This document shows, piece by piece, positions 1-64,000 of a stretch of DNA of 64,000 bases. The notes under the pieces were generated by a model. It worked only from the letters and a program-made list of their open reading frames with translations. It was not told the origin of the DNA and ran no database searches. The DNA comes from Tenacibaculum pacificus (GTDB lineage Bacteria; Bacteroidota; Bacteroidia; Flavobacteriales; Flavobacteriaceae). Position 1 is the first letter of the stretch, and every line of letters begins with the position of its first letter. Made by a program: the position numbers and the translations under genes. Where the stretch lies: assembly GCF_027941775.1 (NCBI RefSeq), contig NZ_CP115917.1, positions 2,647,001-2,711,000 on the forward strand. Reading direction: 5' to 3'.

Positions 1-231
1 TTAAGTTTTTCAGTTCCTGCTTTATTTTCAGGTACAATTAATGCCTTATATTTAGAATCGTATGTAGAAGTTACACCTGGTGCTAATTTTACAGGAACAG
101 ATAGTTTAATGCCTCCTACCGTTTTAAAAACCACCAATACTTTAGCCGTTAAAGCAGGTGATTTAATACACATCGATTTTAGTTTTAAATACGGTGATTC
201 TCTTGATAAAATTAGCTGTATGCTTTCTTAA
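1..231 (+). CDS. C-terminal fragment, possible class I SAM-dependent methyltransferase
   Basis: This is an open frame of 76 codons that enters from the left edge of the window and stops at TAA 229-231; the start lies outside. The visible part has motifs such as GTINALYLESYVEVTPG, GTDSLMPPTVL and AGDLIHIDFSFKYGD. These look like the beta-barrel C-terminus that follows the Rossmann domain in some protein-arginine-methyltransferase-like enzymes, but the catalytic part is not visible, so the assignment is a weak inference. It is convergent with the dioxygenase gene ending at 253, only 21 bp away, with no clear terminator hairpin between them. Confidence 0.45.
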   Translation, partial: LSFSVPALFSGTINALYLESYVEVTPGANFTGTDSLMPPTVLKTTNTLAVKAGDLIHIDFSFKYGDSLDKISCMLS

Positions 232-252
232 TTTTTTAGTAAATATTATTTA

Positions 253-1173
253 TTAAGATACTATTTCAATATCAAAACCAATAATATCTCTAACGCCTTT
301 TTCAGCTAAATTTATCGGCTGAATAGGCGTTACATAATGCCATAAATCAGTTCCGAATTCTTTTTCTTCGCCAGTATCTGCTTGAAAAGCAAATTCTCCA
401 GCTTCTAAAATCGTATTAAAAACAAGTTCTTTTTTTTCTGAAATAGCTTCAAAAATTTGAGTTTCTCCACCTAAAATATTCGTTCTATTGATAACCAAAG
501 CAGAAAGAATATATTTTGCACCATCTTCATGAACACCTTCTGGAGAGTTTTCTCCTTTTATCTGAACATCAGAAATTGTGCGCATAAAATGACTCGTAAC
601 TTTTATCTTTTGAGTAGTTGGATGAATTTCACTTATCAAAAGAAATACTTGTTTTAAAAGGCTTTTAAATAATTCATTTTCTACGGATGCTTTTGATGCT
701 TGTTTAAAAACACGTTTCCAAACTCTAAAATCGGATACATCTTGTTTAAATGATTTTGCTTCAATACGTTTTACACCTAAATTATCTCTTTGTTTTTCTG
801 ATGATTTCTCAACTGTAAAAGAAGAAATATTTCGTTGTCTTGTAATTTTAGAAAGGATTAAAAATTCTTTCTTTTGATTTTCTGATAATTTATCAATCCA
901 AGGATTTAAAACATTTTTTGATAAATTTCCTTCAAAATAATCTTGATGTATTTTTTCTAAAGAAACTATATCCTCTATAAAAACCGACTTTAAAAATGCA
1001 ATTTGATTATTTTTAACCAAATACACATCATCCATTAAATCAGTATCAAAAAAAAGTTTAAAAGATGCTATAAAATCGGCTTTATTAATGGCTAAATCAG
1101 TTAACGAACCAATACGAATTGGCGCTTTTATAGTACGTTTTAATTGTTCGGATATCTCTTTTTCAGTAATCAT
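253..1173 (-). CDS. 2-oxoglutarate/Fe(II) dioxygenase (PF10014-like, amino-acid hydroxylase family)
   Basis: The 306-residue protein has the signatures of the 2OG-Fe dioxygenase family that includes L-isoleucine 4-hydroxylase and BsmA. The iron triad is H215-x-D217 (in SPEGVHEDGAKY) plus H279 (in DLWHYVTPI), and R295 in KGVRDIIGFDI is the likely 2-oxoglutarate ligand. NRTNILGGETQIF (about 230-242) is the typical core strand and turn. Residues 1-190 are less conserved and probably contribute substrate binding. There is no signal peptide, so it is cytoplasmic. It is the last gene of the eight-gene leftward operon and starts 2 bp after the AAA+ gene stop, so it is almost certainly co-translated with it. 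Known relatives hydroxylate free L-amino acids; the substrate here is unknown. A role acting on whatever the co-transcribed importer delivers is inference. Confidence 0.8.
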   Translation of the reverse strand: MITEKEISEQLKRTIKAPIRIGSLTDLAINKADFIASFKLFFDTDLMDDVYLVKNNQIAFLKSVFIEDIVSLEKIHQDYFEGNLSKNVLNPWIDKLSENQKKEFLILSKITRQRNISSFTVEKSSEKQRDNLGVKRIEAKSFKQDVSDFRVWKRVFKQASKASVENELFKSLLKQVFLLISEIHPTTQKIKVTSHFMRTISDVQIKGENSPEGVHEDGAKYILSALVINRTNILGGETQIFEAISEKKELVFNTILEAGEFAFQADTGEEKEFGTDLWHYVTPIQPINLAEKGVRDIIGFDIEIVS

Positions 1174-1175
1174 TT

Positions 1176-3080
1176 TTATAATACTTCTTCGGCTTCTTGA
1201 AACATCAAATATTTTTCCACTGTTTTATTTACTGGCGGTATATCTTGTTCAACAATGGTGATTAATAATTCTTTTGTTATGGGAGCAATTGCAATAATTC
1301 TGTTTGCTTGATATTCAATTATTTTTTCAAAAAGATTTCTTGCTACACGAGCATTTCCAAAATTTTTATCCTTTTTTTCGTAGAGTTTTTCAAAGATAAA
1401 TAAGAGTTTTTCTTTAGCATCAGTAGCTAAAACAAAATCGTTCTTTTTACAAAAAAGTTCAAAAATAGCGACCAATTCTGTCGGTTTATAATGATCAAAA
1501 GTAAAATACCTATTAAAACGAGATTGTAACCCTGGGTTTGAATTGATAAAACTTTTCATTTCATCTGGATATCCAGCTACAATAACCACCAATTCTTTTC
1601 TGTGGTCTTCCATTTTTTTCAGTAATACTTCAATAGCTTCATTTCCAAAATCTTTTTTAGCATCTTTTGCCAAGGCATATGCTTCATCAATAAATAAAAC
1701 ACCATTTAACGAAGCGGTTACAATTTCTTCAACTTTTAAAGCCGTTTGTCCAACATAACCCGCAACCATTCCACTTCTGTCAGTTTCTATTAAATGTCCT
1801 TTTTCTAAGTATCCTAAATGTTTGTATATTTTAGAAATTAAACGTGCTACCGTAGTTTTCCCTGTACCTGGAGGTCCCATAAAAACAGAATGCAACGAAT
1901 TATTTACACTTTTTAATCCTTCGGATTCTCGTAATTTTTGAACCTTTAAAAAATTCGATAATTCAGAGATTGCACCTTTAATATTGTCCAATCCTACCAA
2001 TTGATTCAATTCCTCTAAAACTTCTTCTAAAGTTTCATTTTCATCAATTTCAACCTCTTTTACACCTTGTAATTTTTCCTTCGGATGCTGTAACTTATCG
2101 TTTATATTTTTGAGTATTTCTTGTTCTTTTTCAGATACTGTTCCATCTGCTTTTACGATTAAAGAAGCAATTCGATATAAAAAAGCAGCTGAATTTGAAA
2201 AATGTGGATTCTTTAATCGCTTTAAAATTAGTGGTAATAAAAACTCATTTTTATAGGTATCTCCTAAATCAAAAAGAGTGGCTTTTTTTATAATTTCAAT
2301 ATTTTTATCAAAACTATCCGAAGCAACAAATTCATTTATTCGGGCGATACTCAAACTACTGATAATATCCTTTCCTTGTAATTTTTCAAACAAAAAAGCG
2401 AGTAAAAACTTAATTCTTAGCGTTGCTACTTTATTTTCTTCACTTGTTAAATTACAAACTTTATTAAATACTTTAATAATATCTTGTAAAATAATGTGTT
2501 CGGCGGTAAATTTTACAGCATCATCGGTTTTAGTTACAATATCATTAATTACTGTTGAAAACCGTTTATTATTATTTAAATCGTCTGCTAAATTTTGAAT
2601 TTTATCACCTTCATTTTTTAAAATTTCTAAAAAAGAAGCATCAATATCAAAATTAGTAGCACTACTTTCTTTTTGATTTACAAAGCGTTTAAATTTATCA
2701 GTAAAAGAAGCCAAATTTTTCTTTTCTTCATTTACTGATAAACCTAAATCACTCACCAAATTTCTTATTAATGATAAATGTTCTTTATCAAAAGAAAGGA
2801 ATTCCTCATTTTTTAAAGCCGTAATTTCTAATAAATACGTATTGCTTTTTGTGTGAATATGTTTTGAGGTAATTACAAAATCGAAATTATTGCTATCTTT
2901 CTTTGACGAATAAAGCAATAATAAATCTTCATCTTTAATTTTCAGTTTTGAAAAATCCGCAGAAATAGCTATTATTTTTAAAGGATTTACCAATTTCCCT
3001 TTAAAAAAATAAGGCGTATCTTTTGAAGATAACTTCTTAAAAAACAGGTCGATTATTTTATACGATTTTGTACTATTCAT
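1176..3080 (-). CDS. AAA+ ATPase of the SpoVK/CbbX type with N-terminal TerB-like region
   Basis: A 634-residue protein. Residues 360-620 form a CbbX/SpoVK-type AAA+ module: Walker A GPPGTGKT (402-409), pore-loop region GYVGQT, Walker B VLFIDEA (461-467) and arginine residues in QSRFNRYF (519-526). Residues about 298-335 (LYRIASLIVKADGTVSEKEQ) resemble the acidic helix-turn of TerB domains found in tellurite/stress-response gene sets. Residues 1-290 are not recognised. There are no membrane segments. It lies between the ABC ATPase gene (13 bp upstream) and the dioxygenase gene (2 bp downstream). AAA+ proteins of this type remodel or disassemble partner proteins; candidate partners are the coiled-coil proteins of the same operon (inference). 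No RuBisCO genes are nearby, so a CbbX activase role is not supported. Confidence 0.85.
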   Translation of the reverse strand: MNSTKSYKIIDLFFKKLSSKDTPYFFKGKLVNPLKIIAISADFSKLKIKDEDLLLLYSSKKDSNNFDFVITSKHIHTKSNTYLLEITALKNEEFLSFDKEHLSLIRNLVSDLGLSVNEEKKNLASFTDKFKRFVNQKESSATNFDIDASFLEILKNEGDKIQNLADDLNNNKRFSTVINDIVTKTDDAVKFTAEHIILQDIIKVFNKVCNLTSEENKVATLRIKFLLAFLFEKLQGKDIISSLSIARINEFVASDSFDKNIEIIKKATLFDLGDTYKNEFLLPLILKRLKNPHFSNSAAFLYRIASLIVKADGTVSEKEQEILKNINDKLQHPKEKLQGVKEVEIDENETLEEVLEELNQLVGLDNIKGAISELSNFLKVQKLRESEGLKSVNNSLHSVFMGPPGTGKTTVARLISKIYKHLGYLEKGHLIETDRSGMVAGYVGQTALKVEEIVTASLNGVLFIDEAYALAKDAKKDFGNEAIEVLLKKMEDHRKELVVIVAGYPDEMKSFINSNPGLQSRFNRYFTFDHYKPTELVAIFELFCKKNDFVLATDAKEKLLFIFEKLYEKKDKNFGNARVARNLFEKIIEYQANRIIAIAPITKELLITIVEQDIPPVNKTVEKYLMFQEAEEVL

Positions 3081-3093
3081 AGACTATTGATTA

Positions 3094-3903
3094 TTAATTT
3101 TCTGAATCTATTGCCATCATTGCATCTTCTACTTGATGTACTAATTCATCAAAATGAGGCAATCTTTTAGTTTCTCTATTTCGTTGAAAAGGCAAATCGA
3201 CATTAATATGTTTTACAAAATTTGATGGTGCGTGTTTCATGATATAAATATCATCGGCTAAATACACCGCTTCCTGAATGTCATGTGTTACAAACAAAAT
3301 AGTTGGGCTAAATTTCTCCCAAATATTGATTAATAAATCTTGCATTTGCAACCTTGTTTTAACATCTAAAGCTCCAAAAGGCTCATCCATCAATAAAATT
3401 TCTGGATTCGACATTAAACTTCTCGCAATCGCAATTCTTTGTAACTGTCCTCCTGATAAATTAGGATATTGTGCATACTTTTTTTGATGTCCATCTAAAC
3501 CTACTAATTGAATCATTTCCATAGCACGTTCATCACGTTCTTTTTTAGAAATCCCTTCAAATTTCAATGCCAAACCAACATTATCTAAAACGGTCATCCA
3601 AGGTAAAGAAGAGTATTGCTGAAAAACCATACTCACCCTATTTTCTTTGCTAACAGGTTGCCCTTTTACCAAAACACTTCCTGATGTTGGTTGTTGTAAA
3701 CCTGCAATATATCTTAATAAAGTAGATTTTCCACAGCCCGACATTCCTAAAATAACGGCAAATTGCCCTTGCATTGGTTTATCTTCAATTAGTAAATCTA
3801 AATTTTGAATAATTTTAGTTTGTCCGTTATTATACGACTGCTCAATATTGCGCAATTCGATAAGATTAGACGCCTGTGGGTTATCTGTAAATAGTAAGCT
3901 CAT
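3094..3903 (-). CDS. NitT/TauT-type ABC transporter ATP-binding protein
   Basis: A 269-residue ABC ATPase with all motifs intact: Walker A GMSGCGKSTLL, Q-loop region MVFQQYSSLPWMTV, signature LSGGQLQRIAIARSL, Walker B ILLMDEPFGALD and the switch histidine in FVTHDIQEAV. The sequence around the Q loop and the EPFGALD box is typical of the nitrate/sulfonate/taurine subfamily (TauB/SsuB/NrtD). It starts 2 bp after the permease stop codon, so the two form one translational unit. It energises the inner-membrane permease encoded immediately upstream. The substrate cannot be read from the sequence. Confidence 0.93.
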   Translation of the reverse strand: MSLLFTDNPQASNLIELRNIEQSYNNGQTKIIQNLDLLIEDKPMQGQFAVILGMSGCGKSTLLRYIAGLQQPTSGSVLVKGQPVSKENRVSMVFQQYSSLPWMTVLDNVGLALKFEGISKKERDERAMEMIQLVGLDGHQKKYAQYPNLSGGQLQRIAIARSLMSNPEILLMDEPFGALDVKTRLQMQDLLINIWEKFSPTILFVTHDIQEAVYLADDIYIMKHAPSNFVKHINVDLPFQRNRETKRLPHFDELVHQVEDAMMAIDSEN

Positions 3904-3905
3904 GG

Positions 3906-4868
3906 TTAACGTTTGTTTGTATTAATGTGTTTGTAAGGAAACAATAGTTTATCTATAATTACAAATAATCGATCTTGTACCACGCCAATAATAACAATGA
4001 TTATTAATATTGCAAACGCCTTATCTATTCTACTTTGTCTTTTTGCTGTCCAAATTAATTCACCAATTCCACCGCCTTTATTTAGCATTTCTACGATGGT
4101 AATATACGTCCAAGAAATTGCGGTTAAAACTCGAATATCATCAATTAATTTTGAAAACACATACGGCATATATACCGATTTTATGGTTTGCCATGGTGTT
4201 GCTCCTAAAGTAAAAACAGTGTTTAAATATACTTTTCGAACTTCATCAATACGTTGAACCACCACAGGAATTAAATAAACGATAATACCAAAAGCTAAAA
4301 AACTAACTTTCATTTGACTTCCTAAACCGAGCCACATAATAAAAATTCCTGTTACAGCTGTTAGCGGAATAAAACGATATGAATCAATTATTTTGCTAAA
4401 CAAACCTCTAAAAAGTGGAATTAATCCTAAAAGAAAACCAACAGGAATTGCAATAATAATGGCTAATAAATATCCTAAAAGATTTAATTTAATTGATAAA
4501 AAAGTATTTCCAATAACATCATCATCTTTATTTAATTCAGGAAAAGCTTTGATTACTTTTATTGGCGAAGGTAAAATAGGATATACTTTATTTTTAACTA
4601 AACCGAATCCTTTTAAATCATCAATACTTTTTGTTTCTAAAAGTGTGTAATTAGCAACTAAAAGTGAATCGCTTTCATAGTATTTTCTATTTTCTTTGGA
4701 TAAAGAAGTAGGTGAGATCGTGTCGTTTTGGGTGATGATAGTTTTAGATAAAACTTCAGCTAATAAAAACCAAAACAAAATAAGAATTACGCTTCCCAAA
4801 ATGGTTAGCGTAATTCTTTCTTTTGATGCGAGTTCTCCTCGTAACTCAAATAATTTTTTATAGTTCAT
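3906..4868 (-). CDS. NitT/TauT-type ABC transporter permease with N-terminal periplasmic extension
   Basis: A 320-residue inner-membrane protein. A first membrane helix (about 20-42) is followed by a hydrophilic stretch of some 75 residues, then a TauC/SsuC-type permease core with helices from about 120 to 310. The cytoplasmic coupling loop with the EAA-like motif is seen in LNTVFTLGATPWQTIKSVYMP. The segment PSPIKVIKAFPEL before the core is typical of the family. The extra-cytoplasmic insert between helix 1 and the core is longer than in ordinary TauC. The start overlaps the stop of the binding-protein gene as TAATG, indicating translational coupling. Confidence 0.92.
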   Translation of the reverse strand: MNYKKLFELRGELASKERITLTILGSVILILFWFLLAEVLSKTIITQNDTISPTSLSKENRKYYESDSLLVANYTLLETKSIDDLKGFGLVKNKVYPILPSPIKVIKAFPELNKDDDVIGNTFLSIKLNLLGYLLAIIIAIPVGFLLGLIPLFRGLFSKIIDSYRFIPLTAVTGIFIMWLGLGSQMKVSFLAFGIIVYLIPVVVQRIDEVRKVYLNTVFTLGATPWQTIKSVYMPYVFSKLIDDIRVLTAISWTYITIVEMLNKGGGIGELIWTAKRQSRIDKAFAILIIIVIIGVVQDRLFVIIDKLLFPYKHINTNKR

Positions 4869-6409
4869 TAGTCTACAACTAATTCAAAATCGGTTCTTCT
4901 ATTTTTTGCTTGACAATCTTTATTCTGATTTCTCTCACAACCAGCAATTGGTTTATCAGGACCATTTCCTAAAATGATAAACCTATTTTTAGGCATATTA
5001 TGTTGATCGATTAAATAATTAGCAACCGACTGAGCTCTTCGTCTAGAAAGTAAAACATTAGAACTTCTTTTTCCAACATTATCAGTATTTCCTTCAATAC
5101 GGATGCGTGTATTTGCAAAAGCTTTTGCTATTGGCGTAAATTGCACGTCTATTAATTGCTTTGCATTATCGCTTAAAATAAACTGACCAGTTCTAAAACT
5201 GATACTTACTTTTTTTGATGATAAAGATGCTTTTTTAGCTAATTTATCATTGGCTTTAGAAAATTGTTTTTCTTTTTCTGAAACATGATTTGCTCCTGTT
5301 AAAGAGTTGGTTTTTGTTACTAAATCTTTTGTTGAAAGTAATCTCCAACTTTTTGCACCTGAAGTATTGTATCCTAAATTTTGATACTTTACTTTCATTT
5401 TATTGTACAAGTTTTCACCAGTTACACCGTTGTAATTATTATTTAATCCGAAGAAATTTTGATTATCTCCATGTGTAGCTAAACGTACATTATTAATCGC
5501 ATCATAACAAAAACCTTCTGGTTGCGATAAACCTTCAGCTAAAATTTTAGCGGCTTTCTTTTTGTTAGCATCCGAATTATTAAGTTCAGAAGCTCCAATC
5601 ATCCAACCTTCGTATAATTCTCTTAATTGCTCTTTATTATTTTCGATAAAATCTTTTTTAGCGACAAAAACATCAGCAATAATATGTGTTGCATTTTTAG
5701 TACTTTCTAAAACCCTAGCTCCTGCTACTTTTTGAACACAATCAGCATCATCTGGACTCCAAACAACGGCAGCATCAACAGTTCCACTTTTAAAAGCATC
5801 GGCAGCATCAATAGCACTTGGCACTTCAATTATTTTAACATCTTTTACACTGATATCTCCTGCTTCTAATAACCAAATTAAAAACGAGTGCGATGGTGTC
5901 ATTGGTGCAACGGCAATTTTCTTACCTCTTAAATCGCTTACTTTATTAATTCCTCTACGTGCAACAATTGCATCTCCTCCACGACTCCAATCTGCCTGAA
6001 AAACAACTTGCGGTTGATATTGCGATAATCCTGCAACTTCGGTAGGAAAAGCATCAATAGTTGCCCACATTAAATCGATATCGCCATTTTTAAACGCATC
6101 ACGAGAAGCATCAAAATCATCAATTACTTTAAAATTTACTTTAAATCCGTAATCTTTATAAAATCGAGAATTTGTATTTGCTCTAAAACCTTCATTAAAA
6201 TATTGTCCACCAGCATAACCTCCCCAAGTAACAACTCCGATATTTAACACATCTTGATACCCTTCTTTGGTTTCTGAGCTCGCAGTTACTTCATTTATTT
6301 TGTCTTTAACCTTCGGATCTCTTAGTTTATTTAATAAGAAATAAACACCTCCAATGATTACTGCAACAATTAATATTTTGGATAATGGAGTTAATTTTTT
6401 TCCTGCCAT
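4868..6409 (-). CDS. Inner-membrane-anchored periplasmic substrate-binding protein fused to an OmpA-type peptidoglycan-binding domain
   Basis: A 513-residue protein. Residues 10-27 form a single uncleaved-looking membrane anchor with no lipobox cysteine. Residues about 55-360 are an ABSSUB/NMT1-like bilobed binding protein (NIGVVTWGGYAGGQYFNEG; DLMWATIDAFP; RGINKVSDLRGKKIAV; AAVVWSPDDA). Residues about 400-513 are an OmpA C-terminal domain with the peptidoglycan-contact residues in EGNTDNVG and NRRTDFELVVD. The fusion would hold the receptor at the cell wall while it feeds the TauC-type permease. Similar proteins are named 'phosphate ABC transporter substrate-binding/OmpA family protein' in databases, but the specificity is not known. 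Its stop codon overlaps the permease start. Confidence 0.88.
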   Translation of the reverse strand: MAGKKLTPLSKILIVAVIIGGVYFLLNKLRDPKVKDKINEVTASSETKEGYQDVLNIGVVTWGGYAGGQYFNEGFRANTNSRFYKDYGFKVNFKVIDDFDASRDAFKNGDIDLMWATIDAFPTEVAGLSQYQPQVVFQADWSRGGDAIVARRGINKVSDLRGKKIAVAPMTPSHSFLIWLLEAGDISVKDVKIIEVPSAIDAADAFKSGTVDAAVVWSPDDADCVQKVAGARVLESTKNATHIIADVFVAKKDFIENNKEQLRELYEGWMIGASELNNSDANKKKAAKILAEGLSQPEGFCYDAINNVRLATHGDNQNFFGLNNNYNGVTGENLYNKMKVKYQNLGYNTSGAKSWRLLSTKDLVTKTNSLTGANHVSEKEKQFSKANDKLAKKASLSSKKVSISFRTGQFILSDNAKQLIDVQFTPIAKAFANTRIRIEGNTDNVGKRSSNVLLSRRRAQSVANYLIDQHNMPKNRFIILGNGPDKPIAGCERNQNKDCQAKNRRTDFELVVD

Positions 6410-6439
6410 AATTTATTTTTTTATTGGTTGATTTGTTAT

Positions 6440-7444
6440 TTAAAAGTTGAATAAATCAGTATACTGATTATTATGCTTTTTGTTTTTCTTTAATGTTGGT
6501 GCATCTAAATCTACACTATGACTGTCGTTTACTAATAAATCTTTTTGATTTCCAAGGATTAAAGAAACTCCTTCTTTTTCCCACTTATCTAATAATTCTA
6601 AACCTTCTTCTTCAAAAATTCCATTTTGTAAATCGATAGAATCCATAAAACCGTTTGACATTTCCATAAAACGCTCCATTTCACCAATTTTCATACTAAC
6701 ATCATCAGCAATTGCCTCTAAAGCTCTATCAAACATTTCTTTTTTATCGTTGTTTCCTGTGATGATATTCATTGCCGATTTCATAGCAGAATGACTCGCA
6801 CGTATTGCCTTACGTTCTTGTTCTTTTACCATTACTTGGTCTTCAATATCTTCGACTAAAATTTCAGAATTTTCATACATTTTTGTTAATACTCTGTATA
6901 AAATTTCCATTTTTCTGTACAACTCATCTAGCTTTAAATTAGATTCTCTTAATCTTCCTGCTTTTCGAGATTTCAGAATCATAATTCCTTTTTTATCTTT
7001 CTCTTTGGCAGCACTTGCAAGCTTTAAGTTATTATTGATATTCTTTTTATTTTCATTCATTATTTGCTGTAGCCTTCTCATTTGACCTTTTAAAACAGCA
7101 ATTTGTTTGTTCATTTTCTTTAAGTTATCTTTTAAATCATCAATATAACTTTTTAAAATTCCTATCGGATCAATTAAAATAAACAAACCTGTAATCCATC
7201 GCATAAACGATTTATACATGTAAAAAATCAAGTTACGCATTTTAGGATCTAAAATCATATAAATTAAAGCTCCTAAACCTGCTAAAAGTAATCCTAAATG
7301 TAAGGTGTTTTCTACAATATTAATAAGATAAGGCAATGCTTTGTATAAAAAATACATACTCCCTCCTGCTAATAAAGCTGTAAAAAACATTCCTGTTTTT
7401 CCTTCTGGTTTTTCCCAAAAAGATTTGGGTGTAAAGTTTTCCAT
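6440..7444 (-). CDS. Membrane-anchored coiled-coil protein of unknown function
   Basis: A 334-residue protein with two or three N-terminal membrane helices (about 18-40, 44-64 and a shorter one near 84-98), then a long helical cytoplasmic region. Residues 100-140 and 165-270 are rich in charged heptads (LKDNLKKMNKQIAVLKGQM; KLDELYRKMEILYRVL) and recall PspA-like or XpaC/TelA-like helical stress proteins without a clear match. The start codon overlaps the stop of the preceding gene (TAATG at 7442-7446). The gene precedes the binding-protein gene by 30 bp. I do not recognise a family. Position and topology suggest a scaffold for the transporter or a client of the AAA+ ATPase. Confidence 0.8.
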   Translation of the reverse strand: MENFTPKSFWEKPEGKTGMFFTALLAGGSMYFLYKALPYLINIVENTLHLGLLLAGLGALIYMILDPKMRNLIFYMYKSFMRWITGLFILIDPIGILKSYIDDLKDNLKKMNKQIAVLKGQMRRLQQIMNENKKNINNNLKLASAAKEKDKKGIMILKSRKAGRLRESNLKLDELYRKMEILYRVLTKMYENSEILVEDIEDQVMVKEQERKAIRASHSAMKSAMNIITGNNDKKEMFDRALEAIADDVSMKIGEMERFMEMSNGFMDSIDLQNGIFEEEGLELLDKWEKEGVSLILGNQKDLLVNDSHSVDLDAPTLKKNKKHNNQYTDLFNF

Positions 7445-8151
7445 TATTTTATATATTGTTTTATTTTTTGTGCATCTTGTTCTAATTGAGTTCTTAAATG
7501 TAAGTACGACATTTTAAAATCATTTTGAGTTTTAGTAATTTTATGGCTACTATCAGCTATCAATTTTTTTAACTCTTCAATTTGATTTTGATGCTTTGTA
7601 ATTTCGTTTGTAAGTTGTTTTATTTTTTCTGATTTTTCATTAACAACCGCTTCAAACTGTGTAATTTCTTTTTCTTTATTCCCTATTTTAGCTACTAATT
7701 GCCCTTCAAAAGCTTTTGTAAAAGTGCTATTTTCAGTATCTAATACCCCAATATAATGGTTTATAGTTTCTAACAAGCTATCTAAAGTTGCTCCCATTGT
7801 AGAAGCTGCTGCATAAGTTGAACGATATTTTGTAGCCTCATCCATCGGAATTTTTTCTAAAGCTTTTAAGGCTTTTTTAAATTCTAGATAATCAAATCCT
7901 TCTAAGTTATTGTTTTCAATTGCTATTAATAATTTTTCTACAATAGCATTATCAACACTACCAGTAGCATTGAAATTTATAGGAGCTGATTTATTTATAG
8001 TACTTACTTTTTCCGCTGATTTTTTTGGTGTTTCTTTTGAAACTACCTCCTTTTTCTTCTCTTCTTTACTTTCATCTTCAGTAAAAAATAACGATTTTAA
8101 ATTTTTTAACATAGTTACTCTAGTTTTAACAAATTTAAAAAAATTAACCAA
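7444..8151 (-). CDS. Soluble coiled-coil protein of unknown function
   Basis: A 235-residue protein without signal peptide or membrane helix. Residues 1-55 are lysine/glutamate/serine-rich and probably flexible. Residues 60-145 form a compact helical region containing IENNNLEGFDYLEFKKAL. Residues 145-230 form a continuous coiled coil (KEKEITQFEAVVNEKSEKIK; TKHQNQIEELKKLI). It is translationally coupled to the next gene through a one-base stop/start overlap. The coiled coil could pair with the helical domain of the membrane protein encoded next (inference from adjacency). No database family is recognised. Confidence 0.8.
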   Translation of the reverse strand: MVNFFKFVKTRVTMLKNLKSLFFTEDESKEEKKKEVVSKETPKKSAEKVSTINKSAPINFNATGSVDNAIVEKLLIAIENNNLEGFDYLEFKKALKALEKIPMDEATKYRSTYAAASTMGATLDSLLETINHYIGVLDTENSTFTKAFEGQLVAKIGNKEKEITQFEAVVNEKSEKIKQLTNEITKHQNQIEELKKLIADSSHKITKTQNDFKMSYLHLRTQLEQDAQKIKQYIK

Positions 8152-8175
8152 CTAAAAAGCCTTTATGTTCCTTGA

Positions 8176-8679
8176 TTACTTTACCAACTTATTCCATCCT
8201 AATTTTAAAACGACTAATAAAACTAAAAATATGGCTATAAGCTGAGTAAAACTACCAATAAAGAAAACTCCTATAATTGCTTTTTGAATAAAATACGTAA
8301 TTAAAAAGGTGATAAATAAGATAATAAACAACCCTGATAACTTATCAAAACCAGGAATTTCTTTTAAAGGAAGTGTTTTTTTGATAATTAAGAACAATAA
8401 TATCATGGCTATTATCGGTAAATAATAGGTAACTAATTGAAGTTGCATTAAATTTTTACGCAAGAAAAAAAAGTTATAAACAACTAAAATAATACTTAAA
8501 AGACCTGGTATTGCTACAGCGTATATTAAAACGCTATACACATATAAAATTGGCGATTTAGGACGAATTATATTTGAAAATAAAAGTCCTATTAATATTA
8601 TTACAAACAACAATATATAGTAATTAAGAATATTACCCGAATTGGTGGTAAGTATGTTTATAAGATCGTATACTGTCAT
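8176..8679 (-). CDS. Small polytopic membrane protein, first gene of the operon
   Basis: A 167-residue, very hydrophobic protein with about five or six predicted membrane helices (roughly 20-37, 45-75, 80-100, 112-132 and 137-162) and short polar loops. No catalytic or transport motif is visible. It is the promoter-proximal gene of the eight-gene leftward operon, 24 bp before the coiled-coil gene, and has a -7 box 27 bp upstream of its ATG. Function unknown. Confidence 0.75.
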   Translation of the reverse strand: MTVYDLINILTTNSGNILNYYILLFVIILIGLLFSNIIRPKSPILYVYSVLIYAVAIPGLLSIILVVYNFFFLRKNLMQLQLVTYYLPIIAMILLFLIIKKTLPLKEIPGFDKLSGLFIILFITFLITYFIQKAIIGVFFIGSFTQLIAIFLVLLVVLKLGWNKLVK

Positions 8680-8706
8680 GTTTTTTCTTCTTTTATAGCT
8701 AACTCA

Positions 8707-8714
8707 CAAATTTA
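8707..8714 (-). promoter_or_regulatory. -7 element of the eight-gene operon
   Basis: On the minus strand this reads TAAATTTG, a match to the Bacteroidetes TAnnTTTG, 27 bp before the ATG at 8679. No convincing TTG element is seen at -33. Confidence 0.5.
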
Positions 8715-8798
8715 TAAGAATAATAGTATTGATTCAGTTTTTATCTAAAAAATATCAGAAAACAAATAATAATAGCTTTTACAGACCTATTTTTTTCC

Positions 8799-8815
8799 TT
8801 TTGATGACATCAAAA
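8799..8815. promoter_or_regulatory. 17-bp perfect palindrome in divergent spacer, candidate operator
   Basis: TTTTGATG-A-CATCAAAA is a perfect inverted repeat in the 189-bp spacer between the leftward operon and the rightward DUF2339 gene, about 22 bp upstream of the rightward -7 box. Position and symmetry fit a dimeric regulator site. This is inference, and no regulator gene is adjacent. Confidence 0.4.
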
Positions 8816-8836
8816 ATCGATATAATTATAAAGGTT

Positions 8837-8844
8837 TACATTTG
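8837..8844 (+). promoter_or_regulatory. -7 element of the DUF2339-DUF3999 unit
   Basis: TACATTTG matches TAnnTTTG, with a 24-nt leader to the ATG at 8869. Confidence 0.5.
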
Positions 8845-8868
8845 ATGTGAAATTCAAAATGATACGCT

Positions 8869-11328
8869 ATGGAATTTTTATACTTTATAATACCTTTACT
8901 CTGTTTTTATTTTATCAATAAAAATATCAACAAAAAATTTGAAGAACTCAATAAAACAATTACAGATTTACAAAAAGAAATTTTTTCAAAAAATACGGTT
9001 GTAGCTAATAAAAATGTAGCATCCGAAGAAGAAAAAACTGTAATTCCTAAAGTAACTAAAATAGTAAATCCAATAATTCCTACTCCTAAAAAAGAGGAAA
9101 TTATAATACCTCCTATTACTGATTCTTTAAAAGTCAATACTATTTTAGAGGATAAAAAAACAATAGAAAAACCAATTAAAGAGAAAATAAAATCAATTCC
9201 TAAAAAATCATTTTTTGAAAGATTTAAAGAAAAAAATCCTGATTTAGAAAAGTTCATCGGTGAAAATCTGATTAATAAACTTGGGATCTTAATTTTAGTA
9301 TTAGGAATTAGTTTTTTCGTGAAATATGCCATCGATAAAGATTGGATAAACGAACCTGCAAGAGTTGGAATTGGTGTTTTATGTGGTTCATTAATTATGG
9401 CAATTGCACATAAATTAAAGAAAAATTACACCTCTTTTAGTTCTGTTTTAGTTGCGGGAGCTATTAGTATTTTTTACTTTACTATTTATATTGCTTTTCA
9501 TGAATATCAGTTATTTAGTCAAACCGTAGCTTTTGCTATTATGACGGTAATAACCATTTTTAGTACGCTTGTTGCGGTTTCTTATAACCGACAAGAACTA
9601 GCTGTTTTATCATTAATTGGTGGGTTTTCAGCACCATTTATGGTAAGTACGGGCGAAGGTAATTATGTAGTTTTATTTACTTACATTGCTATTTTAAACA
9701 TCGGAATATTAGGGATTTCTTATTTTAAGAAATGGCGAATTTCAACAATATTATCTTTTATATTTACAATAATATTATTCGGAAGTTGGTGTGGTTTAAA
9801 AATAGGTTACAAAACATTTTCACACACAGGAGCTTTAACTTTTGCAACCTTATTTTATTTTATATTTAGCATTACAATTGTTTTAAATAATCTTAGAAAT
9901 AAAGGTGTGTTTTCTACGATAGAATATTTTATTTTAGTAGCAAATACCTTTGTTTTTTTCGGTTTAGGAATGTTAATTTTAAATGATTTAGAATCAAATT
10001 TAACAGGATTATTTACGTTATTATTGGCACTTTATAACATTGCTTACGCTACTGTTTTATATAAAAAATTCGGATTAGATAAAAATGCCATTTACTTATT
10101 AATCGGACTTGCTTTAACTTTTGTTACGTTAACAATTCCAATTCAGTTTGAAGGTAATATTATTACACTTTTCTGGGCTTTGGAAGCTGTTTTATTATTT
10201 TGGCTATCTCAAAAATCAAAAATAGATACCTTTAAAATTGGTGCTTTTATAATACAAGTTTTAACACTTATCAGTTTATTTTTAGATTGGGAAAAATACA
10301 GCTTTACAAAAGATTTAACTATCATTTTAAATCCGTTATTTATTGCTGGTTTAGTGGTTAGTTGTTCGCTATTTTTAACGTATTGGTTATTAAAAAAAGA
10401 GAAAGAATTCGTTATAAAACACTTTTCTATAAATATTAATTCTTATCGAAATATACTTTTGATTATCACTATTTTAATAACCTATTTTACAGGTATTTTA
10501 GAAGTAAATTATCAAGCTTATCAATTTTTAAAGAACACTTTTTCTGCGTTATCTTTTCCTCTAACATATCATTTTATATTTATTACGACCATATTATATA
10601 TCGCATCAATATTAAAAAATAAAAATATTTCAAAAGGAATTTTAGTTGTAGGTATTATTTCAACAGTACTTTATATTGTTGATTTTTACCGATTACCAAA
10701 AAGCGAATTAATTGAAAACTTCTTAGAAAACACCAATACAAATTATGCTTTTTACTTTCATTATATCATTTTAAGTTGTTTAATTTATTTTGGATATCAA
10801 CTATATAAGACATCCGATTTATTATTTAAGATAAAACCAAAACAACGTAAATGGTTGCCTTGGATATTTACTTTTGCCATTGTATATATTTTAAGTAATG
10901 AAATAATGATACATGGTTTACATCTTTCAAATTCTGTTGATACAGTAGCTTTATCTGAAAAATTCTCTGAATCAGAAAATGATTTTTACGCTAAGAGTAA
11001 TTTTGTACACAGCCAAATATCAGCGACAAAAACACAAATTATTAAAATAGGATATCCAATACTTTGGGGAGTTTTTTCTTTTATCTTTTTAATTATTGGG
11101 ATAAAAAAACAATGGAAAAACTTACGAGTAATTGCACTTTCTTTACTCGGAATTACCATTTTGAAACTTTTTATTTACGATATTAAAAACGTTTCGGAAA
11201 CAGGAAAAATTATTGCTTTTATATTATTAGGAGTTTTAATTTTGATAATTTCTTTTGTGTATCAAAAATTAAAAAAATTGGTTGTTGATGAAACTACCGA
11301 AAATAAAAATACAGATGATGAAATATAG
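8869..11328 (+). CDS. DUF2339 domain-containing polytopic membrane protein
   Basis: An 819-residue integral membrane protein. A first helix (1-17) is followed by a charged, lysine-rich cytoplasmic linker (20-125), then about twenty closely packed hydrophobic helices from residue 137 to 805. ENLINKLGILILVLGISFFV followed by a YAIDKDWINEPARVGIG loop is the hallmark opening of the DUF2339 family. The function of the family is not established. The very common pairing with DUF3999, seen here with overlapping frames, suggests a joint envelope role. The gene is divergent from the ABC/AAA+ operon. Confidence 0.88.
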   Translation: MEFLYFIIPLLCFYFINKNINKKFEELNKTITDLQKEIFSKNTVVANKNVASEEEKTVIPKVTKIVNPIIPTPKKEEIIIPPITDSLKVNTILEDKKTIEKPIKEKIKSIPKKSFFERFKEKNPDLEKFIGENLINKLGILILVLGISFFVKYAIDKDWINEPARVGIGVLCGSLIMAIAHKLKKNYTSFSSVLVAGAISIFYFTIYIAFHEYQLFSQTVAFAIMTVITIFSTLVAVSYNRQELAVLSLIGGFSAPFMVSTGEGNYVVLFTYIAILNIGILGISYFKKWRISTILSFIFTIILFGSWCGLKIGYKTFSHTGALTFATLFYFIFSITIVLNNLRNKGVFSTIEYFILVANTFVFFGLGMLILNDLESNLTGLFTLLLALYNIAYATVLYKKFGLDKNAIYLLIGLALTFVTLTIPIQFEGNIITLFWALEAVLLFWLSQKSKIDTFKIGAFIIQVLTLISLFLDWEKYSFTKDLTIILNPLFIAGLVVSCSLFLTYWLLKKEKEFVIKHFSININSYRNILLIITILITYFTGILEVNYQAYQFLKNTFSALSFPLTYHFIFITTILYIASILKNKNISKGILVVGIISTVLYIVDFYRLPKSELIENFLENTNTNYAFYFHYIILSCLIYFGYQLYKTSDLLFKIKPKQRKWLPWIFTFAIVYILSNEIMIHGLHLSNSVDTVALSEKFSESENDFYAKSNFVHSQISATKTQIIKIGYPILWGVFSFIFLIIGIKKQWKNLRVIALSLLGITILKLFIYDIKNVSETGKIIAFILLGVLILIISFVYQKLKKLVVDETTENKNTDDEI

Positions 11329-12562
11329 TTTATTAATTACCTTTTTTGTTTCTCTTACTACTTTTGCTCAAAATTATACAGGTAGTATTAATTCGATAAA
11401 TGAAAGCGGTTTACATAAAATAATGTTACCGATAAAAGTTAGAGCTGTTAGCAACGAAAATTACAATTTTTTAAGAATTAAAGATTCATTAAAAAATGAT
11501 GTTCCGTATGTTTTAATTTATAATAATGATAAAAAATTCTCAACCTTTCAGGAACTTAAAATAGCATCAAAAAATGTTATTAAAGATTCTGTAACGTCAA
11601 TTGTAATAGAAAATAAATCCGCAGAAAAAACAGCTAGTATTACACTTAAAATTGCCAATACAAAAATCAGAAAAAGCTATAATGTCTACGGAAGTGATAA
11701 TGGTTCTGAATGGTTTGGATTAATTTCTAATCGTATTTTATCGCCTAAAAACTCACCTAAAAAAACAGCTTCAGGAAGAATATTTTTAGAACAAACTATT
11801 AATTTTCCTTTAAATACGTATCCATTTTTACGCATTAATTTTAATGATAAAAACTCATTGCCCATAAATATTTTGGAAGCTGGAATCTATAAAAGTGAAA
11901 TTTTTACTCAAAATGCTATCGAAATAAATCAACACAAACAAGAATCTATTTCTACCGAAAAAAAGAAAAAGGTTACACAACTTAAATTTACGGCTGAAAA
12001 TTCACATAATATCAATAGTATTTCTTTTAAAATTGATTCCGATTTTTTTCTAAGAAACGCTAAAATTCTTGTAAAAAGAGAACGAAAAATTAAAAAACGT
12101 GTAGAAACCTACACAGAAACTATCGCTTCTTTTCAGTTAAATTCTAAAAATAAAAACTCATTTACCTTTAATAATTTAAATGAAAAAGAGTTTATTATCG
12201 AGATTCAAAATAAAGATAATCCTGCTTTAGCAATAGAAAATATTCAGTTATTTCAGAAGCCAATTTATTTAATTGCTAATTTAAAGAAAGCAAATAATTA
12301 CAAAATAATAGTTGATTCTACGTTAACAAAACCCTCATACGATTTAGGAAATTTCATTTCATCGACAACAAAAAATATTTCAGAAACAAGTATTACATCA
12401 TTTTCTAAAAACAAAAGTAAAACCGTATTTCCTAAAAACATACCTTTTTGGCAAACCACTATTTTTATGTGGATTTGTATTGTATTAAGTGGTGGTTTTA
12501 TTATTTATTTTGCTTTTTCTTTGATAAAAGATATTAGTAATCAAGAAAAAAAACAATCTTAA
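11315..12562 (+). CDS. DUF3999-type periplasmic protein with C-terminal membrane anchor
   Basis: The frame is open from 11282, but I chose an ATG at 11315 (or the adjacent 11318) because it puts a signal peptide at the N-terminus (MKYSLLITFFVSLTTFAQ, cleavage after AQ-like site). The protein is then about 415 residues: signal peptide, beta-rich extracytoplasmic part with the discoidin-like 'YGSDNGSEWFGL' element (about 128-140), and a C-terminal membrane helix (about 378-400) before a short charged tail. It overlaps the end of the DUF2339 gene by 14 bp, so the two are translationally coupled. Partner function unknown. Confidence 0.8.
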   Translation: MMKYSLLITFFVSLTTFAQNYTGSINSINESGLHKIMLPIKVRAVSNENYNFLRIKDSLKNDVPYVLIYNNDKKFSTFQELKIASKNVIKDSVTSIVIENKSAEKTASITLKIANTKIRKSYNVYGSDNGSEWFGLISNRILSPKNSPKKTASGRIFLEQTINFPLNTYPFLRINFNDKNSLPINILEAGIYKSEIFTQNAIEINQHKQESISTEKKKKVTQLKFTAENSHNINSISFKIDSDFFLRNAKILVKRERKIKKRVETYTETIASFQLNSKNKNSFTFNNLNEKEFIIEIQNKDNPALAIENIQLFQKPIYLIANLKKANNYKIIVDSTLTKPSYDLGNFISSTTKNISETSITSFSKNKSKTVFPKNIPFWQTTIFMWICIVLSGGFIIYFAFSLIKDISNQEKKQS

Positions 12563-12566
12563 AAGT

Positions 12567-13475
12567 TTAATTATCATTTAAAAAAGCGACCATTTTATCA
12601 GGAAAATCAGTAAAACCACCATCAATATTAGCTTCAAAAAATAATACTTGCATCATTTCTTCAAAAGAAGAAAATTCGTCTAAACTATCGGCTCTAAAAG
12701 TGTATGGATGCACTTTTAAGCCGAGCTGATGCGCCTGTGAAACTAAGTTTGTAAAAGTAAATTTATCGGCTATTTTTTCGGCTAAAATTTGCTTATACCA
12801 AGGTCCTATTCCATCAGCATAAGTTGCAAAATGTTTTAGTTGTTTTGTTTCTTCTTCAAATTCTATTAGCTGAACCAAAAACAAATCGGATTTTAATTCT
12901 TTTCGAATTCTTTCTAATTCCTTGGCATCAAAACATTGAAAAACACAAGCATCTTTTTTAGTTTTGTAACCATAATCAGAAAGAATATTTAAAGTTATTT
13001 TAGCTATATCTTTTCCATTTTTATGATGAAAATCAGGATTTTTTATCTCTGGATAAATTCCAATATTTTTGTTTGTACTATAATTTAAACCTTGAATAAG
13101 TTCAATTTCTTGATGTAAAGAATGAAGTTTAAAATTTCCTTTTCCTTTAGGAAATCGCTTTGGATAAAATTGTTTTTGTGTTTTGGTATCAAACCGTTCG
13201 GTTACTTGTAATTGCTGTAATTCATCAAAAGTAAAATCGATTACATAATACCGATTATCGGCTCTTTTTTTATCAGTAAAAATAGTAGCAACATTGGTAA
13301 CATCATCTAAATAAATATCATGAATAACAATTGGAATATTATCTTTACTTAGCACCAAATCTTGTTCAATATAATCAGGATTCATAGCATATGCCATTGC
13401 TTTTGATTCCATCGTATGTTCGGGTAAATATCCTGATGCTCCACGATGTGCAATTACTATTTTAGATGATTTCAT
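12567..13475 (-). CDS. Glycerophosphodiester phosphodiesterase
   Basis: A 302-residue GDPD-family enzyme that hydrolyses deacylated phospholipid headgroups to sn-glycerol 3-phosphate and an alcohol. The first catalytic block is IAHRGASGYLPEHT (8-21), with the general acid/base histidine in IVIHDIYLDDVTN and metal ligands E/D in YIEQDLVLSKD. Downstream blocks include GIYPEIKNP and DGGFTDFP. The length and the long insertion between strands resemble GlpQ rather than cytosolic UgpQ, but there is no signal peptide: the catalytic block starts at residue 8. Upstream GlpQ homologues are exported, so a cytoplasmic location here is a small oddity. Convergent with the DUF3999 gene, 4 bp apart. Confidence 0.92.
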   Translation of the reverse strand: MKSSKIVIAHRGASGYLPEHTMESKAMAYAMNPDYIEQDLVLSKDNIPIVIHDIYLDDVTNVATIFTDKKRADNRYYVIDFTFDELQQLQVTERFDTKTQKQFYPKRFPKGKGNFKLHSLHQEIELIQGLNYSTNKNIGIYPEIKNPDFHHKNGKDIAKITLNILSDYGYKTKKDACVFQCFDAKELERIRKELKSDLFLVQLIEFEEETKQLKHFATYADGIGPWYKQILAEKIADKFTFTNLVSQAHQLGLKVHPYTFRADSLDEFSSFEEMMQVLFFEANIDGGFTDFPDKMVAFLNDN

Positions 13476-13545
13476 CTGATAAATATAAAAAAAACAACTG
13501 AAAAATGGTTATAAAAATTATCTTTATACCTTAATTAAAAAAAAT

Positions 13546-14247
13546 ATGGAAAACTCATTTAACAACAAAATACTCGTTGCTCAAGCATCTAAAACAGATA
13601 GAGTAGCTTTTTACAAAAAAACATATGCACACGTTGGTTTAGGTGTATTATTATTCGTTTTTTTTGAATATTTATTATTACAAAATGCAACCATCGTTGA
13701 ATTTGCGTTATCAATGACGCAAGGTTATAAATGGTTATTATTATTAGGTGGTTTTATGCTGATTACCAATTATGCAGAAAGTACCGCATTAAAAACATCT
13801 GATAAAAACTTACAATATTTAGCCTATTCAGGATATGTATTTGCCGAAGCTTTTATTTTTATTCCGCTTATTTATATGGCAATTTCATACACTAATAATT
13901 TTGAAATTATTAAGCAAGCAGGAATTGTAACTTTAGGATTATTTGCAGGAATTTCGTCTATTGTATTTATCACAAAAAAAGATTTTTCGTTTATAAAAGC
14001 AGGATTAAGTGTTGGCTTTTTTATTGCAATCGCCTTAATTATTGCGGGTACTTTATTCGGATTTAATCTTGGTTTATGGTTTTCTGTGGGAATGTGTGTA
14101 TTAGCTGCTGGTTCTATTTTATATCAGACTTCTAACTTGGTAAACAAATTTTCTACGGATGATTATATACCTGCTGCATTAGGTTTATTTGCTTCGCTGA
14201 TGCTTTTATTTTGGTATGTTTTACAAATTTTTATGTCAAGAGATTAA
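13546..14247 (+). CDS. Bax inhibitor-1/YccA family membrane protein
   Basis: A 233-residue protein with seven predicted membrane helices, starting after a soluble N-terminus. Family features include YKKTYAHVGLGVLLFVFFEY, YSGYVFAEAFIFIPL and the C-terminal AALGLFASLMLLFWYVLQIF. Bacterial members are pH-sensitive calcium-leak channels or YccA-like regulators of FtsH; which applies cannot be told here. Monocistronic, ending before the first copy of the window's interspersed repeat. Confidence 0.88.
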   Translation: MENSFNNKILVAQASKTDRVAFYKKTYAHVGLGVLLFVFFEYLLLQNATIVEFALSMTQGYKWLLLLGGFMLITNYAESTALKTSDKNLQYLAYSGYVFAEAFIFIPLIYMAISYTNNFEIIKQAGIVTLGLFAGISSIVFITKKDFSFIKAGLSVGFFIAIALIIAGTLFGFNLGLWFSVGMCVLAAGSILYQTSNLVNKFSTDDYIPAALGLFASLMLLFWYVLQIFMSRD

Positions 14248-14267
14248 AAGGATTATAAAAATAATTT

Positions 14268-14352
14268 GAAGCAATTTCCCGCTTTCCGCACTCGCTTTTT
14301 TTTGAAAAAAAATCAAAAAAAGAGCTCAAACAAATGCTTCAATCGGGGCTAG
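14268..14352 (+). repeat. Interspersed hairpin repeat, copy 1
   Basis: An 85-bp element that starts GAAGCAATTTCCCGC and ends AATCGGGGCTAG. Two further copies are at 19810-19890 and 49506-49597, all on the plus strand. Outer arms GAAGCAATT/AAATGCTTC pair with one mismatch. The inner arms are a T-run and A-run closed by GC(T)/(A)GAGC. It lies just downstream of the Bax-inhibitor-1 gene. Confidence 0.8.
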
Positions 14353-14393
14353 AAATTTTTACACGATTTTATATCTAAAAAATATATAATAAC

Positions 14394-14432
14394 AAAAACC
14401 TCACAGATTTTTAAATTCTGTGAGGTTTTTTA
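14394..14432. terminator. Bidirectional terminator
   Basis: Stem AACCTCACAGA / TCTGTGAGGTT with A- and T-runs on either side, between the convergent Bax-inhibitor-1 gene and sufS. Confidence 0.85.
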
Positions 14433-14465
14433 ATATATAAAACTCAATTATCTATAAAGATATTT

Positions 14466-15677
14466 TTAACTTAACATCATTTTAGCTCTTTTTACTGATG
14501 CTACTAAAATGTCGATTTCTTCTTTTGTATTATAAAAAGCAAACGAAGCTCTAACAGTACCAGGAATACAGAAAAAATTCATAATCGGTTGTGCACAATG
14601 ATGTCCTGTACGAACTGCTACGCCTAATTTATCTAAAATCGAACCAATATCATACGGATGAATTCCTTCAATATTAAAAGAAATTACAGCCGCTTTATTA
14701 GTTGTTCCATAAATTTTTAAGCCTTCAATTTTTTCTAATTCTTGTGTTCCGTAGGCTAATAATTCATTTTCTTGATTCGCTATATTATCAAAACCAACAG
14801 CATTCATATAATCTATGGCAGCTCCAAAAGCAATTCCTCCACAAATATTTGGCGTTCCTGCTTCAAATTTATGAGGTAAACCTGCATAAGTTGTTTTTTC
14901 GAAAGTTACAGTTTCAATCATTTCACCACCTCCTTGATATGGTGGTAATAAATTTAATAATTCCTCTTTTCCATATAATAAACCAACACCTGTTGGTCCA
15001 CACATTTTATGCGCCGATGCTACATAAAAATCAGCATCTAAAGCTTGAACATCAGGTTTTATATGTGGTGTTGCTTGCGCTCCATCAATTAAAACATACG
15101 CTCCAAATTTATGAGCTGCATCGATAATTTCTTTAATCGGATTTATAGTTCCTAAAGCATTTGAAACATGATTACAAAATACCAATTTAGTATTCGAATT
15201 TAATAATTCATGATACACATCCATTTTTAACGCACCATTTTCATCCATCGGAATTACCTTTAAAACAGCGCCTGTTTTTTCACAAAGCATCTGCCAAGGA
15301 ACAATATTTGAATGATGTTCTAATGATGAAACAATTACTTCATCTCCTTCTTTTAAAATAGCCGAAAATCCTGAAGCAACAATATTAATACTGTGCGTTG
15401 TACCTGCTGTTAAAATAATTTCATACGAATGTTTTGCATTAAAGTGTTTTTGAACTTTAAGACGAGCTTCTTCGTATTTATCAGTAGCTTCTTGACTTAA
15501 AGTGTGTACTCCTCTATGAATGTTTGCATTGTAATTAGAATAATAATCTACAATAGCATCAATAACTACTTGCGGAGTTTGTGAGGTTGCTCCATTATCA
15601 AAATATACTAATTTTTTTCCGTGTACCTGTCGGTTAAGAATAGGGAAATCAGCTCTAATTTTATCTACTATAAACAT
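14466..15677 (-). CDS. sufS: Cysteine desulfurase SufS
   Basis: A 403-residue PLP-dependent group II cysteine desulfurase, the sulfur donor for Fe-S cluster assembly by the SUF machinery. PLP lysine in ASAHKMCGPTGVG, active-site cysteine in RTGHHCAQPIM near residue 360, and the N-terminal VYFDNGATSQTP block are all present. The normal length indicates an intact enzyme. The other suf genes are not in the window; here sufS stands alone, divergent from a serine hydrolase gene, with a -7 box TACCTTTG 17 bp before the ATG. Confidence 0.95.
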   Translation of the reverse strand: MFIVDKIRADFPILNRQVHGKKLVYFDNGATSQTPQVVIDAIVDYYSNYNANIHRGVHTLSQEATDKYEEARLKVQKHFNAKHSYEIILTAGTTHSINIVASGFSAILKEGDEVIVSSLEHHSNIVPWQMLCEKTGAVLKVIPMDENGALKMDVYHELLNSNTKLVFCNHVSNALGTINPIKEIIDAAHKFGAYVLIDGAQATPHIKPDVQALDADFYVASAHKMCGPTGVGLLYGKEELLNLLPPYQGGGEMIETVTFEKTTYAGLPHKFEAGTPNICGGIAFGAAIDYMNAVGFDNIANQENELLAYGTQELEKIEGLKIYGTTNKAAVISFNIEGIHPYDIGSILDKLGVAVRTGHHCAQPIMNFFCIPGTVRASFAFYNTKEEIDILVASVKRAKMMLS

Positions 15678-15694
15678 AAAAAAAATATTTATAG

Positions 15695-15702
15695 CAAAGG
15701 TA
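15695..15702 (-). promoter_or_regulatory. -7 element of sufS
   Basis: Minus-strand TACCTTTG fits TAnnTTTG, with a 17-nt leader to the sufS ATG. Confidence 0.55.
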
Positions 15703-15743
15703 GGCGTTGCATTTTAAATATAAACATCAAACAATTAAATTCT

Positions 15744-15751
15744 TACATTTG
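15744..15751 (+). promoter_or_regulatory. -7 element of the serine hydrolase gene
   Basis: TACATTTG, with a 17-nt leader to the ATG at 15769. It is divergent from the sufS promoter, 41 bp apart. Confidence 0.5.
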
Positions 15752-15768
15752 TTAAAAACTGTTTTTAT

Positions 15769-17094
15769 ATGAAAAATTTGAAAAGAGTACTATTAATTGT
15801 TATTGCAATACTTATTATTCTTGTTTATTTTAATTATCCGAAGTTAAATATATTAGCTGGTTATTCTGCTAAAAATACAGCTTCATCGGTTTTTTTAGCC
15901 GATAGAAGTTTAGCTTTCACTGATGAAAATGACAATAATTTTTCGCCTATAAATTTAACTTCTGATGAAATAAATTCCGAAGAAAAATCGGCTACAGGTT
16001 CAGTCTTTGGATTATTAGAAAGGAAAGCTATTTACAGAGAAGGTTTAGGTGCTGTTTTAATTAATGATGATTATGATACTACTAAAAAAACACCCATTCC
16101 AAAGCGTAGCAAACCTGATAATACAACTCCTTTTCCGTATGGAAATGCTAATCAAAAAGATACTATTTTTTCAAATGTTGATTACAAAAAACTAAATGAA
16201 GTTATTAATACTTTATTTAACCCTAAAAACAAAACTCGTTCGGTTGTTGTTATTTATAATGATAAAATTATTGCCGAAAAATATGCCAACGGATTTGATA
16301 AAAACTCAAAACAATTAGGTTGGTCGATGACCAAAAGTATTGCTAGTACTATTGTTGGAATTTTACAATGTAAAGGAAAAATAAACGTAGCTGATACCAA
16401 TTTATTTGATGAATGGAAAAATGATAAACGTAAAAATATTACGCTTCATAATTTATTACAAATGAATTCTGGTTTAGAATGGGTTGAAGATTACAATACA
16501 ATATCAGATGTTAGTAAAATGTTGTTTTTAGAAAATGACATGACTAAAACACAGTTAAATAAATCTTTAGTAGCTAAACCGAACCAAACATGGAATTATT
16601 CTTCAGGAACAACTAATTTAATATCGGGGCTTATTCGTACTAAATTTAACACGCATCAAGAATATTTAGATTATTGGTACAGTGCTTTAATTGATAAAAT
16701 TGGCATGAACTCTATGTTAATAGAAACTGATATGAGTGGAAATTTTGTAGGTTCTTCATATGGATGGGCAACAGCAAGAGACTGGGCTAAACTAGGACTT
16801 TTATATCTACATAATGGCGAATGGAACGGGCAACATCTTTTTGATAAAGATTGGGTAGATTATGCTACAACACCTACTCCAACTTCTAATAAACAGTATG
16901 GCGCACAACTATGGTTAAATGCGGGTAATAAATATCCTGATGTACCAAAAAATATGTATTCTTTTAATGGATATAAAGGTCAGAATGTATTTATTTTGCC
17001 AAACCAAAATTTGGTAGTAGTTCGTACTGGTTTAACTAAAAATGCCGATGTGAATATGCTATTAAAAGGAATTATAACTTCAATTAAAAACTAA
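15769..17094 (+). CDS. Serine hydrolase, class C beta-lactamase/penicillin-binding fold
   Basis: A 441-residue protein anchored by an N-terminal membrane helix (4-24). The beta-lactamase fold runs from about 125 to 440, with nucleophile motif SMTK (186-189) and the YSS tyrosine motif in WNYSSGTTNL. GSSYGWATARDWAKLGLLYL is the typical segment of this family. Members are esterases, D-aminopeptidases or amidases of the periplasm. 6-Aminohexanoate-dimer hydrolase-like proteins share the long N-terminal extension seen here. The substrate is unknown; true beta-lactamase activity is unlikely. It is followed after 3 bp by an SdpI-family gene, so the two are co-transcribed. Confidence 0.87.
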   Translation: MKNLKRVLLIVIAILIILVYFNYPKLNILAGYSAKNTASSVFLADRSLAFTDENDNNFSPINLTSDEINSEEKSATGSVFGLLERKAIYREGLGAVLINDDYDTTKKTPIPKRSKPDNTTPFPYGNANQKDTIFSNVDYKKLNEVINTLFNPKNKTRSVVVIYNDKIIAEKYANGFDKNSKQLGWSMTKSIASTIVGILQCKGKINVADTNLFDEWKNDKRKNITLHNLLQMNSGLEWVEDYNTISDVSKMLFLENDMTKTQLNKSLVAKPNQTWNYSSGTTNLISGLIRTKFNTHQEYLDYWYSALIDKIGMNSMLIETDMSGNFVGSSYGWATARDWAKLGLLYLHNGEWNGQHLFDKDWVDYATTPTPTSNKQYGAQLWLNAGNKYPDVPKNMYSFNGYKGQNVFILPNQNLVVVRTGLTKNADVNMLLKGIITSIKN

Positions 17095-17097
17095 ACA

Positions 17098-17442
17098 ATG
17101 AACCCTTATTATTACGTATTATCTGTAAACGGATTTTTATTTTTATTTAGTATTATATTTTATTTTTTTCCACCTAAAAAGATAAATCCTATTTATGGAT
17201 ATCGTACCAATAAAACCATAAAAAACAATACTATTTGGCAATTTGCAAATAGCTTTTTTACAAAACAGTTTTTAATTTATTCAAGTATTTCATTTGTTGC
17301 AACATTAGTATTAGCTTCTATCAGTAAAAATTTAAGCTGGCAACCAATGGCGATTATGTTATTATCTTTAGCTGTATCTGTAATTAAAACAGAACAAGAA
17401 ATCAGCAAAAATTTTGATGATGATGGAAATAAATTAAAATAA
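17098..17442 (+). CDS. SdpI/YhfL family membrane protein
   Basis: A 114-residue protein with three hydrophobic helices (about 5-23, 57-75 and 81-97). The PPKKINPIYGYRTNKTIKN segment matches the conserved 'GxRT..t..n...W' region of SdpI-type immunity/signal proteins. It starts 3 bp after the serine hydrolase stop, suggesting an envelope-related partner. Family members outside Bacillus have no defined role. Confidence 0.8.
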   Translation: MNPYYYVLSVNGFLFLFSIIFYFFPPKKINPIYGYRTNKTIKNNTIWQFANSFFTKQFLIYSSISFVATLVLASISKNLSWQPMAIMLLSLAVSVIKTEQEISKNFDDDGNKLK

Positions 17443-17464
17443 AAAACTTTAATCAATTAAACAT

Positions 17465-17502
17465 AAAACGTCCTTCTTAATATATTTAAGAAGGACGTTT
17501 TT
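17465..17502. terminator. Bidirectional terminator
   Basis: Stem ACGTCCTTCTTAA / TTAAGAAGGACGT flanked by A and T runs, between the convergent SdpI-family and SCO1 genes. Confidence 0.85.
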
Positions 17503-17523
17503 ATATTTTGATAACTAAACGAA

Positions 17524-18201
17524 TTACTTTGTATATTCTTCTTTTAACAAGGTAATATCATCAATAATTTTTTGCATATTTTCTTTTTTAGTTCCATCAT
17601 AAGAACCTCTTATTTGTCCTTTTTTATCAATTAAAACAAAATTTTCGGTATGAACCCAATCATTTTCTCCGCCATCACCTTCATCTAAAACAGCAAAATA
17701 ATGCTTACGTGCTAGGTTGTAAATATGTTTTTTATCACCAGTTGTTACATTCCATTTTCCATCGATAACACCTTTTGCATCTGCATATTTTCTTAATTGA
17801 GGAACGCTATCCATAACAGGAGTTACCGAATGCGATAAAAACATAATATCATCATCATTTTTATAATGCGCTTGTAATTCGTTCATATTATATGCCATAA
17901 TCAAACAAATTGTTTGACAACGAGTAAAAAAGAAATCGGCTATATAAATTTTATCTTTATAATTGGCATTCGTAATGGTTTCGCCATTTTGATTTATCAA
18001 TTTAAAATCACCTATTTTATGATTTCTTGATTTTGAACGTACCGATATATCGACCAATCGAGGATTAATATCCGCAGGATTATAAACAGGTAATTTATCA
18101 TCTACTTTTACTAAATGATAAAAAACAGGAACACCAACTGCACAAAAAACAAGTAAAAAAATTAAAGTACTTTTTGATTTTTTAAAGAATTTTAAATCCA
18201 T
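17524..18201 (-). CDS. SCO1/SenC family copper-binding thioredoxin-fold protein
   Basis: A 225-residue protein with an N-terminal membrane anchor (10-31) and a periplasmic thioredoxin fold. The copper site is complete: the CxxxC motif in TRCQTIC (about 115-119) and the distal histidine in DWVHTENFVLIDKKG. SCO proteins deliver copper to the CuA centre of cytochrome c oxidase. No oxidase genes are adjacent. Monocistronic, convergent with the SdpI gene. Confidence 0.9.
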   Translation of the reverse strand: MDLKFFKKSKSTLIFLLVFCAVGVPVFYHLVKVDDKLPVYNPADINPRLVDISVRSKSRNHKIGDFKLINQNGETITNANYKDKIYIADFFFTRCQTICLIMAYNMNELQAHYKNDDDIMFLSHSVTPVMDSVPQLRKYADAKGVIDGKWNVTTGDKKHIYNLARKHYFAVLDEGDGGENDWVHTENFVLIDKKGQIRGSYDGTKKENMQKIIDDITLLKEEYTK

Positions 18202-18321
18202 TTTTATTAAATTTCAGCTAAAATACAGCTAAAAAGAAGTTTTTAATATCTTATCGAAAAAAAAAATGTTAAAACAAATCTTCATATATAAATCAAACTT
18301 TTACAGCTGTATTGAAAAACG

Positions 18322-18329
18322 TACATTTG
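18322..18329 (+). promoter_or_regulatory. -7 element of rseP
   Basis: TACATTTG matches TAnnTTTG; leader of 29 nt to the ATG at 18359. Confidence 0.5.
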
Positions 18330-18358
18330 TTCGATTTTAAATTTAGAAATACACCTTT

Positions 18359-19708
18359 ATGGAAATTTTAATAAAAGCAGTACAATTTATTTTGAGTTTA
18401 TCGCTCTTAATTGTTTTACATGAATTAGGACATTTTATTCCTGCCAAAATATTTAAAACTAAAGTTGAAAAATTTTACTTATTTTTCGATTATAAGTTTT
18501 CTATCTTCAAAAAGAAAATTGGCGATACAGTGTACGGTATTGGGTGGATTCCGTTAGGAGGATATGTAAAAATAGCTGGAATGATTGACGAAAGTATGGA
18601 TACCGAGCAAATGAGCAAACCTGCACAACCTTGGGAATTTCGTTCTAAACCAGCATGGCAACGTTTAATTATTATGTTAGGTGGAGTTTTTGTAAACTTT
18701 GTATTAGGTATTGTTATCTACATTTGTTTGATGTATGCTTATGGCGAAAAATTTGTTCCAAACGATAGTTTAAAAGATGGTGTTTGGGTACAAGACCAAT
18801 TAGGTAAAGATTTAGGTTTACAAACTGGTGATAAAGTTCTTTCTGTTGATGGACAAGAAATCAGAAAATTCAGAGAACTTACAGGTGCTTTTATCAATGG
18901 AAATAACTACGCTATTGAAAGAAACGGAACTGTTATAAACAAAGAAATCCCTACAAATTTTATTGAAAAACTAGTCGATAGAGATAAAAATTCTGGTAGC
19001 TTTATTGGTGTTAGAATTCCTTTTGTTATTGCTAAAATAGCCGAAGATTCACCAAATATTAATAGTAATTTAAAGCCGAAAGATATTGTTACTGCTATAA
19101 ATGGCGTTTCAATAACTTATTTTGATGAAGCTAAAATTGAGCTAGATAAATTAAAAGGACAAGAAGTTAACTTAACTATTAAAAGAGGTATTGAAAATGT
19201 AACTGTTCCTGTTAAAATTACTGAAAAAGGTAAATTAGGTGTTGCATTAGGGCAATTATCTTTAAAAGATTTAGAAAAATTAGGGTATTATAAATTAGCT
19301 GAAAAAACATATTCAATTGGTGAAGCGATTCCTGCTGGAACAGTAAAAGCGTGGTCGACGGTAACTAATTATGTTAAACAATTAAAAAAGGTTTTCAATC
19401 CTAGTACAGGAGCTTACAAAGGTTTAGGAGGTTTTATTTCTATCGGAAGTGTTTTTCCTGCCGAATTTAGCTGGGAAGCTTTTTGGAACATTACAGCATT
19501 TTTATCAATCATGTTAGGAGTTATGAATTTATTGCCAATTCCTGCTTTAGATGGAGGTCATGTAGTTTTCACTTTATGGGAAATGATTACAGGTAAAAAA
19601 CCAGGTGATAAATTTTTAGAATATGCACAAATAGCTGGTTTTGTTTTATTGGTAACGCTATTATTATTTGCCAATGGTAACGATATTTTCAGAACGTTTT
19701 TTAAGTAA
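18359..19708 (+). CDS. rseP: Site-2 protease RseP
   Basis: A 449-residue intramembrane zinc metalloprotease. HELGH is at residues 21-25 in the first helix, and the second zinc-ligand segment is NLLPIPALDGGHVVF near residue 395. Two PDZ-like regions occupy the periplasmic loop (about 130-215 and 220-300), as in E. coli RseP. The family cleaves membrane-bound anti-sigma factors and remnant signal peptides. No anti-sigma factor is adjacent. Monocistronic with its own terminator downstream. Confidence 0.95.
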   Translation: MEILIKAVQFILSLSLLIVLHELGHFIPAKIFKTKVEKFYLFFDYKFSIFKKKIGDTVYGIGWIPLGGYVKIAGMIDESMDTEQMSKPAQPWEFRSKPAWQRLIIMLGGVFVNFVLGIVIYICLMYAYGEKFVPNDSLKDGVWVQDQLGKDLGLQTGDKVLSVDGQEIRKFRELTGAFINGNNYAIERNGTVINKEIPTNFIEKLVDRDKNSGSFIGVRIPFVIAKIAEDSPNINSNLKPKDIVTAINGVSITYFDEAKIELDKLKGQEVNLTIKRGIENVTVPVKITEKGKLGVALGQLSLKDLEKLGYYKLAEKTYSIGEAIPAGTVKAWSTVTNYVKQLKKVFNPSTGAYKGLGGFISIGSVFPAEFSWEAFWNITAFLSIMLGVMNLLPIPALDGGHVVFTLWEMITGKKPGDKFLEYAQIAGFVLLVTLLLFANGNDIFRTFFK

Positions 19709-19726
19709 AAAACTATTCAATAATTT

Positions 19727-19761
19727 AAAAAAGGGATTCGTTTTAACGAGTCCTTTTTTTT
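19727..19761 (+). terminator. rseP terminator
   Basis: A hairpin with arms AAGGGATTCGTT and AACGAGTCCTT (one G-T pair) followed by a T-run. Confidence 0.8.
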
Positions 19762-19809
19762 GTTTCAACTATATTTTAAGAAGGTTTTAAGAATGTATAA
19801 AAATGATTA

Positions 19810-19890
19810 GAAGCAATTTCCCGCTTTCCGCACTCGCTCTTTTTTTGAAGAAAAAAAAGGAGCTCAAACAATTGCTTCAATCGGGGCTAG
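19810..19890 (+). repeat. Interspersed hairpin repeat, copy 2
   Basis: An 81-bp copy with perfect outer arms GAAGCAATT/AATTGCTTC and inner arms GCTCTTTTTTT / AAAAAAAAGGAGC. Conservation with copy 3 extends about 9 bp further right (GCATTTGTA). It lies after the rseP terminator and before the convergent acyltransferase gene's terminator. Confidence 0.8.
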
Positions 19891-19952
19891 GCATTTGTAT
19901 TAAATAATTTTTAATAGTACTAAAAAAGGAATAATAGTATCTTTTTAAACAA

Positions 19953-19983
19953 AAAAAGCATCGTAAAATGTACGATGCTTTTT
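19953..19983. terminator. Bidirectional terminator
   Basis: Perfect stem AAAAAGCATCGTA / TACGATGCTTTTT with a 5-nt loop, 21 bp beyond the acyltransferase stop codon. Confidence 0.85.
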
Positions 19984-20004
19984 ATTATTTTATAGTAAAG
20001 TTAA

Positions 20005-21813
20005 CTATTTATTTAACTTCTCTAAAGCTTTTTTTTCTAATTGTGCTTGATACTCTTCTATAACAGGTTTTAAAGTACTATCAGGTATTTCAGCAACTTT
20101 TATGTATAATAAACCATCAACAGCATTATTAAATTTAGGATCTACATTAAAAGCGACTAAACGTCCATTTTGTTTTACATACTTTTTAATAAGTACAGGC
20201 ATACGCAATGCCCCAGGTTCAATTTCATCGATAATTTTATCGAATTTTTGCATATCTGCTTTGGTAGCATCAAATACAAAATCTTTATCGGCATCTTTTA
20301 GTTTTACTTTAAATTCTTGCTTCGGATAAATATATTGCGCCACATAAGGGTCGTAGTAATGAGATTTCATAAACTCAATCATTAACGACTTAGAAAATGC
20401 TGAAAATTTATTACTAATACTCACTCCTCCTAATAAATATTTATATTCAGGATAACGTAATGTAACGTGTACAATTCCTTTCCAAAGTAAAAATAAAGGC
20501 ATTGGTTTTTGTTGATAACTTTTAGCTACAAAAGCCCTACCCAACTCCATAGAGTTTTCCATCATATTATATAACTCTGGCTCTATTCTAAATAAAGTAT
20601 GAATATAAAAACCATTTATTCCGTACTTTTTAAAAATATCTTTACCTAACCCCATTCTATAAGCACCTACTAATTCTTTAGCAACGCTGTCCCATAAAAA
20701 AAGATGGTGATAATACTTATCAAACTTATCTAAATCAATGGCTTTATTTGTTCCTTCACCAATATCTCTAAAAGTAATTTCACGTAATCGACCTATTTCA
20801 TGTAAAACATTTGGTATTTCTTTTGCGTTTGCAAAAAACACTTCGTAATTTTTACTTTCTAATAATCGGCTTCCTTTATCTCTTAAAGCATCTACTTCTT
20901 TAACAAATAAATCAGGAGATCTTTGAGCTGTAATATCTTTAACTTTTTTAGGTATTTTTAAATTTTGAGGTGATAATATTTTAGAAGATTCCTTTTCAAA
21001 AGGATTCGCCAACATATATGTTTTCTTTCTAATAAATTTATAAAAAGAAGGAATGTCTTTATATTCTTCTTGGTCTTTTACCGAAATAGGTTTTCCTATT
21101 CGTACTTTTATAACCTTATTTTTTTGAGAAATAGCCTCTGATGGTAATTTTGCTGTTCGTAAAGTATCACTAATTTTAGATAATAAATAAAATAAGCGAC
21201 TATTTCGAGCGTGAAAATAAATAGGTATTACAGGAACTTTTGCTTTTTTAATCAAGCGTATAGCTCCATCTTCCCAAGGTTTATCAACCATTAATTTTCC
21301 ATCACGATAGGTCGAAACTTCACCTGCGGGAAAAATACCTAATGGTTTCCCTTCACGTAAATGCAATAATGAATTTTTAATTCCTGCAATGCTCGATTTT
21401 GCATCCTTTCTATTTTCAAAAGGATTTACAGGCATTATATACGGTTGTAAAGGTTCAATTTTATGCAATAAAAAATTCCCTATAATCTTATAATCGGTTC
21501 TTTTTTCAATTAATATTTTCAATAATAAAACACCGTCTATTCCGCCTAAAGGATGATTAGATATTGTTATAAAAGGACCATCTTTTGGTATTCTTTTTAA
21601 ATCTTCTTCTGGTATTTCATAGGCAACTTTACAATCAGCTAAAACACCATTTAAAAACTCTAAATCACTCTTATCTTTATTTTTATCATAAATTTTGTTT
21701 ATCGCAGAAATGCGTAAAACCTTCATTAACATCCAACCCGTAAAAGTTCCTACAATTCCTAATTTATCTAATCCGATAACTTTAGCAATTTCTTTTGATG
21801 TAACTATTCCCAT
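20005..21813 (-). CDS. olsF: Bifunctional acyltransferase, PlsC-like plus hemolysin-type GNAT domain (OlsF-like)
   Basis: A 602-residue fusion. Residues about 60-270 are a glycerolipid acyltransferase domain with ISNHPLGGIDG (catalytic H and D) and FPAGEVS as the FPEG-like block. Residues about 310-590 are an OlsB/hemolysin-type N-acyltransferase domain (LRDKGSRLLESKNYEV; REITFRDIGEG; ELGRAFVAKSYQQKPMPLFL). This order matches OlsF described in Serratia and Flavobacterium, which makes ornithine lipid by N-acylation then O-acylation. Glycine or other aminolipid synthesis is an alternative. It is a membrane-associated cytoplasmic enzyme, encoded 57 bp downstream of lysC, with a possible own -7 box TATATTTG at 21836-21843. 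Confidence 0.87.
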   Translation of the reverse strand: MGIVTSKEIAKVIGLDKLGIVGTFTGWMLMKVLRISAINKIYDKNKDKSDLEFLNGVLADCKVAYEIPEEDLKRIPKDGPFITISNHPLGGIDGVLLLKILIEKRTDYKIIGNFLLHKIEPLQPYIMPVNPFENRKDAKSSIAGIKNSLLHLREGKPLGIFPAGEVSTYRDGKLMVDKPWEDGAIRLIKKAKVPVIPIYFHARNSRLFYLLSKISDTLRTAKLPSEAISQKNKVIKVRIGKPISVKDQEEYKDIPSFYKFIRKKTYMLANPFEKESSKILSPQNLKIPKKVKDITAQRSPDLFVKEVDALRDKGSRLLESKNYEVFFANAKEIPNVLHEIGRLREITFRDIGEGTNKAIDLDKFDKYYHHLFLWDSVAKELVGAYRMGLGKDIFKKYGINGFYIHTLFRIEPELYNMMENSMELGRAFVAKSYQQKPMPLFLLWKGIVHVTLRYPEYKYLLGGVSISNKFSAFSKSLMIEFMKSHYYDPYVAQYIYPKQEFKVKLKDADKDFVFDATKADMQKFDKIIDEIEPGALRMPVLIKKYVKQNGRLVAFNVDPKFNNAVDGLLYIKVAEIPDSTLKPVIEEYQAQLEKKALEKLNK

Positions 21814-21835
21814 AAGTTTAAATTTGGCACAAATG

Positions 21836-21843
21836 CAAATATA
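21836..21843 (-). promoter_or_regulatory. Possible -7 element of the OlsF-like gene
   Basis: Minus-strand TATATTTG in the lysC-olsF gap, 22 nt before the ATG. The gene may also be read from the upstream promoter. Confidence 0.4.
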
Positions 21844-21870
21844 AGCGAATTTTTACGGGTTTTACATTTT

Positions 21871-23115
21871 TTATTGTATAACCAACTGTGCTGTTTCTGT
21901 GTTTATTTGACTAATTATAGCTGTTCCTTTTTCACGTATTTTATTGACTGCCTGTTGGTCAAAATGACGAATTGTATAAAGAGTAACTTCTTTGTATGAT
22001 TTTATCTTAAAATTAACTTTTAACTCATCATAAAAAGTATCAAATAAATCATATTTATCATCAACACACACCGAAAAACTAATCGCTGAATTTTGAATTA
22101 AATTTACTTTTAATTTATATTTATCTAATTTTTCAAAAATATCACTAATATTACTTTCAACCATAAAAGAAAAATCTTTTGCTGAAACTGATATTAAAAT
22201 CTGATTTTTCTTTACAATAAAACAAGGTACTTCAGGATTTATTTTTGATCCTTTTCCCACGCAAGTTCCTTTATTTGATAGATTATCAAAAGAACGTACA
22301 AATAACGGAATATTTTTTTGTTCTAATGGCTGAATTGTTTTTGGATGAATTACAGATGCTCCGTAAAAAGCCATTTCTATCGCTTCAGTATATGATATTT
22401 CATGTAATAATTGAGTATCTGAAAATACACGAGGGTCAGCATTTAAAACTCCATCAACATCTTTCCAAATTGTAACACTTTCTGCATTTAAGCAATACGC
22501 AAAAATACCTGCTGTATAATCAGAACCTTCTCTACCAAGTGTAGTTGTTTCAGTACCTGAACTTCCTAAAAAACCTTGAGTAATGTTTAACGTGTTTTTA
22601 ACAACATTAGTGTTTATTTGAATTGCTGTTTCTTCCCAATTAATTTGTGCATCTCTATAACTACTATCTGTTTTTATACAGTTTCTAACATCTAACCAAT
22701 TATTTTCTACACCTGTTTCTGCTAAATAAGCACTTACAATAGTTGTTGATAATAATTCACCAAAACCAACTATTTGATCATAAACATAGTTATAATTATC
22801 TGATTTATTTTGAGCCATAAAGCCAGTTAACTCACCTAATAAATGATTAACTTTAGTGTGAATATTCGCATCTGATTTAAATAAATCAGCAATTATATTT
22901 TTATGAAAATCTTCAATAAATTTTAAAGATTCTTTTAAACTTTGTTCGTCTTTAAAATAAGCGGCAACTAATGCTTCAAAAGCATTGGTCATTTTTCCCA
23001 TTGCTGAGATTACTACTAAAACATTTTCTGTACCTTCACGTTGTAATACACTTGCTACATTTCTTACTCCTGCGGCATCTTTTACTGATGCACCACCAAA
23101 CTTAAATATTCTCAT
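21871..23115 (-). CDS. lysC: Aspartate kinase
   Basis: A 414-residue monofunctional aspartokinase, first step of lysine/threonine/methionine/diaminopimelate synthesis. The kinase core opens with IFKFGGASVKDAAG (3-16) and contains TTLGREGSDYTA and WKDVDGVLNADPR. The C-terminal ~130 residues form the ACT region (QILISVSAKDFSFMVE). It is somewhat shorter than the 440-460 residues usual for monofunctional enzymes, and the last ACT strand is brief. The start overlaps the end of the GNAT gene by 14 bp. Confidence 0.92.
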   Translation of the reverse strand: MRIFKFGGASVKDAAGVRNVASVLQREGTENVLVVISAMGKMTNAFEALVAAYFKDEQSLKESLKFIEDFHKNIIADLFKSDANIHTKVNHLLGELTGFMAQNKSDNYNYVYDQIVGFGELLSTTIVSAYLAETGVENNWLDVRNCIKTDSSYRDAQINWEETAIQINTNVVKNTLNITQGFLGSSGTETTTLGREGSDYTAGIFAYCLNAESVTIWKDVDGVLNADPRVFSDTQLLHEISYTEAIEMAFYGASVIHPKTIQPLEQKNIPLFVRSFDNLSNKGTCVGKGSKINPEVPCFIVKKNQILISVSAKDFSFMVESNISDIFEKLDKYKLKVNLIQNSAISFSVCVDDKYDLFDTFYDELKVNFKIKSYKEVTLYTIRHFDQQAVNKIREKGTAIISQINTETAQLVIQ

Positions 23116-23587
23116 TACAAAACTGTGTTAAGTTGTCTTCGTTCATATGACATACTCTCCATTGATTATAAACAGTTGCTCCTGTTTTTTTATAAAAATC
23201 AACGGCATTTTTATTCCAATCTAATACTTCCCAAGCAACTCTTTTAAAGTTGTTTTTTTGCGCATATTTCATCACTGAGCCGTATAGTTTTTTACCTGCA
23301 CCAATACCTCTTTTGGTTTCAGTAACCATCAAATCTTCTAAATGAATTGTTTTTCCTTTCCAAGTAGAATAACGTTCATAAAAAAGTACCATTCCTATAA
23401 TTGTTCCATCTAATTCTTCAGCTACAAAGGTTTTAAACTTCGGATTATCAGCAAAACCATCTGTAATTAAAGTTTCAAGTGTAATTTTAACAGCATCTGG
23501 TTCTTTTTCAAAAATAGCTAATTCAACAATTAAATTAAATATTGATGATGCATCTTTTTTAATTCCTTCTCTAATTATAAAACTCAT
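23102..23587 (-). CDS. GNAT family N-acetyltransferase
   Basis: A 161-residue GCN5-type acetyltransferase resembling the spermidine/diamine acetyltransferase group: FIIREGIKKDASSIFNLI at the start, acetyl-CoA loop VTETKRGIGAGKKLY, and VAWEVLDWNKNAVDFYKKTGA near the end. An ATG six codons upstream (23605) is also open, but I prefer 23587 because a -7 box TATCTTTG (23603-23610) overlaps the upstream ATG. It is first in a unit with lysC and olsF. Confidence 0.87.
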   Translation of the reverse strand: MSFIIREGIKKDASSIFNLIVELAIFEKEPDAVKITLETLITDGFADNPKFKTFVAEELDGTIIGMVLFYERYSTWKGKTIHLEDLMVTETKRGIGAGKKLYGSVMKYAQKNNFKRVAWEVLDWNKNAVDFYKKTGATVYNQWRVCHMNEDNLTQFCNENI

Positions 23588-23602
23588 TGCTTCAATTTTA
23601 TA

Positions 23603-23610
23603 CAAAGATA
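23603..23610 (-). promoter_or_regulatory. -7 element of the GNAT-lysC unit, decides the start codon
   Basis: Minus-strand TATCTTTG fits TAnnTTTG. Transcription would begin inside or after the upstream in-frame ATG at 23605, so the ATG at 23587 is used. Confidence 0.6.
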
Positions 23611-23693
23611 TATGTTAATACATCTTGCTAAAAAACAAATAGAAAATTAAAACACATCGTTTCTATTTGTTGAAAATTTTAAAATGTAAAATC

Positions 23694-23725
23694 TTTGTAA
23701 AACCGTAAAAAAGTTGGCATCTTTG
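23694..23725 (+). promoter_or_regulatory. Promoter of fbp
   Basis: TTTG (23694-23697), 20-nt spacer, then CATCTTTG (23718-23725), one mismatch to TAnnTTTG. It lies inside the 5' extension of the open frame and so favours the ATG at 23747. Confidence 0.5.
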
Positions 23726-23746
23726 TGCGCAACACAAAAATTTGAC

Positions 23747-24781
23747 ATGAACAACAAGCATATGACTCTTGGTGAGTTTATTATTGGTTATCAAAAAGAC
23801 TTTAAATACTCTACAGGTGAGTTATCTCGTTTAATCAACTCTATTCGTTTAGCTGCTAAAGTGGTTAATCATGAAATTAGGAAAGCTGGTTTAGTAGATA
23901 TTACAGGTGCTTCTGGTGACATCAACGTACAAGGAGAAACTCAACAAAAATTAGATATTTTAGCAAATGATCTTTTTAAACAAACACTTATTAATCGTGA
24001 AATAGTTTGCGGTATTGCAAGTGAAGAAGAAGATGATTTTGTAATTGTTGAAGGTAAAAACAAAACAAACGAAAATAAATATGTTTTATTGATGGATCCT
24101 TTAGATGGGTCATCAAACATTGATGTAAACGTATCTGTAGGAACTATTTTTTCAATTTACAGACGAATTTCTCCAGTAGGAACTCCTGTAACAAAAGAAG
24201 ATTTCTTACAAAAAGGAAGTGAACAAGTAGCCGCTGGTTATGTTGCTTACGGAACTTCAACAATGTTAGTATTTACTACTGGTAACGGTGTAAATGGTTT
24301 TACATTAAACCCTGCAATTGGTACTTTTTACTTATCGCACCCTAACATGCAATATCCTGAAGTTGGTAAAATTTATTCGGTAAGCGAAGGTTATTTTACC
24401 TATTTTCAAGAAGGAATGAAACGCTTTTTAGTACATTGTAAAGACCTTAATAAAGCTGATAACAGACCTTATACAGCTCGTTATGTTGGTTCATTAGTCA
24501 CTGATTTTCATAGAAATATGATTAAAGGAGGTGTTTATATTTATCCATCAACAACAATTACGCCTAACGGAAAATTACGTTTATTATATGAATGTAACCC
24601 AATGGCTTTTATTTGTGAACAAGCAGGTGGTAAAGCATCAGACGGATTTACAAGAATTATGGATATCAACCCATCAGAATTACATCAACGTGTGCCTTTT
24701 TTCTGCGGAAGTAAACAAATGGTAACAAAAGCAGAAGAATTTATGACTGAATTTTCTGCGGATGAAAAACCAGTATATTAA
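23747..24781 (+). CDS. fbp: Class I fructose-1,6-bisphosphatase
   Basis: About 344 residues. It is the gluconeogenic enzyme converting fructose 1,6-bisphosphate to fructose 6-phosphate. The metal-binding signature [20 protein letters not shown] is intact, as are [11 protein letters not shown] and [13 protein letters not shown]. The frame is open eleven codons further upstream (23714), but a promoter lies there; starting at [11 protein letters not shown] gives the usual family N-terminus. Monocistronic with a strong terminator. Confidence 0.95.
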
Positions 24782-24816
24782 AGAATAACAATTATTTATA
24801 CCTAAATAAATTTAGA

Positions 24817-24848
24817 ATAAGGCAAACAGTTGTTTGCCTTATTTTTTT
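24817..24848 (+). terminator. fbp terminator
   Basis: Stem AATAAGGCAAACA / TGTTTGCCTTATT followed by a T-run. Confidence 0.85.
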
Positions 24849-24905
24849 GGGTTAAATTTACATTAGTAAAAACAAAAAATTAACCTATTTAAAAAACAAA
24901 TAATT

Positions 24906-25514
24906 ATGGCTTTTCAATTACCAGAATTAGGATATGCTTACGATGCATTAGAACCAAATATCGATGCAAGAACTATGGAGATTCACCATAGTAAACACCA
25001 TAACGGATATACATCTAAATTAAATGCAGCTATTGCTGGTACTGATTTAGAAGGAAAATCTATCGAAGATATTCTTGCTAATTTAGGCATGAGCAATGGA
25101 GCTGTTCGTAATAATGGTGGTGGTTTTTTTAATCACTCTTTATTTTGGACAGTAATGAAACCTGAAGATAGAGGTTATTTATCTGGAGAATTAAAAGATG
25201 CTATTGAAGCTAAATTTGGTTCAAAAGAAGCTTTTATTGAAGCTTTTTCTAAGGCTGCTGCAACTCAATTTGGTTCAGGATGGGCTTGGTTATGTGTTAA
25301 AAAAGGTGGTGAAATCGAAGTTTGTTCTACTCCAAACCAAGACAACCCATTAATGCCTGGTGTTGCTTGTGAAGGAACTCCAATTTTAGGTTTAGATGTT
25401 TGGGAACATGCATATTACTTAAACTACCAAAACCGTCGTCCTGATTATATTGATGCTTTCTTTAAAGTAATCAACTGGAACGAAGTAGAAAGAAGATTTG
25501 CTGAAGCTAAATAA
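24906..25514 (+). CDS. sod: Superoxide dismutase, Fe/Mn family
   Basis: A 202-residue enzyme with the four metal ligands in HHSKHHNGY (first His), NHSLFW (second His) and [11 protein letters not shown] (Asp and His). [11 protein letters not shown] and the glutamine in STPNQDNPL are the positions that usually mark manganese or cambialistic enzymes rather than iron-type ones, so manganese use is more likely (inference from family residues). No signal peptide, so cytoplasmic. Monocistronic. Confidence 0.94.
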
Positions 25515-25540
25515 TCTTTAAGCAACTTTTTTTAAAATAT

Positions 25541-25577
25541 AAAACTCCAAAGTATTTATTTACTTTGGAGTTTTTTT
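25541..25577. terminator. Bidirectional terminator
   Basis: Stem AAAACTCCAAAGTA / TACTTTGGAGTTTT between convergent sod and DinB-family genes. Confidence 0.85.
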
Positions 25578-25582
25578 ATAAT

Positions 25583-26038
25583 TTAAACCAACTTAACTAA
25601 AGCTAAAATAATACCTAAATGAATTCCTTCATGTAAATTATTAAAAGCTATTGCCGATTCTATAGAATCTATTGTAAAACCTGTACTTGTTTCATAAGTT
25701 GTATATTCAGTAAAAATACCTGCTTCAAAATCTTCTTGTAACGTATCAGGTAATCCTATAAATAACTCCTTTACCTCTTCTAAATCTTCTTCTGAAAATG
25801 CATCCGTAGGAAATGTTCCTTTTCTGTAATTTTCAATTAATTCATCAGAAACTAAACAATTTAATCCTGATAATTTATACTGTAATAACTGTTGAGTTAC
25901 TACTAAATGAGCAAGATTCCATGCGATATTGTTTTTAAATCCTTCAGGCGTTTTATGTAATTGTTCTATTGATAAACCATCAATTTTACGTAAAACTATT
26001 TCTCTTGATCTTTTTAAAATTTCAAATTGTTTATTCAT
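25583..26038 (-). CDS. DinB family protein
   Basis: A 151-residue four-helix-bundle protein of the DinB/YfiT superfamily. Metal-binding histidines are visible in WNLAHLVVTQ and NLHEGIHLG. Function in these proteins ranges from thiol transferases to uncharacterised stress proteins. The frame is open to 26065, but a TATCTTTG -7 box at 26063-26070 covers that ATG, so I place the start at MNKQFEILKRS. Divergent from the ArsC-like gene. Confidence 0.83.
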   Translation of the reverse strand: MNKQFEILKRSREIVLRKIDGLSIEQLHKTPEGFKNNIAWNLAHLVVTQQLLQYKLSGLNCLVSDELIENYRKGTFPTDAFSEEDLEEVKELFIGLPDTLQEDFEAGIFTEYTTYETSTGFTIDSIESAIAFNNLHEGIHLGIILALVKLV

Positions 26039-26062
26039 TATTCTACCTATTTTAGCGTTTAT

Positions 26063-26070
26063 CAAAGATA
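26063..26070 (-). promoter_or_regulatory. -7 element of the DinB-family gene
   Basis: Minus-strand TATCTTTG, with a 24-nt leader to the ATG at 26038. It rules out the upstream ATG at 26065 as start. Confidence 0.55.
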
Positions 26071-26081
26071 ATTATTAAACC

Positions 26082-26429
26082 ATGAAGAAAGTATATTTTT
26101 TACAAACTTGTGATACTTGCAAACGTATTTTAAAAGAAGTTAATATTGATGGATTTGAAAAGCAAGAGATAAAAACAAATAACATCACTGTAAGCCAATT
26201 AGAAGAAATGAGAGAATTAACTGATAGTTATGAAAGCTTATTTAATAAACGTGCAAGGCTATATAAAGAAAGAGATTTAAAAAATAAAGAAATTACCGAA
26301 GCTGAATATCGTGAATATATTTTAGAAGAATATACTTTTTTAAAGCGTCCTGTTTTTATTGTTGATGATAAAATATTTATAGGAAATAGTAAAAAAGTAA
26401 TTGAAACTTTAAAAGAAGAATTAAATTAA
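26082..26429 (+). CDS. ArsC/Spx/YffB family thioredoxin-fold protein
   Basis: A 115-residue ArsC-family protein with the CDTC motif at residues 10-13 (Spx-like CxxC) and the conserved C-terminal FLKRPVFIVDDKIFIGNS block. True arsenate reductases carry CTxS and additional arginines; this one looks like the Bacteroidetes arsenate reductase-like/Spx-like group, with a redox or regulatory role. Specific function uncertain. Confidence 0.85.
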   Translation: MKKVYFLQTCDTCKRILKEVNIDGFEKQEIKTNNITVSQLEEMRELTDSYESLFNKRARLYKERDLKNKEITEAEYREYILEEYTFLKRPVFIVDDKIFIGNSKKVIETLKEELN

Positions 26430-26436
26430 TAAAACT

Positions 26437-26476
26437 AAAAAAAGCTTCAAAATCTTAACGATTATGAAGCTTTTTT
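26437..26476. terminator. Bidirectional terminator
   Basis: Stem AAAAAAGCTTCA / TGAAGCTTTTTT between the ArsC-like gene and the leftward tRNA genes. Confidence 0.8.
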
Positions 26477-26477
26477 G

Positions 26478-26549
26478 TTGGCCTACAAGGACTCGAACCT
26501 TGAATGTCGGTACCAAAAACCGGTGTGTTACCAATTACACCATAGGCCA
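26478..26549 (-). tRNA. tRNA-Gln(TTG), copy 1
   Basis: A 72-nt cloverleaf: acceptor TGGCCTA/TAGGCCA, D arm GTGT/ACAC, anticodon loop TTTTGGT with anticodon TTG, T arm CAAGG TTCGAGT CCTTG. CCA is not encoded. The base of the anticodon stem is a C-A mismatch. Confidence 0.95.
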
Positions 26550-26631
26550 ATTAATAAGTTTTGTAAATATAAAAACAATTTTTATATTTTAGTAATTTTA
26601 TAAACCTACTTAAACATTTAAAAATACTAAG

Positions 26632-26703
26632 TTGGCCTACAAGGACTCGAACCTTGAATGTCGGTACCAAAAACCGGTGTGTTACCAATTACACCATAGG
26701 CCA
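26632..26703 (-). tRNA. tRNA-Gln(TTG), copy 2
   Basis: Identical to the copy at 26478-26549 over the full 72 nt. The 82-bp spacer between them is unrelated AT-rich sequence. This copy is promoter-proximal. Confidence 0.95.
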
Positions 26704-26820
26704 ATTACTTATTGCGGGTGCAAATATAACACAAAGTTTTATATCTACAAACATTTTTTATTTTTTTTATTTTAACATCTTTTTATGTACATACCTAGTA
26801 AGTCAAATTCCTTAAAATTA

Positions 26821-26828
26821 TATTTTTG
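26821..26828 (+). promoter_or_regulatory. -7 element of the DUF2723 gene
   Basis: TATTTTTG, giving a leader of about 50 nt to the ATG at 26887. Confidence 0.45.
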
Positions 26829-26886
26829 TTTTTAGTAAAAAATCAACAGTTATTAATACTTTCGTACTTATACTATATAAAACACT

Positions 26887-29800
26887 ATGAACGATTTTAA
26901 TTATAAAAAATGGAACACCCTTTTAGGCTGGGTTTCATTTGCCGTGGCACTAATTACTTATACATTAACACTAGAGCCAACGGTTAGTTCGTGGGATTGT
27001 GGCGAATATATATCTACAGCCGTAAATTTAGAAGTTGGGCATCCACCAGGTGCGCCTTTATTTCAAATGTTAGGTGCTTTTTTCGCAATGTTTAGTAATG
27101 ATCCTAGTCAATGGGCTAAAATGGTGAATTTCATGTCTGGTTTAGCCAGTGCTTTTACTATTTTATTTATGTTTTGGACAATTACCAATTTGGCTAAAAA
27201 AATGGCTATCAAAAATGGAAAGTTTAGTAAAAATGAAGCCATCGCTGTTTTAGGAAGTGGATTAGTTGGTGCATTAGCCTATACCTTTTCTGATAGTTTT
27301 TGGTTTAGTGCCGTAGAAGGTGAAGTATATGCAATGTCGTCATTTTTAATGGCGTTATTATTTTGGTTAGGGCTACGCTGGGAAGATGAAATAAATACCC
27401 CAAGAGGGCACAAATGGTTAGTAATAATAAGTTTTGTAGTTGGGCTTTCGTTTGGAGTTCATATTTTATCGCTCTTAGTTATTCCTTCAATTGTGATGTT
27501 ATATTTCTTCAAAACCTATAAAAACATCACCTTAAAAACAACCGCATTTGCTACTTTAATTTCCATACTTGTTTTAGCTTTTGTTTTTAAATTCTTGTTT
27601 CCGTTTACGCTTAAATTCTTTAGTATTTCAGAATTATTTTTTATCAACGAAATAGGCTTACCATATAACACAGGAACTATTATTGCTGGTATTGTTTTAA
27701 TCGGGTTATTTATCTTCGGATTAAGTTATACTCGCAAAAAAAACTTAGTAATGGCAAACACTTTAGTCTTGTCAGTACTATTTATTATGATTGGTTTTTC
27801 ATCTTGGTTGATGCTTCCTATTCGTGCAAATGCTGATACTGTTATTAACGAAAATAATCCATCAAGTGCTCGTGAATTATTAGCTTATTACAACCGTGAA
27901 CAATATGGTGATGCTAATGTTTTTTATGACAATTATTATTCAGTTGCACATGATAGAACACAGGATACTGATCAACCTTTTAAGGATGATAAACCGAAAT
28001 ACGAAAAGAAAAACGGAAAATATATTATTGTAAATAAATACAAAAATATAGTTCCTAATTATTCGAGTAAACATAAAGGATTTATTCCTCGTATGGTAAA
28101 TCCTGCTTCAGAACAACACTATAAACGAATTGCAGGAATTCCTGCTCGAAGTAAAAGAAGACCTACGTTTTTAGAGAACATGAAATTAATGATTGATTAT
28201 CAATTTGGATACATGTATGGTCGTTATTTTATGTGGAATTTCGTTGGAAGACAAAACGATACTCAAGGACATTTAGATATTGAAAATGGAAACTGGTTAA
28301 GTGGTATCGATTTTATTGATGAAATCCGTTTAGGCTCTCAACAACATTTACCTGATGATATCAAAAATAATAAAGGACGTAATAAATACTTTTTCTTGCC
28401 TTTAATTTTAGGGTTAATCGGATTAATTTATCAATCTAAAAAAGATAAAAATAATTTATATACCCTTGCCCTATTCTTCGCTTTTACTGGTTTTGCAATT
28501 ATATTCTATACAAATCCAAAGCCTTTTGAACCTCGTGAACGTGATTATGCCGTAGTAGGTTCGTTTTATGTATTTGCAATTTGGATAGGTTTTGGTGTTT
28601 TTGCTTTGTATGATTATTTAAAAAATTATGCCAATAAAAGAACCGTTGCCATTGGAGTTTCGGCAGTTTCATTATTGGCTGTTCCAGTATTAATGGGAGT
28701 TCAAAATTGGGATGACCGTGATAGAGGAGATCGTTATATTTCACAATTAAATGCACAAACGTATTTAGAAAGTTGTGATCAGAATGCTATTATTTTTACA
28801 ATTGGAGATAACGACACTTTTCCGCTTTGGTACATGCAACAAGTTGAAGGCGTTCGTAGAGATATTAAAATTGTAAATACGAGTCTTTTTCAAACTGCTT
28901 GGTACATCGATCAAATGAAAAAGAAAACCTACGAAGCTGAACCTATTCCATCAAAATTAACTCACGACCAATATAAATATGGAACGTTAGATATTGCGTA
29001 TCATATTCCGCATCCAAGATTTAAGGATTCTATTATTTCTATAAATAACTTTATGCGATGGATTGAAAGTGATAATGATGGAACTTATTATATTGATGAA
29101 GAAAATGATGTAAGAGAAAAATTTTATCCTACAAACAAAATTCGAATTCCTGTAAATAAAGAAAATGTTTTAAAAACAGGATTAGTTGCACAAAAAGATG
29201 CCGATAAAATTTTGGATTATATCGATATTACTGTTGATGAACAAGGTTTGACTAAAAACCGTATTTTAATGCTCGATATTTTAAATAATTTCGAATGGAA
29301 ACGTCCTATTTATTTTACTGGTGGGGCAAATGCCGATGAAGAATATATTTGGTTAAAAGATTATTTACAATTAGACGGAATGTCATACAAATTTGTTCCT
29401 ATTAAAACATCAAACAAAGGAAAATCAATGTTTGATATGGGGCGTGTCGATACTAAAAAGATGTACGATAACATTAAAAAATGGGATTGGAAAACCATCA
29501 ATAATGGAAAAATTTATTTAGATGAACAAAGCAAACGTAACGCTATTTCTATCAGAAATAATTTAATGCGTTTATCCGAAGAATATTTAAAAGAAGGAGA
29601 TTCTGTAAAAGCCAAAGATGTTTTAGATTTATCGCTATATAAATTACCGATTAAACAATTTGAACATTACAGTATTTCTTTAGGATATCCTGAATTATAT
29701 TACCGCATGGGCGACATTGAAAAAGCACGTGAAACTGTTGAAACTTTAATAGATGTTTTTCAGCAAAAACTTAAATATTACAGTACTTTTAAAGATAATG

Positions 29801-30009
29801 ATATCGATTTAATTATTGATAATTTAGAAACAAACTTGTATATGTATCAAACCATTATTCAGCAAATTACAAAATATGATGATGATATGGAATACGGTAA
29901 AAAAGCATTTAACGATTATATAAATCATGCTAGTTTGTTTAAACATTTAATGGCAGATGAGCCAGCACAACAAAAACCAAACGAAGAGTTAGATACAATT
30001 AAGCCTTAG
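26887..30009 (+). CDS. DUF2723 (TMEM260-like) membrane glycosyltransferase-type protein
   Basis: A 1040-residue protein. About eleven to thirteen membrane helices occupy residues 10-330 and 500-615, and a soluble C-terminal part has TPR-like helices (about 870-1020). The N-terminal LEPTVSSWDCGEYISTA with its acidic residues and VGHPPGAPLFQMLG are the conserved blocks of DUF2723. The eukaryotic homologue TMEM260 is an O-mannosyltransferase, so a GT-C-type protein O-glycosylation role is likely. Flavobacteria do have general O-glycosylation. It is followed after 5 bp by a polysaccharide deacetylase gene, consistent with an envelope-glycan role. Confidence 0.9.
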   Translation: MNDFNYKKWNTLLGWVSFAVALITYTLTLEPTVSSWDCGEYISTAVNLEVGHPPGAPLFQMLGAFFAMFSNDPSQWAKMVNFMSGLASAFTILFMFWTITNLAKKMAIKNGKFSKNEAIAVLGSGLVGALAYTFSDSFWFSAVEGEVYAMSSFLMALLFWLGLRWEDEINTPRGHKWLVIISFVVGLSFGVHILSLLVIPSIVMLYFFKTYKNITLKTTAFATLISILVLAFVFKFLFPFTLKFFSISELFFINEIGLPYNTGTIIAGIVLIGLFIFGLSYTRKKNLVMANTLVLSVLFIMIGFSSWLMLPIRANADTVINENNPSSARELLAYYNREQYGDANVFYDNYYSVAHDRTQDTDQPFKDDKPKYEKKNGKYIIVNKYKNIVPNYSSKHKGFIPRMVNPASEQHYKRIAGIPARSKRRPTFLENMKLMIDYQFGYMYGRYFMWNFVGRQNDTQGHLDIENGNWLSGIDFIDEIRLGSQQHLPDDIKNNKGRNKYFFLPLILGLIGLIYQSKKDKNNLYTLALFFAFTGFAIIFYTNPKPFEPRERDYAVVGSFYVFAIWIGFGVFALYDYLKNYANKRTVAIGVSAVSLLAVPVLMGVQNWDDRDRGDRYISQLNAQTYLESCDQNAIIFTIGDNDTFPLWYMQQVEGVRRDIKIVNTSLFQTAWYIDQMKKKTYEAEPIPSKLTHDQYKYGTLDIAYHIPHPRFKDSIISINNFMRWIESDNDGTYYIDEENDVREKFYPTNKIRIPVNKENVLKTGLVAQKDADKILDYIDITVDEQGLTKNRILMLDILNNFEWKRPIYFTGGANADEEYIWLKDYLQLDGMSYKFVPIKTSNKGKSMFDMGRVDTKKMYDNIKKWDWKTINNGKIYLDEQSKRNAISIRNNLMRLSEEYLKEGDSVKAKDVLDLSLYKLPIKQFEHYSISLGYPELYYRMGDIEKARETVETLIDVFQQKLKYYSTFKDNDIDLIIDNLETNLYMYQTIIQQITKYDDDMEYGKKAFNDYINHASLFKHLMADEPAQQKPNEELDTIKP

Positions 30010-30014
30010 GTTTT

Positions 30015-30668
30015 ATGAATTTCTATCCTATAAAAATGCCAGCGATACTTCGAAAATTATTTTCAAAGTATTACTGGCATTTTATTGTTGATAAAAAAGA
30101 AATTTATTTAACTTTTGATGATGGACCAATTCCTAAAGTTACCGAATTTGTATTAGATGAATTAAAAAAATATAATGCCAAAGCTACTTTTTTTTGTATT
30201 GGAGATAACATCAAAAAAAATCCTGATATTTTCTGTCGGATAATAAAAGAAGGTCATTCGATAGGGAATCACACAAATAATCACTTAAACGGATGGAAAA
30301 CTGATACAAAATCCTACGTAGATAATGTACTAGTTTGTGAAAACATCATTTCTGAAATAAGCGAAAAAACAGATGTCATAAAAAACTCAAAATTATTTAG
30401 ACCACCCTACGGAAAAATAAAAGCATCACAAGGAAAACAGCTTTTAAAAAGAGGCTATAAAATTATTATGTGGAGTATACTTTCTGGTGATTTTGATAAG
30501 TCAATCACAAAAGAAAAATGCCTAAGTAACGTTGTTAAAAACACAAAAAGAGGCGATATAATTGTTTTTCATGATAGTATTAAGGCACGCCATAATTTAC
30601 AATATGCGCTTCCTAAGTTTCTAGAAATATTCACAAAAAAAGGATACAAATTTAAGGCAATAATTTAA
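30015..30668 (+). CDS. Polysaccharide deacetylase family protein (NodB homology)
   Basis: A 217-residue CE4 enzyme. The catalytic blocks are LTFDDGP (33-38, catalytic and metal aspartates), HSIGNHTNNH (metal histidines), FRPPYGK and IIVFHDS. There is no clear signal peptide; the N-terminus is short and basic, so it may be cytoplasmic or membrane-associated. It removes N- or O-acetyl groups from a glycan; the substrate is unknown. Co-transcribed with the DUF2723 gene. The 3' end overlaps the convergent thioredoxin-fold gene by 4 bp. Confidence 0.9.
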   Translation: MNFYPIKMPAILRKLFSKYYWHFIVDKKEIYLTFDDGPIPKVTEFVLDELKKYNAKATFFCIGDNIKKNPDIFCRIIKEGHSIGNHTNNHLNGWKTDTKSYVDNVLVCENIISEISEKTDVIKNSKLFRPPYGKIKASQGKQLLKRGYKIIMWSILSGDFDKSITKEKCLSNVVKNTKRGDIIVFHDSIKARHNLQYALPKFLEIFTKKGYKFKAII

Positions 30669-30958
30669 ATGTATTTTTGAACCAAACCAATTAAAGTATT
30701 TGCATCTTGCTCACCTGTTTGACGCCATTGTATTTCTCCATTTTTATAAATTATAAAAGTAGGATTACCTTTAACCCTTAGAGCCGCTGCAAGCGTTTCA
30801 TTTTTTCTGATATCAATTTTAATTACTTTTGCTTTATCTCCTAAAGCAGCCGCAACATCTCTGAGTATTTCTAAATTAGAATTTAAAACATTTAAATCAG
30901 TGTAAAAATTAATTAAAATAGGCTTATTATTACTTATAATCTCTCCAAATTTTGCCAT
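30665..30958 (-). CDS. Thioredoxin-fold protein without cysteines
   Basis: A 97-residue protein with thioredoxin topology: ILINFYTDL strand where WCxxC would follow, KVIKIDIRKNETLAAALRVKGNPTFIIYKNGE containing the cis-proline, and the final helix. The active-site position reads DLNVLNS and there is no cysteine in the protein, so it cannot be a disulfide reductase. It may act as a chaperone or binding module. Monocistronic. Confidence 0.82.
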   Translation of the reverse strand: MAKFGEIISNNKPILINFYTDLNVLNSNLEILRDVAAALGDKAKVIKIDIRKNETLAAALRVKGNPTFIIYKNGEIQWRQTGEQDANTLIGLVQKYI

Positions 30959-31044
30959 ATAGTATAGTTTTTAAACAAAAATTACTCTAAAAATACTATT
31001 TCTTAAACAATCTTCAAACACATAAATCAATAAAAAACAGAAAG

Positions 31045-32268
31045 TTAACCTTTTATTAACTCAATTACTGTTATTTCTGGCCAAATACCTACTCTACCAG
31101 GAAAAGCATGATAACCAAAACCTCTGTTTACATTAATATATCGTCCAAATTCTTTATACAAACCTGCCCACTGTTTATATACATATTGTGACGGACTCCA
31201 TTTAATCCACCCAGGAATTTCAATTCCAAATTGTAAACCGTGAGTATGACCGCTTAATGTCAATTGATAATTAAAAGCATCTTTTTTTATCTTACTTTCC
31301 CAATGACTTGGGTCATGACTCATTAATATTTTAAAATCTGTTTGGTTAATTCCTTTGGATGCTTTGTTTAAATCACCTGCTTTATTAAAGCCTCTTCCCC
31401 AATTTTCAACACCGACTAATGCTATTTTTTGCCCATCTTTTTCTATATATCGATGTTCATTTAATAACAATTCAAAACCTATTTTAGGATGTAATTCTTT
31501 TATCGCTTTAAAATTAGCTTTTTTATCTGCTGGATTTTTCCATTTAGAATAATCTCCATAATCATGATTTCCTAATATTGAATATTTACCAACAGGAGCT
31601 TCTAATTTTTTAAATACATCAATCCAATCATCCATTTCATGGGCAAAATTATTGACTAAATCACCTGTAAATAAAATCATATCAGATTTTTGTTCGTTAA
31701 TTAAATCGACAGCATAGCTTATTTTTTCTTTATTAGTAAAACTTCCCGCATGTATATCGGTAATTTGTGTGATTGTAAAACCGTCAAAAGCTTCGGGTAA
31801 ATCTTTAAATGATAATTGATATTTTAGTACTTTATAATTATACTTTCCTTTAAAAATTCCATATAATAAACCCGCCAAAGGAATCGATGCCATTGCCAAA
31901 GCTACTTTTGCAATAAAAGCTCTTCGCCCTGCTAAAGGTTTTGTTTCTTTTGATGATAAATATGAAATTCCTTTTTGAATCCATCGAAAAACATCTTCGC
32001 CAAACAATACTAATAACATAAATAACTTAGGAAGTAAAACGACCAAAAGCATTCCTACTGCCCATTGAAAATCTTTTGTTTGTCCCGAAGTTCTATCCGA
32101 AGTAAGTATCACATAAAAAAAATTAACATACGCCAAAACTCCAATAAACAACCATCCATAGCGAATAAACTTATTTTTAGTGATTGTTTTTATCGCTTGA
32201 AAAGCATAAACCTCAAACACAATAACAACTAATGATATAATGATAATAGATGCAAAAAAACGAGACAT
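31045..32268 (-). CDS. Membrane-anchored metallophosphoesterase
   Basis: A 407-residue protein with four predicted membrane helices in residues 1-140, then a calcineurin-like phosphoesterase domain: ITDIHAG, FTGDLVNN, ILGNHDYGD and LSGHTHGLQFG supply the complete dinuclear metal site. The architecture matches the YkuE/YpbG-like group. Members such as LpxG/YkuE act on lipid pyrophosphates or UDP-diacylglucosamine; the substrate here is unknown. A -7 box TATCTTTG lies 22 nt upstream of the ATG. Confidence 0.9.
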   Translation of the reverse strand: MSRFFASIIIISLVVIVFEVYAFQAIKTITKNKFIRYGWLFIGVLAYVNFFYVILTSDRTSGQTKDFQWAVGMLLVVLLPKLFMLLVLFGEDVFRWIQKGISYLSSKETKPLAGRRAFIAKVALAMASIPLAGLLYGIFKGKYNYKVLKYQLSFKDLPEAFDGFTITQITDIHAGSFTNKEKISYAVDLINEQKSDMILFTGDLVNNFAHEMDDWIDVFKKLEAPVGKYSILGNHDYGDYSKWKNPADKKANFKAIKELHPKIGFELLLNEHRYIEKDGQKIALVGVENWGRGFNKAGDLNKASKGINQTDFKILMSHDPSHWESKIKKDAFNYQLTLSGHTHGLQFGIEIPGWIKWSPSQYVYKQWAGLYKEFGRYINVNRGFGYHAFPGRVGIWPEITVIELIKG

Positions 32269-32290
32269 AAAGCTATATTTAAAAGTAACA

Positions 32291-32298
32291 CAAAGATA
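32291..32298 (-). promoter_or_regulatory. -7 element of the metallophosphoesterase gene
   Basis: Minus-strand TATCTTTG, with a 22-nt leader. Confidence 0.5.
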
Positions 32299-32441
32299 GG
32301 TTGAATATTAAAAATCAATTTTCAACATCTTGTTAAAGTTTTGTAACTTTACCCGCTAATTAACAAAGGTATTTTAATGCCTTATTTTTTTCATATTTAT
32401 TTACGATTCAAACGTACTTCAACAAGTTTAACACATACTTA

Positions 32442-35300
32442 ATGGCAGATCAAAAACGACTTTTTTTACTAGATGCTTTCGCATTAATTTTTAGAGGATA
32501 TTACGCTTTTATTAAAAATCCAAGAATTAACTCGAAAGGAATGGATGTTTCCGCTATTTTGGGTTTTACAAACTCGATGTTAGATGTTATAAAACGTGAA
32601 CGTCCAGACCATTTAGCTGTATGTTTTGATCGTGGTGGTTCTGTTGCTAGAAAAGACGCTTTTCCTGAATATAAAGCAAACAGACAAGAAACTCCTGAAG
32701 CAATAAGAATTGCAATTCCATATATAGAAGCAATGTTAGAAGCTATGAATATTCCTGTAATTGTAAAAACAGGATATGAAGCTGATGATATTATTGGAAC
32801 GCTTGCCAAAAAAGCAGAAAAAGAAGGCTATCAAACTTTTATGGTAACACCTGATAAGGATTTTGCACAATTGGTTTCTGAAAATATTTTTATGTATCGC
32901 CCTCGTTTTGGTGGTGGATATGAAACTTGGGGAGTTGCCGAAGTTCAAGAAAAATTTGGCGTAGAACGTCCTGAACAAGTTATCGATTATTTAGGAATGA
33001 TGGGAGATTCTGTTGATAATATCCCTGGTTTACCTGGTGTTGGAGAAAAAACAGCAAAAAAATTTTTAGCACAATATGGTTCTATGGAAAATCTGTTAGC
33101 AAACACAGCAGATTTAAAAGGGAAAATGAAAGAAAAAATAGAAGCAAATGCTGAATTAGGTCTTTTATCAAAAGAACTTGCTACTATTATGTTGGATGTT
33201 CCTGTTGATTTTCATGAAGAAGATTTTGAAATGTGTCAGCCTAACATTCAAGCAACTGCCGATATTTTTAATGAATTAGAATTTAAACGTTTATCAGATA
33301 CTTTTGTTAGAATATTTAAAGCTGCTGTTCCTGTAAAAGCAGGTGAAAAAACATCCGAAGAAAATACCGAAAATAAAGAAGAAACAACAGCTAAAGCAAT
33401 TTCTGCTACAGATTCAGCTGGACAATTTGATTTGTTTGCAGCTCCAGGAACTGGAACTGTTAGTAAAGAAGCAGTTATTTCAGGGTTTAAAACTATCGAA
33501 AATACGCCTCATTTTTATCAACATATAAATTCTCCGATAGCAAGAAAATTATTATTATCAAAATTAATGCAACAAACGGCTGTTTGTTTTGATACAGAAA
33601 CTACAGGTTTAAAAGCTTTAGAAGTTGAATTAATCGGGATTTCTTTTTCTTGGGAAATAGGAAAAGGATATTATATTTATTTCCCTGAAAATCAAGAAGA
33701 AACAACCGCTATTTTAGAAGAATTTAGTCCGTTTTTTGAAGCATCAACAATTGAAAAAATTGGACATAATTTAAAATACGATATCAAAGTTTTATCAAAT
33801 TATAAAATTACTGTTAAAGGAAAATTATTTGATACCATGATTGCGCATTATTTAATTAATCCTGATATGCGTCATGGAATGGATATTTTAGCCGAAACAT
33901 ATTTAAATTATCAGCCTGTTCCAATTACTGAATTAATCGGAAAAAAAGGGAAAAATCAACTTTCTATGCGAACTGTTGAAATTGCCAAACAAACCGAATA
34001 TGCCGTTGAAGATGCAGATATTACCTTGCAATTAAAAGAACATTTTACAAAAGAGTTAGAAAGTGGAAATGTAACCAAGTTATTTAATGAAATTGAAACA
34101 CCTTTAGTTTCGGTTTTAACGGCTATGGAAATTGAAGGTATCAACTTAAATGTGCCATTTTTAAAAGAGCTTTCTGTTGATTTAACTAGCGATATTGAAC
34201 GTTTAGAAAAAAACATTTATGAGCAAGCTGGCGAAGAATTTAATATCGGTTCACCAAAACAATTAGGAATTGTATTGTTTGAAAATATGAAATTGGTTGA
34301 AAAACCGAAAAAGACTAAAACAGGTCAATATTCTACTGCTGAAGATGTGCTTTCGTTTTTAGCAAAAGAACATCAAATTATTAGAGATATTCAAGAATAT
34401 CGTCAATATAAAAAACTAAAAAGTACCTATGTTGATGCCTTGCCAAATGAAGTAAATACAAAAACAGGACGTATTCATACATCTTATGCACAGGCAGTTG
34501 CTGCAACAGGAAGATTGAGTTCGAACAATCCAAACTTACAAAATATTCCGATTCGTACAAAAAGAGGTCAGGAAATTCGAAAATCTTTTATCCCAAGAAA
34601 TGAAAATTATGTGTTATTGGCTGCGGATTATTCTCAAATTGAATTGAGAATAATTGCTTCATTAAGCCAAGAAGAAACCATGATTGAAGCCTTTAAAAAT
34701 GGCGAAGATATTCATGCTTCTACGGCTTCAAAAGTATTTAATGTTCCTTTGGAAGAAGTAACTCGTGAGCAACGTAGCAATGCAAAAACGGTCAATTTTG
34801 GTATTGTTTATGGAGTTTCTGCCTTCGGATTGAGCAATCAAACGGATTTATCTCGTAAAGAAGCAAAAGCATTGATTGATACCTATTACGAGACGTATCC
34901 TAAGTTAAAAAAATATATGGCTGAACAAGTAGACTTTGCCCGTGATAACGGTTATGTTGAAACCGTTTTAAACAGACGTAGGTATTTAAAAGATATTAAT
35001 TCTAGAAACGGAATTGTTCGTAGTGCAGCTGAAAGAAATGCTGTAAATGCACCGATTCAAGGAAGTGCAGCCGATATTATAAAACTAGCAATGATTAATA
35101 TTTATAATCGACTTGAGAAAGAAAATTTTAAATCGAAAATGCTATTGCAAGTACATGATGAATTAGTTTTTGACGCTCATAAAGACGAATTAGAAATTAT
35201 CAAACCAATTATTAAACAAGAAATGGAAAATGCCTTTAAAATGGAAGTTCCATTAGATGTAGAAATAGGAATTGGCGAAAATTGGTTACAAGCACATTAA
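32442..35300 (+). CDS. polA: DNA polymerase I
   Basis: A 952-residue three-domain enzyme. The N-terminal 5'-3' exonuclease occupies about 1-290 (EADDIIGTLA; TPDKDFAQLV; LPGVGEKTA). A 3'-5' proofreading domain, about 340-530, has intact acidic residues (CFDTETTGL; NLKYDIKVL; YAVEDADIT). The polymerase, about 570-952, has motif A DYSQIELR, the O-helix region RSNAKTVNFGIVYG and motif C QVHDELVF. There is an extra low-complexity linker near 300-330 (glutamate/threonine-rich). All active sites look functional, including proofreading, which some bacteria have lost. Confidence 0.97.
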   Translation: MADQKRLFLLDAFALIFRGYYAFIKNPRINSKGMDVSAILGFTNSMLDVIKRERPDHLAVCFDRGGSVARKDAFPEYKANRQETPEAIRIAIPYIEAMLEAMNIPVIVKTGYEADDIIGTLAKKAEKEGYQTFMVTPDKDFAQLVSENIFMYRPRFGGGYETWGVAEVQEKFGVERPEQVIDYLGMMGDSVDNIPGLPGVGEKTAKKFLAQYGSMENLLANTADLKGKMKEKIEANAELGLLSKELATIMLDVPVDFHEEDFEMCQPNIQATADIFNELEFKRLSDTFVRIFKAAVPVKAGEKTSEENTENKEETTAKAISATDSAGQFDLFAAPGTGTVSKEAVISGFKTIENTPHFYQHINSPIARKLLLSKLMQQTAVCFDTETTGLKALEVELIGISFSWEIGKGYYIYFPENQEETTAILEEFSPFFEASTIEKIGHNLKYDIKVLSNYKITVKGKLFDTMIAHYLINPDMRHGMDILAETYLNYQPVPITELIGKKGKNQLSMRTVEIAKQTEYAVEDADITLQLKEHFTKELESGNVTKLFNEIETPLVSVLTAMEIEGINLNVPFLKELSVDLTSDIERLEKNIYEQAGEEFNIGSPKQLGIVLFENMKLVEKPKKTKTGQYSTAEDVLSFLAKEHQIIRDIQEYRQYKKLKSTYVDALPNEVNTKTGRIHTSYAQAVAATGRLSSNNPNLQNIPIRTKRGQEIRKSFIPRNENYVLLAADYSQIELRIIASLSQEETMIEAFKNGEDIHASTASKVFNVPLEEVTREQRSNAKTVNFGIVYGVSAFGLSNQTDLSRKEAKALIDTYYETYPKLKKYMAEQVDFARDNGYVETVLNRRRYLKDINSRNGIVRSAAERNAVNAPIQGSAADIIKLAMINIYNRLEKENFKSKMLLQVHDELVFDAHKDELEIIKPIIKQEMENAFKMEVPLDVEIGIGENWLQAH

Positions 35301-35311
35301 TTAAGAAAAAA

Positions 35312-35701
35312 ATGGAATTAGATTATATAGATAATGTAAATGGTTTTGATGAAAATGTTGTGCGTTTGTACAATTTCAACAAAGAGGAAGCAAGTAAATT
35401 TAGTACATTAATTAAAGAAACAATTATTGAGAAAAAACAACGATTAGATTTATCCGAAGTTGATTTTATAGAAGCTAGAAATTGTAATTTAATTTTTGGT
35501 TTATTTAAATCGGATGAAGGAATTTTAACAAAAGACAACCAAACTTTTTTTTGTGTACTTACTTTAGATGGTTTTCAAAATATGTTGAAATTAATAGAAC
35601 CTTATTGCCATAAAGAAACTAGAAGTTATCAGTATTTATATGATATTGATAATCCAACAGAATTATTGTTTTGCCCAACGGCTACTAGGTATGACGAATA
35701 A
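35312..35701 (+). CDS. Hypothetical protein
   Basis: A 129-residue soluble, acidic protein (MELDYIDNVNGFDENVV...) starting 12 bp after the polA stop codon; the frame is open further upstream only through a TTG inside polA. It contains EARNCNLIFGLFKSDEGIL and ends in LLFCPTATRYDE. No recognised domain. Co-transcription with polA is likely, and a strong terminator follows. Confidence 0.8.
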   Translation: MELDYIDNVNGFDENVVRLYNFNKEEASKFSTLIKETIIEKKQRLDLSEVDFIEARNCNLIFGLFKSDEGILTKDNQTFFCVLTLDGFQNMLKLIEPYCHKETRSYQYLYDIDNPTELLFCPTATRYDE

Positions 35702-35708
35702 AAATCAT

Positions 35709-35752
35709 AAAAAAAATGATTGCTAACTTAATAAATTAGCAATCATTTTTTT
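35709..35752. terminator. Bidirectional terminator
   Basis: Stem AAAAAATGATTGCTAA / TTAGCAATCATTTTTTT between the small hypothetical gene and the convergent Ig-like lipoprotein gene. Confidence 0.85.
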
Positions 35753-35777
35753 ATCTAAAAGAATTTATTTAGATTTA

Positions 35778-37400
35778 TTACTTAATAATAAATACTTCAT
35801 TCATTTCCCAATTAGCTCTTAATTTAAATTCTTTTTCAAAGTAAATAACTTTTTCAGGTTGCTGTTTTGATAAGAAATTACCTGTATCCCAAATATTATT
35901 ATTATTTCTATCAATAATAGCTCTAACCGTATATTTTTTAGGTTCTAATAAATCGAAAGTTACTTTTTTTGATGAAGAAACATATTTAGTCTTTACAACT
36001 TCGCCTTTATCTAAAAGTTGAATAATTGTAGAATACTTTGTTTGTTTTTTTACATCTAAAATAATACTTCCATAATCTTCAGTTGTAAGAGTTTTAAATT
36101 GATAACTTAAAGTATCGTTGGTAGTTTCATATAAATCAATTATTCCCTTAGGTAAAATATCTAATTTATAATTCATTTTAGGTGTTTTTTTGAACAAAAC
36201 AGCTAACTTATTTATACTTTGTTTTGCTAGTTTAAAAGGAACAGCAACAGTATCTTTATCGACTAAAGAGAATTTAGAAGCATCAATTTTTATAATCGGA
36301 TTGTGAGTATCTAAAAATAAGGTATCATTTAAATGTAAAACCCTGCTTACTTTCGATGAAATTGCAAAAGAATCTATTTTCTTTTTACGCAAACGAACAG
36401 TAACAGTATCTATGATTTTTTTATTACTGATGATAAAGTTTAAAGAATCTTGTTCAATTGGTGTAAACCAATAATTAAGTGTGTCTTTTTCTTTTTCGTA
36501 TTGCGAAAATGATTTAAAAGAAGCAGGAACTTTTGATAATAATTCAATTTTCATATTTCCTCGTTCTCCTTCATATCCGAATTGAATTTTTCCTTTAACA
36601 ACTTCTTTTCCTCTTTTAAATTTATAAGGTTGTAGTTCTTTAAAAATACGTATCGGATTAAAAACTAGAGTATCTTTTGGTAATGAAATAGTATCTTTAT
36701 AAAAACCTAATTCATCTGTTCTGCTATTAAAAGTATAATCGCTTGAAGCTTCTTTTAAAGCTAATAAAAGGTATTTTCCTGCTCGTAAATTCGTAAATTC
36801 AAAATTAGTAGAATCTAAGGTACTTGTAACGTAATTTGGTTTTTTCTTATAGATAATTGAATCGGTATAAGAACTATCTAATTGATACAATAAAACGCTT
36901 ATGTTTTTTAATTTTTCTTTTGAAAAAGCTGGAACTACAAATCCTTTTAATTTTAAAGAATCAATATAATTCCCTGTAGAAAAAACATATTTAAAGCTCT
37001 CTAATTTATTATTTTCGTTATTATCTTGAACCGAATTACCAAAATTAAAAGTATAGGTTATATTTGTTTTTAGGGTATCTAAAATTTCAATATTGATGTA
37101 TTTAGTAGGCCTTCCTTGAGGCGTTATAATTGGTGCAAATTTTAACGGTGGAGAAACAACTAACTGTTTTGTTAAATCTTTTAAAACAATATACTCATCA
37201 AATTCAATTTTGATGTTTTTTTTATCAAAATGAATAGTTTTATAAGGTGGTTTTGCAGTCATCATAATTGGTGCATTTTCATCTTTAGGACCACCTTCTG
37301 GTCTTCCTTTTCTTGCACAACTTATAATGATTACAGATACTAAAGCGACTAAAAATAATAACTTATTTTTCACAAATTGATTGTTTAAATAGAATTTCAA
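35778..37400 (-). CDS. Lipoprotein with bacterial Ig-like (SbsA/Big_5-type) domain
   Basis: A 540-residue protein with a signal peptide ending in a lipobox (VIIISCARKG, cysteine at about 28), so anchored to a membrane, probably the outer one. Residues about 40-145 form the SbsA-type Ig-like domain (APIMMTAKPPYKTIHF; KIEFDEYIVLKDL; YTFNFGNSVQDNNENN). The rest is beta-rich repeats ending with a prealbumin-like region (RAIIDRNNNNIWDTGNF). The family is widespread in Flavobacteriia. Role unknown, perhaps envelope or surface structure. It lies 26 bp downstream of comF. Confidence 0.87.
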   Translation of the reverse strand: MKFYLNNQFVKNKLLFLVALVSVIIISCARKGRPEGGPKDENAPIMMTAKPPYKTIHFDKKNIKIEFDEYIVLKDLTKQLVVSPPLKFAPIITPQGRPTKYINIEILDTLKTNITYTFNFGNSVQDNNENNKLESFKYVFSTGNYIDSLKLKGFVVPAFSKEKLKNISVLLYQLDSSYTDSIIYKKKPNYVTSTLDSTNFEFTNLRAGKYLLLALKEASSDYTFNSRTDELGFYKDTISLPKDTLVFNPIRIFKELQPYKFKRGKEVVKGKIQFGYEGERGNMKIELLSKVPASFKSFSQYEKEKDTLNYWFTPIEQDSLNFIISNKKIIDTVTVRLRKKKIDSFAISSKVSRVLHLNDTLFLDTHNPIIKIDASKFSLVDKDTVAVPFKLAKQSINKLAVLFKKTPKMNYKLDILPKGIIDLYETTNDTLSYQFKTLTTEDYGSIILDVKKQTKYSTIIQLLDKGEVVKTKYVSSSKKVTFDLLEPKKYTVRAIIDRNNNNIWDTGNFLSKQQPEKVIYFEKEFKLRANWEMNEVFIIK

Positions 37401-37426
37401 AAGTAGTAAATTAACACCTAATAAAA

Positions 37427-38119
37427 TTATTCTTTTTTAGCGTAAGACATTGTAGCAATACTAATGGTTATGTTTTTTGTTTTTGATAATTCTTCACAAC
37501 ACGATACTAGAGTTGCACCTGTAGTTATTACGTCATCAATTAATAAAACACGCTTGCTCTCAAAAAGCTCAAGATCAATTAATTTAAAACTATTTTTAAT
37601 ATCTAAAAACCTTTCGAAACGTTGTTTTTTGGTTTGTGTATTAGCACTTTTTAATTTGATTAAAACATCAGGTTTATATTCAATATTTAAAATAACACTT
37701 AATCTTTCTCCAAATTTTGTAAGCTGATTATAGCCTCTTTTTTTTAATTTAGATTGATGCAATGGTACTGAAATTATATAATCTACTGTTTTAAAAATAG
37801 CTGACTCTTTTAATTTTTCTCCAAACCAATTTGCTAGAAATATTCCTATTTCAGGTTGGTTTTTATATTTTAACTCATAAATTATTTTTTGAGTAATATT
37901 TCCTTTTTTATAATAAAGGAAAGAGCGTACATTTTCTATTAAAACCTGACCATAAAAAACAGATAACAACTCATTATTTATATACTCATTACTAGTTATA
38001 ATAGGCAAATTATTACTACAAGTAATACATAAATATTCTTCATTTTGTAATAAAACTATAGAACAATGAATACATAAATTAGGATAAAATAAATAGAATA
38101 TATCTTTTAAATAGTGCAT
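37427..38119 (-). CDS. comF: ComF family phosphoribosyltransferase-like protein
   Basis: About 230 residues. An N-terminal double zinc knuckle (CIHC...CITC, about 17-42) is followed by a type I phosphoribosyltransferase fold with the PRPP loop VLLIDDVITTGATL. The family takes part in DNA uptake/competence in some bacteria; elsewhere its role is unclear. I chose the ATG at 38119 (MHYLKDIFYLFYPN) over 38161 because homologues begin there. It is divergent from the lipid-methyltransferase-like gene. Confidence 0.87.
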   Translation of the reverse strand: MHYLKDIFYLFYPNLCIHCSIVLLQNEEYLCITCSNNLPIITSNEYINNELLSVFYGQVLIENVRSFLYYKKGNITQKIIYELKYKNQPEIGIFLANWFGEKLKESAIFKTVDYIISVPLHQSKLKKRGYNQLTKFGERLSVILNIEYKPDVLIKLKSANTQTKKQRFERFLDIKNSFKLIDLELFESKRVLLIDDVITTGATLVSCCEELSKTKNITISIATMSYAKKE

Positions 38120-38173
38120 CTTTACGAACGATATTTTAGTAGAAATATACAGAAAAAACATATTATTATTTTG

Positions 38174-38758
38174 AGCAAAAAATTTAATTTCTTTAAAGAA
38201 GCTGTAAAAAATTACAAAACATCAGGAACTATAGTACCTAGTTCTAAATATTTAGCAAAAAAAATGCTTAGAAATATTAATTTTTCAAAAGCAGAAGTTA
38301 TTATTGAGTTAGGTCCTGGAAATGGCGCAATAACACATTGTATCTTAGATAAACTTAAATCAAATACCATTTTAATTTGTTTTGAAATTAATGATGCTTT
38401 TTATGAAGAATTAAAAAAGATAAAACATCCACAATTAATTGTTTTAAAAGCTTCTGCCGAAGAAATGGTTACTGAAATTGAAAAATTAGGTTATACCAAA
38501 GTAAATCATATTATTTCTAGCTTACCGCTAACTATTATTCCTAAAGAAATATCTCATCGTATTTTACTAGAAAGTTATCAAACTTTAAACAATGATGGGT
38601 TATTTATTCAATATCAATATAGCTTAACCTACTATAAAAAGTTAAAAGAAGTTTTTGGTAGTAATATTGAACTAAGCTTTGAATCTCTTAATTTTCCACC
38701 TGCATTTATTTATAACTGCATAAAAAATAGTACATTAGACCTAAATAAACCAAAATGA
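38174..38758 (+). CDS. Phospholipid N-methyltransferase-like SAM-dependent methyltransferase
   Basis: About 194 residues. The sequence KFNFFKEAVKNYKTSGTIVPSS followed by IIELGPGNGAITHCIL (SAM motif I) and HIISSLPLTIIP (motif IV-like) matches the PmtA/KsgA-related group that methylates phosphatidylethanolamine. The frame is open from a GTG at 38114, but no ATG exists near the conserved N-terminus. A TTG at 38174 gives a fitting start, while the GTG would overlap the comF start. The start is therefore uncertain. Confidence 0.75.
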   Translation, partial: SKKFNFFKEAVKNYKTSGTIVPSSKYLAKKMLRNINFSKAEVIIELGPGNGAITHCILDKLKSNTILICFEINDAFYEELKKIKHPQLIVLKASAEEMVTEIEKLGYTKVNHIISSLPLTIIPKEISHRILLESYQTLNNDGLFIQYQYSLTYYKKLKEVFGSNIELSFESLNFPPAFIYNCIKNSTLDLNKPK

Positions 38759-38774
38759 TCAGTATAAACTTAAA

Positions 38775-39674
38775 ATGATTAATACAAAATTAAAAAATAA
38801 CGGTTTTATTACCTTTTTACTTGTATTAATAATTCTAATAGGGGTATTATCCTATCAAAATGCTAATGAATACTCTGAATTAAAGGATACTTTTAATTTA
38901 GAAAAAAAGGAATTAGTCTCTGAATTAAATAGTGTATTAAAAAAATATGAGAATACACTTTACGTAAAAGATGATATTTCTTTAAAGTTAAGAGGCAAAC
39001 TTCACGAAATAATAAAGTTAAAAGACACTATTAATAACTTAAAAACGACTGATTATAATTTATTTCGGTTTTACAGAAAACGAATTTCTGTTTTAATTGA
39101 ACAAAACAATATTCTTTTTTCATATATTGACTCTTTAAACTCGAAAAACAATCAATTATCAATAAAAAATGATAGTGTAACAGAGGTTTTAGTGTTAAAG
39201 GAAAATCAAAATCTAAAATTAAAATACAGAAACCGATCTTTATATGAACAAAAAAAGGTTTTAAAAGAAAAAATTGCGATTGCTAAAGTTATGCAGATTT
39301 CATCTGTAAAAGTAAAAGCAATGAAGAAAAAAACAAGTGGTAAATACAGATCTACATCGAAAGCTAAAAAAACAAGTGCTTTTAAAGTAGCATTCAATTT
39401 ACTAGGAAATAAAATTAGTACTCCAGGTTTAAAAACTATTTATATTCAAATAGTTCATAATAAAAATATAATTATTCCTGTAAAAAAAGTGAAATTAAAA
39501 AACAAAGAAGAAATACTTTGTAATGATATATTAACAGCTAATTATAACAAAAAATTATTATCTATTGTTTCACTTATCTATGTAAATAATGATAATATAA
39601 ATAAAGGTTCTTACCTAATTAATATTTTTATTGATGGTGTTTTTGTAAAAAACACAAGTATTAATCTTAAATAA
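38775..39674 (+). CDS. Membrane-anchored coiled-coil protein, paralogue 1
   Basis: A 299-residue protein. One membrane helix (about 12-30), a long coiled coil (about 35-190) with heptads such as ELVSELNSVLKKYENTL, then a basic serine/threonine/lysine linker (KKKTSGKYRSTSKAKKTSAF) and a compact C-terminal beta-rich domain (about 205-299). It is the same length and layout as the next gene. It starts 16 bp after the methyltransferase stop, probably co-transcribed. Unknown function; the topology fits an extracytoplasmic spacer with a C-terminal binding domain. Confidence 0.8.
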   Translation: MINTKLKNNGFITFLLVLIILIGVLSYQNANEYSELKDTFNLEKKELVSELNSVLKKYENTLYVKDDISLKLRGKLHEIIKLKDTINNLKTTDYNLFRFYRKRISVLIEQNNILFSYIDSLNSKNNQLSIKNDSVTEVLVLKENQNLKLKYRNRSLYEQKKVLKEKIAIAKVMQISSVKVKAMKKKTSGKYRSTSKAKKTSAFKVAFNLLGNKISTPGLKTIYIQIVHNKNIIIPVKKVKLKNKEEILCNDILTANYNKKLLSIVSLIYVNNDNINKGSYLINIFIDGVFVKNTSINLK

Positions 39675-39737
39675 AAAATAACATAAAACAACACATAATA
39701 TAAGCACTACTAACCTACTTAACTTACCTACTTAATT

Positions 39738-40637
39738 ATGAATCAACAACAAAAAAAAAGCTCACTGATTGTTCTACTACTAATACTAACGCTATTTTTA
39801 ACACTATATTCATTTCAAAAATCCAATCAATACAGTAATCTTCAAGAAATTTTTGAACAAGAAAAAACTGATTTAGAAAAAGAATTGGATGAAATGATTA
39901 AAGATTACACCGATGTTGTTCTTCGAAAAAAACGTATTTCCAAAAGATTACAAGTTGAACTTAGTAAAATGAATGTTCTTAGAGATTCAATTAAAAATTT
40001 AAAAATAGATAATTATAGTTTAATAAGAATATACAGAAAAAAAATTAGCAGTTTAGAACGTCAAAACAAAAAGTTATTTATTAGAGTTGATTCATTAAGT
40101 ACTGCAAATGAAGTCTTAGCACAAGAGAACGTTATTACAAATAACATTTTACAACAAAAAGAAAACATAAACAGTTCTTTAAATAATAAAAATAAAAAAC
40201 TAGAAGAAAAACAGAAAACCCTTGAAACTAAAATAGCTATTGGTAGTCTTATAAAAACAAGCAATCTTAATGTAGTTGCTATGAAAGAACGTAGCAGTGG
40301 AAAACTAACTTCAACATCAAGATCTAGCAGAACAGATGCTTTTAGAATAAACTTTGACTTATTAAAAAATTTAATTACTGATGCTGGAGAAAAAGCTGTC
40401 TATATTCAAATTAGAGATGATAATAATAATGTTATTGCTCCAAAAGGAATTACTAATTTAAAAGATGGGGCTAAAATTCAATATACTGACTCTATTGAAG
40501 TCAATTATAATAATGATAAATTAAGTCTTGTATCACTTATTTTAGTTAACAGAGAAGATATCAATAAAGGAAAATATACTATAAGTGCCTTTATTGATGG
40601 TATTTATTCAGGAGCAACTACGCTTCAATTAAGATAA
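39738..40637 (+). CDS. Membrane-anchored coiled-coil protein, paralogue 2
   Basis: A 299-residue tandem paralogue of the preceding gene: membrane helix (about 9-27), coiled coil (30-190), SSGKLTSTSRSSRTDAF linker and beta-rich C-terminal domain with matching landmarks (VYIQIRDDNNN; LSLVSLILVNREDINKGKYTISAFIDGIY). The first copy has KIISTPGLKT-like substitutions and more lysine, so the two have diverged considerably. 63 bp separate the copies. Confidence 0.8.
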   Translation: MNQQQKKSSLIVLLLILTLFLTLYSFQKSNQYSNLQEIFEQEKTDLEKELDEMIKDYTDVVLRKKRISKRLQVELSKMNVLRDSIKNLKIDNYSLIRIYRKKISSLERQNKKLFIRVDSLSTANEVLAQENVITNNILQQKENINSSLNNKNKKLEEKQKTLETKIAIGSLIKTSNLNVVAMKERSSGKLTSTSRSSRTDAFRINFDLLKNLITDAGEKAVYIQIRDDNNNVIAPKGITNLKDGAKIQYTDSIEVNYNNDKLSLVSLILVNREDINKGKYTISAFIDGIYSGATTLQLR

Positions 40638-40662
40638 AAAACATTTTAAAAATTTATAAATA

Positions 40663-40707
40663 AAATGAAAAAAAGTAATTCATTTAATTATTCACTTTTT
40701 CGTTTTA
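40663..40707 (+). terminator. Probable terminator
   Basis: An imperfect hairpin, AAAATGAAAAAAAGT pairing with ACTTTTTCGTTTT, downstream of the coiled-coil paralogues. Confidence 0.5.
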
Positions 40708-40734
40708 GAATAGTATTAGTTTAAATCCTTATTT

Positions 40735-40742
40735 TATTTTTG
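40735..40742 (+). promoter_or_regulatory. -7 element of glyS, four nucleotides from ATG
   Basis: TATTTTTG followed by CAAT and then ATG at 40747. Start of transcription would coincide with the start codon, i.e. a leaderless mRNA. Confidence 0.6.
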
Positions 40743-40746
40743 CAAT

Positions 40747-42288
40747 ATGGCAAAACAAGAAGATCACTTTAAAAAAGTAATATCACACGCAAAAGAATAT
40801 GGTTATGTATTTCAATCTTCTGAAATTTATGACGGTTTAAGTGCGGTTTACGACTATGCTCAAAACGGAGTTGAGTTAAAGAAAAACATTAGAGATTATT
40901 GGTGGAAAGCAATGGTGCAAATGCACGAAAATATTGTAGGTATCGATGCTGCAATTTTAATGCATCCAAGTACTTGGAAAGCTTCAGGACATGTAGATGC
41001 TTTTACCGATCCTTTAATCGATAATAAAGATTCTAAAAAACGATATAGAGCAGATGTTTTAGTAGAAGATTATTGTGCTAAAATTGAAACTAAAATTGAA
41101 AAAGAAGTTAAAAAAGCCGAAAAACGCTTTGGAGAAACTTTTAATAAAGCCGAATTTGTAGCTACAAATGGACGTGTTTTAGGGTATCAAGAAAAAATTA
41201 ATACCATTTTATCTCGTTTAGGAAAATCTTTAGAAAATGAAGATTTAGCAGATGTAAAATTATTAATTGAAGAATTAGAAATTGCTGATCCTTTAACAGG
41301 TTCTAAAAATTGGACGGATGTTAAACAATTTAACTTGATGTTTGGTACTAAATTAGGTGCTTCTGCAGAGTCTGCAATGGATTTATATTTACGTCCTGAA
41401 ACTGCCCAAGGTATTTTTGTAAACTTTTTAAATGTACAAAAAACAGGGAGAATGAAAATTCCTTTTGGAATTGCTCAAACTGGTAAAGCGTTTCGTAACG
41501 AAATTGTTGCTCGTCAATTTATTTTTAGAATGCGTGAATTTGAACAAATGGAATTACAATTTTTTGTAAAACCAGGAACTCAAAAAGAATGGTACAATAA
41601 ATGGAAAGAAACCCGTTTAAACTGGCATTTATCATTAGGTATGGGCGCTGAAAACTATCGTTTTCACGATCATGAAAAATTAGCTCATTATGCTGATGCT
41701 GCCGCTGATATTGAGTTTAAATTTCCTTTCGGATTTAAAGAATTAGAAGGAATTCATTCTCGTACAGATTTCGATTTAAAAGCACACGAAGAGTTTTCAG
41801 GAAAGAAATTACAATATTTTGATCATGAAGAAAACAAAAATTATACACCTTGTGTAGTAGAAACATCAATCGGATTAGATAGAATGTTTTTAGCTGTTTT
41901 TTCAAATTCTTTACAAGAAGAAGCTTTAGAAAACGGAACTTCAAGAACTGTTTTAAAACTACCTGCTATTTTAGCACCAGTAAAAGCTGCTATTTTACCA
42001 TTAGTTAAAAAAGATGGTTTACCAGAAGTTGCTCGTAAAATTATGGAAGATTTAAAGTGGGACTTTAACGTAGCTTATGATGAAAAAGATGCTGTAGGTC
42101 GTCGTTACCGTCGTCAGGATGCAAATGGTACACCATTTTGTATTACTGTTGATCATGATACTTTAAATGATAATGCTGTTACAATTCGTCATAGAGATAC
42201 AATGGAACAAAAACGTGTTCCTATTTCTGAATTAAGAGATATTATAAAACAAGAAGTAGATGTAAAAAATTGGTTACAGAAAATGTAA
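40747..42288 (+). CDS. glyS: Glycyl-tRNA synthetase, class II homodimeric type
   Basis: A 513-residue enzyme charging tRNA-Gly. N-terminal QSSEIYDGLSAVYDYAQNG; motif 2 region FRNEIVARQFIFRMREFEQME; motif 3 ETSIGLDRMFLAVF; anticodon-binding domain from about 410. It is the single-chain eukaryote/archaea-like form usual in Bacteroidetes, not the alpha2beta2 form. MAKQEDHFKKVISHAKEYGY is the expected N-terminus, so the ATG next to the -7 box is the true start. Confidence 0.96.
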   Translation: MAKQEDHFKKVISHAKEYGYVFQSSEIYDGLSAVYDYAQNGVELKKNIRDYWWKAMVQMHENIVGIDAAILMHPSTWKASGHVDAFTDPLIDNKDSKKRYRADVLVEDYCAKIETKIEKEVKKAEKRFGETFNKAEFVATNGRVLGYQEKINTILSRLGKSLENEDLADVKLLIEELEIADPLTGSKNWTDVKQFNLMFGTKLGASAESAMDLYLRPETAQGIFVNFLNVQKTGRMKIPFGIAQTGKAFRNEIVARQFIFRMREFEQMELQFFVKPGTQKEWYNKWKETRLNWHLSLGMGAENYRFHDHEKLAHYADAAADIEFKFPFGFKELEGIHSRTDFDLKAHEEFSGKKLQYFDHEENKNYTPCVVETSIGLDRMFLAVFSNSLQEEALENGTSRTVLKLPAILAPVKAAILPLVKKDGLPEVARKIMEDLKWDFNVAYDEKDAVGRRYRRQDANGTPFCITVDHDTLNDNAVTIRHRDTMEQKRVPISELRDIIKQEVDVKNWLQKM

Positions 42289-42311
42289 TTACTTAACAAT
42301 ATTTAAATAAT

Positions 42312-42348
42312 AAAAATCCTACCAGTATTTACTATGGTAGGATTTTTT
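42312..42348 (+). terminator. glyS terminator
   Basis: Stem AAAATCCTACCA / TGGTAGGATTTT followed by T-run. The T-run runs directly into the next gene's -7 box. Confidence 0.8.
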
Positions 42349-42355
42349 ACTTTTG
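42348..42355 (+). promoter_or_regulatory. -7 element of the small membrane protein gene
   Basis: TACTTTTG, with a 19-nt leader to the ATG at 42375. It abuts the glyS terminator. Confidence 0.5.
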
Positions 42356-42374
42356 TACTATTAAAATAAAAATA

Positions 42375-42611
42375 ATGAAAACTGCATTAAAAATATTATT
42401 TATCATCTTTTTACTATGGATGCTTACAGGAGCTTATCTTTTAAATACTGAGCATCCTAATGGAAAAATTGTAATGGGATTTGGTGTTTTATACATGTCT
42501 TTTGTATTAATGCCTACATTTATTTATTATCGATATAGAGATAACAAGTATAAAAAATACATTATTAATGATAACAAAATAAAAGAGTGGATTGATAATA
42601 GTAAAGAATAA
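42375..42611 (+). CDS. Small two-helix membrane protein
   Basis: A 78-residue protein with two hydrophobic helices (about 5-23 and 34-52) and a charged lysine-rich C-terminal tail. No domain recognised. It has its own promoter and terminator, which supports it as a real gene. Confidence 0.7.
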   Translation: MKTALKILFIIFLLWMLTGAYLLNTEHPNGKIVMGFGVLYMSFVLMPTFIYYRYRDNKYKKYIINDNKIKEWIDNSKE

Positions 42612-42646
42612 AAAAAAGCTTCATTAGTAAAATGAAGCCTTTTTTT
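42609..42646. terminator. Bidirectional terminator
   Basis: Stem AAAAAGCTTCATT / AATGAAGCCTTTTT, between the small membrane protein gene and the convergent SGNH lipoprotein gene. Confidence 0.8.
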
Positions 42647-42666
42647 AACATATAAATATTGTGTTG

Positions 42667-44151
42667 TTATTTTACTAAAGTAGGAGCATAATTTGTAGGA
42701 TAATCATCTGCTTTAGCTAAACCATTCATAGCTTTTGAAAAGTTAGAACCGTAAGTTTCATCAATCGATTTTAACATTTCATTTGCCATTAAAGCATAAC
42801 CTCTACTTGTTAAATGAACTCCATCTAAACTAACTAAACCACCTGTTACTAAACTTGTAGTCATATAATAATTATCAAATTGTAAACCAGTAGTAGCAGC
42901 TTTTTGTAAAATACCATTAAAATCGACTAAAGCATAGCCATTTGTATCGGCTACTGATTTTAATTTTATATTAAATGCATCTACAGCAGTTTTAATTTCA
43001 GTTTGCTCTTGTGGTGTTAACACCCATTTATCTTCTAATGGTATTTGAGTACCATAACCTTTAGGAATTAAAGACGATAATGGTAATACAAATAAATCAT
43101 CAGCTGTAGCTTGTCTATATTTAGGTAAAGCTGCAAATGCTGGATTAATAGCTCCTAAATCGGTTAAAGATTCATCGATAACTACCATTGCATTTCCTTT
43201 ACCAACTGTAAAGTTAATTGTTCTTTTTAATACTTCTTCTTCAGTAAATAACCCTGTAGTTTTTAAGGCTGCAAGAGCTGCTTGAATACCTCCGTTATAA
43301 GCTGCATAACCTTGATTTAAAGCATCTGCTGTTGCTTCATCTAAAGGAACTGGATTATAAGGTACTGTTGTAAAATGTGGTAAAGAAGTAATATATGGTA
43401 AATTAGCTACAACTCCTTTAGCTCCTGTTGCCTTTAATGCTTCTTCTACTTTTCCTAAAGCGAAATCAAATGTTGCAAGTGGCGTAATTGGATCTGTTCC
43501 ATCTCCACCAGATGTTGCATATCCTAAAACATCATTTCCTCCAAATTCTGATAAAGTAAAAAATGTTGGTTTTTTTGATACTGCCTCTCCTATTAATGTA
43601 GATTCAGTTGAACTCATTCTTACAAAATATGGATTTGCTGTCATTGGGTCTGTCATTAAACCAGCAACATTTCCATAATCTGGGGCAATAAAATGAAAAC
43701 TTTTAGCTCCAGGAATACCAAAATTATTAAAACTAGCACCTGTTGCAGGTACGCCAATTATAGTTGTAGGTATTTCTTGTAAAGGTGTTGGTCCTGAACC
43801 ATTAAAATAGAATCTTGGATTCAATTTAACAACTCCTCCACTTACCATACCTCCAATATTATCATTCATTAAAGGTTGATTAAAATCACCTCCACCAATC
43901 ATAGCAAATTTAGAAGCTAAAGTATTAGGAAAAGAATTTACTTGACCTTCTTTAAACAAAGCACCATCAGCATAACCAGCTGTAAATGAAGCTCCAATCG
44001 ATACATATTTAGAGAAATCTACACTACCAGCTTTTAAAGCTATTGTATTTTGAGTATTTCCATTAATTTCAGGTAATGTATTATCTACATCACAGGCTAC
44101 AAAACCTAAAAATAGTGCAGATAAAAATGTATATTTTAATGTATTTTTCAT
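42667..44151 (-). CDS. SGNH/GDSL-type hydrolase lipoprotein
   Basis: A 494-residue protein with a lipoprotein signal (LFLGFVAC, cysteine 20). SGNH blocks: SIGASFTAGY with the nucleophile serine 55 (GAS instead of the classical GDS), FGGNDVLGYA (block III) and DGVHLTSRGYALMANEM (block V, catalytic Asp and His). A long insertion lies between blocks III and V. It is probably an outer-membrane esterase or lipase. It is encoded 12 bp downstream of a TonB-dependent receptor, so the two form a surface uptake/hydrolysis pair. Confidence 0.88.
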   Translation of the reverse strand: MKNTLKYTFLSALFLGFVACDVDNTLPEINGNTQNTIALKAGSVDFSKYVSIGASFTAGYADGALFKEGQVNSFPNTLASKFAMIGGGDFNQPLMNDNIGGMVSGGVVKLNPRFYFNGSGPTPLQEIPTTIIGVPATGASFNNFGIPGAKSFHFIAPDYGNVAGLMTDPMTANPYFVRMSSTESTLIGEAVSKKPTFFTLSEFGGNDVLGYATSGGDGTDPITPLATFDFALGKVEEALKATGAKGVVANLPYITSLPHFTTVPYNPVPLDEATADALNQGYAAYNGGIQAALAALKTTGLFTEEEVLKRTINFTVGKGNAMVVIDESLTDLGAINPAFAALPKYRQATADDLFVLPLSSLIPKGYGTQIPLEDKWVLTPQEQTEIKTAVDAFNIKLKSVADTNGYALVDFNGILQKAATTGLQFDNYYMTTSLVTGGLVSLDGVHLTSRGYALMANEMLKSIDETYGSNFSKAMNGLAKADDYPTNYAPTLVK

Positions 44152-44163
44152 TTTTATTTTTTT

Positions 44164-46872
44164 TTAGTTATTGATTGTCCAAGATAAATAATACTGAGAA
44201 CCAATGCTTCCAACACCTGGAGCACTTAAATATTCTTTTCCTGATAAATTAGATCCTCCTAATTTAAATACAGATTTAATTGAAGGAACAGCATAATTAA
44301 CTTGTGCGTCAAAAACAGTTCTTTCTTCAATCATTCCTTCTAAGAAAGTCGATTGCCAAAGATATTCTGTTTGCCAACGAGCACTTACATTAAATCCGAA
44401 ATTTTTAAACACATTTGGATTACCAAACTGTGCTTTTACTTTATGTTCTGGTGTATTAAAACCTGCTTCAAAATCAGGGTCAGATGCTTGATCAAAATCA
44501 AATTTAGACCATGTATAATTTAAACCTACATTATATCCTTTTAAAATTTTAGTACTTAATCCTAAACCAACTCCGTAAGAATCTACATCTGTTGAAGAGT
44601 TTGTTTTTACACTAAAAGTTTTTATTAAATCTCTACTTGTTAAATTAGTTACGTTTACTGGAGTAGTCGGGTCAATAAAAACAACAACATCTTTACTTGA
44701 GATAAAATTAGTGTACATATTATAATATGTACTAAAATCAACAGTTAATTTATTTTCTCCTAAAGGAAGTGCCGAGCGATATCCAACTTCAAAAGACTTT
44801 ACTTGTTCTGGTTTTACCAATGCTGTTTTAACTAAAGTCGGATTTCCATTTCTGATTGAACTTGCAGAATATCCTCTTGTAAATACATCATTACCTGTTA
44901 AAGTAAATGTTTGTGTTGGTGTTTTTACTTCTTTAGAAAAACGATTCGCATTATCTGAGGCTGTACCTAAAATATACCCTGCACCTGTTTCTAAACCGAT
45001 GTATTGATCTTGTGTTGTTGGATTACGAAAACCTGTTTGAAAAGAGGCTCTAAAATTATGATTTTTAGTTTCTCCTGCGGCATAAGCTAAAGATAATCTT
45101 GGTGTAAAATTACCATCAAAATTATCAGATTTATCATAACGGATAGACCCTGTAAACTTTAAACGATCATCCATCATTTTCTTTTGAAGCTGTGCATAAA
45201 CACCGTATTCACCATATTTAATTGGTGCGTTAGCATCAGTATAAATTGTTCCGAAAGAATTTAATTTATATTGTCTGTAAGAACCTCCTACTTGTACTTC
45301 AGCCCAATCGATATAATCACGTAAGTTTAAATTAGCATCTGAATGATAATAACTTGTATTATCTCTAAATTTAGATCCTTCTAATAAATCAGGATCAGTA
45401 GTTACTTCATTAAATAATTTTGTGAATTTAGGTGTTCCTGGTACAGCTCTACCTCTGTCAGCATAAATTCTAGCTGCTGCATGATTTGAAGCTGAAACAT
45501 TAGGTACTGCACCTAAATAAGCATTTGCATATTGTCCAAACCAATCTGCATTTGATTTCCATTTGCTATTTATATTAATTCCTGCAAAACGAGTATCATA
45601 AGAATCCCCAGCATTTTCACTTGCATAATATCCTCTTACAAAGAAATTTTTTCCTCTAACCTCTAGTTTATGTTGTTCCATAAAAAAGTTTGCTAAATTA
45701 TAACGATTCTGTCCTTGATAAATAGTATTACCAGAACCATATTTAGAATTCCAAATAATTTCAACTCTATCATTACCTAACGGACGGTAATGTATCGCAC
45801 CATTAAATTTAACACTTTTTGCTTCGTTAGACATTAATTCTTGGTCTGTATAACCTGTTCTACTAACATTTCCTATTGCTCCTCCTAAATTAACAGAAAC
45901 TTCATCTCCATAAGTATTTACTCCATCATAATTAGGATCATCAGCATGACTCATTCCAGGAATGTAAGTTCCTCCAATACCTGTTGTATTTCGATAATCG
46001 GTAGCATGCCATTCTTCTCCTTTTAAGTAAGAAAAACTAACTTTAGCGGCAAATTTATCATCAAAAACATGTGCCATTCTAATGGTTGCATCAGAATAAG
46101 AATTGGTTCCTGCAGCATCTTGACTTGTAAAACCACTTTTTAAACCAACACTAATTCCCTGATCTTCAAAAGGACTTTTACTACGCATTAACATAATACC
46201 ATTAAATGCATTTGCTCCATATAAAGCTGATGCTGCTCCTGGTAAAATTTCAACGCTTTTTACATCTATTTCAGACATCCCTAATAAGTTTCCAATAGCA
46301 AAGTTTAAGGCTGGTGATGCATTATCCATTCCGTCAACTAACTGAACAAAACGTTCGTTTCCAAAACTTGCAAAACCACGTGTATTTACTGTTTTAAAAG
46401 TTAAACCACCCGAATTAATATCTACTCCTTTTAAGTTTTCTAATCCTTCATAATACGATGCAGAAGCGGTGTTTTTAATCGCTCTTGAATCAAAACGTTC
46501 AATTGTTACGGGAGATTCCATAACACGCTCTGGAGTTCGTGATGCTGAAACTACAACTTCATCTAAAGAAGTCGCATTTTCAGTTAAACTAACTTCAATG
46601 ATTTGATTATTTTTTGTTATTTCAACATTTTTTGAATGATATCCTACAGAAGAAATCTGTATTGTAAAAGGAGGAGTGTCTGTAACTTTCATTATAAATT
46701 TTCCGTCAAAGTCAGTCGCTGTACCTACTGCTTTTCTTAAAACCTTAATGTTTGCTCCTGGTATTACACCACCAAGAGATGCATCATTAACGCTACCTGT
46801 TATGGTTGTCTGAGCAACCATCGTTGCAGTACCAAATAGTACAAATGCAATAAGTAATAGTTTTTTCATCAT
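44164..46872 (-). CDS. TonB-dependent outer-membrane receptor with carboxypeptidase-regulatory domain
   Basis: A 902-residue protein: signal peptide (1-21, ends VAQ), carboxypeptidase-D regulatory-like domain (about 22-110, GSVNDASLGGVIPGANI), plug with TonB-box-like SLDEVVVSASRTPERV (113-128), DGMDNASPA and ALYGANAFNGIM, then a 22-stranded beta-barrel ending ...GSQYYLSWTINN. It is not paired with a SusD gene but with an SGNH hydrolase lipoprotein. The ligand is unknown, possibly a lipid or acyl compound released by the hydrolase (inference). Confidence 0.93.
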   Translation of the reverse strand: MMKKLLLIAFVLFGTATMVAQTTITGSVNDASLGGVIPGANIKVLRKAVGTATDFDGKFIMKVTDTPPFTIQISSVGYHSKNVEITKNNQIIEVSLTENATSLDEVVVSASRTPERVMESPVTIERFDSRAIKNTASASYYEGLENLKGVDINSGGLTFKTVNTRGFASFGNERFVQLVDGMDNASPALNFAIGNLLGMSEIDVKSVEILPGAASALYGANAFNGIMLMRSKSPFEDQGISVGLKSGFTSQDAAGTNSYSDATIRMAHVFDDKFAAKVSFSYLKGEEWHATDYRNTTGIGGTYIPGMSHADDPNYDGVNTYGDEVSVNLGGAIGNVSRTGYTDQELMSNEAKSVKFNGAIHYRPLGNDRVEIIWNSKYGSGNTIYQGQNRYNLANFFMEQHKLEVRGKNFFVRGYYASENAGDSYDTRFAGININSKWKSNADWFGQYANAYLGAVPNVSASNHAAARIYADRGRAVPGTPKFTKLFNEVTTDPDLLEGSKFRDNTSYYHSDANLNLRDYIDWAEVQVGGSYRQYKLNSFGTIYTDANAPIKYGEYGVYAQLQKKMMDDRLKFTGSIRYDKSDNFDGNFTPRLSLAYAAGETKNHNFRASFQTGFRNPTTQDQYIGLETGAGYILGTASDNANRFSKEVKTPTQTFTLTGNDVFTRGYSASSIRNGNPTLVKTALVKPEQVKSFEVGYRSALPLGENKLTVDFSTYYNMYTNFISSKDVVVFIDPTTPVNVTNLTSRDLIKTFSVKTNSSTDVDSYGVGLGLSTKILKGYNVGLNYTWSKFDFDQASDPDFEAGFNTPEHKVKAQFGNPNVFKNFGFNVSARWQTEYLWQSTFLEGMIEERTVFDAQVNYAVPSIKSVFKLGGSNLSGKEYLSAPGVGSIGSQYYLSWTINN

Positions 46873-47046
46873 AATCTATAAATATTTTATTAACTGTATT
46901 GCAAAATACACTTTTTTTTTGTCTGCTGTAAGTTTATTTTTTGTTTTTATTTTAAATAACATCTAATTACAATACTATTGTACCTCGTTTTATTTCATCA
47001 AAATAAAGTTTTTTAACAAACATTATTTAACATCTTTTACAAATTG

Positions 47047-47054
47047 TATTTTTG
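47047..47054 (+). promoter_or_regulatory. -7 element of ribF
   Basis: TATTTTTG, with a 17-nt leader to the TTG start at 47072. Confidence 0.5.
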
Positions 47055-47071
47055 CTGAAATTTTTTTTATA

Positions 47072-48004
47072 TTGAAAGTTATTAACTCTATTTTTAATTT
47101 TAAACCGACTCAACAAACAATAGTTACTATTGGTACTTTTGATGGTGTACACATTGGACATCAGAAAATTATTAAAGAGTTAATTGATCAAGCAAAAACA
47201 GCGAATAAAAAATCAGTTTTATTAACTTTTTTTCCACATCCTAGAATGGTGTTGCTAAAAGATGTGTCTATAAAACTGATAAATACAATAGATGAACGTG
47301 CTGCATATCTTGAAAAATTAGGTTTAGATTATTTAATAATCCATCCTTTTAGCAAAGAATTTTCAAAATTAACTGCCTTAGATTTTGTACGTACAATTTT
47401 AGTAAATCAATTTAATACTTCTAAATTAATTATTGGTTACGATCATCATTTTGGTAAAAATAGAGAAGGAAATATTAAACAATTAACAGAATATTCTCAT
47501 TTATATGATTTTACTGTTGAAGAAATTCCTGCTCAAGATATTGATGAAGTTTCAGTAAGTTCTACAAAAATTAGAAAAGCGCTTGATATCGGACATTTAA
47601 AAACTGCAAATGATTATTTAGGTTATAATTTTTCGTTAACAGGAACTGTTGTTCATGGAAAAAAATTAGGTGGAAAAATTGGCTTTCCTACCGCTAATAT
47701 TGAAATTAATGAAGATTATAAATTGATTCCTAAAACAGGTGTTTATGTTGTAAAATCGGTTATTGATAACAATACTGTTTTTGGAATGATGAATATTGGT
47801 AACAGACCAACTATCAACGGAAAAGAACAAAGTATTGAAACGCATTTCTTTGATTTTAACACCAATTTATACGATAAAAAAATCACCATACAATTACTGT
47901 ATTTTTTAAGAGATGAACAAAAATTTAATTCAATAGATAAATTAGTTATCCAACTTAAAAAAGATAAAGAAAACACAGTAAATTATCTAGAAAACAACAA
48001 CTAA
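47072..48004 (+). CDS. ribF: Bifunctional riboflavin kinase/FAD synthetase
   Basis: A 310-residue enzyme making FMN and FAD. The FAD synthetase domain occupies 1-180 (TIGTFDGVHIGHQKII nucleotide site; FFPHPRMVL; IIGYDHHFGKNREGN; VSSTKIRKAL) and the riboflavin kinase domain 185-305 (GKIGFPTANIEIN; GMMNIGNRPTING). The start codon is TTG; the N-terminus MKVINSIFNFKPTQQTIVTIG fits homologues and no ATG is available upstream after the promoter. No FMN riboswitch is visible. Confidence 0.94.
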   Translation: MKVINSIFNFKPTQQTIVTIGTFDGVHIGHQKIIKELIDQAKTANKKSVLLTFFPHPRMVLLKDVSIKLINTIDERAAYLEKLGLDYLIIHPFSKEFSKLTALDFVRTILVNQFNTSKLIIGYDHHFGKNREGNIKQLTEYSHLYDFTVEEIPAQDIDEVSVSSTKIRKALDIGHLKTANDYLGYNFSLTGTVVHGKKLGGKIGFPTANIEINEDYKLIPKTGVYVVKSVIDNNTVFGMMNIGNRPTINGKEQSIETHFFDFNTNLYDKKITIQLLYFLRDEQKFNSIDKLVIQLKKDKENTVNYLENNN

Positions 48005-48135
48005 TCAATAAAATATTGCTGTCTTAATTCTTTTTGATAAAAAATAAATTGTTAAAATCTTATTTAAGAACCTACACATCGTTGTTTAAGTGTACTGCTT
48101 CTTATATCTTAGCAGTTCTTAAAAAAATTTAAAAG

Positions 48136-49410
48136 ATGTTACAGGTTCAGTTTATTAGAGACAACAAACAAACTGTTTTAGATGGATTAGCAAAACGTAA
48201 TTTTGCCAATGCTGAAGCAATTATTGAAGAAGTATTAACTGCTGATGAAACTCGTAGAGCTACGCAAGTTTCTTTAGATAATATATTAGCTGAATCTAAC
48301 AAAATATCCAAAGAAATTGGAGGTTTTTTTAAATCAGGTGAAATTCAAAAAGCCAACTTATTAAAAGAAAAAACAGGACAATTAAAAGAAGATTCAAAGC
48401 AATTTACAGAAGCTTTTAATACTGTTTCTGATAAATTACAAGAATTATTATATCAAATTCCTAATATTCCTCACGCTTCTGTAAAAGCAGGAAAAAGTGA
48501 AGAAGATAATGAGAAAATTTTTAGCGAAGGAATTATTCCTGATTTAGGCGAAAACGCTTTACCTCACTGGGAATTAGCTAAAAAATATGATATTATCGAT
48601 TTTGAATTAGGAACAAAAATTACTGGTGCTGGTTTTCCTGTTTATAAAGGAAAAGGTGCTCGTTTACAACGTGCTTTAATCAATTATTTTTTAGATAAAA
48701 ACACAGATGCAGGTTACAAAGAGGTTCAAGTTCCTCATTTGGTTAACGAAGCTTCAGGAATTGCAACAGGGCAATTACCAGATAAAGAAGGACAAATGTA
48801 TCATTCAACAATCGATGATTTATATTTAATTCCAACTGGTGAAGTGCCAATTACAAATATCCACAGAAATGATTTACTAAAAGAAACCGATTTACCAATT
48901 AAATATACAGGTTATACGCCTTGTTTCCGTAGAGAAGCTGGTAGTTATGGCGCACACGTTCGTGGATTAAATCGTTTACATCAGTTTGATAAAGTAGAAA
49001 TTGTTCGTATCGAACATCCTGATAATTCGTACCATGTTTTAAGCGAAATGGTTGAACATATTAAAGATATTTTACGCGATTTAAAATTACCGTATCGTAT
49101 TTTACGTTTATGCGGTGGCGATACTGGTTTTACATCGGCTTTAACTTTCGATTTCGAATTATATTCAACTGCTCAAGAGCGTTGGTTAGAAATTAGTTCG
49201 GCTTCAAATTTTGAAACTTATCAAGCAAATCGTTTGAAATTACGTTTTAAAAATAAAGACGGAAAAAGTCAATTAGTGCATACTTTAAACGGAAGTTCTT
49301 TAGCTTTACCTAGAGTTTTAGCTGGTATTTTAGAGAATTATCAAACTGCTGACGGAATTAAAATTCCTGATGCGTTAGTTCCTTATTGTGGTTTTGATAT
49401 GATTGATTAA
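48136..49410 (+). CDS. serS: Seryl-tRNA synthetase
   Basis: A 424-residue class II synthetase. The N-terminal coiled-coil arm (about 25-105) binds the long variable arm of tRNA-Ser. Catalytic motifs are TPCFRREAGSYG (motif 2), YQANRLKLRFKN and LNGSSLALPRVLAGILENYQ (motif 3). Full family length. Monocistronic with a strong hairpin terminator. Confidence 0.96.
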   Translation: MLQVQFIRDNKQTVLDGLAKRNFANAEAIIEEVLTADETRRATQVSLDNILAESNKISKEIGGFFKSGEIQKANLLKEKTGQLKEDSKQFTEAFNTVSDKLQELLYQIPNIPHASVKAGKSEEDNEKIFSEGIIPDLGENALPHWELAKKYDIIDFELGTKITGAGFPVYKGKGARLQRALINYFLDKNTDAGYKEVQVPHLVNEASGIATGQLPDKEGQMYHSTIDDLYLIPTGEVPITNIHRNDLLKETDLPIKYTGYTPCFRREAGSYGAHVRGLNRLHQFDKVEIVRIEHPDNSYHVLSEMVEHIKDILRDLKLPYRILRLCGGDTGFTSALTFDFELYSTAQERWLEISSASNFETYQANRLKLRFKNKDGKSQLVHTLNGSSLALPRVLAGILENYQTADGIKIPDALVPYCGFDMID

Positions 49411-49440
49411 TCATTAAAAAATATACTTTTATAAAATAAT

Positions 49441-49477
49441 AAACCCCAAGTTTCTTTGTTGAAAACTTGGGGTTTTT
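49441..49477 (+). terminator. serS terminator
   Basis: Stem AACCCCAAGTTT / AAACTTGGGGTT followed by a T-run. Confidence 0.85.
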
Positions 49478-49505
49478 AAGTGCTTTTATTTTATAATATT
49501 TTTTT

Positions 49506-49597
49506 GAAGCAATTTCCCGCTTTCCGCACTCGCTTTTTTTATTTTTTCGAAAAGAAAAATAAAAAAGAGCTCAAACAATTGCTTCAATCGGGGCTAG
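49506..49597 (+). repeat. Interspersed hairpin repeat, copy 3
   Basis: A 92-bp copy with perfect outer arms GAAGCAATT/AATTGCTTC and a longer inner arm, TTTTTTTATTTTT pairing with AAAAATAAAAAA. The inner arms differ in sequence between copies but remain complementary. Identity with copy 2 continues into GCATTTGTA. It lies between serS and the TPR gene. Confidence 0.8.
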
Positions 49598-49679
49598 GCA
49601 TTTGTACTATTTTGAAAGTTTTATACAAAAAAATAGTAAATTTTCAAACACAAATCATAATTACAACAATTTTGTTCTG

Positions 49680-49687
49680 TATTTTTG
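49680..49687 (+). promoter_or_regulatory. -7 element of the TPR gene, four nucleotides from ATG
   Basis: TATTTTTG, then ATTG, then ATG at 49692. The same 4-nt spacing as glyS, rsmI and dxs, predicting a leaderless transcript. Confidence 0.55.
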
Positions 49688-49691
49688 ATTG

Positions 49692-51467
49692 ATGAAAAAA
49701 GCCGTTATTCTATTTAATTTACTGATTTTTAGTTTATTTTGTTACGCTCAACAAAATGAATATATTGTAGCTGAAAATTATTTCAGAAATAATGAATATG
49801 AAAAAGCTATCCAATTTTATAAAAAATTACACGATAAAAGTCCTTACAATACTACTTATTTAAAAAGATTAGTAACCTGTTATCAAGAAACTAATCAGTT
49901 TTTGGTTGCTGATGCTCTTTTATCAAAAGAAATCAAAAAAAAACCAACTTTAGTATTTTTAAATATCATCAAAGGATATAATTTTGAACGCCAACAAAAA
50001 GATATTGAAGCAAATAAACAGTATCAAATTGCGCTGAAATCACTAGATAAAAAAGGAAACTACGGAAGCAATATCGCACGACTTTTTAAAGATTATAATA
50101 AATTAGATTTTGCAATTGAAGCCTACGAAAAAACAATGGCTAATAATCCGAAAGCAAATTACGGATTTCAATTAGCACAAATTCATGGTGAAAAAGGTGA
50201 TTTCTCTAAAATGTTTACGTCTTATGTTAGTTTAGTTGATAAAAATGAAAAACATCTAAACAACGTAAAACGCTACACAAGTAAATATATTACAGATAAT
50301 CCTGAAAATGAAAACAACATTTTATTCAAAAAAGCATTGTTACGAAAATCAGTAAGCAATCCTAAAAACATTTGGAATGATTTACTTGCTTGGCTATTTG
50401 TAAAACAAAAACAGTATCAAAAAGCACTTATTCAAGAAAAAGCATTGTTAGCCAGAAACCCTGATCATTTAAGTAAAATAAATCAATTAGGTAAAATTGC
50501 ATTAGAAAATAATGACTATGAAACTGCCAAAGAATGTTTCGATTTAATCATTGAAAAAACAAATTACCCTACAGATAAAATTAATGCTATTAATAATAAT
50601 TTAAAAATAGCTATCAAAACAAAACAACCAGATGTTTCTGAAAAATTTGAAGCTATTTTTGAAGAATATGGCATCAATAAAAACACTTTTGAAATTCAAG
50701 TAGCTTATGCAAATTATCTAACTTTTACAGAAAACAATCCTGAAAAAGCAGTTAAAATTTTAGAAAAAGCTATGACTTTTTCTAATTCGAAATTTAAAAA
50801 AGCAGAAGTTAAATTACAACTTGGTGAAGTTTTAGTTTATACGGGTAACTTTAATAAAGCTTTAATCTACTTTTCACAAGTACAAAATCAGTTTAAAAAT
50901 CATTTTTTAGGACAAGAAGCACGTTTTAAAGTAGCGCAAACATCTTATTTTAAAAATGATTTTAAATGGGCAAAAGCACAATTAAAAATTCTAAAAGGTT
51001 CAGCAACACAATTAATTGCCAATGATGCGGCAAATTTATTTTTAACAATTTCAGATAATGAACCTAAAGACAGTATTTCTACAGGTTTAAAAGAATATGC
51101 AAAAGCCGATTTATTAGCTTTTCAAAATAAAGATAAAGAAGCTATTACGTTTTTGAAAACTGTAATAATAAAATATAAAGGACAACCTATTGAAGATGAA
51201 GCTTTGTTTAAACAAGCGAGTCTTTTTATCAAACAGCAAAAATATGAGGATGCTATTTTAAATTACAACAAAATAGTTACTTTGGATAAAAAAGGAATTT
51301 ATGTGGATGATGTTTATTATCAAATGGCAGAATTATATAACACGAAATTAAATAACCCTGAAAAGGCGAAAGAATACTATCAAAAGATTATTTTTGACCA
51401 CGCTTCTAGCATCTATTTAATTGATGCTCGTAAGAAGTTTAGACAACTAAGAGGAGACCAATTATAA
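49692..51467 (+). CDS. Tetratricopeptide-repeat protein, exported
   Basis: A 591-residue protein with a signal peptide (MKKAVILFNLLIFSLFCYAQ) and at least ten TPR-like helix pairs from residue 24 to the end (AENYFRNNEYEKAIQFYKKL; DFAIEAYEKTMANNPKANYG; YQMAELYNTKLNNPEKAKEYYQ). It is a periplasmic or outer-membrane protein-protein interaction scaffold of unknown partner. The open frame could start at TTG 49689, but ATG 49692 follows the -7 box. The DUF4286 gene starts 15 bp after its stop. Confidence 0.87.
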   Translation: MKKAVILFNLLIFSLFCYAQQNEYIVAENYFRNNEYEKAIQFYKKLHDKSPYNTTYLKRLVTCYQETNQFLVADALLSKEIKKKPTLVFLNIIKGYNFERQQKDIEANKQYQIALKSLDKKGNYGSNIARLFKDYNKLDFAIEAYEKTMANNPKANYGFQLAQIHGEKGDFSKMFTSYVSLVDKNEKHLNNVKRYTSKYITDNPENENNILFKKALLRKSVSNPKNIWNDLLAWLFVKQKQYQKALIQEKALLARNPDHLSKINQLGKIALENNDYETAKECFDLIIEKTNYPTDKINAINNNLKIAIKTKQPDVSEKFEAIFEEYGINKNTFEIQVAYANYLTFTENNPEKAVKILEKAMTFSNSKFKKAEVKLQLGEVLVYTGNFNKALIYFSQVQNQFKNHFLGQEARFKVAQTSYFKNDFKWAKAQLKILKGSATQLIANDAANLFLTISDNEPKDSISTGLKEYAKADLLAFQNKDKEAITFLKTVIIKYKGQPIEDEALFKQASLFIKQQKYEDAILNYNKIVTLDKKGIYVDDVYYQMAELYNTKLNNPEKAKEYYQKIIFDHASSIYLIDARKKFRQLRGDQL

Positions 51468-51482
51468 TTAAGAAAAATAGAT

Positions 51483-51812
51483 ATGTATATATATAATGTT
51501 ACAATAAATATTGACGAAAGCGTACACCAAGAATGGCTAGTTTGGATTAAAGATCATATTCCTAATGTTTTGGCTACAGGTAATTTTTTAAGTGCAAAAT
51601 TAACCGCTGTTTTAGTTGAAGAAGAAATGGGAGGAGCAACTTATTCTGTTCAATATACCGCTAAAACACGTGAAGATTTAGATGCATATTATGACAATCA
51701 TGCTGATGAACTTCGTGCAGCTAGTTTTAAGAAATTTGGCGATAAAATGTTAGCTTTTCGTACCGAATTAAAAGTTATTAATGAATTTTTTCCTACAGTA
51801 ATAAATAACTAA
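51483..51812 (+). CDS. DUF4286 family protein
   Basis: A 109-residue ferredoxin-like-fold protein typical of Bacteroidetes (MYIYNVTINIDESVHQEWL; YSVQYTAKTREDLDAYY; FRTELKVINEF). The length is normal. Function unknown; it is co-transcribed with the TPR gene and probably with rsmA, which lies 79 bp downstream. Confidence 0.87.
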   Translation: MYIYNVTINIDESVHQEWLVWIKDHIPNVLATGNFLSAKLTAVLVEEEMGGATYSVQYTAKTREDLDAYYDNHADELRAASFKKFGDKMLAFRTELKVINEFFPTVINN

Positions 51813-51891
51813 AATACTGTAATCTGATTTATGAAATATAAGCTATCTTTTTAAAGCTTATTTCTAACCCTTTTTTATCTTAATTAATAAC

Positions 51892-52695
51892 ATGACTGTA
51901 AGAGCAAAAAAACATTTAGGACAACATTTTTTAACCGATGAAGATATCGCTAAAAAAATAGCCGATGCATTAATTGGAAAAGGCTACGATAATGTATTAG
52001 AAATTGGTCCTGGAATGGGCGTTTTAACTAAATATTTATTAGAAAGAGAAACTAAAACTACCGTAATGGAAATCGATTATGATTCTGTTGCCTATTTAAA
52101 AGATACTTTTCCGTTAGAACATATTAAATTAGATACTACTGCCAAAAAATTTGAAATAATCGAAGGTGATTTTTTAAAGAAAAATTTAAAAGATTTTTTT
52201 AAAGAAAAACAAGTAGCTATTATTGGTAATTTTCCGTATAATATTTCTACACAAATTGTTTTTAAAGCTATTGAATATAGAGATTTTGTTCCTGAATTTG
52301 CAGGAATGTTTCAAAAAGAAGTAGCTAAAAGAATCGCTGAAAAAGAGGGAAGTAAAGTCTATGGAATTATGTCGGTGTTAACACAAGCTTTCTACGATGT
52401 AGAATACTTATTTACCGTACCTCCTACTGTTTTTAATCCGCCACCAAAAGTAGATTCTGGTGTTATCAGATTAACCAGAAAAGAAGATTATAGCTTACCT
52501 GTTGATGAAAAATTATTTTTTAGAGTAGTAAAAACAGCTTTTAATCAACGAAGAAAAATGTTACGTTCTAGTTTAAAATCATTCAATATTTCTGATGCTT
52601 TAAAAGAGGATCCTATATTTACAATGCGTCCCGAACAATTATCAGTACAACGATTTATAGAATTGACCGATAAAATAGCAAAAGATGGCATTTGA
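51892..52695 (+). CDS. rsmA: 16S rRNA dimethyladenosine transferase
   Basis: A 267-residue KsgA enzyme that dimethylates two adjacent adenines in the 3' hairpin of 16S r[18 protein letters not shown] (N-terminus), [12 protein letters not shown] (SAM motif I), [15 protein letters not shown] (catalytic NFPY), [13 protein letters not shown] and [12 protein letters not shown] are all present. Its last codons overlap the mgtE start by 11 bp. Confidence 0.96.
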
Positions 52696-54034
52696 AATTA
52701 CCCAAGACCTTCTTAGTAACGTAGCGCAGTATATTGAAAGTAAAAATAACGCTGCTCTTAATCAACTTTTTAAAGAAATTCACCATGCTGATATTGCTGA
52801 AATATTAGACGAATTACCCTTTGAAGAAGCTGTTTATATTATCCGTTTATTAGATAGTGAAACAACATCAGAAGTACTGATGGATGTTGATGATGATGTT
52901 CGTGAAAAAATACTAGAACAATTAACCGCTAAAGAAATTGCGGAAGAAATTGATGAACTTGATACCGATGATGCTGCCGATGTAATTTCCGAACTTTCTG
53001 ATAAAAGGAAAAAAGCGGTAATGCAAGAAATTGAAGACGAAGAACATGCAAAAGAAATTGTAGAGTTATTACGTTATTCTGAAAATTCTGCAGGTGGTTT
53101 AATGGCTAAAGAGCTTGTTAAGGTTAATGAAAACTGGACAATTTCTCGCTGTGAAAAAGAAATGCGAGTTCAAGCAGAAGAAGTTACTCGTGTACACTCA
53201 ATATATGTAATTGATGATAGTGGTAAGTTAAAAGGTCGTTTATCTTTAAAAGACTTATTAATGGCTTCTACAAAGGCTACTATTGCCGAAGTGTACATAC
53301 CAAAAGTAGATTTTGTAAACGTTACAGATGAAGCAGAAGATGTTGCCAATATCATGCGAAAATATGATTTAGAAGCAATACCTGTTGTTGATGAATTAGG
53401 CGTTTTAGTTGGTAGAATTACCATTGATGATATTGTTGATGTAATTAAAGAAGAAGCTGATAAAGATTATCAATTAGCCGCAGGTATTACACAAGATGTA
53501 GAAGCTGATGATACTATTTGGGAATTAACACGAGCACGTTTACCTTGGCTTTTCTTAGGATTACTTGGTGGGGTTGGTGCTGCAAGTATTATGGGATTTT
53601 TTGAAGATGCAATGGTTGACAATGCCATTTTATTTATGTTTACACCTTTAATAGCGGCAATGGCTGGTAATGTTGGAGTACAATCTTCAGCAATTATAGT
53701 GCAAGGTTTAGCGAATGATGATGTAAAAGGAAGTATTGGTAATAGACTATTAAAAGAAATTTCTTTAGCAATGGTAAATGGATTAGCATTGGCTATTTTA
53801 CTTTTCTTTTTTATCTTTATTACAGAACAAGATATAAAAGTAGCAACGGCTATTTCTATATCTCTTTTTGTGGTGATAATTGTAGCGGGTTTAATAGGAA
53901 CTTTTATTCCTTTATTTTTAGATAAAAGAGGTATTGATCCTGCAATTGCTACAGGACCATTTATTACCACTAGTAATGATATTTTTGGAATCCTTATTTA
54001 CTTTGGAATCGCTAAAATGATTATTGGTTTTTAA
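52685..54034 (+). CDS. mgtE: Magnesium transporter MgtE
   Basis: A 449-residue protein: acidic N-domain (1-130, [28 protein letters not shown]), two CBS domains (about 135-255, [32 protein letters not shown]) that sense magnesium, then five membrane helices (about 285-449) with the pore sequence [17 protein letters not shown]. Family-typical. It is translationally coupled to rsmA; its 3' end overlaps the convergent LysE gene by 14 bp. Confidence 0.95.
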
Positions 54035-54713
54035 TTGTTTTTTCTGGCGTAATTTTATCTAATAAGTTATCAATTTCATCTTTAGGGATAAAACTTTTTA
54101 ACATAATTAGCGTTCCGAAAATAATCAATAAAACACCCATTCCTTTTTTTATTCGATAAATAACTAAAGGCGTTAGTTTACTTTTTAATTGTTTTGCTAA
54201 TAATATTTTACCTAAATCTGTTAGAGCATAGCCAAAAAGTATGGTAGTAAAATACCAGAATATAGCAGTCGGATCCATATTTAATGTGGGTCCTACAACT
54301 ATAACAACACCTAGCCAAGTCGCCAAAACACCAACATTTATAAAATTTAACGCAAAACCTTTTAACATTAGTTTTCCGTAATTATTAGTTGCTGAAATTT
54401 GAACTTCAGTAATTTCTCCTTCTTTTTTATTGCTTTTATCAAAAAAAGTGATAAAACCATATATAATCAAAATAAGCCCACCAACCAGAAATAAACGAGG
54501 GTCATCTTTAATTTTTTCTAATAAACTTCTACTTCCAAAATAAGCAATTAGCATAAAAGTAATATCACCTAAAATAACGCCTATATCAAAAGAAATTGCA
54601 GCACGAGCACCTTTTAATATACTTGTTTTAATAAGCATAAAAAAAACAGGTCCTATCATAAAAGACATGATAAAACCTATTATAAAAGCATTTTTAAAAT
54701 TATAAAAATCCAT
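54021..54713 (-). CDS. LysE family translocator
   Basis: A 230-residue inner-membrane exporter with about six helices. The N-terminal AFIIGFIMSFMIGPVFFMLIKTSILKGARAAISFDIGVILGD is the conserved LysE/RhtB region. Such proteins export amino acids or related metabolites; the substrate is unknown. It starts 19 bp after the PaaE-like gene on the same strand. Confidence 0.87.
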   Translation of the reverse strand: MDFYNFKNAFIIGFIMSFMIGPVFFMLIKTSILKGARAAISFDIGVILGDITFMLIAYFGSRSLLEKIKDDPRLFLVGGLILIIYGFITFFDKSNKKEGEITEVQISATNNYGKLMLKGFALNFINVGVLATWLGVVIVVGPTLNMDPTAIFWYFTTILFGYALTDLGKILLAKQLKSKLTPLVIYRIKKGMGVLLIIFGTLIMLKSFIPKDEIDNLLDKITPEKTIKNQ

Positions 54714-54732
54714 TTTTTATATATCGTTTTCT

Positions 54733-55782
54733 CTAAACATCATCAAAATCGATAACTACTTTTGGTGTACAAGGATGTGCCACACAGGTTAAAATAAACC
54801 CATCTTCTAATTCATCATCAGATAAAATAGAATTTTTAGACATTACAGCTTTTCCTTCAGTAACTTTTGCAATACAACTACTACAAACTCCTCCTTGACA
54901 AGAATAAGGAGCATCTAATTTATTACGTAAAGAAGCTGCTAAAATGGTATCTGTTTTTTCCATTGAAAAAGTACTTTCTTCATCATCTAATAAAATAGTG
55001 ATTTCTGATTTTCCATCAGGATAAGTTACAGGAATTTCGGTTGCTGATGCACTTGCTGTAAATAACTCAAAATGGATTGTTTCTTTATCAAATCCGCTTT
55101 CTTGTAAAGTTTCTGACACCAAATTAATCATTTCTTCAGGACCACAAATATAAGTTGCATCAAAAGAAATATCTTTATGAATATCTTTTACAAAATGATT
55201 CACATTATTTTTATCTATTCTACCTAATTTACTATCGTTTCTAACTTCTTTACTAAATATATAGTGCAAGTTAAATTGTGATGGATATGCTTCAGATAAA
55301 GCATTTAATTCATCATAAAAAATAGTGGTTTCAGCTTTTTTATTACCAAAAACTAACGTAAAAGTTGATGATGCTTCAGTATCTAAAACCGTTTTTATCA
55401 TTGATAAAACAGGTGTAATTCCACTTCCTGCGGCAAATGCGATATAATTTTTATCCGCTTTTGGCTCAAGAATAAACTTTCCTTCTGGTTCTGAAACTTC
55501 TAAAGTTGTATTTTCTTTTAATTTAGTCGTTGCATAGGTTGAAAATATTCCTTTTTCAACAGCTTTAACAGCTACTTTTATTTGGTTACTTTTTGGTGAA
55601 GCACATATAGAATAAGCTCTTCGAACTTCTTGACCATTTAAAGTTGCTTTAATAGTAATATATTGTCCTGCGATAAAAGTATATGCTTCTTTTAATTCAG
55701 CAGGAACGGTAAATAATATAGAAACAGCATCTGCAGTTTCTTTTATTATCTTTTCAATATTTAATTTATGAAATGTAGACAT
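54733..55782 (-). CDS. PaaE-like ferredoxin-NAD(P)H oxidoreductase with C-terminal [2Fe-2S] domain
   Basis: A 349-residue protein: FAD-binding domain (1-105, RRAYSICASP), NAD(P)-binding domain (106-240, FAAGSGITPVLSMIK; TYICGPEEMI) and plant-type ferredoxin domain (about 260-349, PYSCQGGVCSSCIAKV plus the final cysteine in ILTCVAHPC). This order matches PaaE, the reductase of phenylacetyl-CoA epoxidase, but the oxygenase genes paaABC are not present, so the electron acceptor is unknown. Confidence 0.9.
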   Translation of the reverse strand: MSTFHKLNIEKIIKETADAVSILFTVPAELKEAYTFIAGQYITIKATLNGQEVRRAYSICASPKSNQIKVAVKAVEKGIFSTYATTKLKENTTLEVSEPEGKFILEPKADKNYIAFAAGSGITPVLSMIKTVLDTEASSTFTLVFGNKKAETTIFYDELNALSEAYPSQFNLHYIFSKEVRNDSKLGRIDKNNVNHFVKDIHKDISFDATYICGPEEMINLVSETLQESGFDKETIHFELFTASASATEIPVTYPDGKSEITILLDDEESTFSMEKTDTILAASLRNKLDAPYSCQGGVCSSCIAKVTEGKAVMSKNSILSDDELEDGFILTCVAHPCTPKVVIDFDDV

Positions 55783-55800
55783 CTATTCAGTTTAGATCTA

Positions 55801-55808
55801 CAAAAATA
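55801..55808 (-). promoter_or_regulatory. -7 element of the PaaE-like/LysE unit
   Basis: Minus-strand TATTTTTG, with an 18-nt leader to the ATG at 55782. Confidence 0.5.
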
Positions 55809-55950
55809 AGCAATACTAAGCAAATCATTTGTTAGAGTTTGTATAAAATGATAACCCTAATTTTAAATATCATAAAATCAGGGATTATTTATGTGTTTAC
55901 ATATTATAAATTAAAACAGGTATAACACTATTTAAAAACGATAAAATAAC

Positions 55951-57119
55951 TTAGTATAAAACAGTATAAACATCCGTTTCTTTTTCTTTTATTTTATTTA
56001 TTGCATCATCGGCATATGATATTGCTGATGCCTGTATTGATAAATTACTATTTATTGAAAAATTAGTGTTGTTTAACTTTAATTGTAAAGCTATAATTTG
56101 ACGAAGTAACTCTTCGGTTGTAGGAACTTCACAACCAACTGCATTTGCGAAACTTTTAAAAAACAATAACGCATAAAATGATTCTGTTATTCGCCTATCT
56201 TTTCCTGAAATAGTTACTTGCTTTCCTTTGTAAATATTTCCTAACATTTCGGTAATACTATTGTTAGGTTTGATACTTATTACACGATTCGATAACCAAT
56301 CTTTTAAAGATTGAAGATTATCCATTTCTAATCGTTCAGCAACCATTATTTGTTCATTAAAAACCTTTTGAAATAATTGAGAATACGTTTCACTTAAAAC
56401 GTAAATTTCTTTTGTTATCGCTTTTCCTTTTGAATTAATAAGATCTTGAGAATTATCGCAAATAGCCGCTGCGTTTATTGATAAAATTGGAGAACTTAAA
56501 GCTGTTTTAAGCGTATTTCCTCCATCAATAAAAGTAAAATTATCTTCTCTAAATTTAAAGTGCTTATTAAGAAAAGATATTAAATATTTTCGAGTTTCTA
56601 AATCATCATAAGCCAAAGGTATTCTCGATTTAAAATCTAATAAATTTACAATAATACCATCGTCTGTAACTTTACTTGTTGCAAAAACAGGCGAATATCC
56701 GACCAAACCGACCTTTATATTTTCCTGACCAACTAACCAATTAGCACCTAAATTTCCAGGAATCATTAAAATTGGCGTATTCTTTTTTTGATGATTGATT
56801 TTTCAGTTTCACTAAATTGATACATCGTTGAATTTTGAGGAAAACGACAACAATTAAGTATTAAATCAGCTTTTTCTGCAATTTCTTCTAATGATGAAGT
56901 AATTTGTATTTTAAGAGGTGTTTTTTTAGGAAAAGAAGTATTATCGGCACTATTAATTATTACTATTTTATCTTTTTTTATAAGCTCTTTATATGCTTCA
57001 CTTTTTCTATTTTTATGTTTAAAACCGATAACATTTAAACCTGCCTCTTGAAGAATATAAGAGATAGAAGTTCCAATTGTTCCCATTCCTATAATTCCAA
57101 TAGTCTTTATCTCTGTCAT
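55951..57119 (-). CDS. Opine/octopine dehydrogenase-like oxidoreductase, split by an apparent frameshift
   Basis: Two open frames (57119 to 56766, then 56766 to 55951) form one gene. The first gives a Rossmann domain (IGIIGMGTIGTSISYILQEAG, then DLILNCCRFPQ) and ends shortly after SIIKK. The second continues with NTPILMIPGNLGANW if one base is added to the run of seven T (plus strand) at 56783-56789. The joined protein is about 389 residues, the size of the NAD/NADP octopine-nopaline dehydrogenase family, with a C-terminal helical domain (RRITESFYALLFFKSFANA; EVPTTEELLRQI). It would reductively condense an amino acid with a keto acid. As written the gene is broken; assembly error is the simplest cause. 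Confidence 0.7.
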
Positions 57120-57278
57120 TTTTTAACTAAAGATAAGTATTTCATGTATTTAAATAATAATTACTAATTAAAATTGTTACTCTTTTTTTAAATTACCTTA
57201 CTAAATACAAGCTTCTTTAATTTTTATTTATTTAGTTTTTTTTAAAAAATATTATTTTTATTGAGTCTAAATAATGCC

Positions 57279-57286
57279 TATATTTG
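57279..57286 (+). promoter_or_regulatory. -7 element of the TonB-domain gene
   Basis: TATATTTG. The first possible start of the long open frame (TTG 57284) lies inside this box, so it cannot be used; the ATG at 57318 is the natural start, with a 31-nt leader. Confidence 0.55.
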
Positions 57287-57317
57287 CACTTAACTTTACA
57301 AGTTAGTACCCCACACT

Positions 57318-58030
57318 ATGAAAAATTTATTAATATTAACTTTTTTTTATCGATAAACATATTAGCACAAAAAGTATGTAAATCTCCAAATGAAATTGAA
57401 GAAGACTTAAATACTATTAGCATAAGTAAATGTGATATTAAAGAATCTGAAAAAAAGAAAAGTAAAAAATCAAGACAAATTAATGTTGCAGTATCATCAA
57501 CTAGGAGAAGTTTAAAAAAAAGACAAATATCTAAGAGAACAGGAGCTGGTATTGCTGAAATTAAAACAACCTCTCAAAATACAACTCAAAAATTAGTTCT
57601 TGAAAAAGAACCTACTTCAAAAACTAATATCGCAGAAATTAATACTAAATTATCTAAAAAAGAATATAACAATGCTGCTAAATTTAGTAATGTTGATGAT
57701 ATTCCGCTATTCAATTCTTGTAAGAATGTAGAAAAAACAAGACGCTCTTATTGTTTTAATAAAAACATGATAAATTATATTTCTGAACATTTTAAATATC
57801 CAAAAAAAACCATTAATTCACCAACAAAAGGAGGTATTTGGGTAAGTTTTGTTATTGATAAAAATGGTGAAGTAAAAAATATTAAAACACTAGTGCATAA
57901 ATATGGTGATTTATTGAATAAAGAAGCTATTAGAATTGTTTCTAAATTACCTCAATTTATTCCTGCAAAAAAAGATGGAAAACGTATTGCTGTAAAATAT
58001 GGTTTTCCTATTTCATTAACTTTAGATTAA
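57318..58030 (+). CDS. Exported protein with TonB C-terminal-like domain, apparent frameshift in signal peptide
   Basis: From ATG 57318 the frame reads MKNLLILTFF and then hits a stop. Adding one T to the eight-T run at 57341-57348 restores a signal peptide (...TFFLSINILAQ) joined to the long downstream frame. The mature part is lysine/serine-rich (about 20-120) and ends in a TonB C-terminal-type domain (about 150-240: YISEHFKYPKK; GIWVSFVIDKNGEVKNI; LPQFIPAKKDGKRIAVKYGFP). It lacks the TonB membrane anchor, as in many Bacteroidetes periplasmic proteins of this family. It is followed by a gene for a carboxypeptidase-regulatory domain. Confidence 0.7.
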
Positions 58031-58069
58031 TAATTAAGGTTTAAAAATTCATTTAATTTTCTCAACTAA

Positions 58070-58378
58070 TTGAAACAACGTACGTTAAAAAAAATATTGT
58101 TATTTTTTTTTGTAATTTCTAGTATTGCTTTATCTGCACAAATTACTTTAAAAGGAAAAGTTTATGATGAATACTTAGACCCTTTTCCTAATGCAATTAT
58201 TAATTCACTACAAAGTACTGCAACTACAACTTCAAATATTAATGGTAATTTTACCTTAACTTTAAAGAAAAAACTTCCTTATATCCTCTTAATATCAGCT
58301 AAAGGTTACAGAAAAGAAATACTTAAAATTACAGATTTAAAGGAAGAATTAAACATTATTTTAAAAGAAATAAAATAG
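58070..58378 (+). CDS. Solitary carboxypeptidase-regulatory-like domain protein
   Basis: A 102-residue protein: signal peptide (KKILLFFFVISSIALSAQ) then a single carboxypeptidase-D regulatory-like beta-sandwich (ITLKGKVYDEYLDPFPNAII; NINGNFTLTL; YILLISAKGYRKEILKI). This domain normally precedes a TonB-dependent receptor barrel. Here the gene ends with a normal stop at a terminator, so it is a free domain rather than a visible truncation. The start is TTG at 58070. It is probably in a unit with the TonB-C-like gene 39 bp upstream. Confidence 0.75.
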   Translation: MKQRTLKKILLFFFVISSIALSAQITLKGKVYDEYLDPFPNAIINSLQSTATTTSNINGNFTLTLKKKLPYILLISAKGYRKEILKITDLKEELNIILKEIK

Positions 58379-58408
58379 TTGTTTTAATATTAAAACAACT
58401 ATTTTTTT
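58372..58408. terminator. Bidirectional terminator overlapping both stop codons
   Basis: Stem AAATAGTTGTTTTAA / TTAAAACAACTATTT between convergent genes. It contains the TAG of the regulatory-domain gene and the TAG of rsmI. Confidence 0.8.
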
Positions 58409-59070
58409 CCATCAACAACAATAACAATTTCGCCTTTTGCGGGTTTTGCTGTATAATATGATAACACTTCTTTTACTGTTCCTCTTTTGGTTTCTTCGAA
58501 TAATTTAGTCAATTCTCTAGAAACTGATATTTGTCTGTCTTCGCCAAAATATTCGCCAAAATGAGCTAATGTTTTTAATAATTTATGAGGACTTTCATAA
58601 AAAATCATGGTTCTATTTTCTTCGGATAAAAGTGTTAGACGGGTTTGTCTTCCTTTTTTAACAGGTAAAAATCCTTCGAAAACAAATTTATCATTTGGTA
58701 AACCAGAATTTACTAAAGCAGGCACAAAAGCAGTTGCACCAGGCAAACATTCTACATCAATATTTTGTTGGACACAGGCTCTGGTCAATAAAAAACCTGG
58801 ATCAGAAATTGCTGGAGTTCCAGCATCAGAAATTAAAGCACAAGTTTCACCATTTTTTAATCGATTTAAAACACCATCAACAGATTTGTGTTCGTTATGC
58901 ATATGATGACTATACATTTGTGTTCCAATTTCAAAATGTTTTAACAATTTTCCACTAGTACGTGTGTCTTCTGCCAAAATAAAATCGACTTCTTTTAAAA
59001 TTCTAAGTGCTCTTAGCGTAATATCTTCTAAATTCCCGATTGGGGTTGGTACCAAATACAATTTGCTCAT
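58399..59070 (-). CDS. rsmI: 16S rRNA (cytidine(1402)-2'-O)-methyltransferase
   Basis: A 223-residue SPOUT-unrelated tetrapyrrole-methylase-fold enzyme that 2'-O-methylates C1402 of 16S rRNA. LYLVPTPIGNLEDITLRAL, AEDTRTSGKLLKHF, ALISDAGTPAISDPGFLL and ECLPGATAFVPALVNSGLP are the family blocks. Full core length, lacking the short C-terminal extension of E. coli RsmI. Leaderless promoter; divergent from dxs. Confidence 0.95.
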   Translation of the reverse strand: MSKLYLVPTPIGNLEDITLRALRILKEVDFILAEDTRTSGKLLKHFEIGTQMYSHHMHNEHKSVDGVLNRLKNGETCALISDAGTPAISDPGFLLTRACVQQNIDVECLPGATAFVPALVNSGLPNDKFVFEGFLPVKKGRQTRLTLLSEENRTMIFYESPHKLLKTLAHFGEYFGEDRQISVSRELTKLFEETKRGTVKEVLSYYTAKPAKGEIVIVVDGKK

Positions 59071-59074
59071 ACAG

Positions 59075-59082
59075 CAAAGCTA
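59075..59082 (-). promoter_or_regulatory. -7 element of rsmI, four nucleotides from ATG
   Basis: Minus-strand TAGCTTTG, then CTGT, then ATG at 59070. Confidence 0.55.
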
Positions 59083-59097
59083 CAACAAAGTTTTTAG

Positions 59098-59105
59098 TAC
59101 ATTTG
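59098..59105 (+). promoter_or_regulatory. -7 element of dxs, four nucleotides from ATG
   Basis: TACATTTG, then CGCT, then ATG at 59110. It is 15 bp from the divergent rsmI box. Confidence 0.6.
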
Positions 59106-59109
59106 CGCT

Positions 59110-60882
59110 ATGCCAAAAAAGCTGTTAAAAAATATTAATTTTCCTTCGGATATAAGGAAATTATCTGCTGATGAATTGCCTTTATTAGCAAAAGAACTAC
59201 GCGAATTTATTATTGATATTATTGCCACAAAAGAAGGTCATTTAGGCGCAAGTTTAGGCGTTATTGAACTTACTATTGCATTGCATTATTTATTCGATAC
59301 ACCAACCGACCAATTAGTTTGGGATGTTGGACATCAAGCCTACGGACATAAAATTTTAACAGGAAGAAAAGATGTTTTTCATACTAACCGACAATTAGGC
59401 GGTATTTCAGGTTTCCCTAAACGAAGCGAAAGTAATTACGATACTTTTGGCGTTGGGCATTCATCAACTTCTATTTCTGCGGCTTTAGGAATGGCAATTG
59501 CCTCTAAAATACAAGGAAGTGATAAACATCATATTGCTATTATTGGCGATGCTTCTATTGCTAGCGGAATGGCTTTTGAAGCTTTAAATCATGCAGGCGA
59601 TACAGATGCTAATTTATTGGTGATTTTAAATGATAATGCCATTGGAATTGACCCTTCGGTGGGAGCTTTAAAAGATTATTTAACACGCATAAAATCGACA
59701 AGGTCGGATATTGAGCAACATAATATTTTTGAGGCCTTAAATTTTGAATATTCAGGACCAATTGATGGTCATAATTTTGAAGAAATTTTATCAGAATTAG
59801 ACCGTTTAAAAGAAATAAAAGGTCCTAAATTTTTACACGTAATTACCACCAAAGGAAAAGGATTACGACAAGCAGAACAAGACCAAGTAAAATATCATGC
59901 TCCAGGTAAATTTGATAAAATTTCAGGCGATGTATTGCCTAAAGAAAAAAGTAAGTTCACAAAGTTTCAAGATCTTTTTGGAAAAACTATTATTGAACTT
60001 GCACATCAAAATAAAAAAATTGTTGGTATTACGCCCGCTATGCTTTCTGGAAGTTCTTTAAACGATATGTTAGCCGAATTTCCTGAACGTACTTTTGATG
60101 TCGGTATTGCCGAACAACATGCCGTTACTTTGGCAGCAGGAATGGCAACTCAAGGAATTATTCCATTTTGTAATATTTATTCTACTTTTTTACAGCGTTC
60201 TTACGATCAAATAATTCATGATGTTGCTTTGCAAAATTTACCCGTTATTTTTTGTTTAGACAGAGCTGGTTTGGTTGGACAAGATGGTGCAACACATCAC
60301 GGGGTTTTTGATTTAGCGTATTTACGCTTAATTCCAAATATGATAATTTTTGCACCTCGCAACGAAATCGAACTTCGAAATATCATGTTTACGGCACAAT
60401 TAGGTTTAAAAAATCCTATTGCAATTCGTTATCCAAGAGGTACAGGTAAGTTAGAAAAATGGCAACTTCCTTTTGAAGAAATTCAAATAGGAAAAGGTGT
60501 TTGTTTAAAGGAAGGAAATAAAGTAGCAATATTATCCGTAGGAACAATAGCAAATAATGTTTTTGAAGCCATAAATCAACTAGAAAATAGCAACAGTGTA
60601 GCTCATTATGATATGCGATTTGTAAAACCTTTAGATAAAAAATTATTAGATACTATTTTTAATTCTTTTGATATTCTAATCACCATAGAAGACGGAACTG
60701 TAAGGGGTGGATTTGGTTCTGCTATTTTAGAATATGCATCTGAAAAAAATTATAAAGGAACTATTGATATTTTAGGTATTCCTGATAAATTTATAGACCA
60801 CGGAACAGTTGAAGAATTACAAATTTTATTAAATATTGATATAAAAAGTATTCAAGAAAAAATTGAAAAATTACTCTTATAA
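59110..60882 (+). CDS. dxs: 1-deoxy-D-xylulose-5-phosphate synthase
   Basis: A 590-residue thiamine-diphosphate enzyme that starts the MEP isoprenoid pathway from pyruvate and glyceraldehyde 3-phosphate. TPP site GDASIASGMAFEALNHAGD with downstream LNDN; pyrimidine domain DVGIAEQHAVTLAAGMA; DRAGLVGQDGATHHGVFDLAYL; C-terminal transketolase domain. Slightly shorter than E. coli DXS (620), as is common in this phylum. Its mRNA is predicted leaderless. Confidence 0.96.
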   Translation: MPKKLLKNINFPSDIRKLSADELPLLAKELREFIIDIIATKEGHLGASLGVIELTIALHYLFDTPTDQLVWDVGHQAYGHKILTGRKDVFHTNRQLGGISGFPKRSESNYDTFGVGHSSTSISAALGMAIASKIQGSDKHHIAIIGDASIASGMAFEALNHAGDTDANLLVILNDNAIGIDPSVGALKDYLTRIKSTRSDIEQHNIFEALNFEYSGPIDGHNFEEILSELDRLKEIKGPKFLHVITTKGKGLRQAEQDQVKYHAPGKFDKISGDVLPKEKSKFTKFQDLFGKTIIELAHQNKKIVGITPAMLSGSSLNDMLAEFPERTFDVGIAEQHAVTLAAGMATQGIIPFCNIYSTFLQRSYDQIIHDVALQNLPVIFCLDRAGLVGQDGATHHGVFDLAYLRLIPNMIIFAPRNEIELRNIMFTAQLGLKNPIAIRYPRGTGKLEKWQLPFEEIQIGKGVCLKEGNKVAILSVGTIANNVFEAINQLENSNSVAHYDMRFVKPLDKKLLDTIFNSFDILITIEDGTVRGGFGSAILEYASEKNYKGTIDILGIPDKFIDHGTVEELQILLNIDIKSIQEKIEKLLL

Positions 60883-60901
60883 AAACTAAAAAAGCAAATC
60901 C
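60880..60901 (+). repeat. Left 22-bp direct repeat at dxs 3' end
   Basis: This 22-bp stretch starts at the T of the dxs stop codon. It recurs at 60995-61016 with one mismatch (A at 60895, G at 61011). Confidence 0.75.
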
Positions 60902-60986
60902 GTCAATCTGAATTTATTTCAGATTCGCATCCTGATTTCCCACAGTTCTCTTATTCATGCGATGCTGAAATAAATTTAGCATGACA
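60901..60986. repeat. Imperfect inverted-repeat element
   Basis: Arms 60901-60930 and 60957-60986 are about 30 bp each and complementary at most positions (CTGAATTTATTTCAG versus CTGAAATAAATTTAG cores), with a 26-nt centre. It resembles the TCATGCTGAATTTATTTCAG-type repeats common in Bacteroidetes. It sits between two 22-bp direct repeats, as an inserted element would. Confidence 0.7.
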
Positions 60987-60994
60987 GTAGTTTC

Positions 60995-61016
60995 TAAAAA
61001 CTAAAAAAGCGAATCC
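60995..61016 (+). repeat. Right 22-bp direct repeat, forms the terminator's left arm
   Basis: The second copy of the repeat at 60880-60901. Its end, GCGAATCC, is the left arm of the functional terminator. Confidence 0.75.
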
Positions 61017-61035
61017 AAATGGATTCGCTTTTTTT
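61003..61035. terminator. Bidirectional terminator of dxs and the atp operon
   Basis: Perfect stem AAAAAAGCGAATCC / GGATTCGCTTTTTT with an AAAT loop. Confidence 0.85.
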
Positions 61036-61067
61036 ATATAAATTTAGTTGATAACAACTATAATTTT

Positions 61068-61929
61068 TTAGTTATTTAATGCTTCTGCACCACCAACAAT
61101 CTCTAAAATTTCGTTAGTAATAGCTGCCTGACGTGCTTTGTTATACGTTAATAATAACTCATCACGTAATTCAGTAGCATTATCAGTAGCCTTGTGCATT
61201 GCAGTCATACGAGCTCCGTGTTCTGATGCAAATGAATCACGAATTGCTTTGTATAATTGTGTTTTTAATGACTTAGGAATCAATTCTAAAACAATCTCTT
61301 CTTTAGAAGGTTCAAAAACATAATCTAATGTTACAGTTTCATCACTTTCTATTGGCTCAATTGGTAAAAATTGCTCTAATTGAGGAATTTGAGTTGCTGC
61401 ATTTTTAAATTGATTATAAACAAGCTGTATCTTTTGATAAGAACCAGCTACATATAAATCCATTATTTTTTGTGCAACTTCTGCAACGTTATCGTACGTT
61501 AAATCATCAAAAATATCATTTCTATTTTCAATAATATTGTGTTGTTTTGATAAAATATCGTCTCCTTTTTTACCTATCGTTAACAAATCAACAGCAACAT
61601 CACTGTAATTTTCATCAATAGCTTTTATTGTTCTTTTAACAATAGAAGAGTTAAAACCACCACACAAACCTCTGTTTGAAGTAATTACAACTAGTAATAC
61701 ATTTTTCACTTCTTTTTGAGTTGAATATACGCCACTAGCATCACTATCTAAAGTAGCGCTTAAGCTTTGTAATAATTCAGTAAGCTTAGATGAATACGGG
61801 CGCATTGCCGTAATTGCATCTTGAGCTTTTTTTAACTTTGCAGCCGATACCATTTTTAATGGCAGAGGTAATCTGCATTGTTGATTTAATAGAAGTAATT
61901 CTGTTACGTATTTCTTTTAAGTTCGCCAT
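61068..61929 (-). CDS. atpG: F1 ATP synthase gamma subunit, apparent frameshift near the N-terminus
   Basis: The long open frame starts only at 61853 (MVSAAKLKKAQDAITAMRP), lacking the essential N-terminal rotor helix. On the minus strand from ATG 61929 the sequence reads MANLKEIRNRITSIKSTMQI TSAI, exactly the expected N-terminus, and joins the long frame if one base is removed from the five-A run (plus T, 61853-61857). The intact protein would be about 287 residues. LLVVITSNRGLCGGFN and the C-terminal ARQAAITNEILEIVGGAEAL are family signatures. Gamma is the central rotor shaft and is essential, so an assembly error or a slippage-corrected gene is likely. Last gene of the atpH-atpA-atpG unit. 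Confidence 0.9.
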
Positions 61930-61952
61930 ACGAATAGTGCTGTTGAGTGTTA

Positions 61953-61992
61953 AATATAAAGTATTGAGACGCGAATCTCAATACTTTATATT
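61953..61992. other. Perfect 17-bp hairpin in the atpA-atpG spacer
   Basis: Arms 61953-61969 and 61976-61992 are perfectly complementary with a 6-nt loop (CGCGAA). There is no T-run on the operon's strand, so it is probably an RNA processing or stability element rather than a terminator. Confidence 0.6.
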
Positions 61993-62003
61993 AAAGTCTT
62001 TTA

Positions 62004-63584
62004 TTAAGCTGAAAATTTAGCTGAAATTTCTTTTGCAGCTGCTGTTAAAGTATCAATTACTTCATCAGTTAATTTACCTGCTTTTAAAGTATTTAAAGTA
62101 TCTCTATGCTTTGCATTTAAATACTGAATATAATCTCTTTCAAATTCCTTTACTTTATTTACCGGTACATCTTTTAACAAGTTTTTAGAACCTGCATAAA
62201 TGATTGAAATTTGGTCTTCTACAGTATAAGGATCGTTTTGTGCTTGCTTTAAGATTTCAACATTACGTTGTCCTTTAGAAATCACATTTAAAGTTGCTGC
62301 ATCTAAATCAGAACCAAACTTAGCGAATGCTTCTAATTCACGATATTGTGCTTGATCTAATTTTAAAGTACCAGATACTTTTTTCATCGCTTTAATCTGA
62401 GCGTTACCACCAACACGAGATACAGAAATACCTACGTTAATTGCTGGACGAACACCAGAGTTAAATAAATCTCCATCTAAGAAAATTTGTCCATCAGTAA
62501 TCGAAATTACGTTTGTTGGAATATATGCTGATACATCTCCTGCTTGTGTTTCAATAATCGGTAATGCAGTTAAAGAACCTCCACCTTTTACAACTCCTCT
62601 TAAAGAATCTGGTAAATCGTTCATTTCACTAGCAATTTTATCATCATTGATAACCTTTGCAGCACGTTCTAATAATCTTGAGTGTAAGTAAAATACATCC
62701 CCTGGATATGCCTCACGTCCCGGAGGTCTTCTTAATAATAAAGAAATCTCACGGTATGCAACTGCTTGTTTAGATAAATCATCATAAACAATTAAAGCTG
62801 GTCTACCAGTATCTCTAAAGTATTCTCCAATTGCAGCTCCTGCAAATGGTGCATATACTTGCATTGCTGCAGGATCAGATGCATTTGCTGCTACAATTGT
62901 AGTATAAGCTAAAGCTCCTTTTTCTTCTAAAACATTGGCAATAGCAGCTACAGTAGATGCTTTTTGACCAATAGCAACATATATACAATATACTGGGTTA
63001 CCAGCATCGTAAAATTCTTTTTGATTTAAAATTGTATCAATAGCAACTGTAGATTTACCAGTTTGACGGTCTCCAATAATTAACTCACGTTGACCACGTC
63101 CTACAGGAATCATAGCATCAATAGATTTGATACCAGTTTGCATTGGTTCAGTTACAGGCTCACGATAAATAACCCCAGGAGCTCTACGCTCTAAAGGCAT
63201 TTCGTAAGTTTTACCTTCAATAGGTCCTTTACCATCAATTGGCTGACCTAATGTATTTACAACACGTCCTACAATACCTTCTCCAGCTCTTAAAGAAGCA
63301 ATTCTTTCTGTACGTTTAACAACAGAACCTTCTCTTACTGATGTAGAAGCACCTAATAATACAACACCTGCATTATCTTCTTCTAAGTTTAATACGATAC
63401 CTTCTAATCCGTTATCGAATTCTACTAATTCACCATATTGTACATTAGACAAACCATAAACACGAGCAATACCATCACCTACTTGTAATACGGTACCAAC
63501 TTCATTTAATGAAGCTTTAGACTCGAAGTTTGTTAATTGTTCCTTTAAAATTGCTGAAACTTCAGCTGGTTTAATTCCTGCCAT
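62004..63584 (-). CDS. atpA: F1 ATP synthase alpha subunit
   Basis: A 526-residue subunit. Walker [12 protein letters not shown] (about 174-184), [15 protein letters not shown], Walker [12 protein letters not shown] and the arginine-finger region [19 protein letters not shown]. It is the non-catalytic hexamer subunit, about 20 residues longer than E. coli AtpA, as is usual in this phylum. It is 21 bp downstream of atpH. Confidence 0.97.
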
Positions 63585-63605
63585 CTTATTTCTTTGGATG
63601 TATAA

Positions 63606-64000
63606 TTAAATTTGTGGAATGTTATGACTATTGTCAAATTCTCTTCTTAACTCTTTGAATTGATTAGAAATACTTGCATCATACTGCACATCTCCAACAC
63701 GTAAAATAAATCCTCCTAAAATATTCGGATTTACTATATTTTCTATACTTGCGCTATTTCCTGTTAAAGAAACAATTTTCGCTTGTATTTTATCTTCTAA
63801 CTCTTTTGTTAAAACTACTGCTGTGGTAACTTTAGCAACCTGTACACCTTTATAGGCATCGTAAATAATAGAATATTGCTTTGCAATAGCTTCTAACATT
63901 ATCATACGTTTATTCTCTTCTAATAAGTTGAATAAATTTGTTATGATAGCATCTACTTTATCTCCAAAAAGTGCAACTAAAACCGTTTTTTTATCATTGG
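63606..64000 (-). CDS. atpH: F1 ATP synthase delta subunit, partial
   Basis: The frame runs off the right edge of the window. Visible are 130 codons: NDKKTVLVALFGDKVDAIIT...EENKRMIMLEAIAKQYSIIYDAYKG and the C-terminal SASIENIVNPNILGGFILRVGDVQYDASISNQF, typical of AtpH/OSCP. An internal ATG at 63905 is not the start. About 45-50 N-terminal residues are missing. The delta subunit links the F1 head to the peripheral stalk. Confidence 0.93.
   Translation of the reverse strand, partial: NDKKTVLVALFGDKVDAIITNLFNLLEENKRMIMLEAIAKQYSIIYDAYKGVQVAKVTTAVVLTKELEDKIQAKIVSLTGNSASIENIVNPNILGGFILRVGDVQYDASISNQFKELRREFDNSHNIPQI

Follow-up and report, generated by a model that had tools for sequence, protein, structure and literature searches.

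The 64,000-nucleotide stretch of the Tenacibaculum pacificus genome analyzed here (the window) carries eight leftward genes at positions 253–8679 (g1–g8; Table 1) and the end of a ninth (c9) that converges on them. Four of the nine, encoding a PspA/Vipp1-like membrane protein (g3), a AAA+ ATPase (g7), a dioxygenase (g8) and a methyltransferase (c9), are each present in the identical five of 39 genomes. Among the close relatives examined, a genome has either all four or none, so they probably function as one unit. We tentatively favor the interpretation that the locus specifies a single envelope unit, in which a PspA-like scaffold, an importer tethered to peptidoglycan, a AAA+ remodeler and enzymes acting on the solute would be combined.

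The open reading frames and their junctions bear out an earlier note on this DNA, which described eight leftward genes with gaps of 30 bp or less and two TAATG overlaps. All eight lie on the minus strand in the ORF list, and the seven junctions from g1 to g8 measure 24, −1, 30, −1, 2, 13 and 2 bp, with TAATG at the two overlaps. The second gene is listed from a TTG codon (8151), and the start conserved in its family is the ATG at codon 14 (~8112), which places the gap between g1 and g2 at ~63 bp. The 3′ ends of g8 and c9 are separated by 21 bp; c9 lies mostly beyond the window, with its last 231 bases inside, and the whole gene is at L087:14347–15231. Scans for promoters and terminators gave numbers close to the background expectation (56 against 48.8 and 3 against 3.0, respectively), and dN/dS is 0.02–0.39 across all nine genes where a value is given.

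Table 1. Positions, strands and assignments of the nine genes in the window.
Gene	Product	Position	Strand	Basis
g1	Small membrane protein, 167 aa	8176..8679	-	ORF; hydropathy (five hydrophobic segments)
g2	Soluble coiled-coil protein	7444..8112 (open from TTG at 8151)	-	ORF, family start
g3	Helical protein resembling PspA/Vipp1, with a membrane anchor; probable scaffold	6440..7444	-	
g4	Substrate-binding protein-OmpA fusion	4868..6409	-	NMT1_2 and OmpA above cutoff
g5	ABC permease, BPD_transp_1, TauC/SaoP-like	3906..4868	-	Pfam and NCBIfam profiles
g6	ABC ATPase, TauB/SaoA-like	3094..3903	-	Pfam and NCBIfam profiles; Walker A
g7	AAA+ ATPase, CbbX/SpoVK type, N-terminal half unclassified	1176..3080	-	AAA and AAA_lid_6
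g8	PF10014 2OG-Fe dioxygenase	253..1173	-	PF10014, E 3.6e-28
c9	PRMT-like methyltransferase, 3′ end of gene	1..231	+	PF05185, CARM1 match; convergent with g8

Several features of the distribution of these genes support a shared inheritance. First, the best 80 of 264 loci matched by g3 were kept, and 52 of the 80 are flanked by at least 2.5 kb of upstream and 9 kb of downstream sequence. Those titled Tenacibaculum, Aquimarina or Aureisphaera number 23; g1–g7 are present in 23/23 of them and g8 in 22/23, so the arrangement is not due to chance, and c9 falls inside the fetched flank in only 12. The set is not a fixed eight-gene operon: in the 29 loci of other genera the core (g2–g6) mostly stands without the remaining genes, with g1 in none, g7 in three, g8 in none and c9 in one. 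Second, the genes need not be adjacent to occur together. In one carrier (G002), g1–g6, then g7 and g8 with the SF1 helicase gene c13 between them, then c9 occupy three sites ~14–57 kb apart, and in another (G003) g7–g8 lie 4.2 kb from g6 and c9 ~72 kb from g1; the dioxygenase therefore belongs to the inherited unit, as first claimed, and it and the AAA+ gene are not merely local neighbors. Third, among 199 genomes of the family, g8, c9 and a full-length g4 are all found in the identical three, and in the 43 other family genomes with a g4 match the alignment is confined to the OmpA end or extends only slightly past it. Finally, the identities of g7, g8 and c9 correlate at 0.93–0.98 over 13 loci.

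The product of g3 is a membrane protein that resembles PspA/Vipp1, although its score against PF04012 (PspA/IM30), 18.5 bits, is below the curated cutoff of 33.9, and its role as a scaffold is probable. PF04012 is matched at E≤0.01 by 19 of 56 family members, and PspA/IM30 family protein is the NCBI name of many close relatives. The structural model suggests a helical hairpin like that of the PspA/Vipp1 (IM30) members of the ESCRT-III superfamily, in register over model residues 92–225, with BAR and axonemal proteins scoring equal or higher; unlike PspA/Vipp1, g3 has two N-terminal helices and a hydrophobic segment (43–65) ahead of the hairpin. Profile alignment to E. coli PspA alone with hhalign was uninformative (0.4% probability for the g3 profile and 3.6% for g2, versus 0.2% and 0.1% with reversed PspA). 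A suspected kinship with TelA/XpaC was set aside, these being absent from the ten families matched by g3 members and from the g2 matches listed (25 of 75), which are mostly to generic coiled-coil Pfam families. Within the best 80 g3-matched loci g2 is found in 75 and g1 in 25, and g1 has no Pfam match at E≤0.1 and no NCBIfam match at E≤0.01. Together with g2 and g1, g3 would form a scaffold at the inner membrane.

The seventh gene encodes a CbbX/SpoVK-like AAA+ protein. The AAA and AAA_lid_6 domains both exceed their Pfam cutoffs, the fold is that of CbbX (profile E 1e-73; Foldseek E 2e-14), and the Walker motifs are intact, with GPPGTGKT in 30 of 31 sequences. These features are common to CbbX, SpoVK and EccA, but g7 differs from them in an extra N-terminal half of ~345 residues and in missing the equivalog cutoffs (spore_V_K, 284.7 versus 422.95 bits; CbbX, 233 versus 459.25 bits). 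Of the earlier designation as a TerB/SpoVK-type protein, the SpoVK part survives and the TerB part is not supported: PF05099 scores 13.7 bits against a cutoff of 24.4 (E 0.079; 14.9 bits with residues 121–345 alone), and reaches E≤0.01 in only one of 26 family members. The link to tellurite and phage-type stress gene sets, which rested on TerB, is likewise not supported. Residues 1–120 match no Pfam family in the three members tried. Since g3 resembles PspA/Vipp1 and g7 resembles CbbX, remodeling of the scaffold by the AAA+ protein is plausible; g7 would use ATP to remodel or disassemble it. The module bears on whether bacterial PspA-type scaffolds own a dedicated Vps4-like motor.

Part of this combination has an independent published counterpart, an account of PspA/Snf7 operons in mSystems (2024) of which Ravi is reportedly the first author. 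In the part of that paper available (PMC11237479), PspA/Snf7 proteins with a transmembrane segment, OGG56892.1 being an example protein, are placed with a AAA+ protein, an ABC ATPase, a permease and a solute- and peptidoglycan-binding PBP-OmpA protein, an association drawn there from gene neighborhoods. The window has the same components by description, with a PspA-like candidate as the PspA/Snf7 member, and by gene order and spacing the genes for the AAA+, ABC ATPase, permease and PBP-OmpA proteins adjoin that for the transmembrane helical protein, as in the published class (PMC11237479, in part). The two sets differ in the enzymes: dioxygenase, oxygenase and methyltransferase are absent from the main text of PMC11237479 as available. 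Both this published scaffold, ABC and AAA+ combination (PMC11237479) and the c9 methyltransferase had been overlooked in the earlier reading.

The importer assignments made previously (a TauC-type permease, a TauB-type ATPase and an SBP-OmpA fusion) are supported by Pfam and NCBIfam profiles and by a match of g4 to TauA (E 9e-12), the nearest solved relative of its substrate-binding (SBP) part. The SBP, permease and ATPase of NitT/TauT type adjoin one another, and Walker A of g6 is intact in 46/46 sequences. Unlike in the TauABC and SsuABC importers, the SBP here is fused to OmpA and membrane-anchored, with a single N-terminal anchor predicted from hydropathy and the lipobox pattern in 0 of 64 g4 members; the OmpA motifs TD and NxxLSxxRA are kept in all 64. 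In the interpretation that we favor, the scaffold would be coupled to a TauABC-type importer whose g4 component has a single helix to hold it in the inner membrane and an OmpA domain to tether it to peptidoglycan. The presence of c9 and a weak match of g4 to TIGR03427 (80.8 versus a cutoff of 333.9 bits), a family that we take to be linked to guanidine, led us to consider guanidino compounds as candidate ligands. Thiamine, suggested by the NMT1-like SBP and by a TenA-like gene in Saprospiraceae-type loci, was rejected: no TPP riboswitch was found in seven loci or the window, and the TenA-like gene scores higher as Haem_oxygenas_2/CADD.

The same membrane anchor and intact OmpA motifs, with the coupling to a PspA-like protein, would also suit a sensor or mechanical link, in which the wall-tethered SBP-OmpA protein senses ligand or the membrane–wall distance and signals it to the scaffold by way of the permease and ATPase, and g8 and c9 make the compound sensed. 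We regard this as possible but unlikely, as g5 and g6 resemble ordinary importer parts and the ATPase motifs are intact.

The two enzymes are of recognizable chemistry. The dioxygenase assignment of g8 was correct, resting on the profile match and a conserved HxD...H...R: H215, D217, H279 and R295 are invariant in 16 sequences, and HEDGA is present in 23 of 24. It shares the PF10014 domain and these residues with the amino-acid dioxygenases (HilB and BsmA-domain enzymes), but has ~110 residues ahead of the domain and scores only 17.2 bits against HilB. The hallmarks of protein arginine methyltransferases (PRMTs) are a double-E loop, a THW loop and a C-terminal beta barrel. By its profile and double-E loop c9 appears PRMT-like: it scores 34.5 bits against PF05185 (cutoff 22.9) and matches CARM1 (E 4e-12; profile 1e-15), and its residues E135 and E144 align with the CARM1 glutamates and do not vary among 31 sequences, the E-x8-E pattern recurring in 16/16 loci. 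The THW loop was not seen by eye in c9, where the PDB alignments stop at about residue 166–186. Thus c9 has the catalytic domain and paired glutamates of CARM1 and PRMT1, but several of its relatives, unlike those enzymes, are named rRNA adenine methyltransferase family by NCBI. In the envelope unit that we propose, g8 and c9 would be dedicated enzymes modifying an imported (or stress-related) small molecule; their chemistry offers a testable handle, and their substrate would reveal what is transported or protected.

The invariant E-x8-E loop of c9, its strong constraint (dN/dS 0.03–0.07 in four comparisons) and the covariation of its identities with those of g7 (0.94) could instead reflect modification of the module's own proteins, with arginine-type methylation and hydroxylation controlling scaffold assembly. 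We consider this improbable, given that the core exists elsewhere with neither enzyme nearby and that HilB, a characterized PF10014 enzyme, is part of a cascade for the dihydroxylation of L-isoleucine, a free amino acid (PMC3684760, in part). Its fullest form is a long shot: an ESCRT-III-like bacterial scaffold with its own AAA+ motor, tied to the wall through an ABC-linked OmpA protein and controlled by c9 methylation and g8 hydroxylation of its components would, if real, be a bacterial counterpart of modification-controlled membrane remodeling in eukaryotes. The module also bears on the role of a PRMT-like enzyme in a bacterium.

The set is patchy within the genus (5/24 genomes), as would be expected if g8 and c9 were hitchhikers on a mobile or island-like segment, sharing inheritance with the core and not function. 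The five carriers are the window's own genome, two at 98–99% g3 identity and two at 87%, and this close kinship, which counts against the envelope unit, implies far fewer than five independent events. We think hitchhiking quite improbable. Co-occurrence persists in the two carriers whose module parts sit 4–72 kb away, and it is seen in other genera; c9 and g8 also adjoin the core in the Saprospiraceae (L063, and L041 with g8 truncated by the contig end). Furthermore, neither g3 nor g4 has a match among 72,556 plasmid records, which rules against plasmid carriage. Counting against the envelope unit, on the other hand, this core (g2–g6) is more widespread than the enzymes and often without them (in a phylum sample of 296 genomes, g3 at E<1e-19 is in ten and g8 in one).

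An anti-phage or stress-defense role is very unlikely, since no complete known system is present and c13 is missing from the window's own set, even though c13 follows g7 in 11 of the 23 flank-sufficient flavobacterial loci and has parts of defense proteins as its best PADLOC and most of its NCBIfam matches; the PADLOC matches of g6 to mad3 (1.4e-26) and c9 to mad2 (1.9e-12), and that of g7 to IetA (3e-10), seem to reflect domains in common, ATPase or methyltransferase, and in each case cover only part of the profile or protein. A neighboring DUF2339 gene, considered as a further module member, was set aside, being present in six of the 39 genomes and in only four of the five carriers.

There are several features that argue for a genuine and conserved gene set, the strongest result of the analysis being co-inheritance. 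First, g3 (membrane-anchored PspA/Vipp1-like protein), g7 (CbbX/SpoVK-type AAA+), g8 (PF10014 2OG dioxygenase) and c9 (PRMT-like methyltransferase) each have exactly the same carriers among 39 genomes (G000, G002, G003, G008 and G018), and these identical sets support the single unit proposed in the earlier note. Second, the same three of 199 family genomes hold g8, c9 and full-length g4 (SBP-OmpA fusion). Were genomes independent, the odds of a second gene matching an identical set would be 1 in 575,757 and 1 in about 1.3 million, which overstates the case because the carriers represent few non-independent lineages. In G002, g1–g6, g7-c13-g8 and c9 occupy three separate places ~14–57 kb apart; in G003, ~4.2 kb of other genes lie between g6 and g7-g8, and c9 is ~72 kb from g1. 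The g7 match in both crosses one stop (ORFs of 646 aa in G002, and 631 vs 634 aa in G003). Across a phylum sample of 296 genomes, g3 is found in 19, nine of them weakly (E 3.5e-5 to 5.3e-4) and ten at E<1e-19 (six at ≥57% identity, including the window's own, and four at 25–37%); c9 is found in seven, six weakly, and g8 in one.

ORF calling and junction measurement reproduced the eight ORFs previously described, with their order, strand and tight junctions, but neither the start of g2 (soluble coiled coil) nor the end of the set at 253 held: the conserved ATG close to 8112 is probably the start of g2, and the flanking sequence adds c9 (294 aa), which converges on g8 as the ninth gene, with 21 bp separating the two gene ends. 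The TerB assignment within g7 is unsupported. Upstream of g1 (small membrane protein), TAAATTTG fits the Bacteroidota −7 box (TAnnTTTG), possibly by chance. The divergent DUF2339 gene is present in 6 of the 39 genomes, four of them carriers of g3, g7, g8 and c9; its G003 ortholog adjoins c9 instead.

Among the best 80 of 264 loci found by matching g3, family counts are g3 77, g2 75, g4 64, g5 (ABC permease) 48, g6 (ABC ATPase) 46, g7 31, g1 25, g8 24 and c9 16, with many contigs short and the g3 ORF missing from clustering in three loci. Enough flank is available at 52, of which 23 carry the title Tenacibaculum, Aquimarina or Aureisphaera: all 23 have g1–g7, 22 have g8, 12 have c9 and 11 have c13. 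The remaining 29 have g2 (26), g4 (21), g5 (14), g6 (11), c25 (4), g7 (3), c9 (1) and g8 (0). The wider core is therefore g2–g4, often with g5–g6, and g1, g7, g8 and c9 are additions. At two Saprospiraceae loci (L063 and L041) c9 follows g6, with g8 nearby on the opposite strand (39% identical in L063, cut by the contig end in L041). At the nearest named loci (T. finnmarkense, T. dicentrarchi and T. piscium) g3 is 98–99% identical, which makes Tenacibaculum the most likely origin of the window.

The identities of g7, g8 and c9 correlate with one another at 0.93–0.98, above their correlations with g3 (0.82) and g4 (0.81–0.89; 13 loci, pairs not independent), and these three may therefore form the tightest sub-unit. 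All nine genes have dN/dS <0.4 wherever a value is given (in the most distant comparison synonymous sites are saturated and g1 has no value); g3 is the most constrained on average, followed by c9 and g6, and g8 the least in 4/4 comparisons.

For the helicase c13, the top PADLOC matches and most NCBIfam matches (the latter far under their cutoffs) are to portions of proteins with anti-phage roles (Mko, ProA, Hhe).

What the sequence establishes is which parts and motifs are present, their order and their co-occurrence. CbbX remodels Rubisco and Vps4 remodels ESCRT-III; by analogy, g7 would remodel the assemblies that g3/g2 are predicted to form on the membrane. In the same proposed mechanism, g4 would couple ligand binding to the wall, and g8 and c9 would modify the solute.

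PMC11237479 (2024, mSystems) describes the association of which this set is probably a variant: operons with an ABC ATPase, permease and PBP-OmpA protein may include PspA and TM-bearing Snf7 homologs alongside AAA+, an arrangement proposed to link solute transport to ATP-dependent membrane remodelling. We found no dioxygenase, oxygenase or methyltransferase in the main text of that paper, nor, among the matches listed for broader queries, the g8–c9 pair with this core in titles or abstract openings of open-licence papers. Five loci, all outside the flavobacterial group, carry a different iron oxygenase, c25, whose presence there is compatible with oxidation of an imported compound as a recurrent theme.

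Locations of neighbouring genes and other features
Feature	Location	Strand	Context
−7 box candidate	window 8714-8707		upstream of g1
DUF2339 membrane protein gene	window 8869-11328		divergent from g1
Flavo-1 RNA	window 14271-14354, 19813-19892, 49509-49599	-	above gathering score
tRNA-Gln (TTG) pair	window 26477-26549, 26631-26703		neighbouring
c13, SF1 helicase gene, ~905 aa	L009, L014, L016-L018, L020-L023, L025, L029 (11 loci)		after g7
c13 in G002	L164:7675-10422		between g7 and g8
Three long similar genes, G003	L166:8383-12056		between g6 and g7; tail-fibre/adhesin look, by eye
c25, PF14518, CADD/BesC-like haem-oxygenase-type iron enzyme	L034, L039, L040, L070, L078		between g5 and g6
Cobalamin riboswitch, Candidatus Parvibacillus	L070:4285-4497	-	~5 kb upstream of core locus
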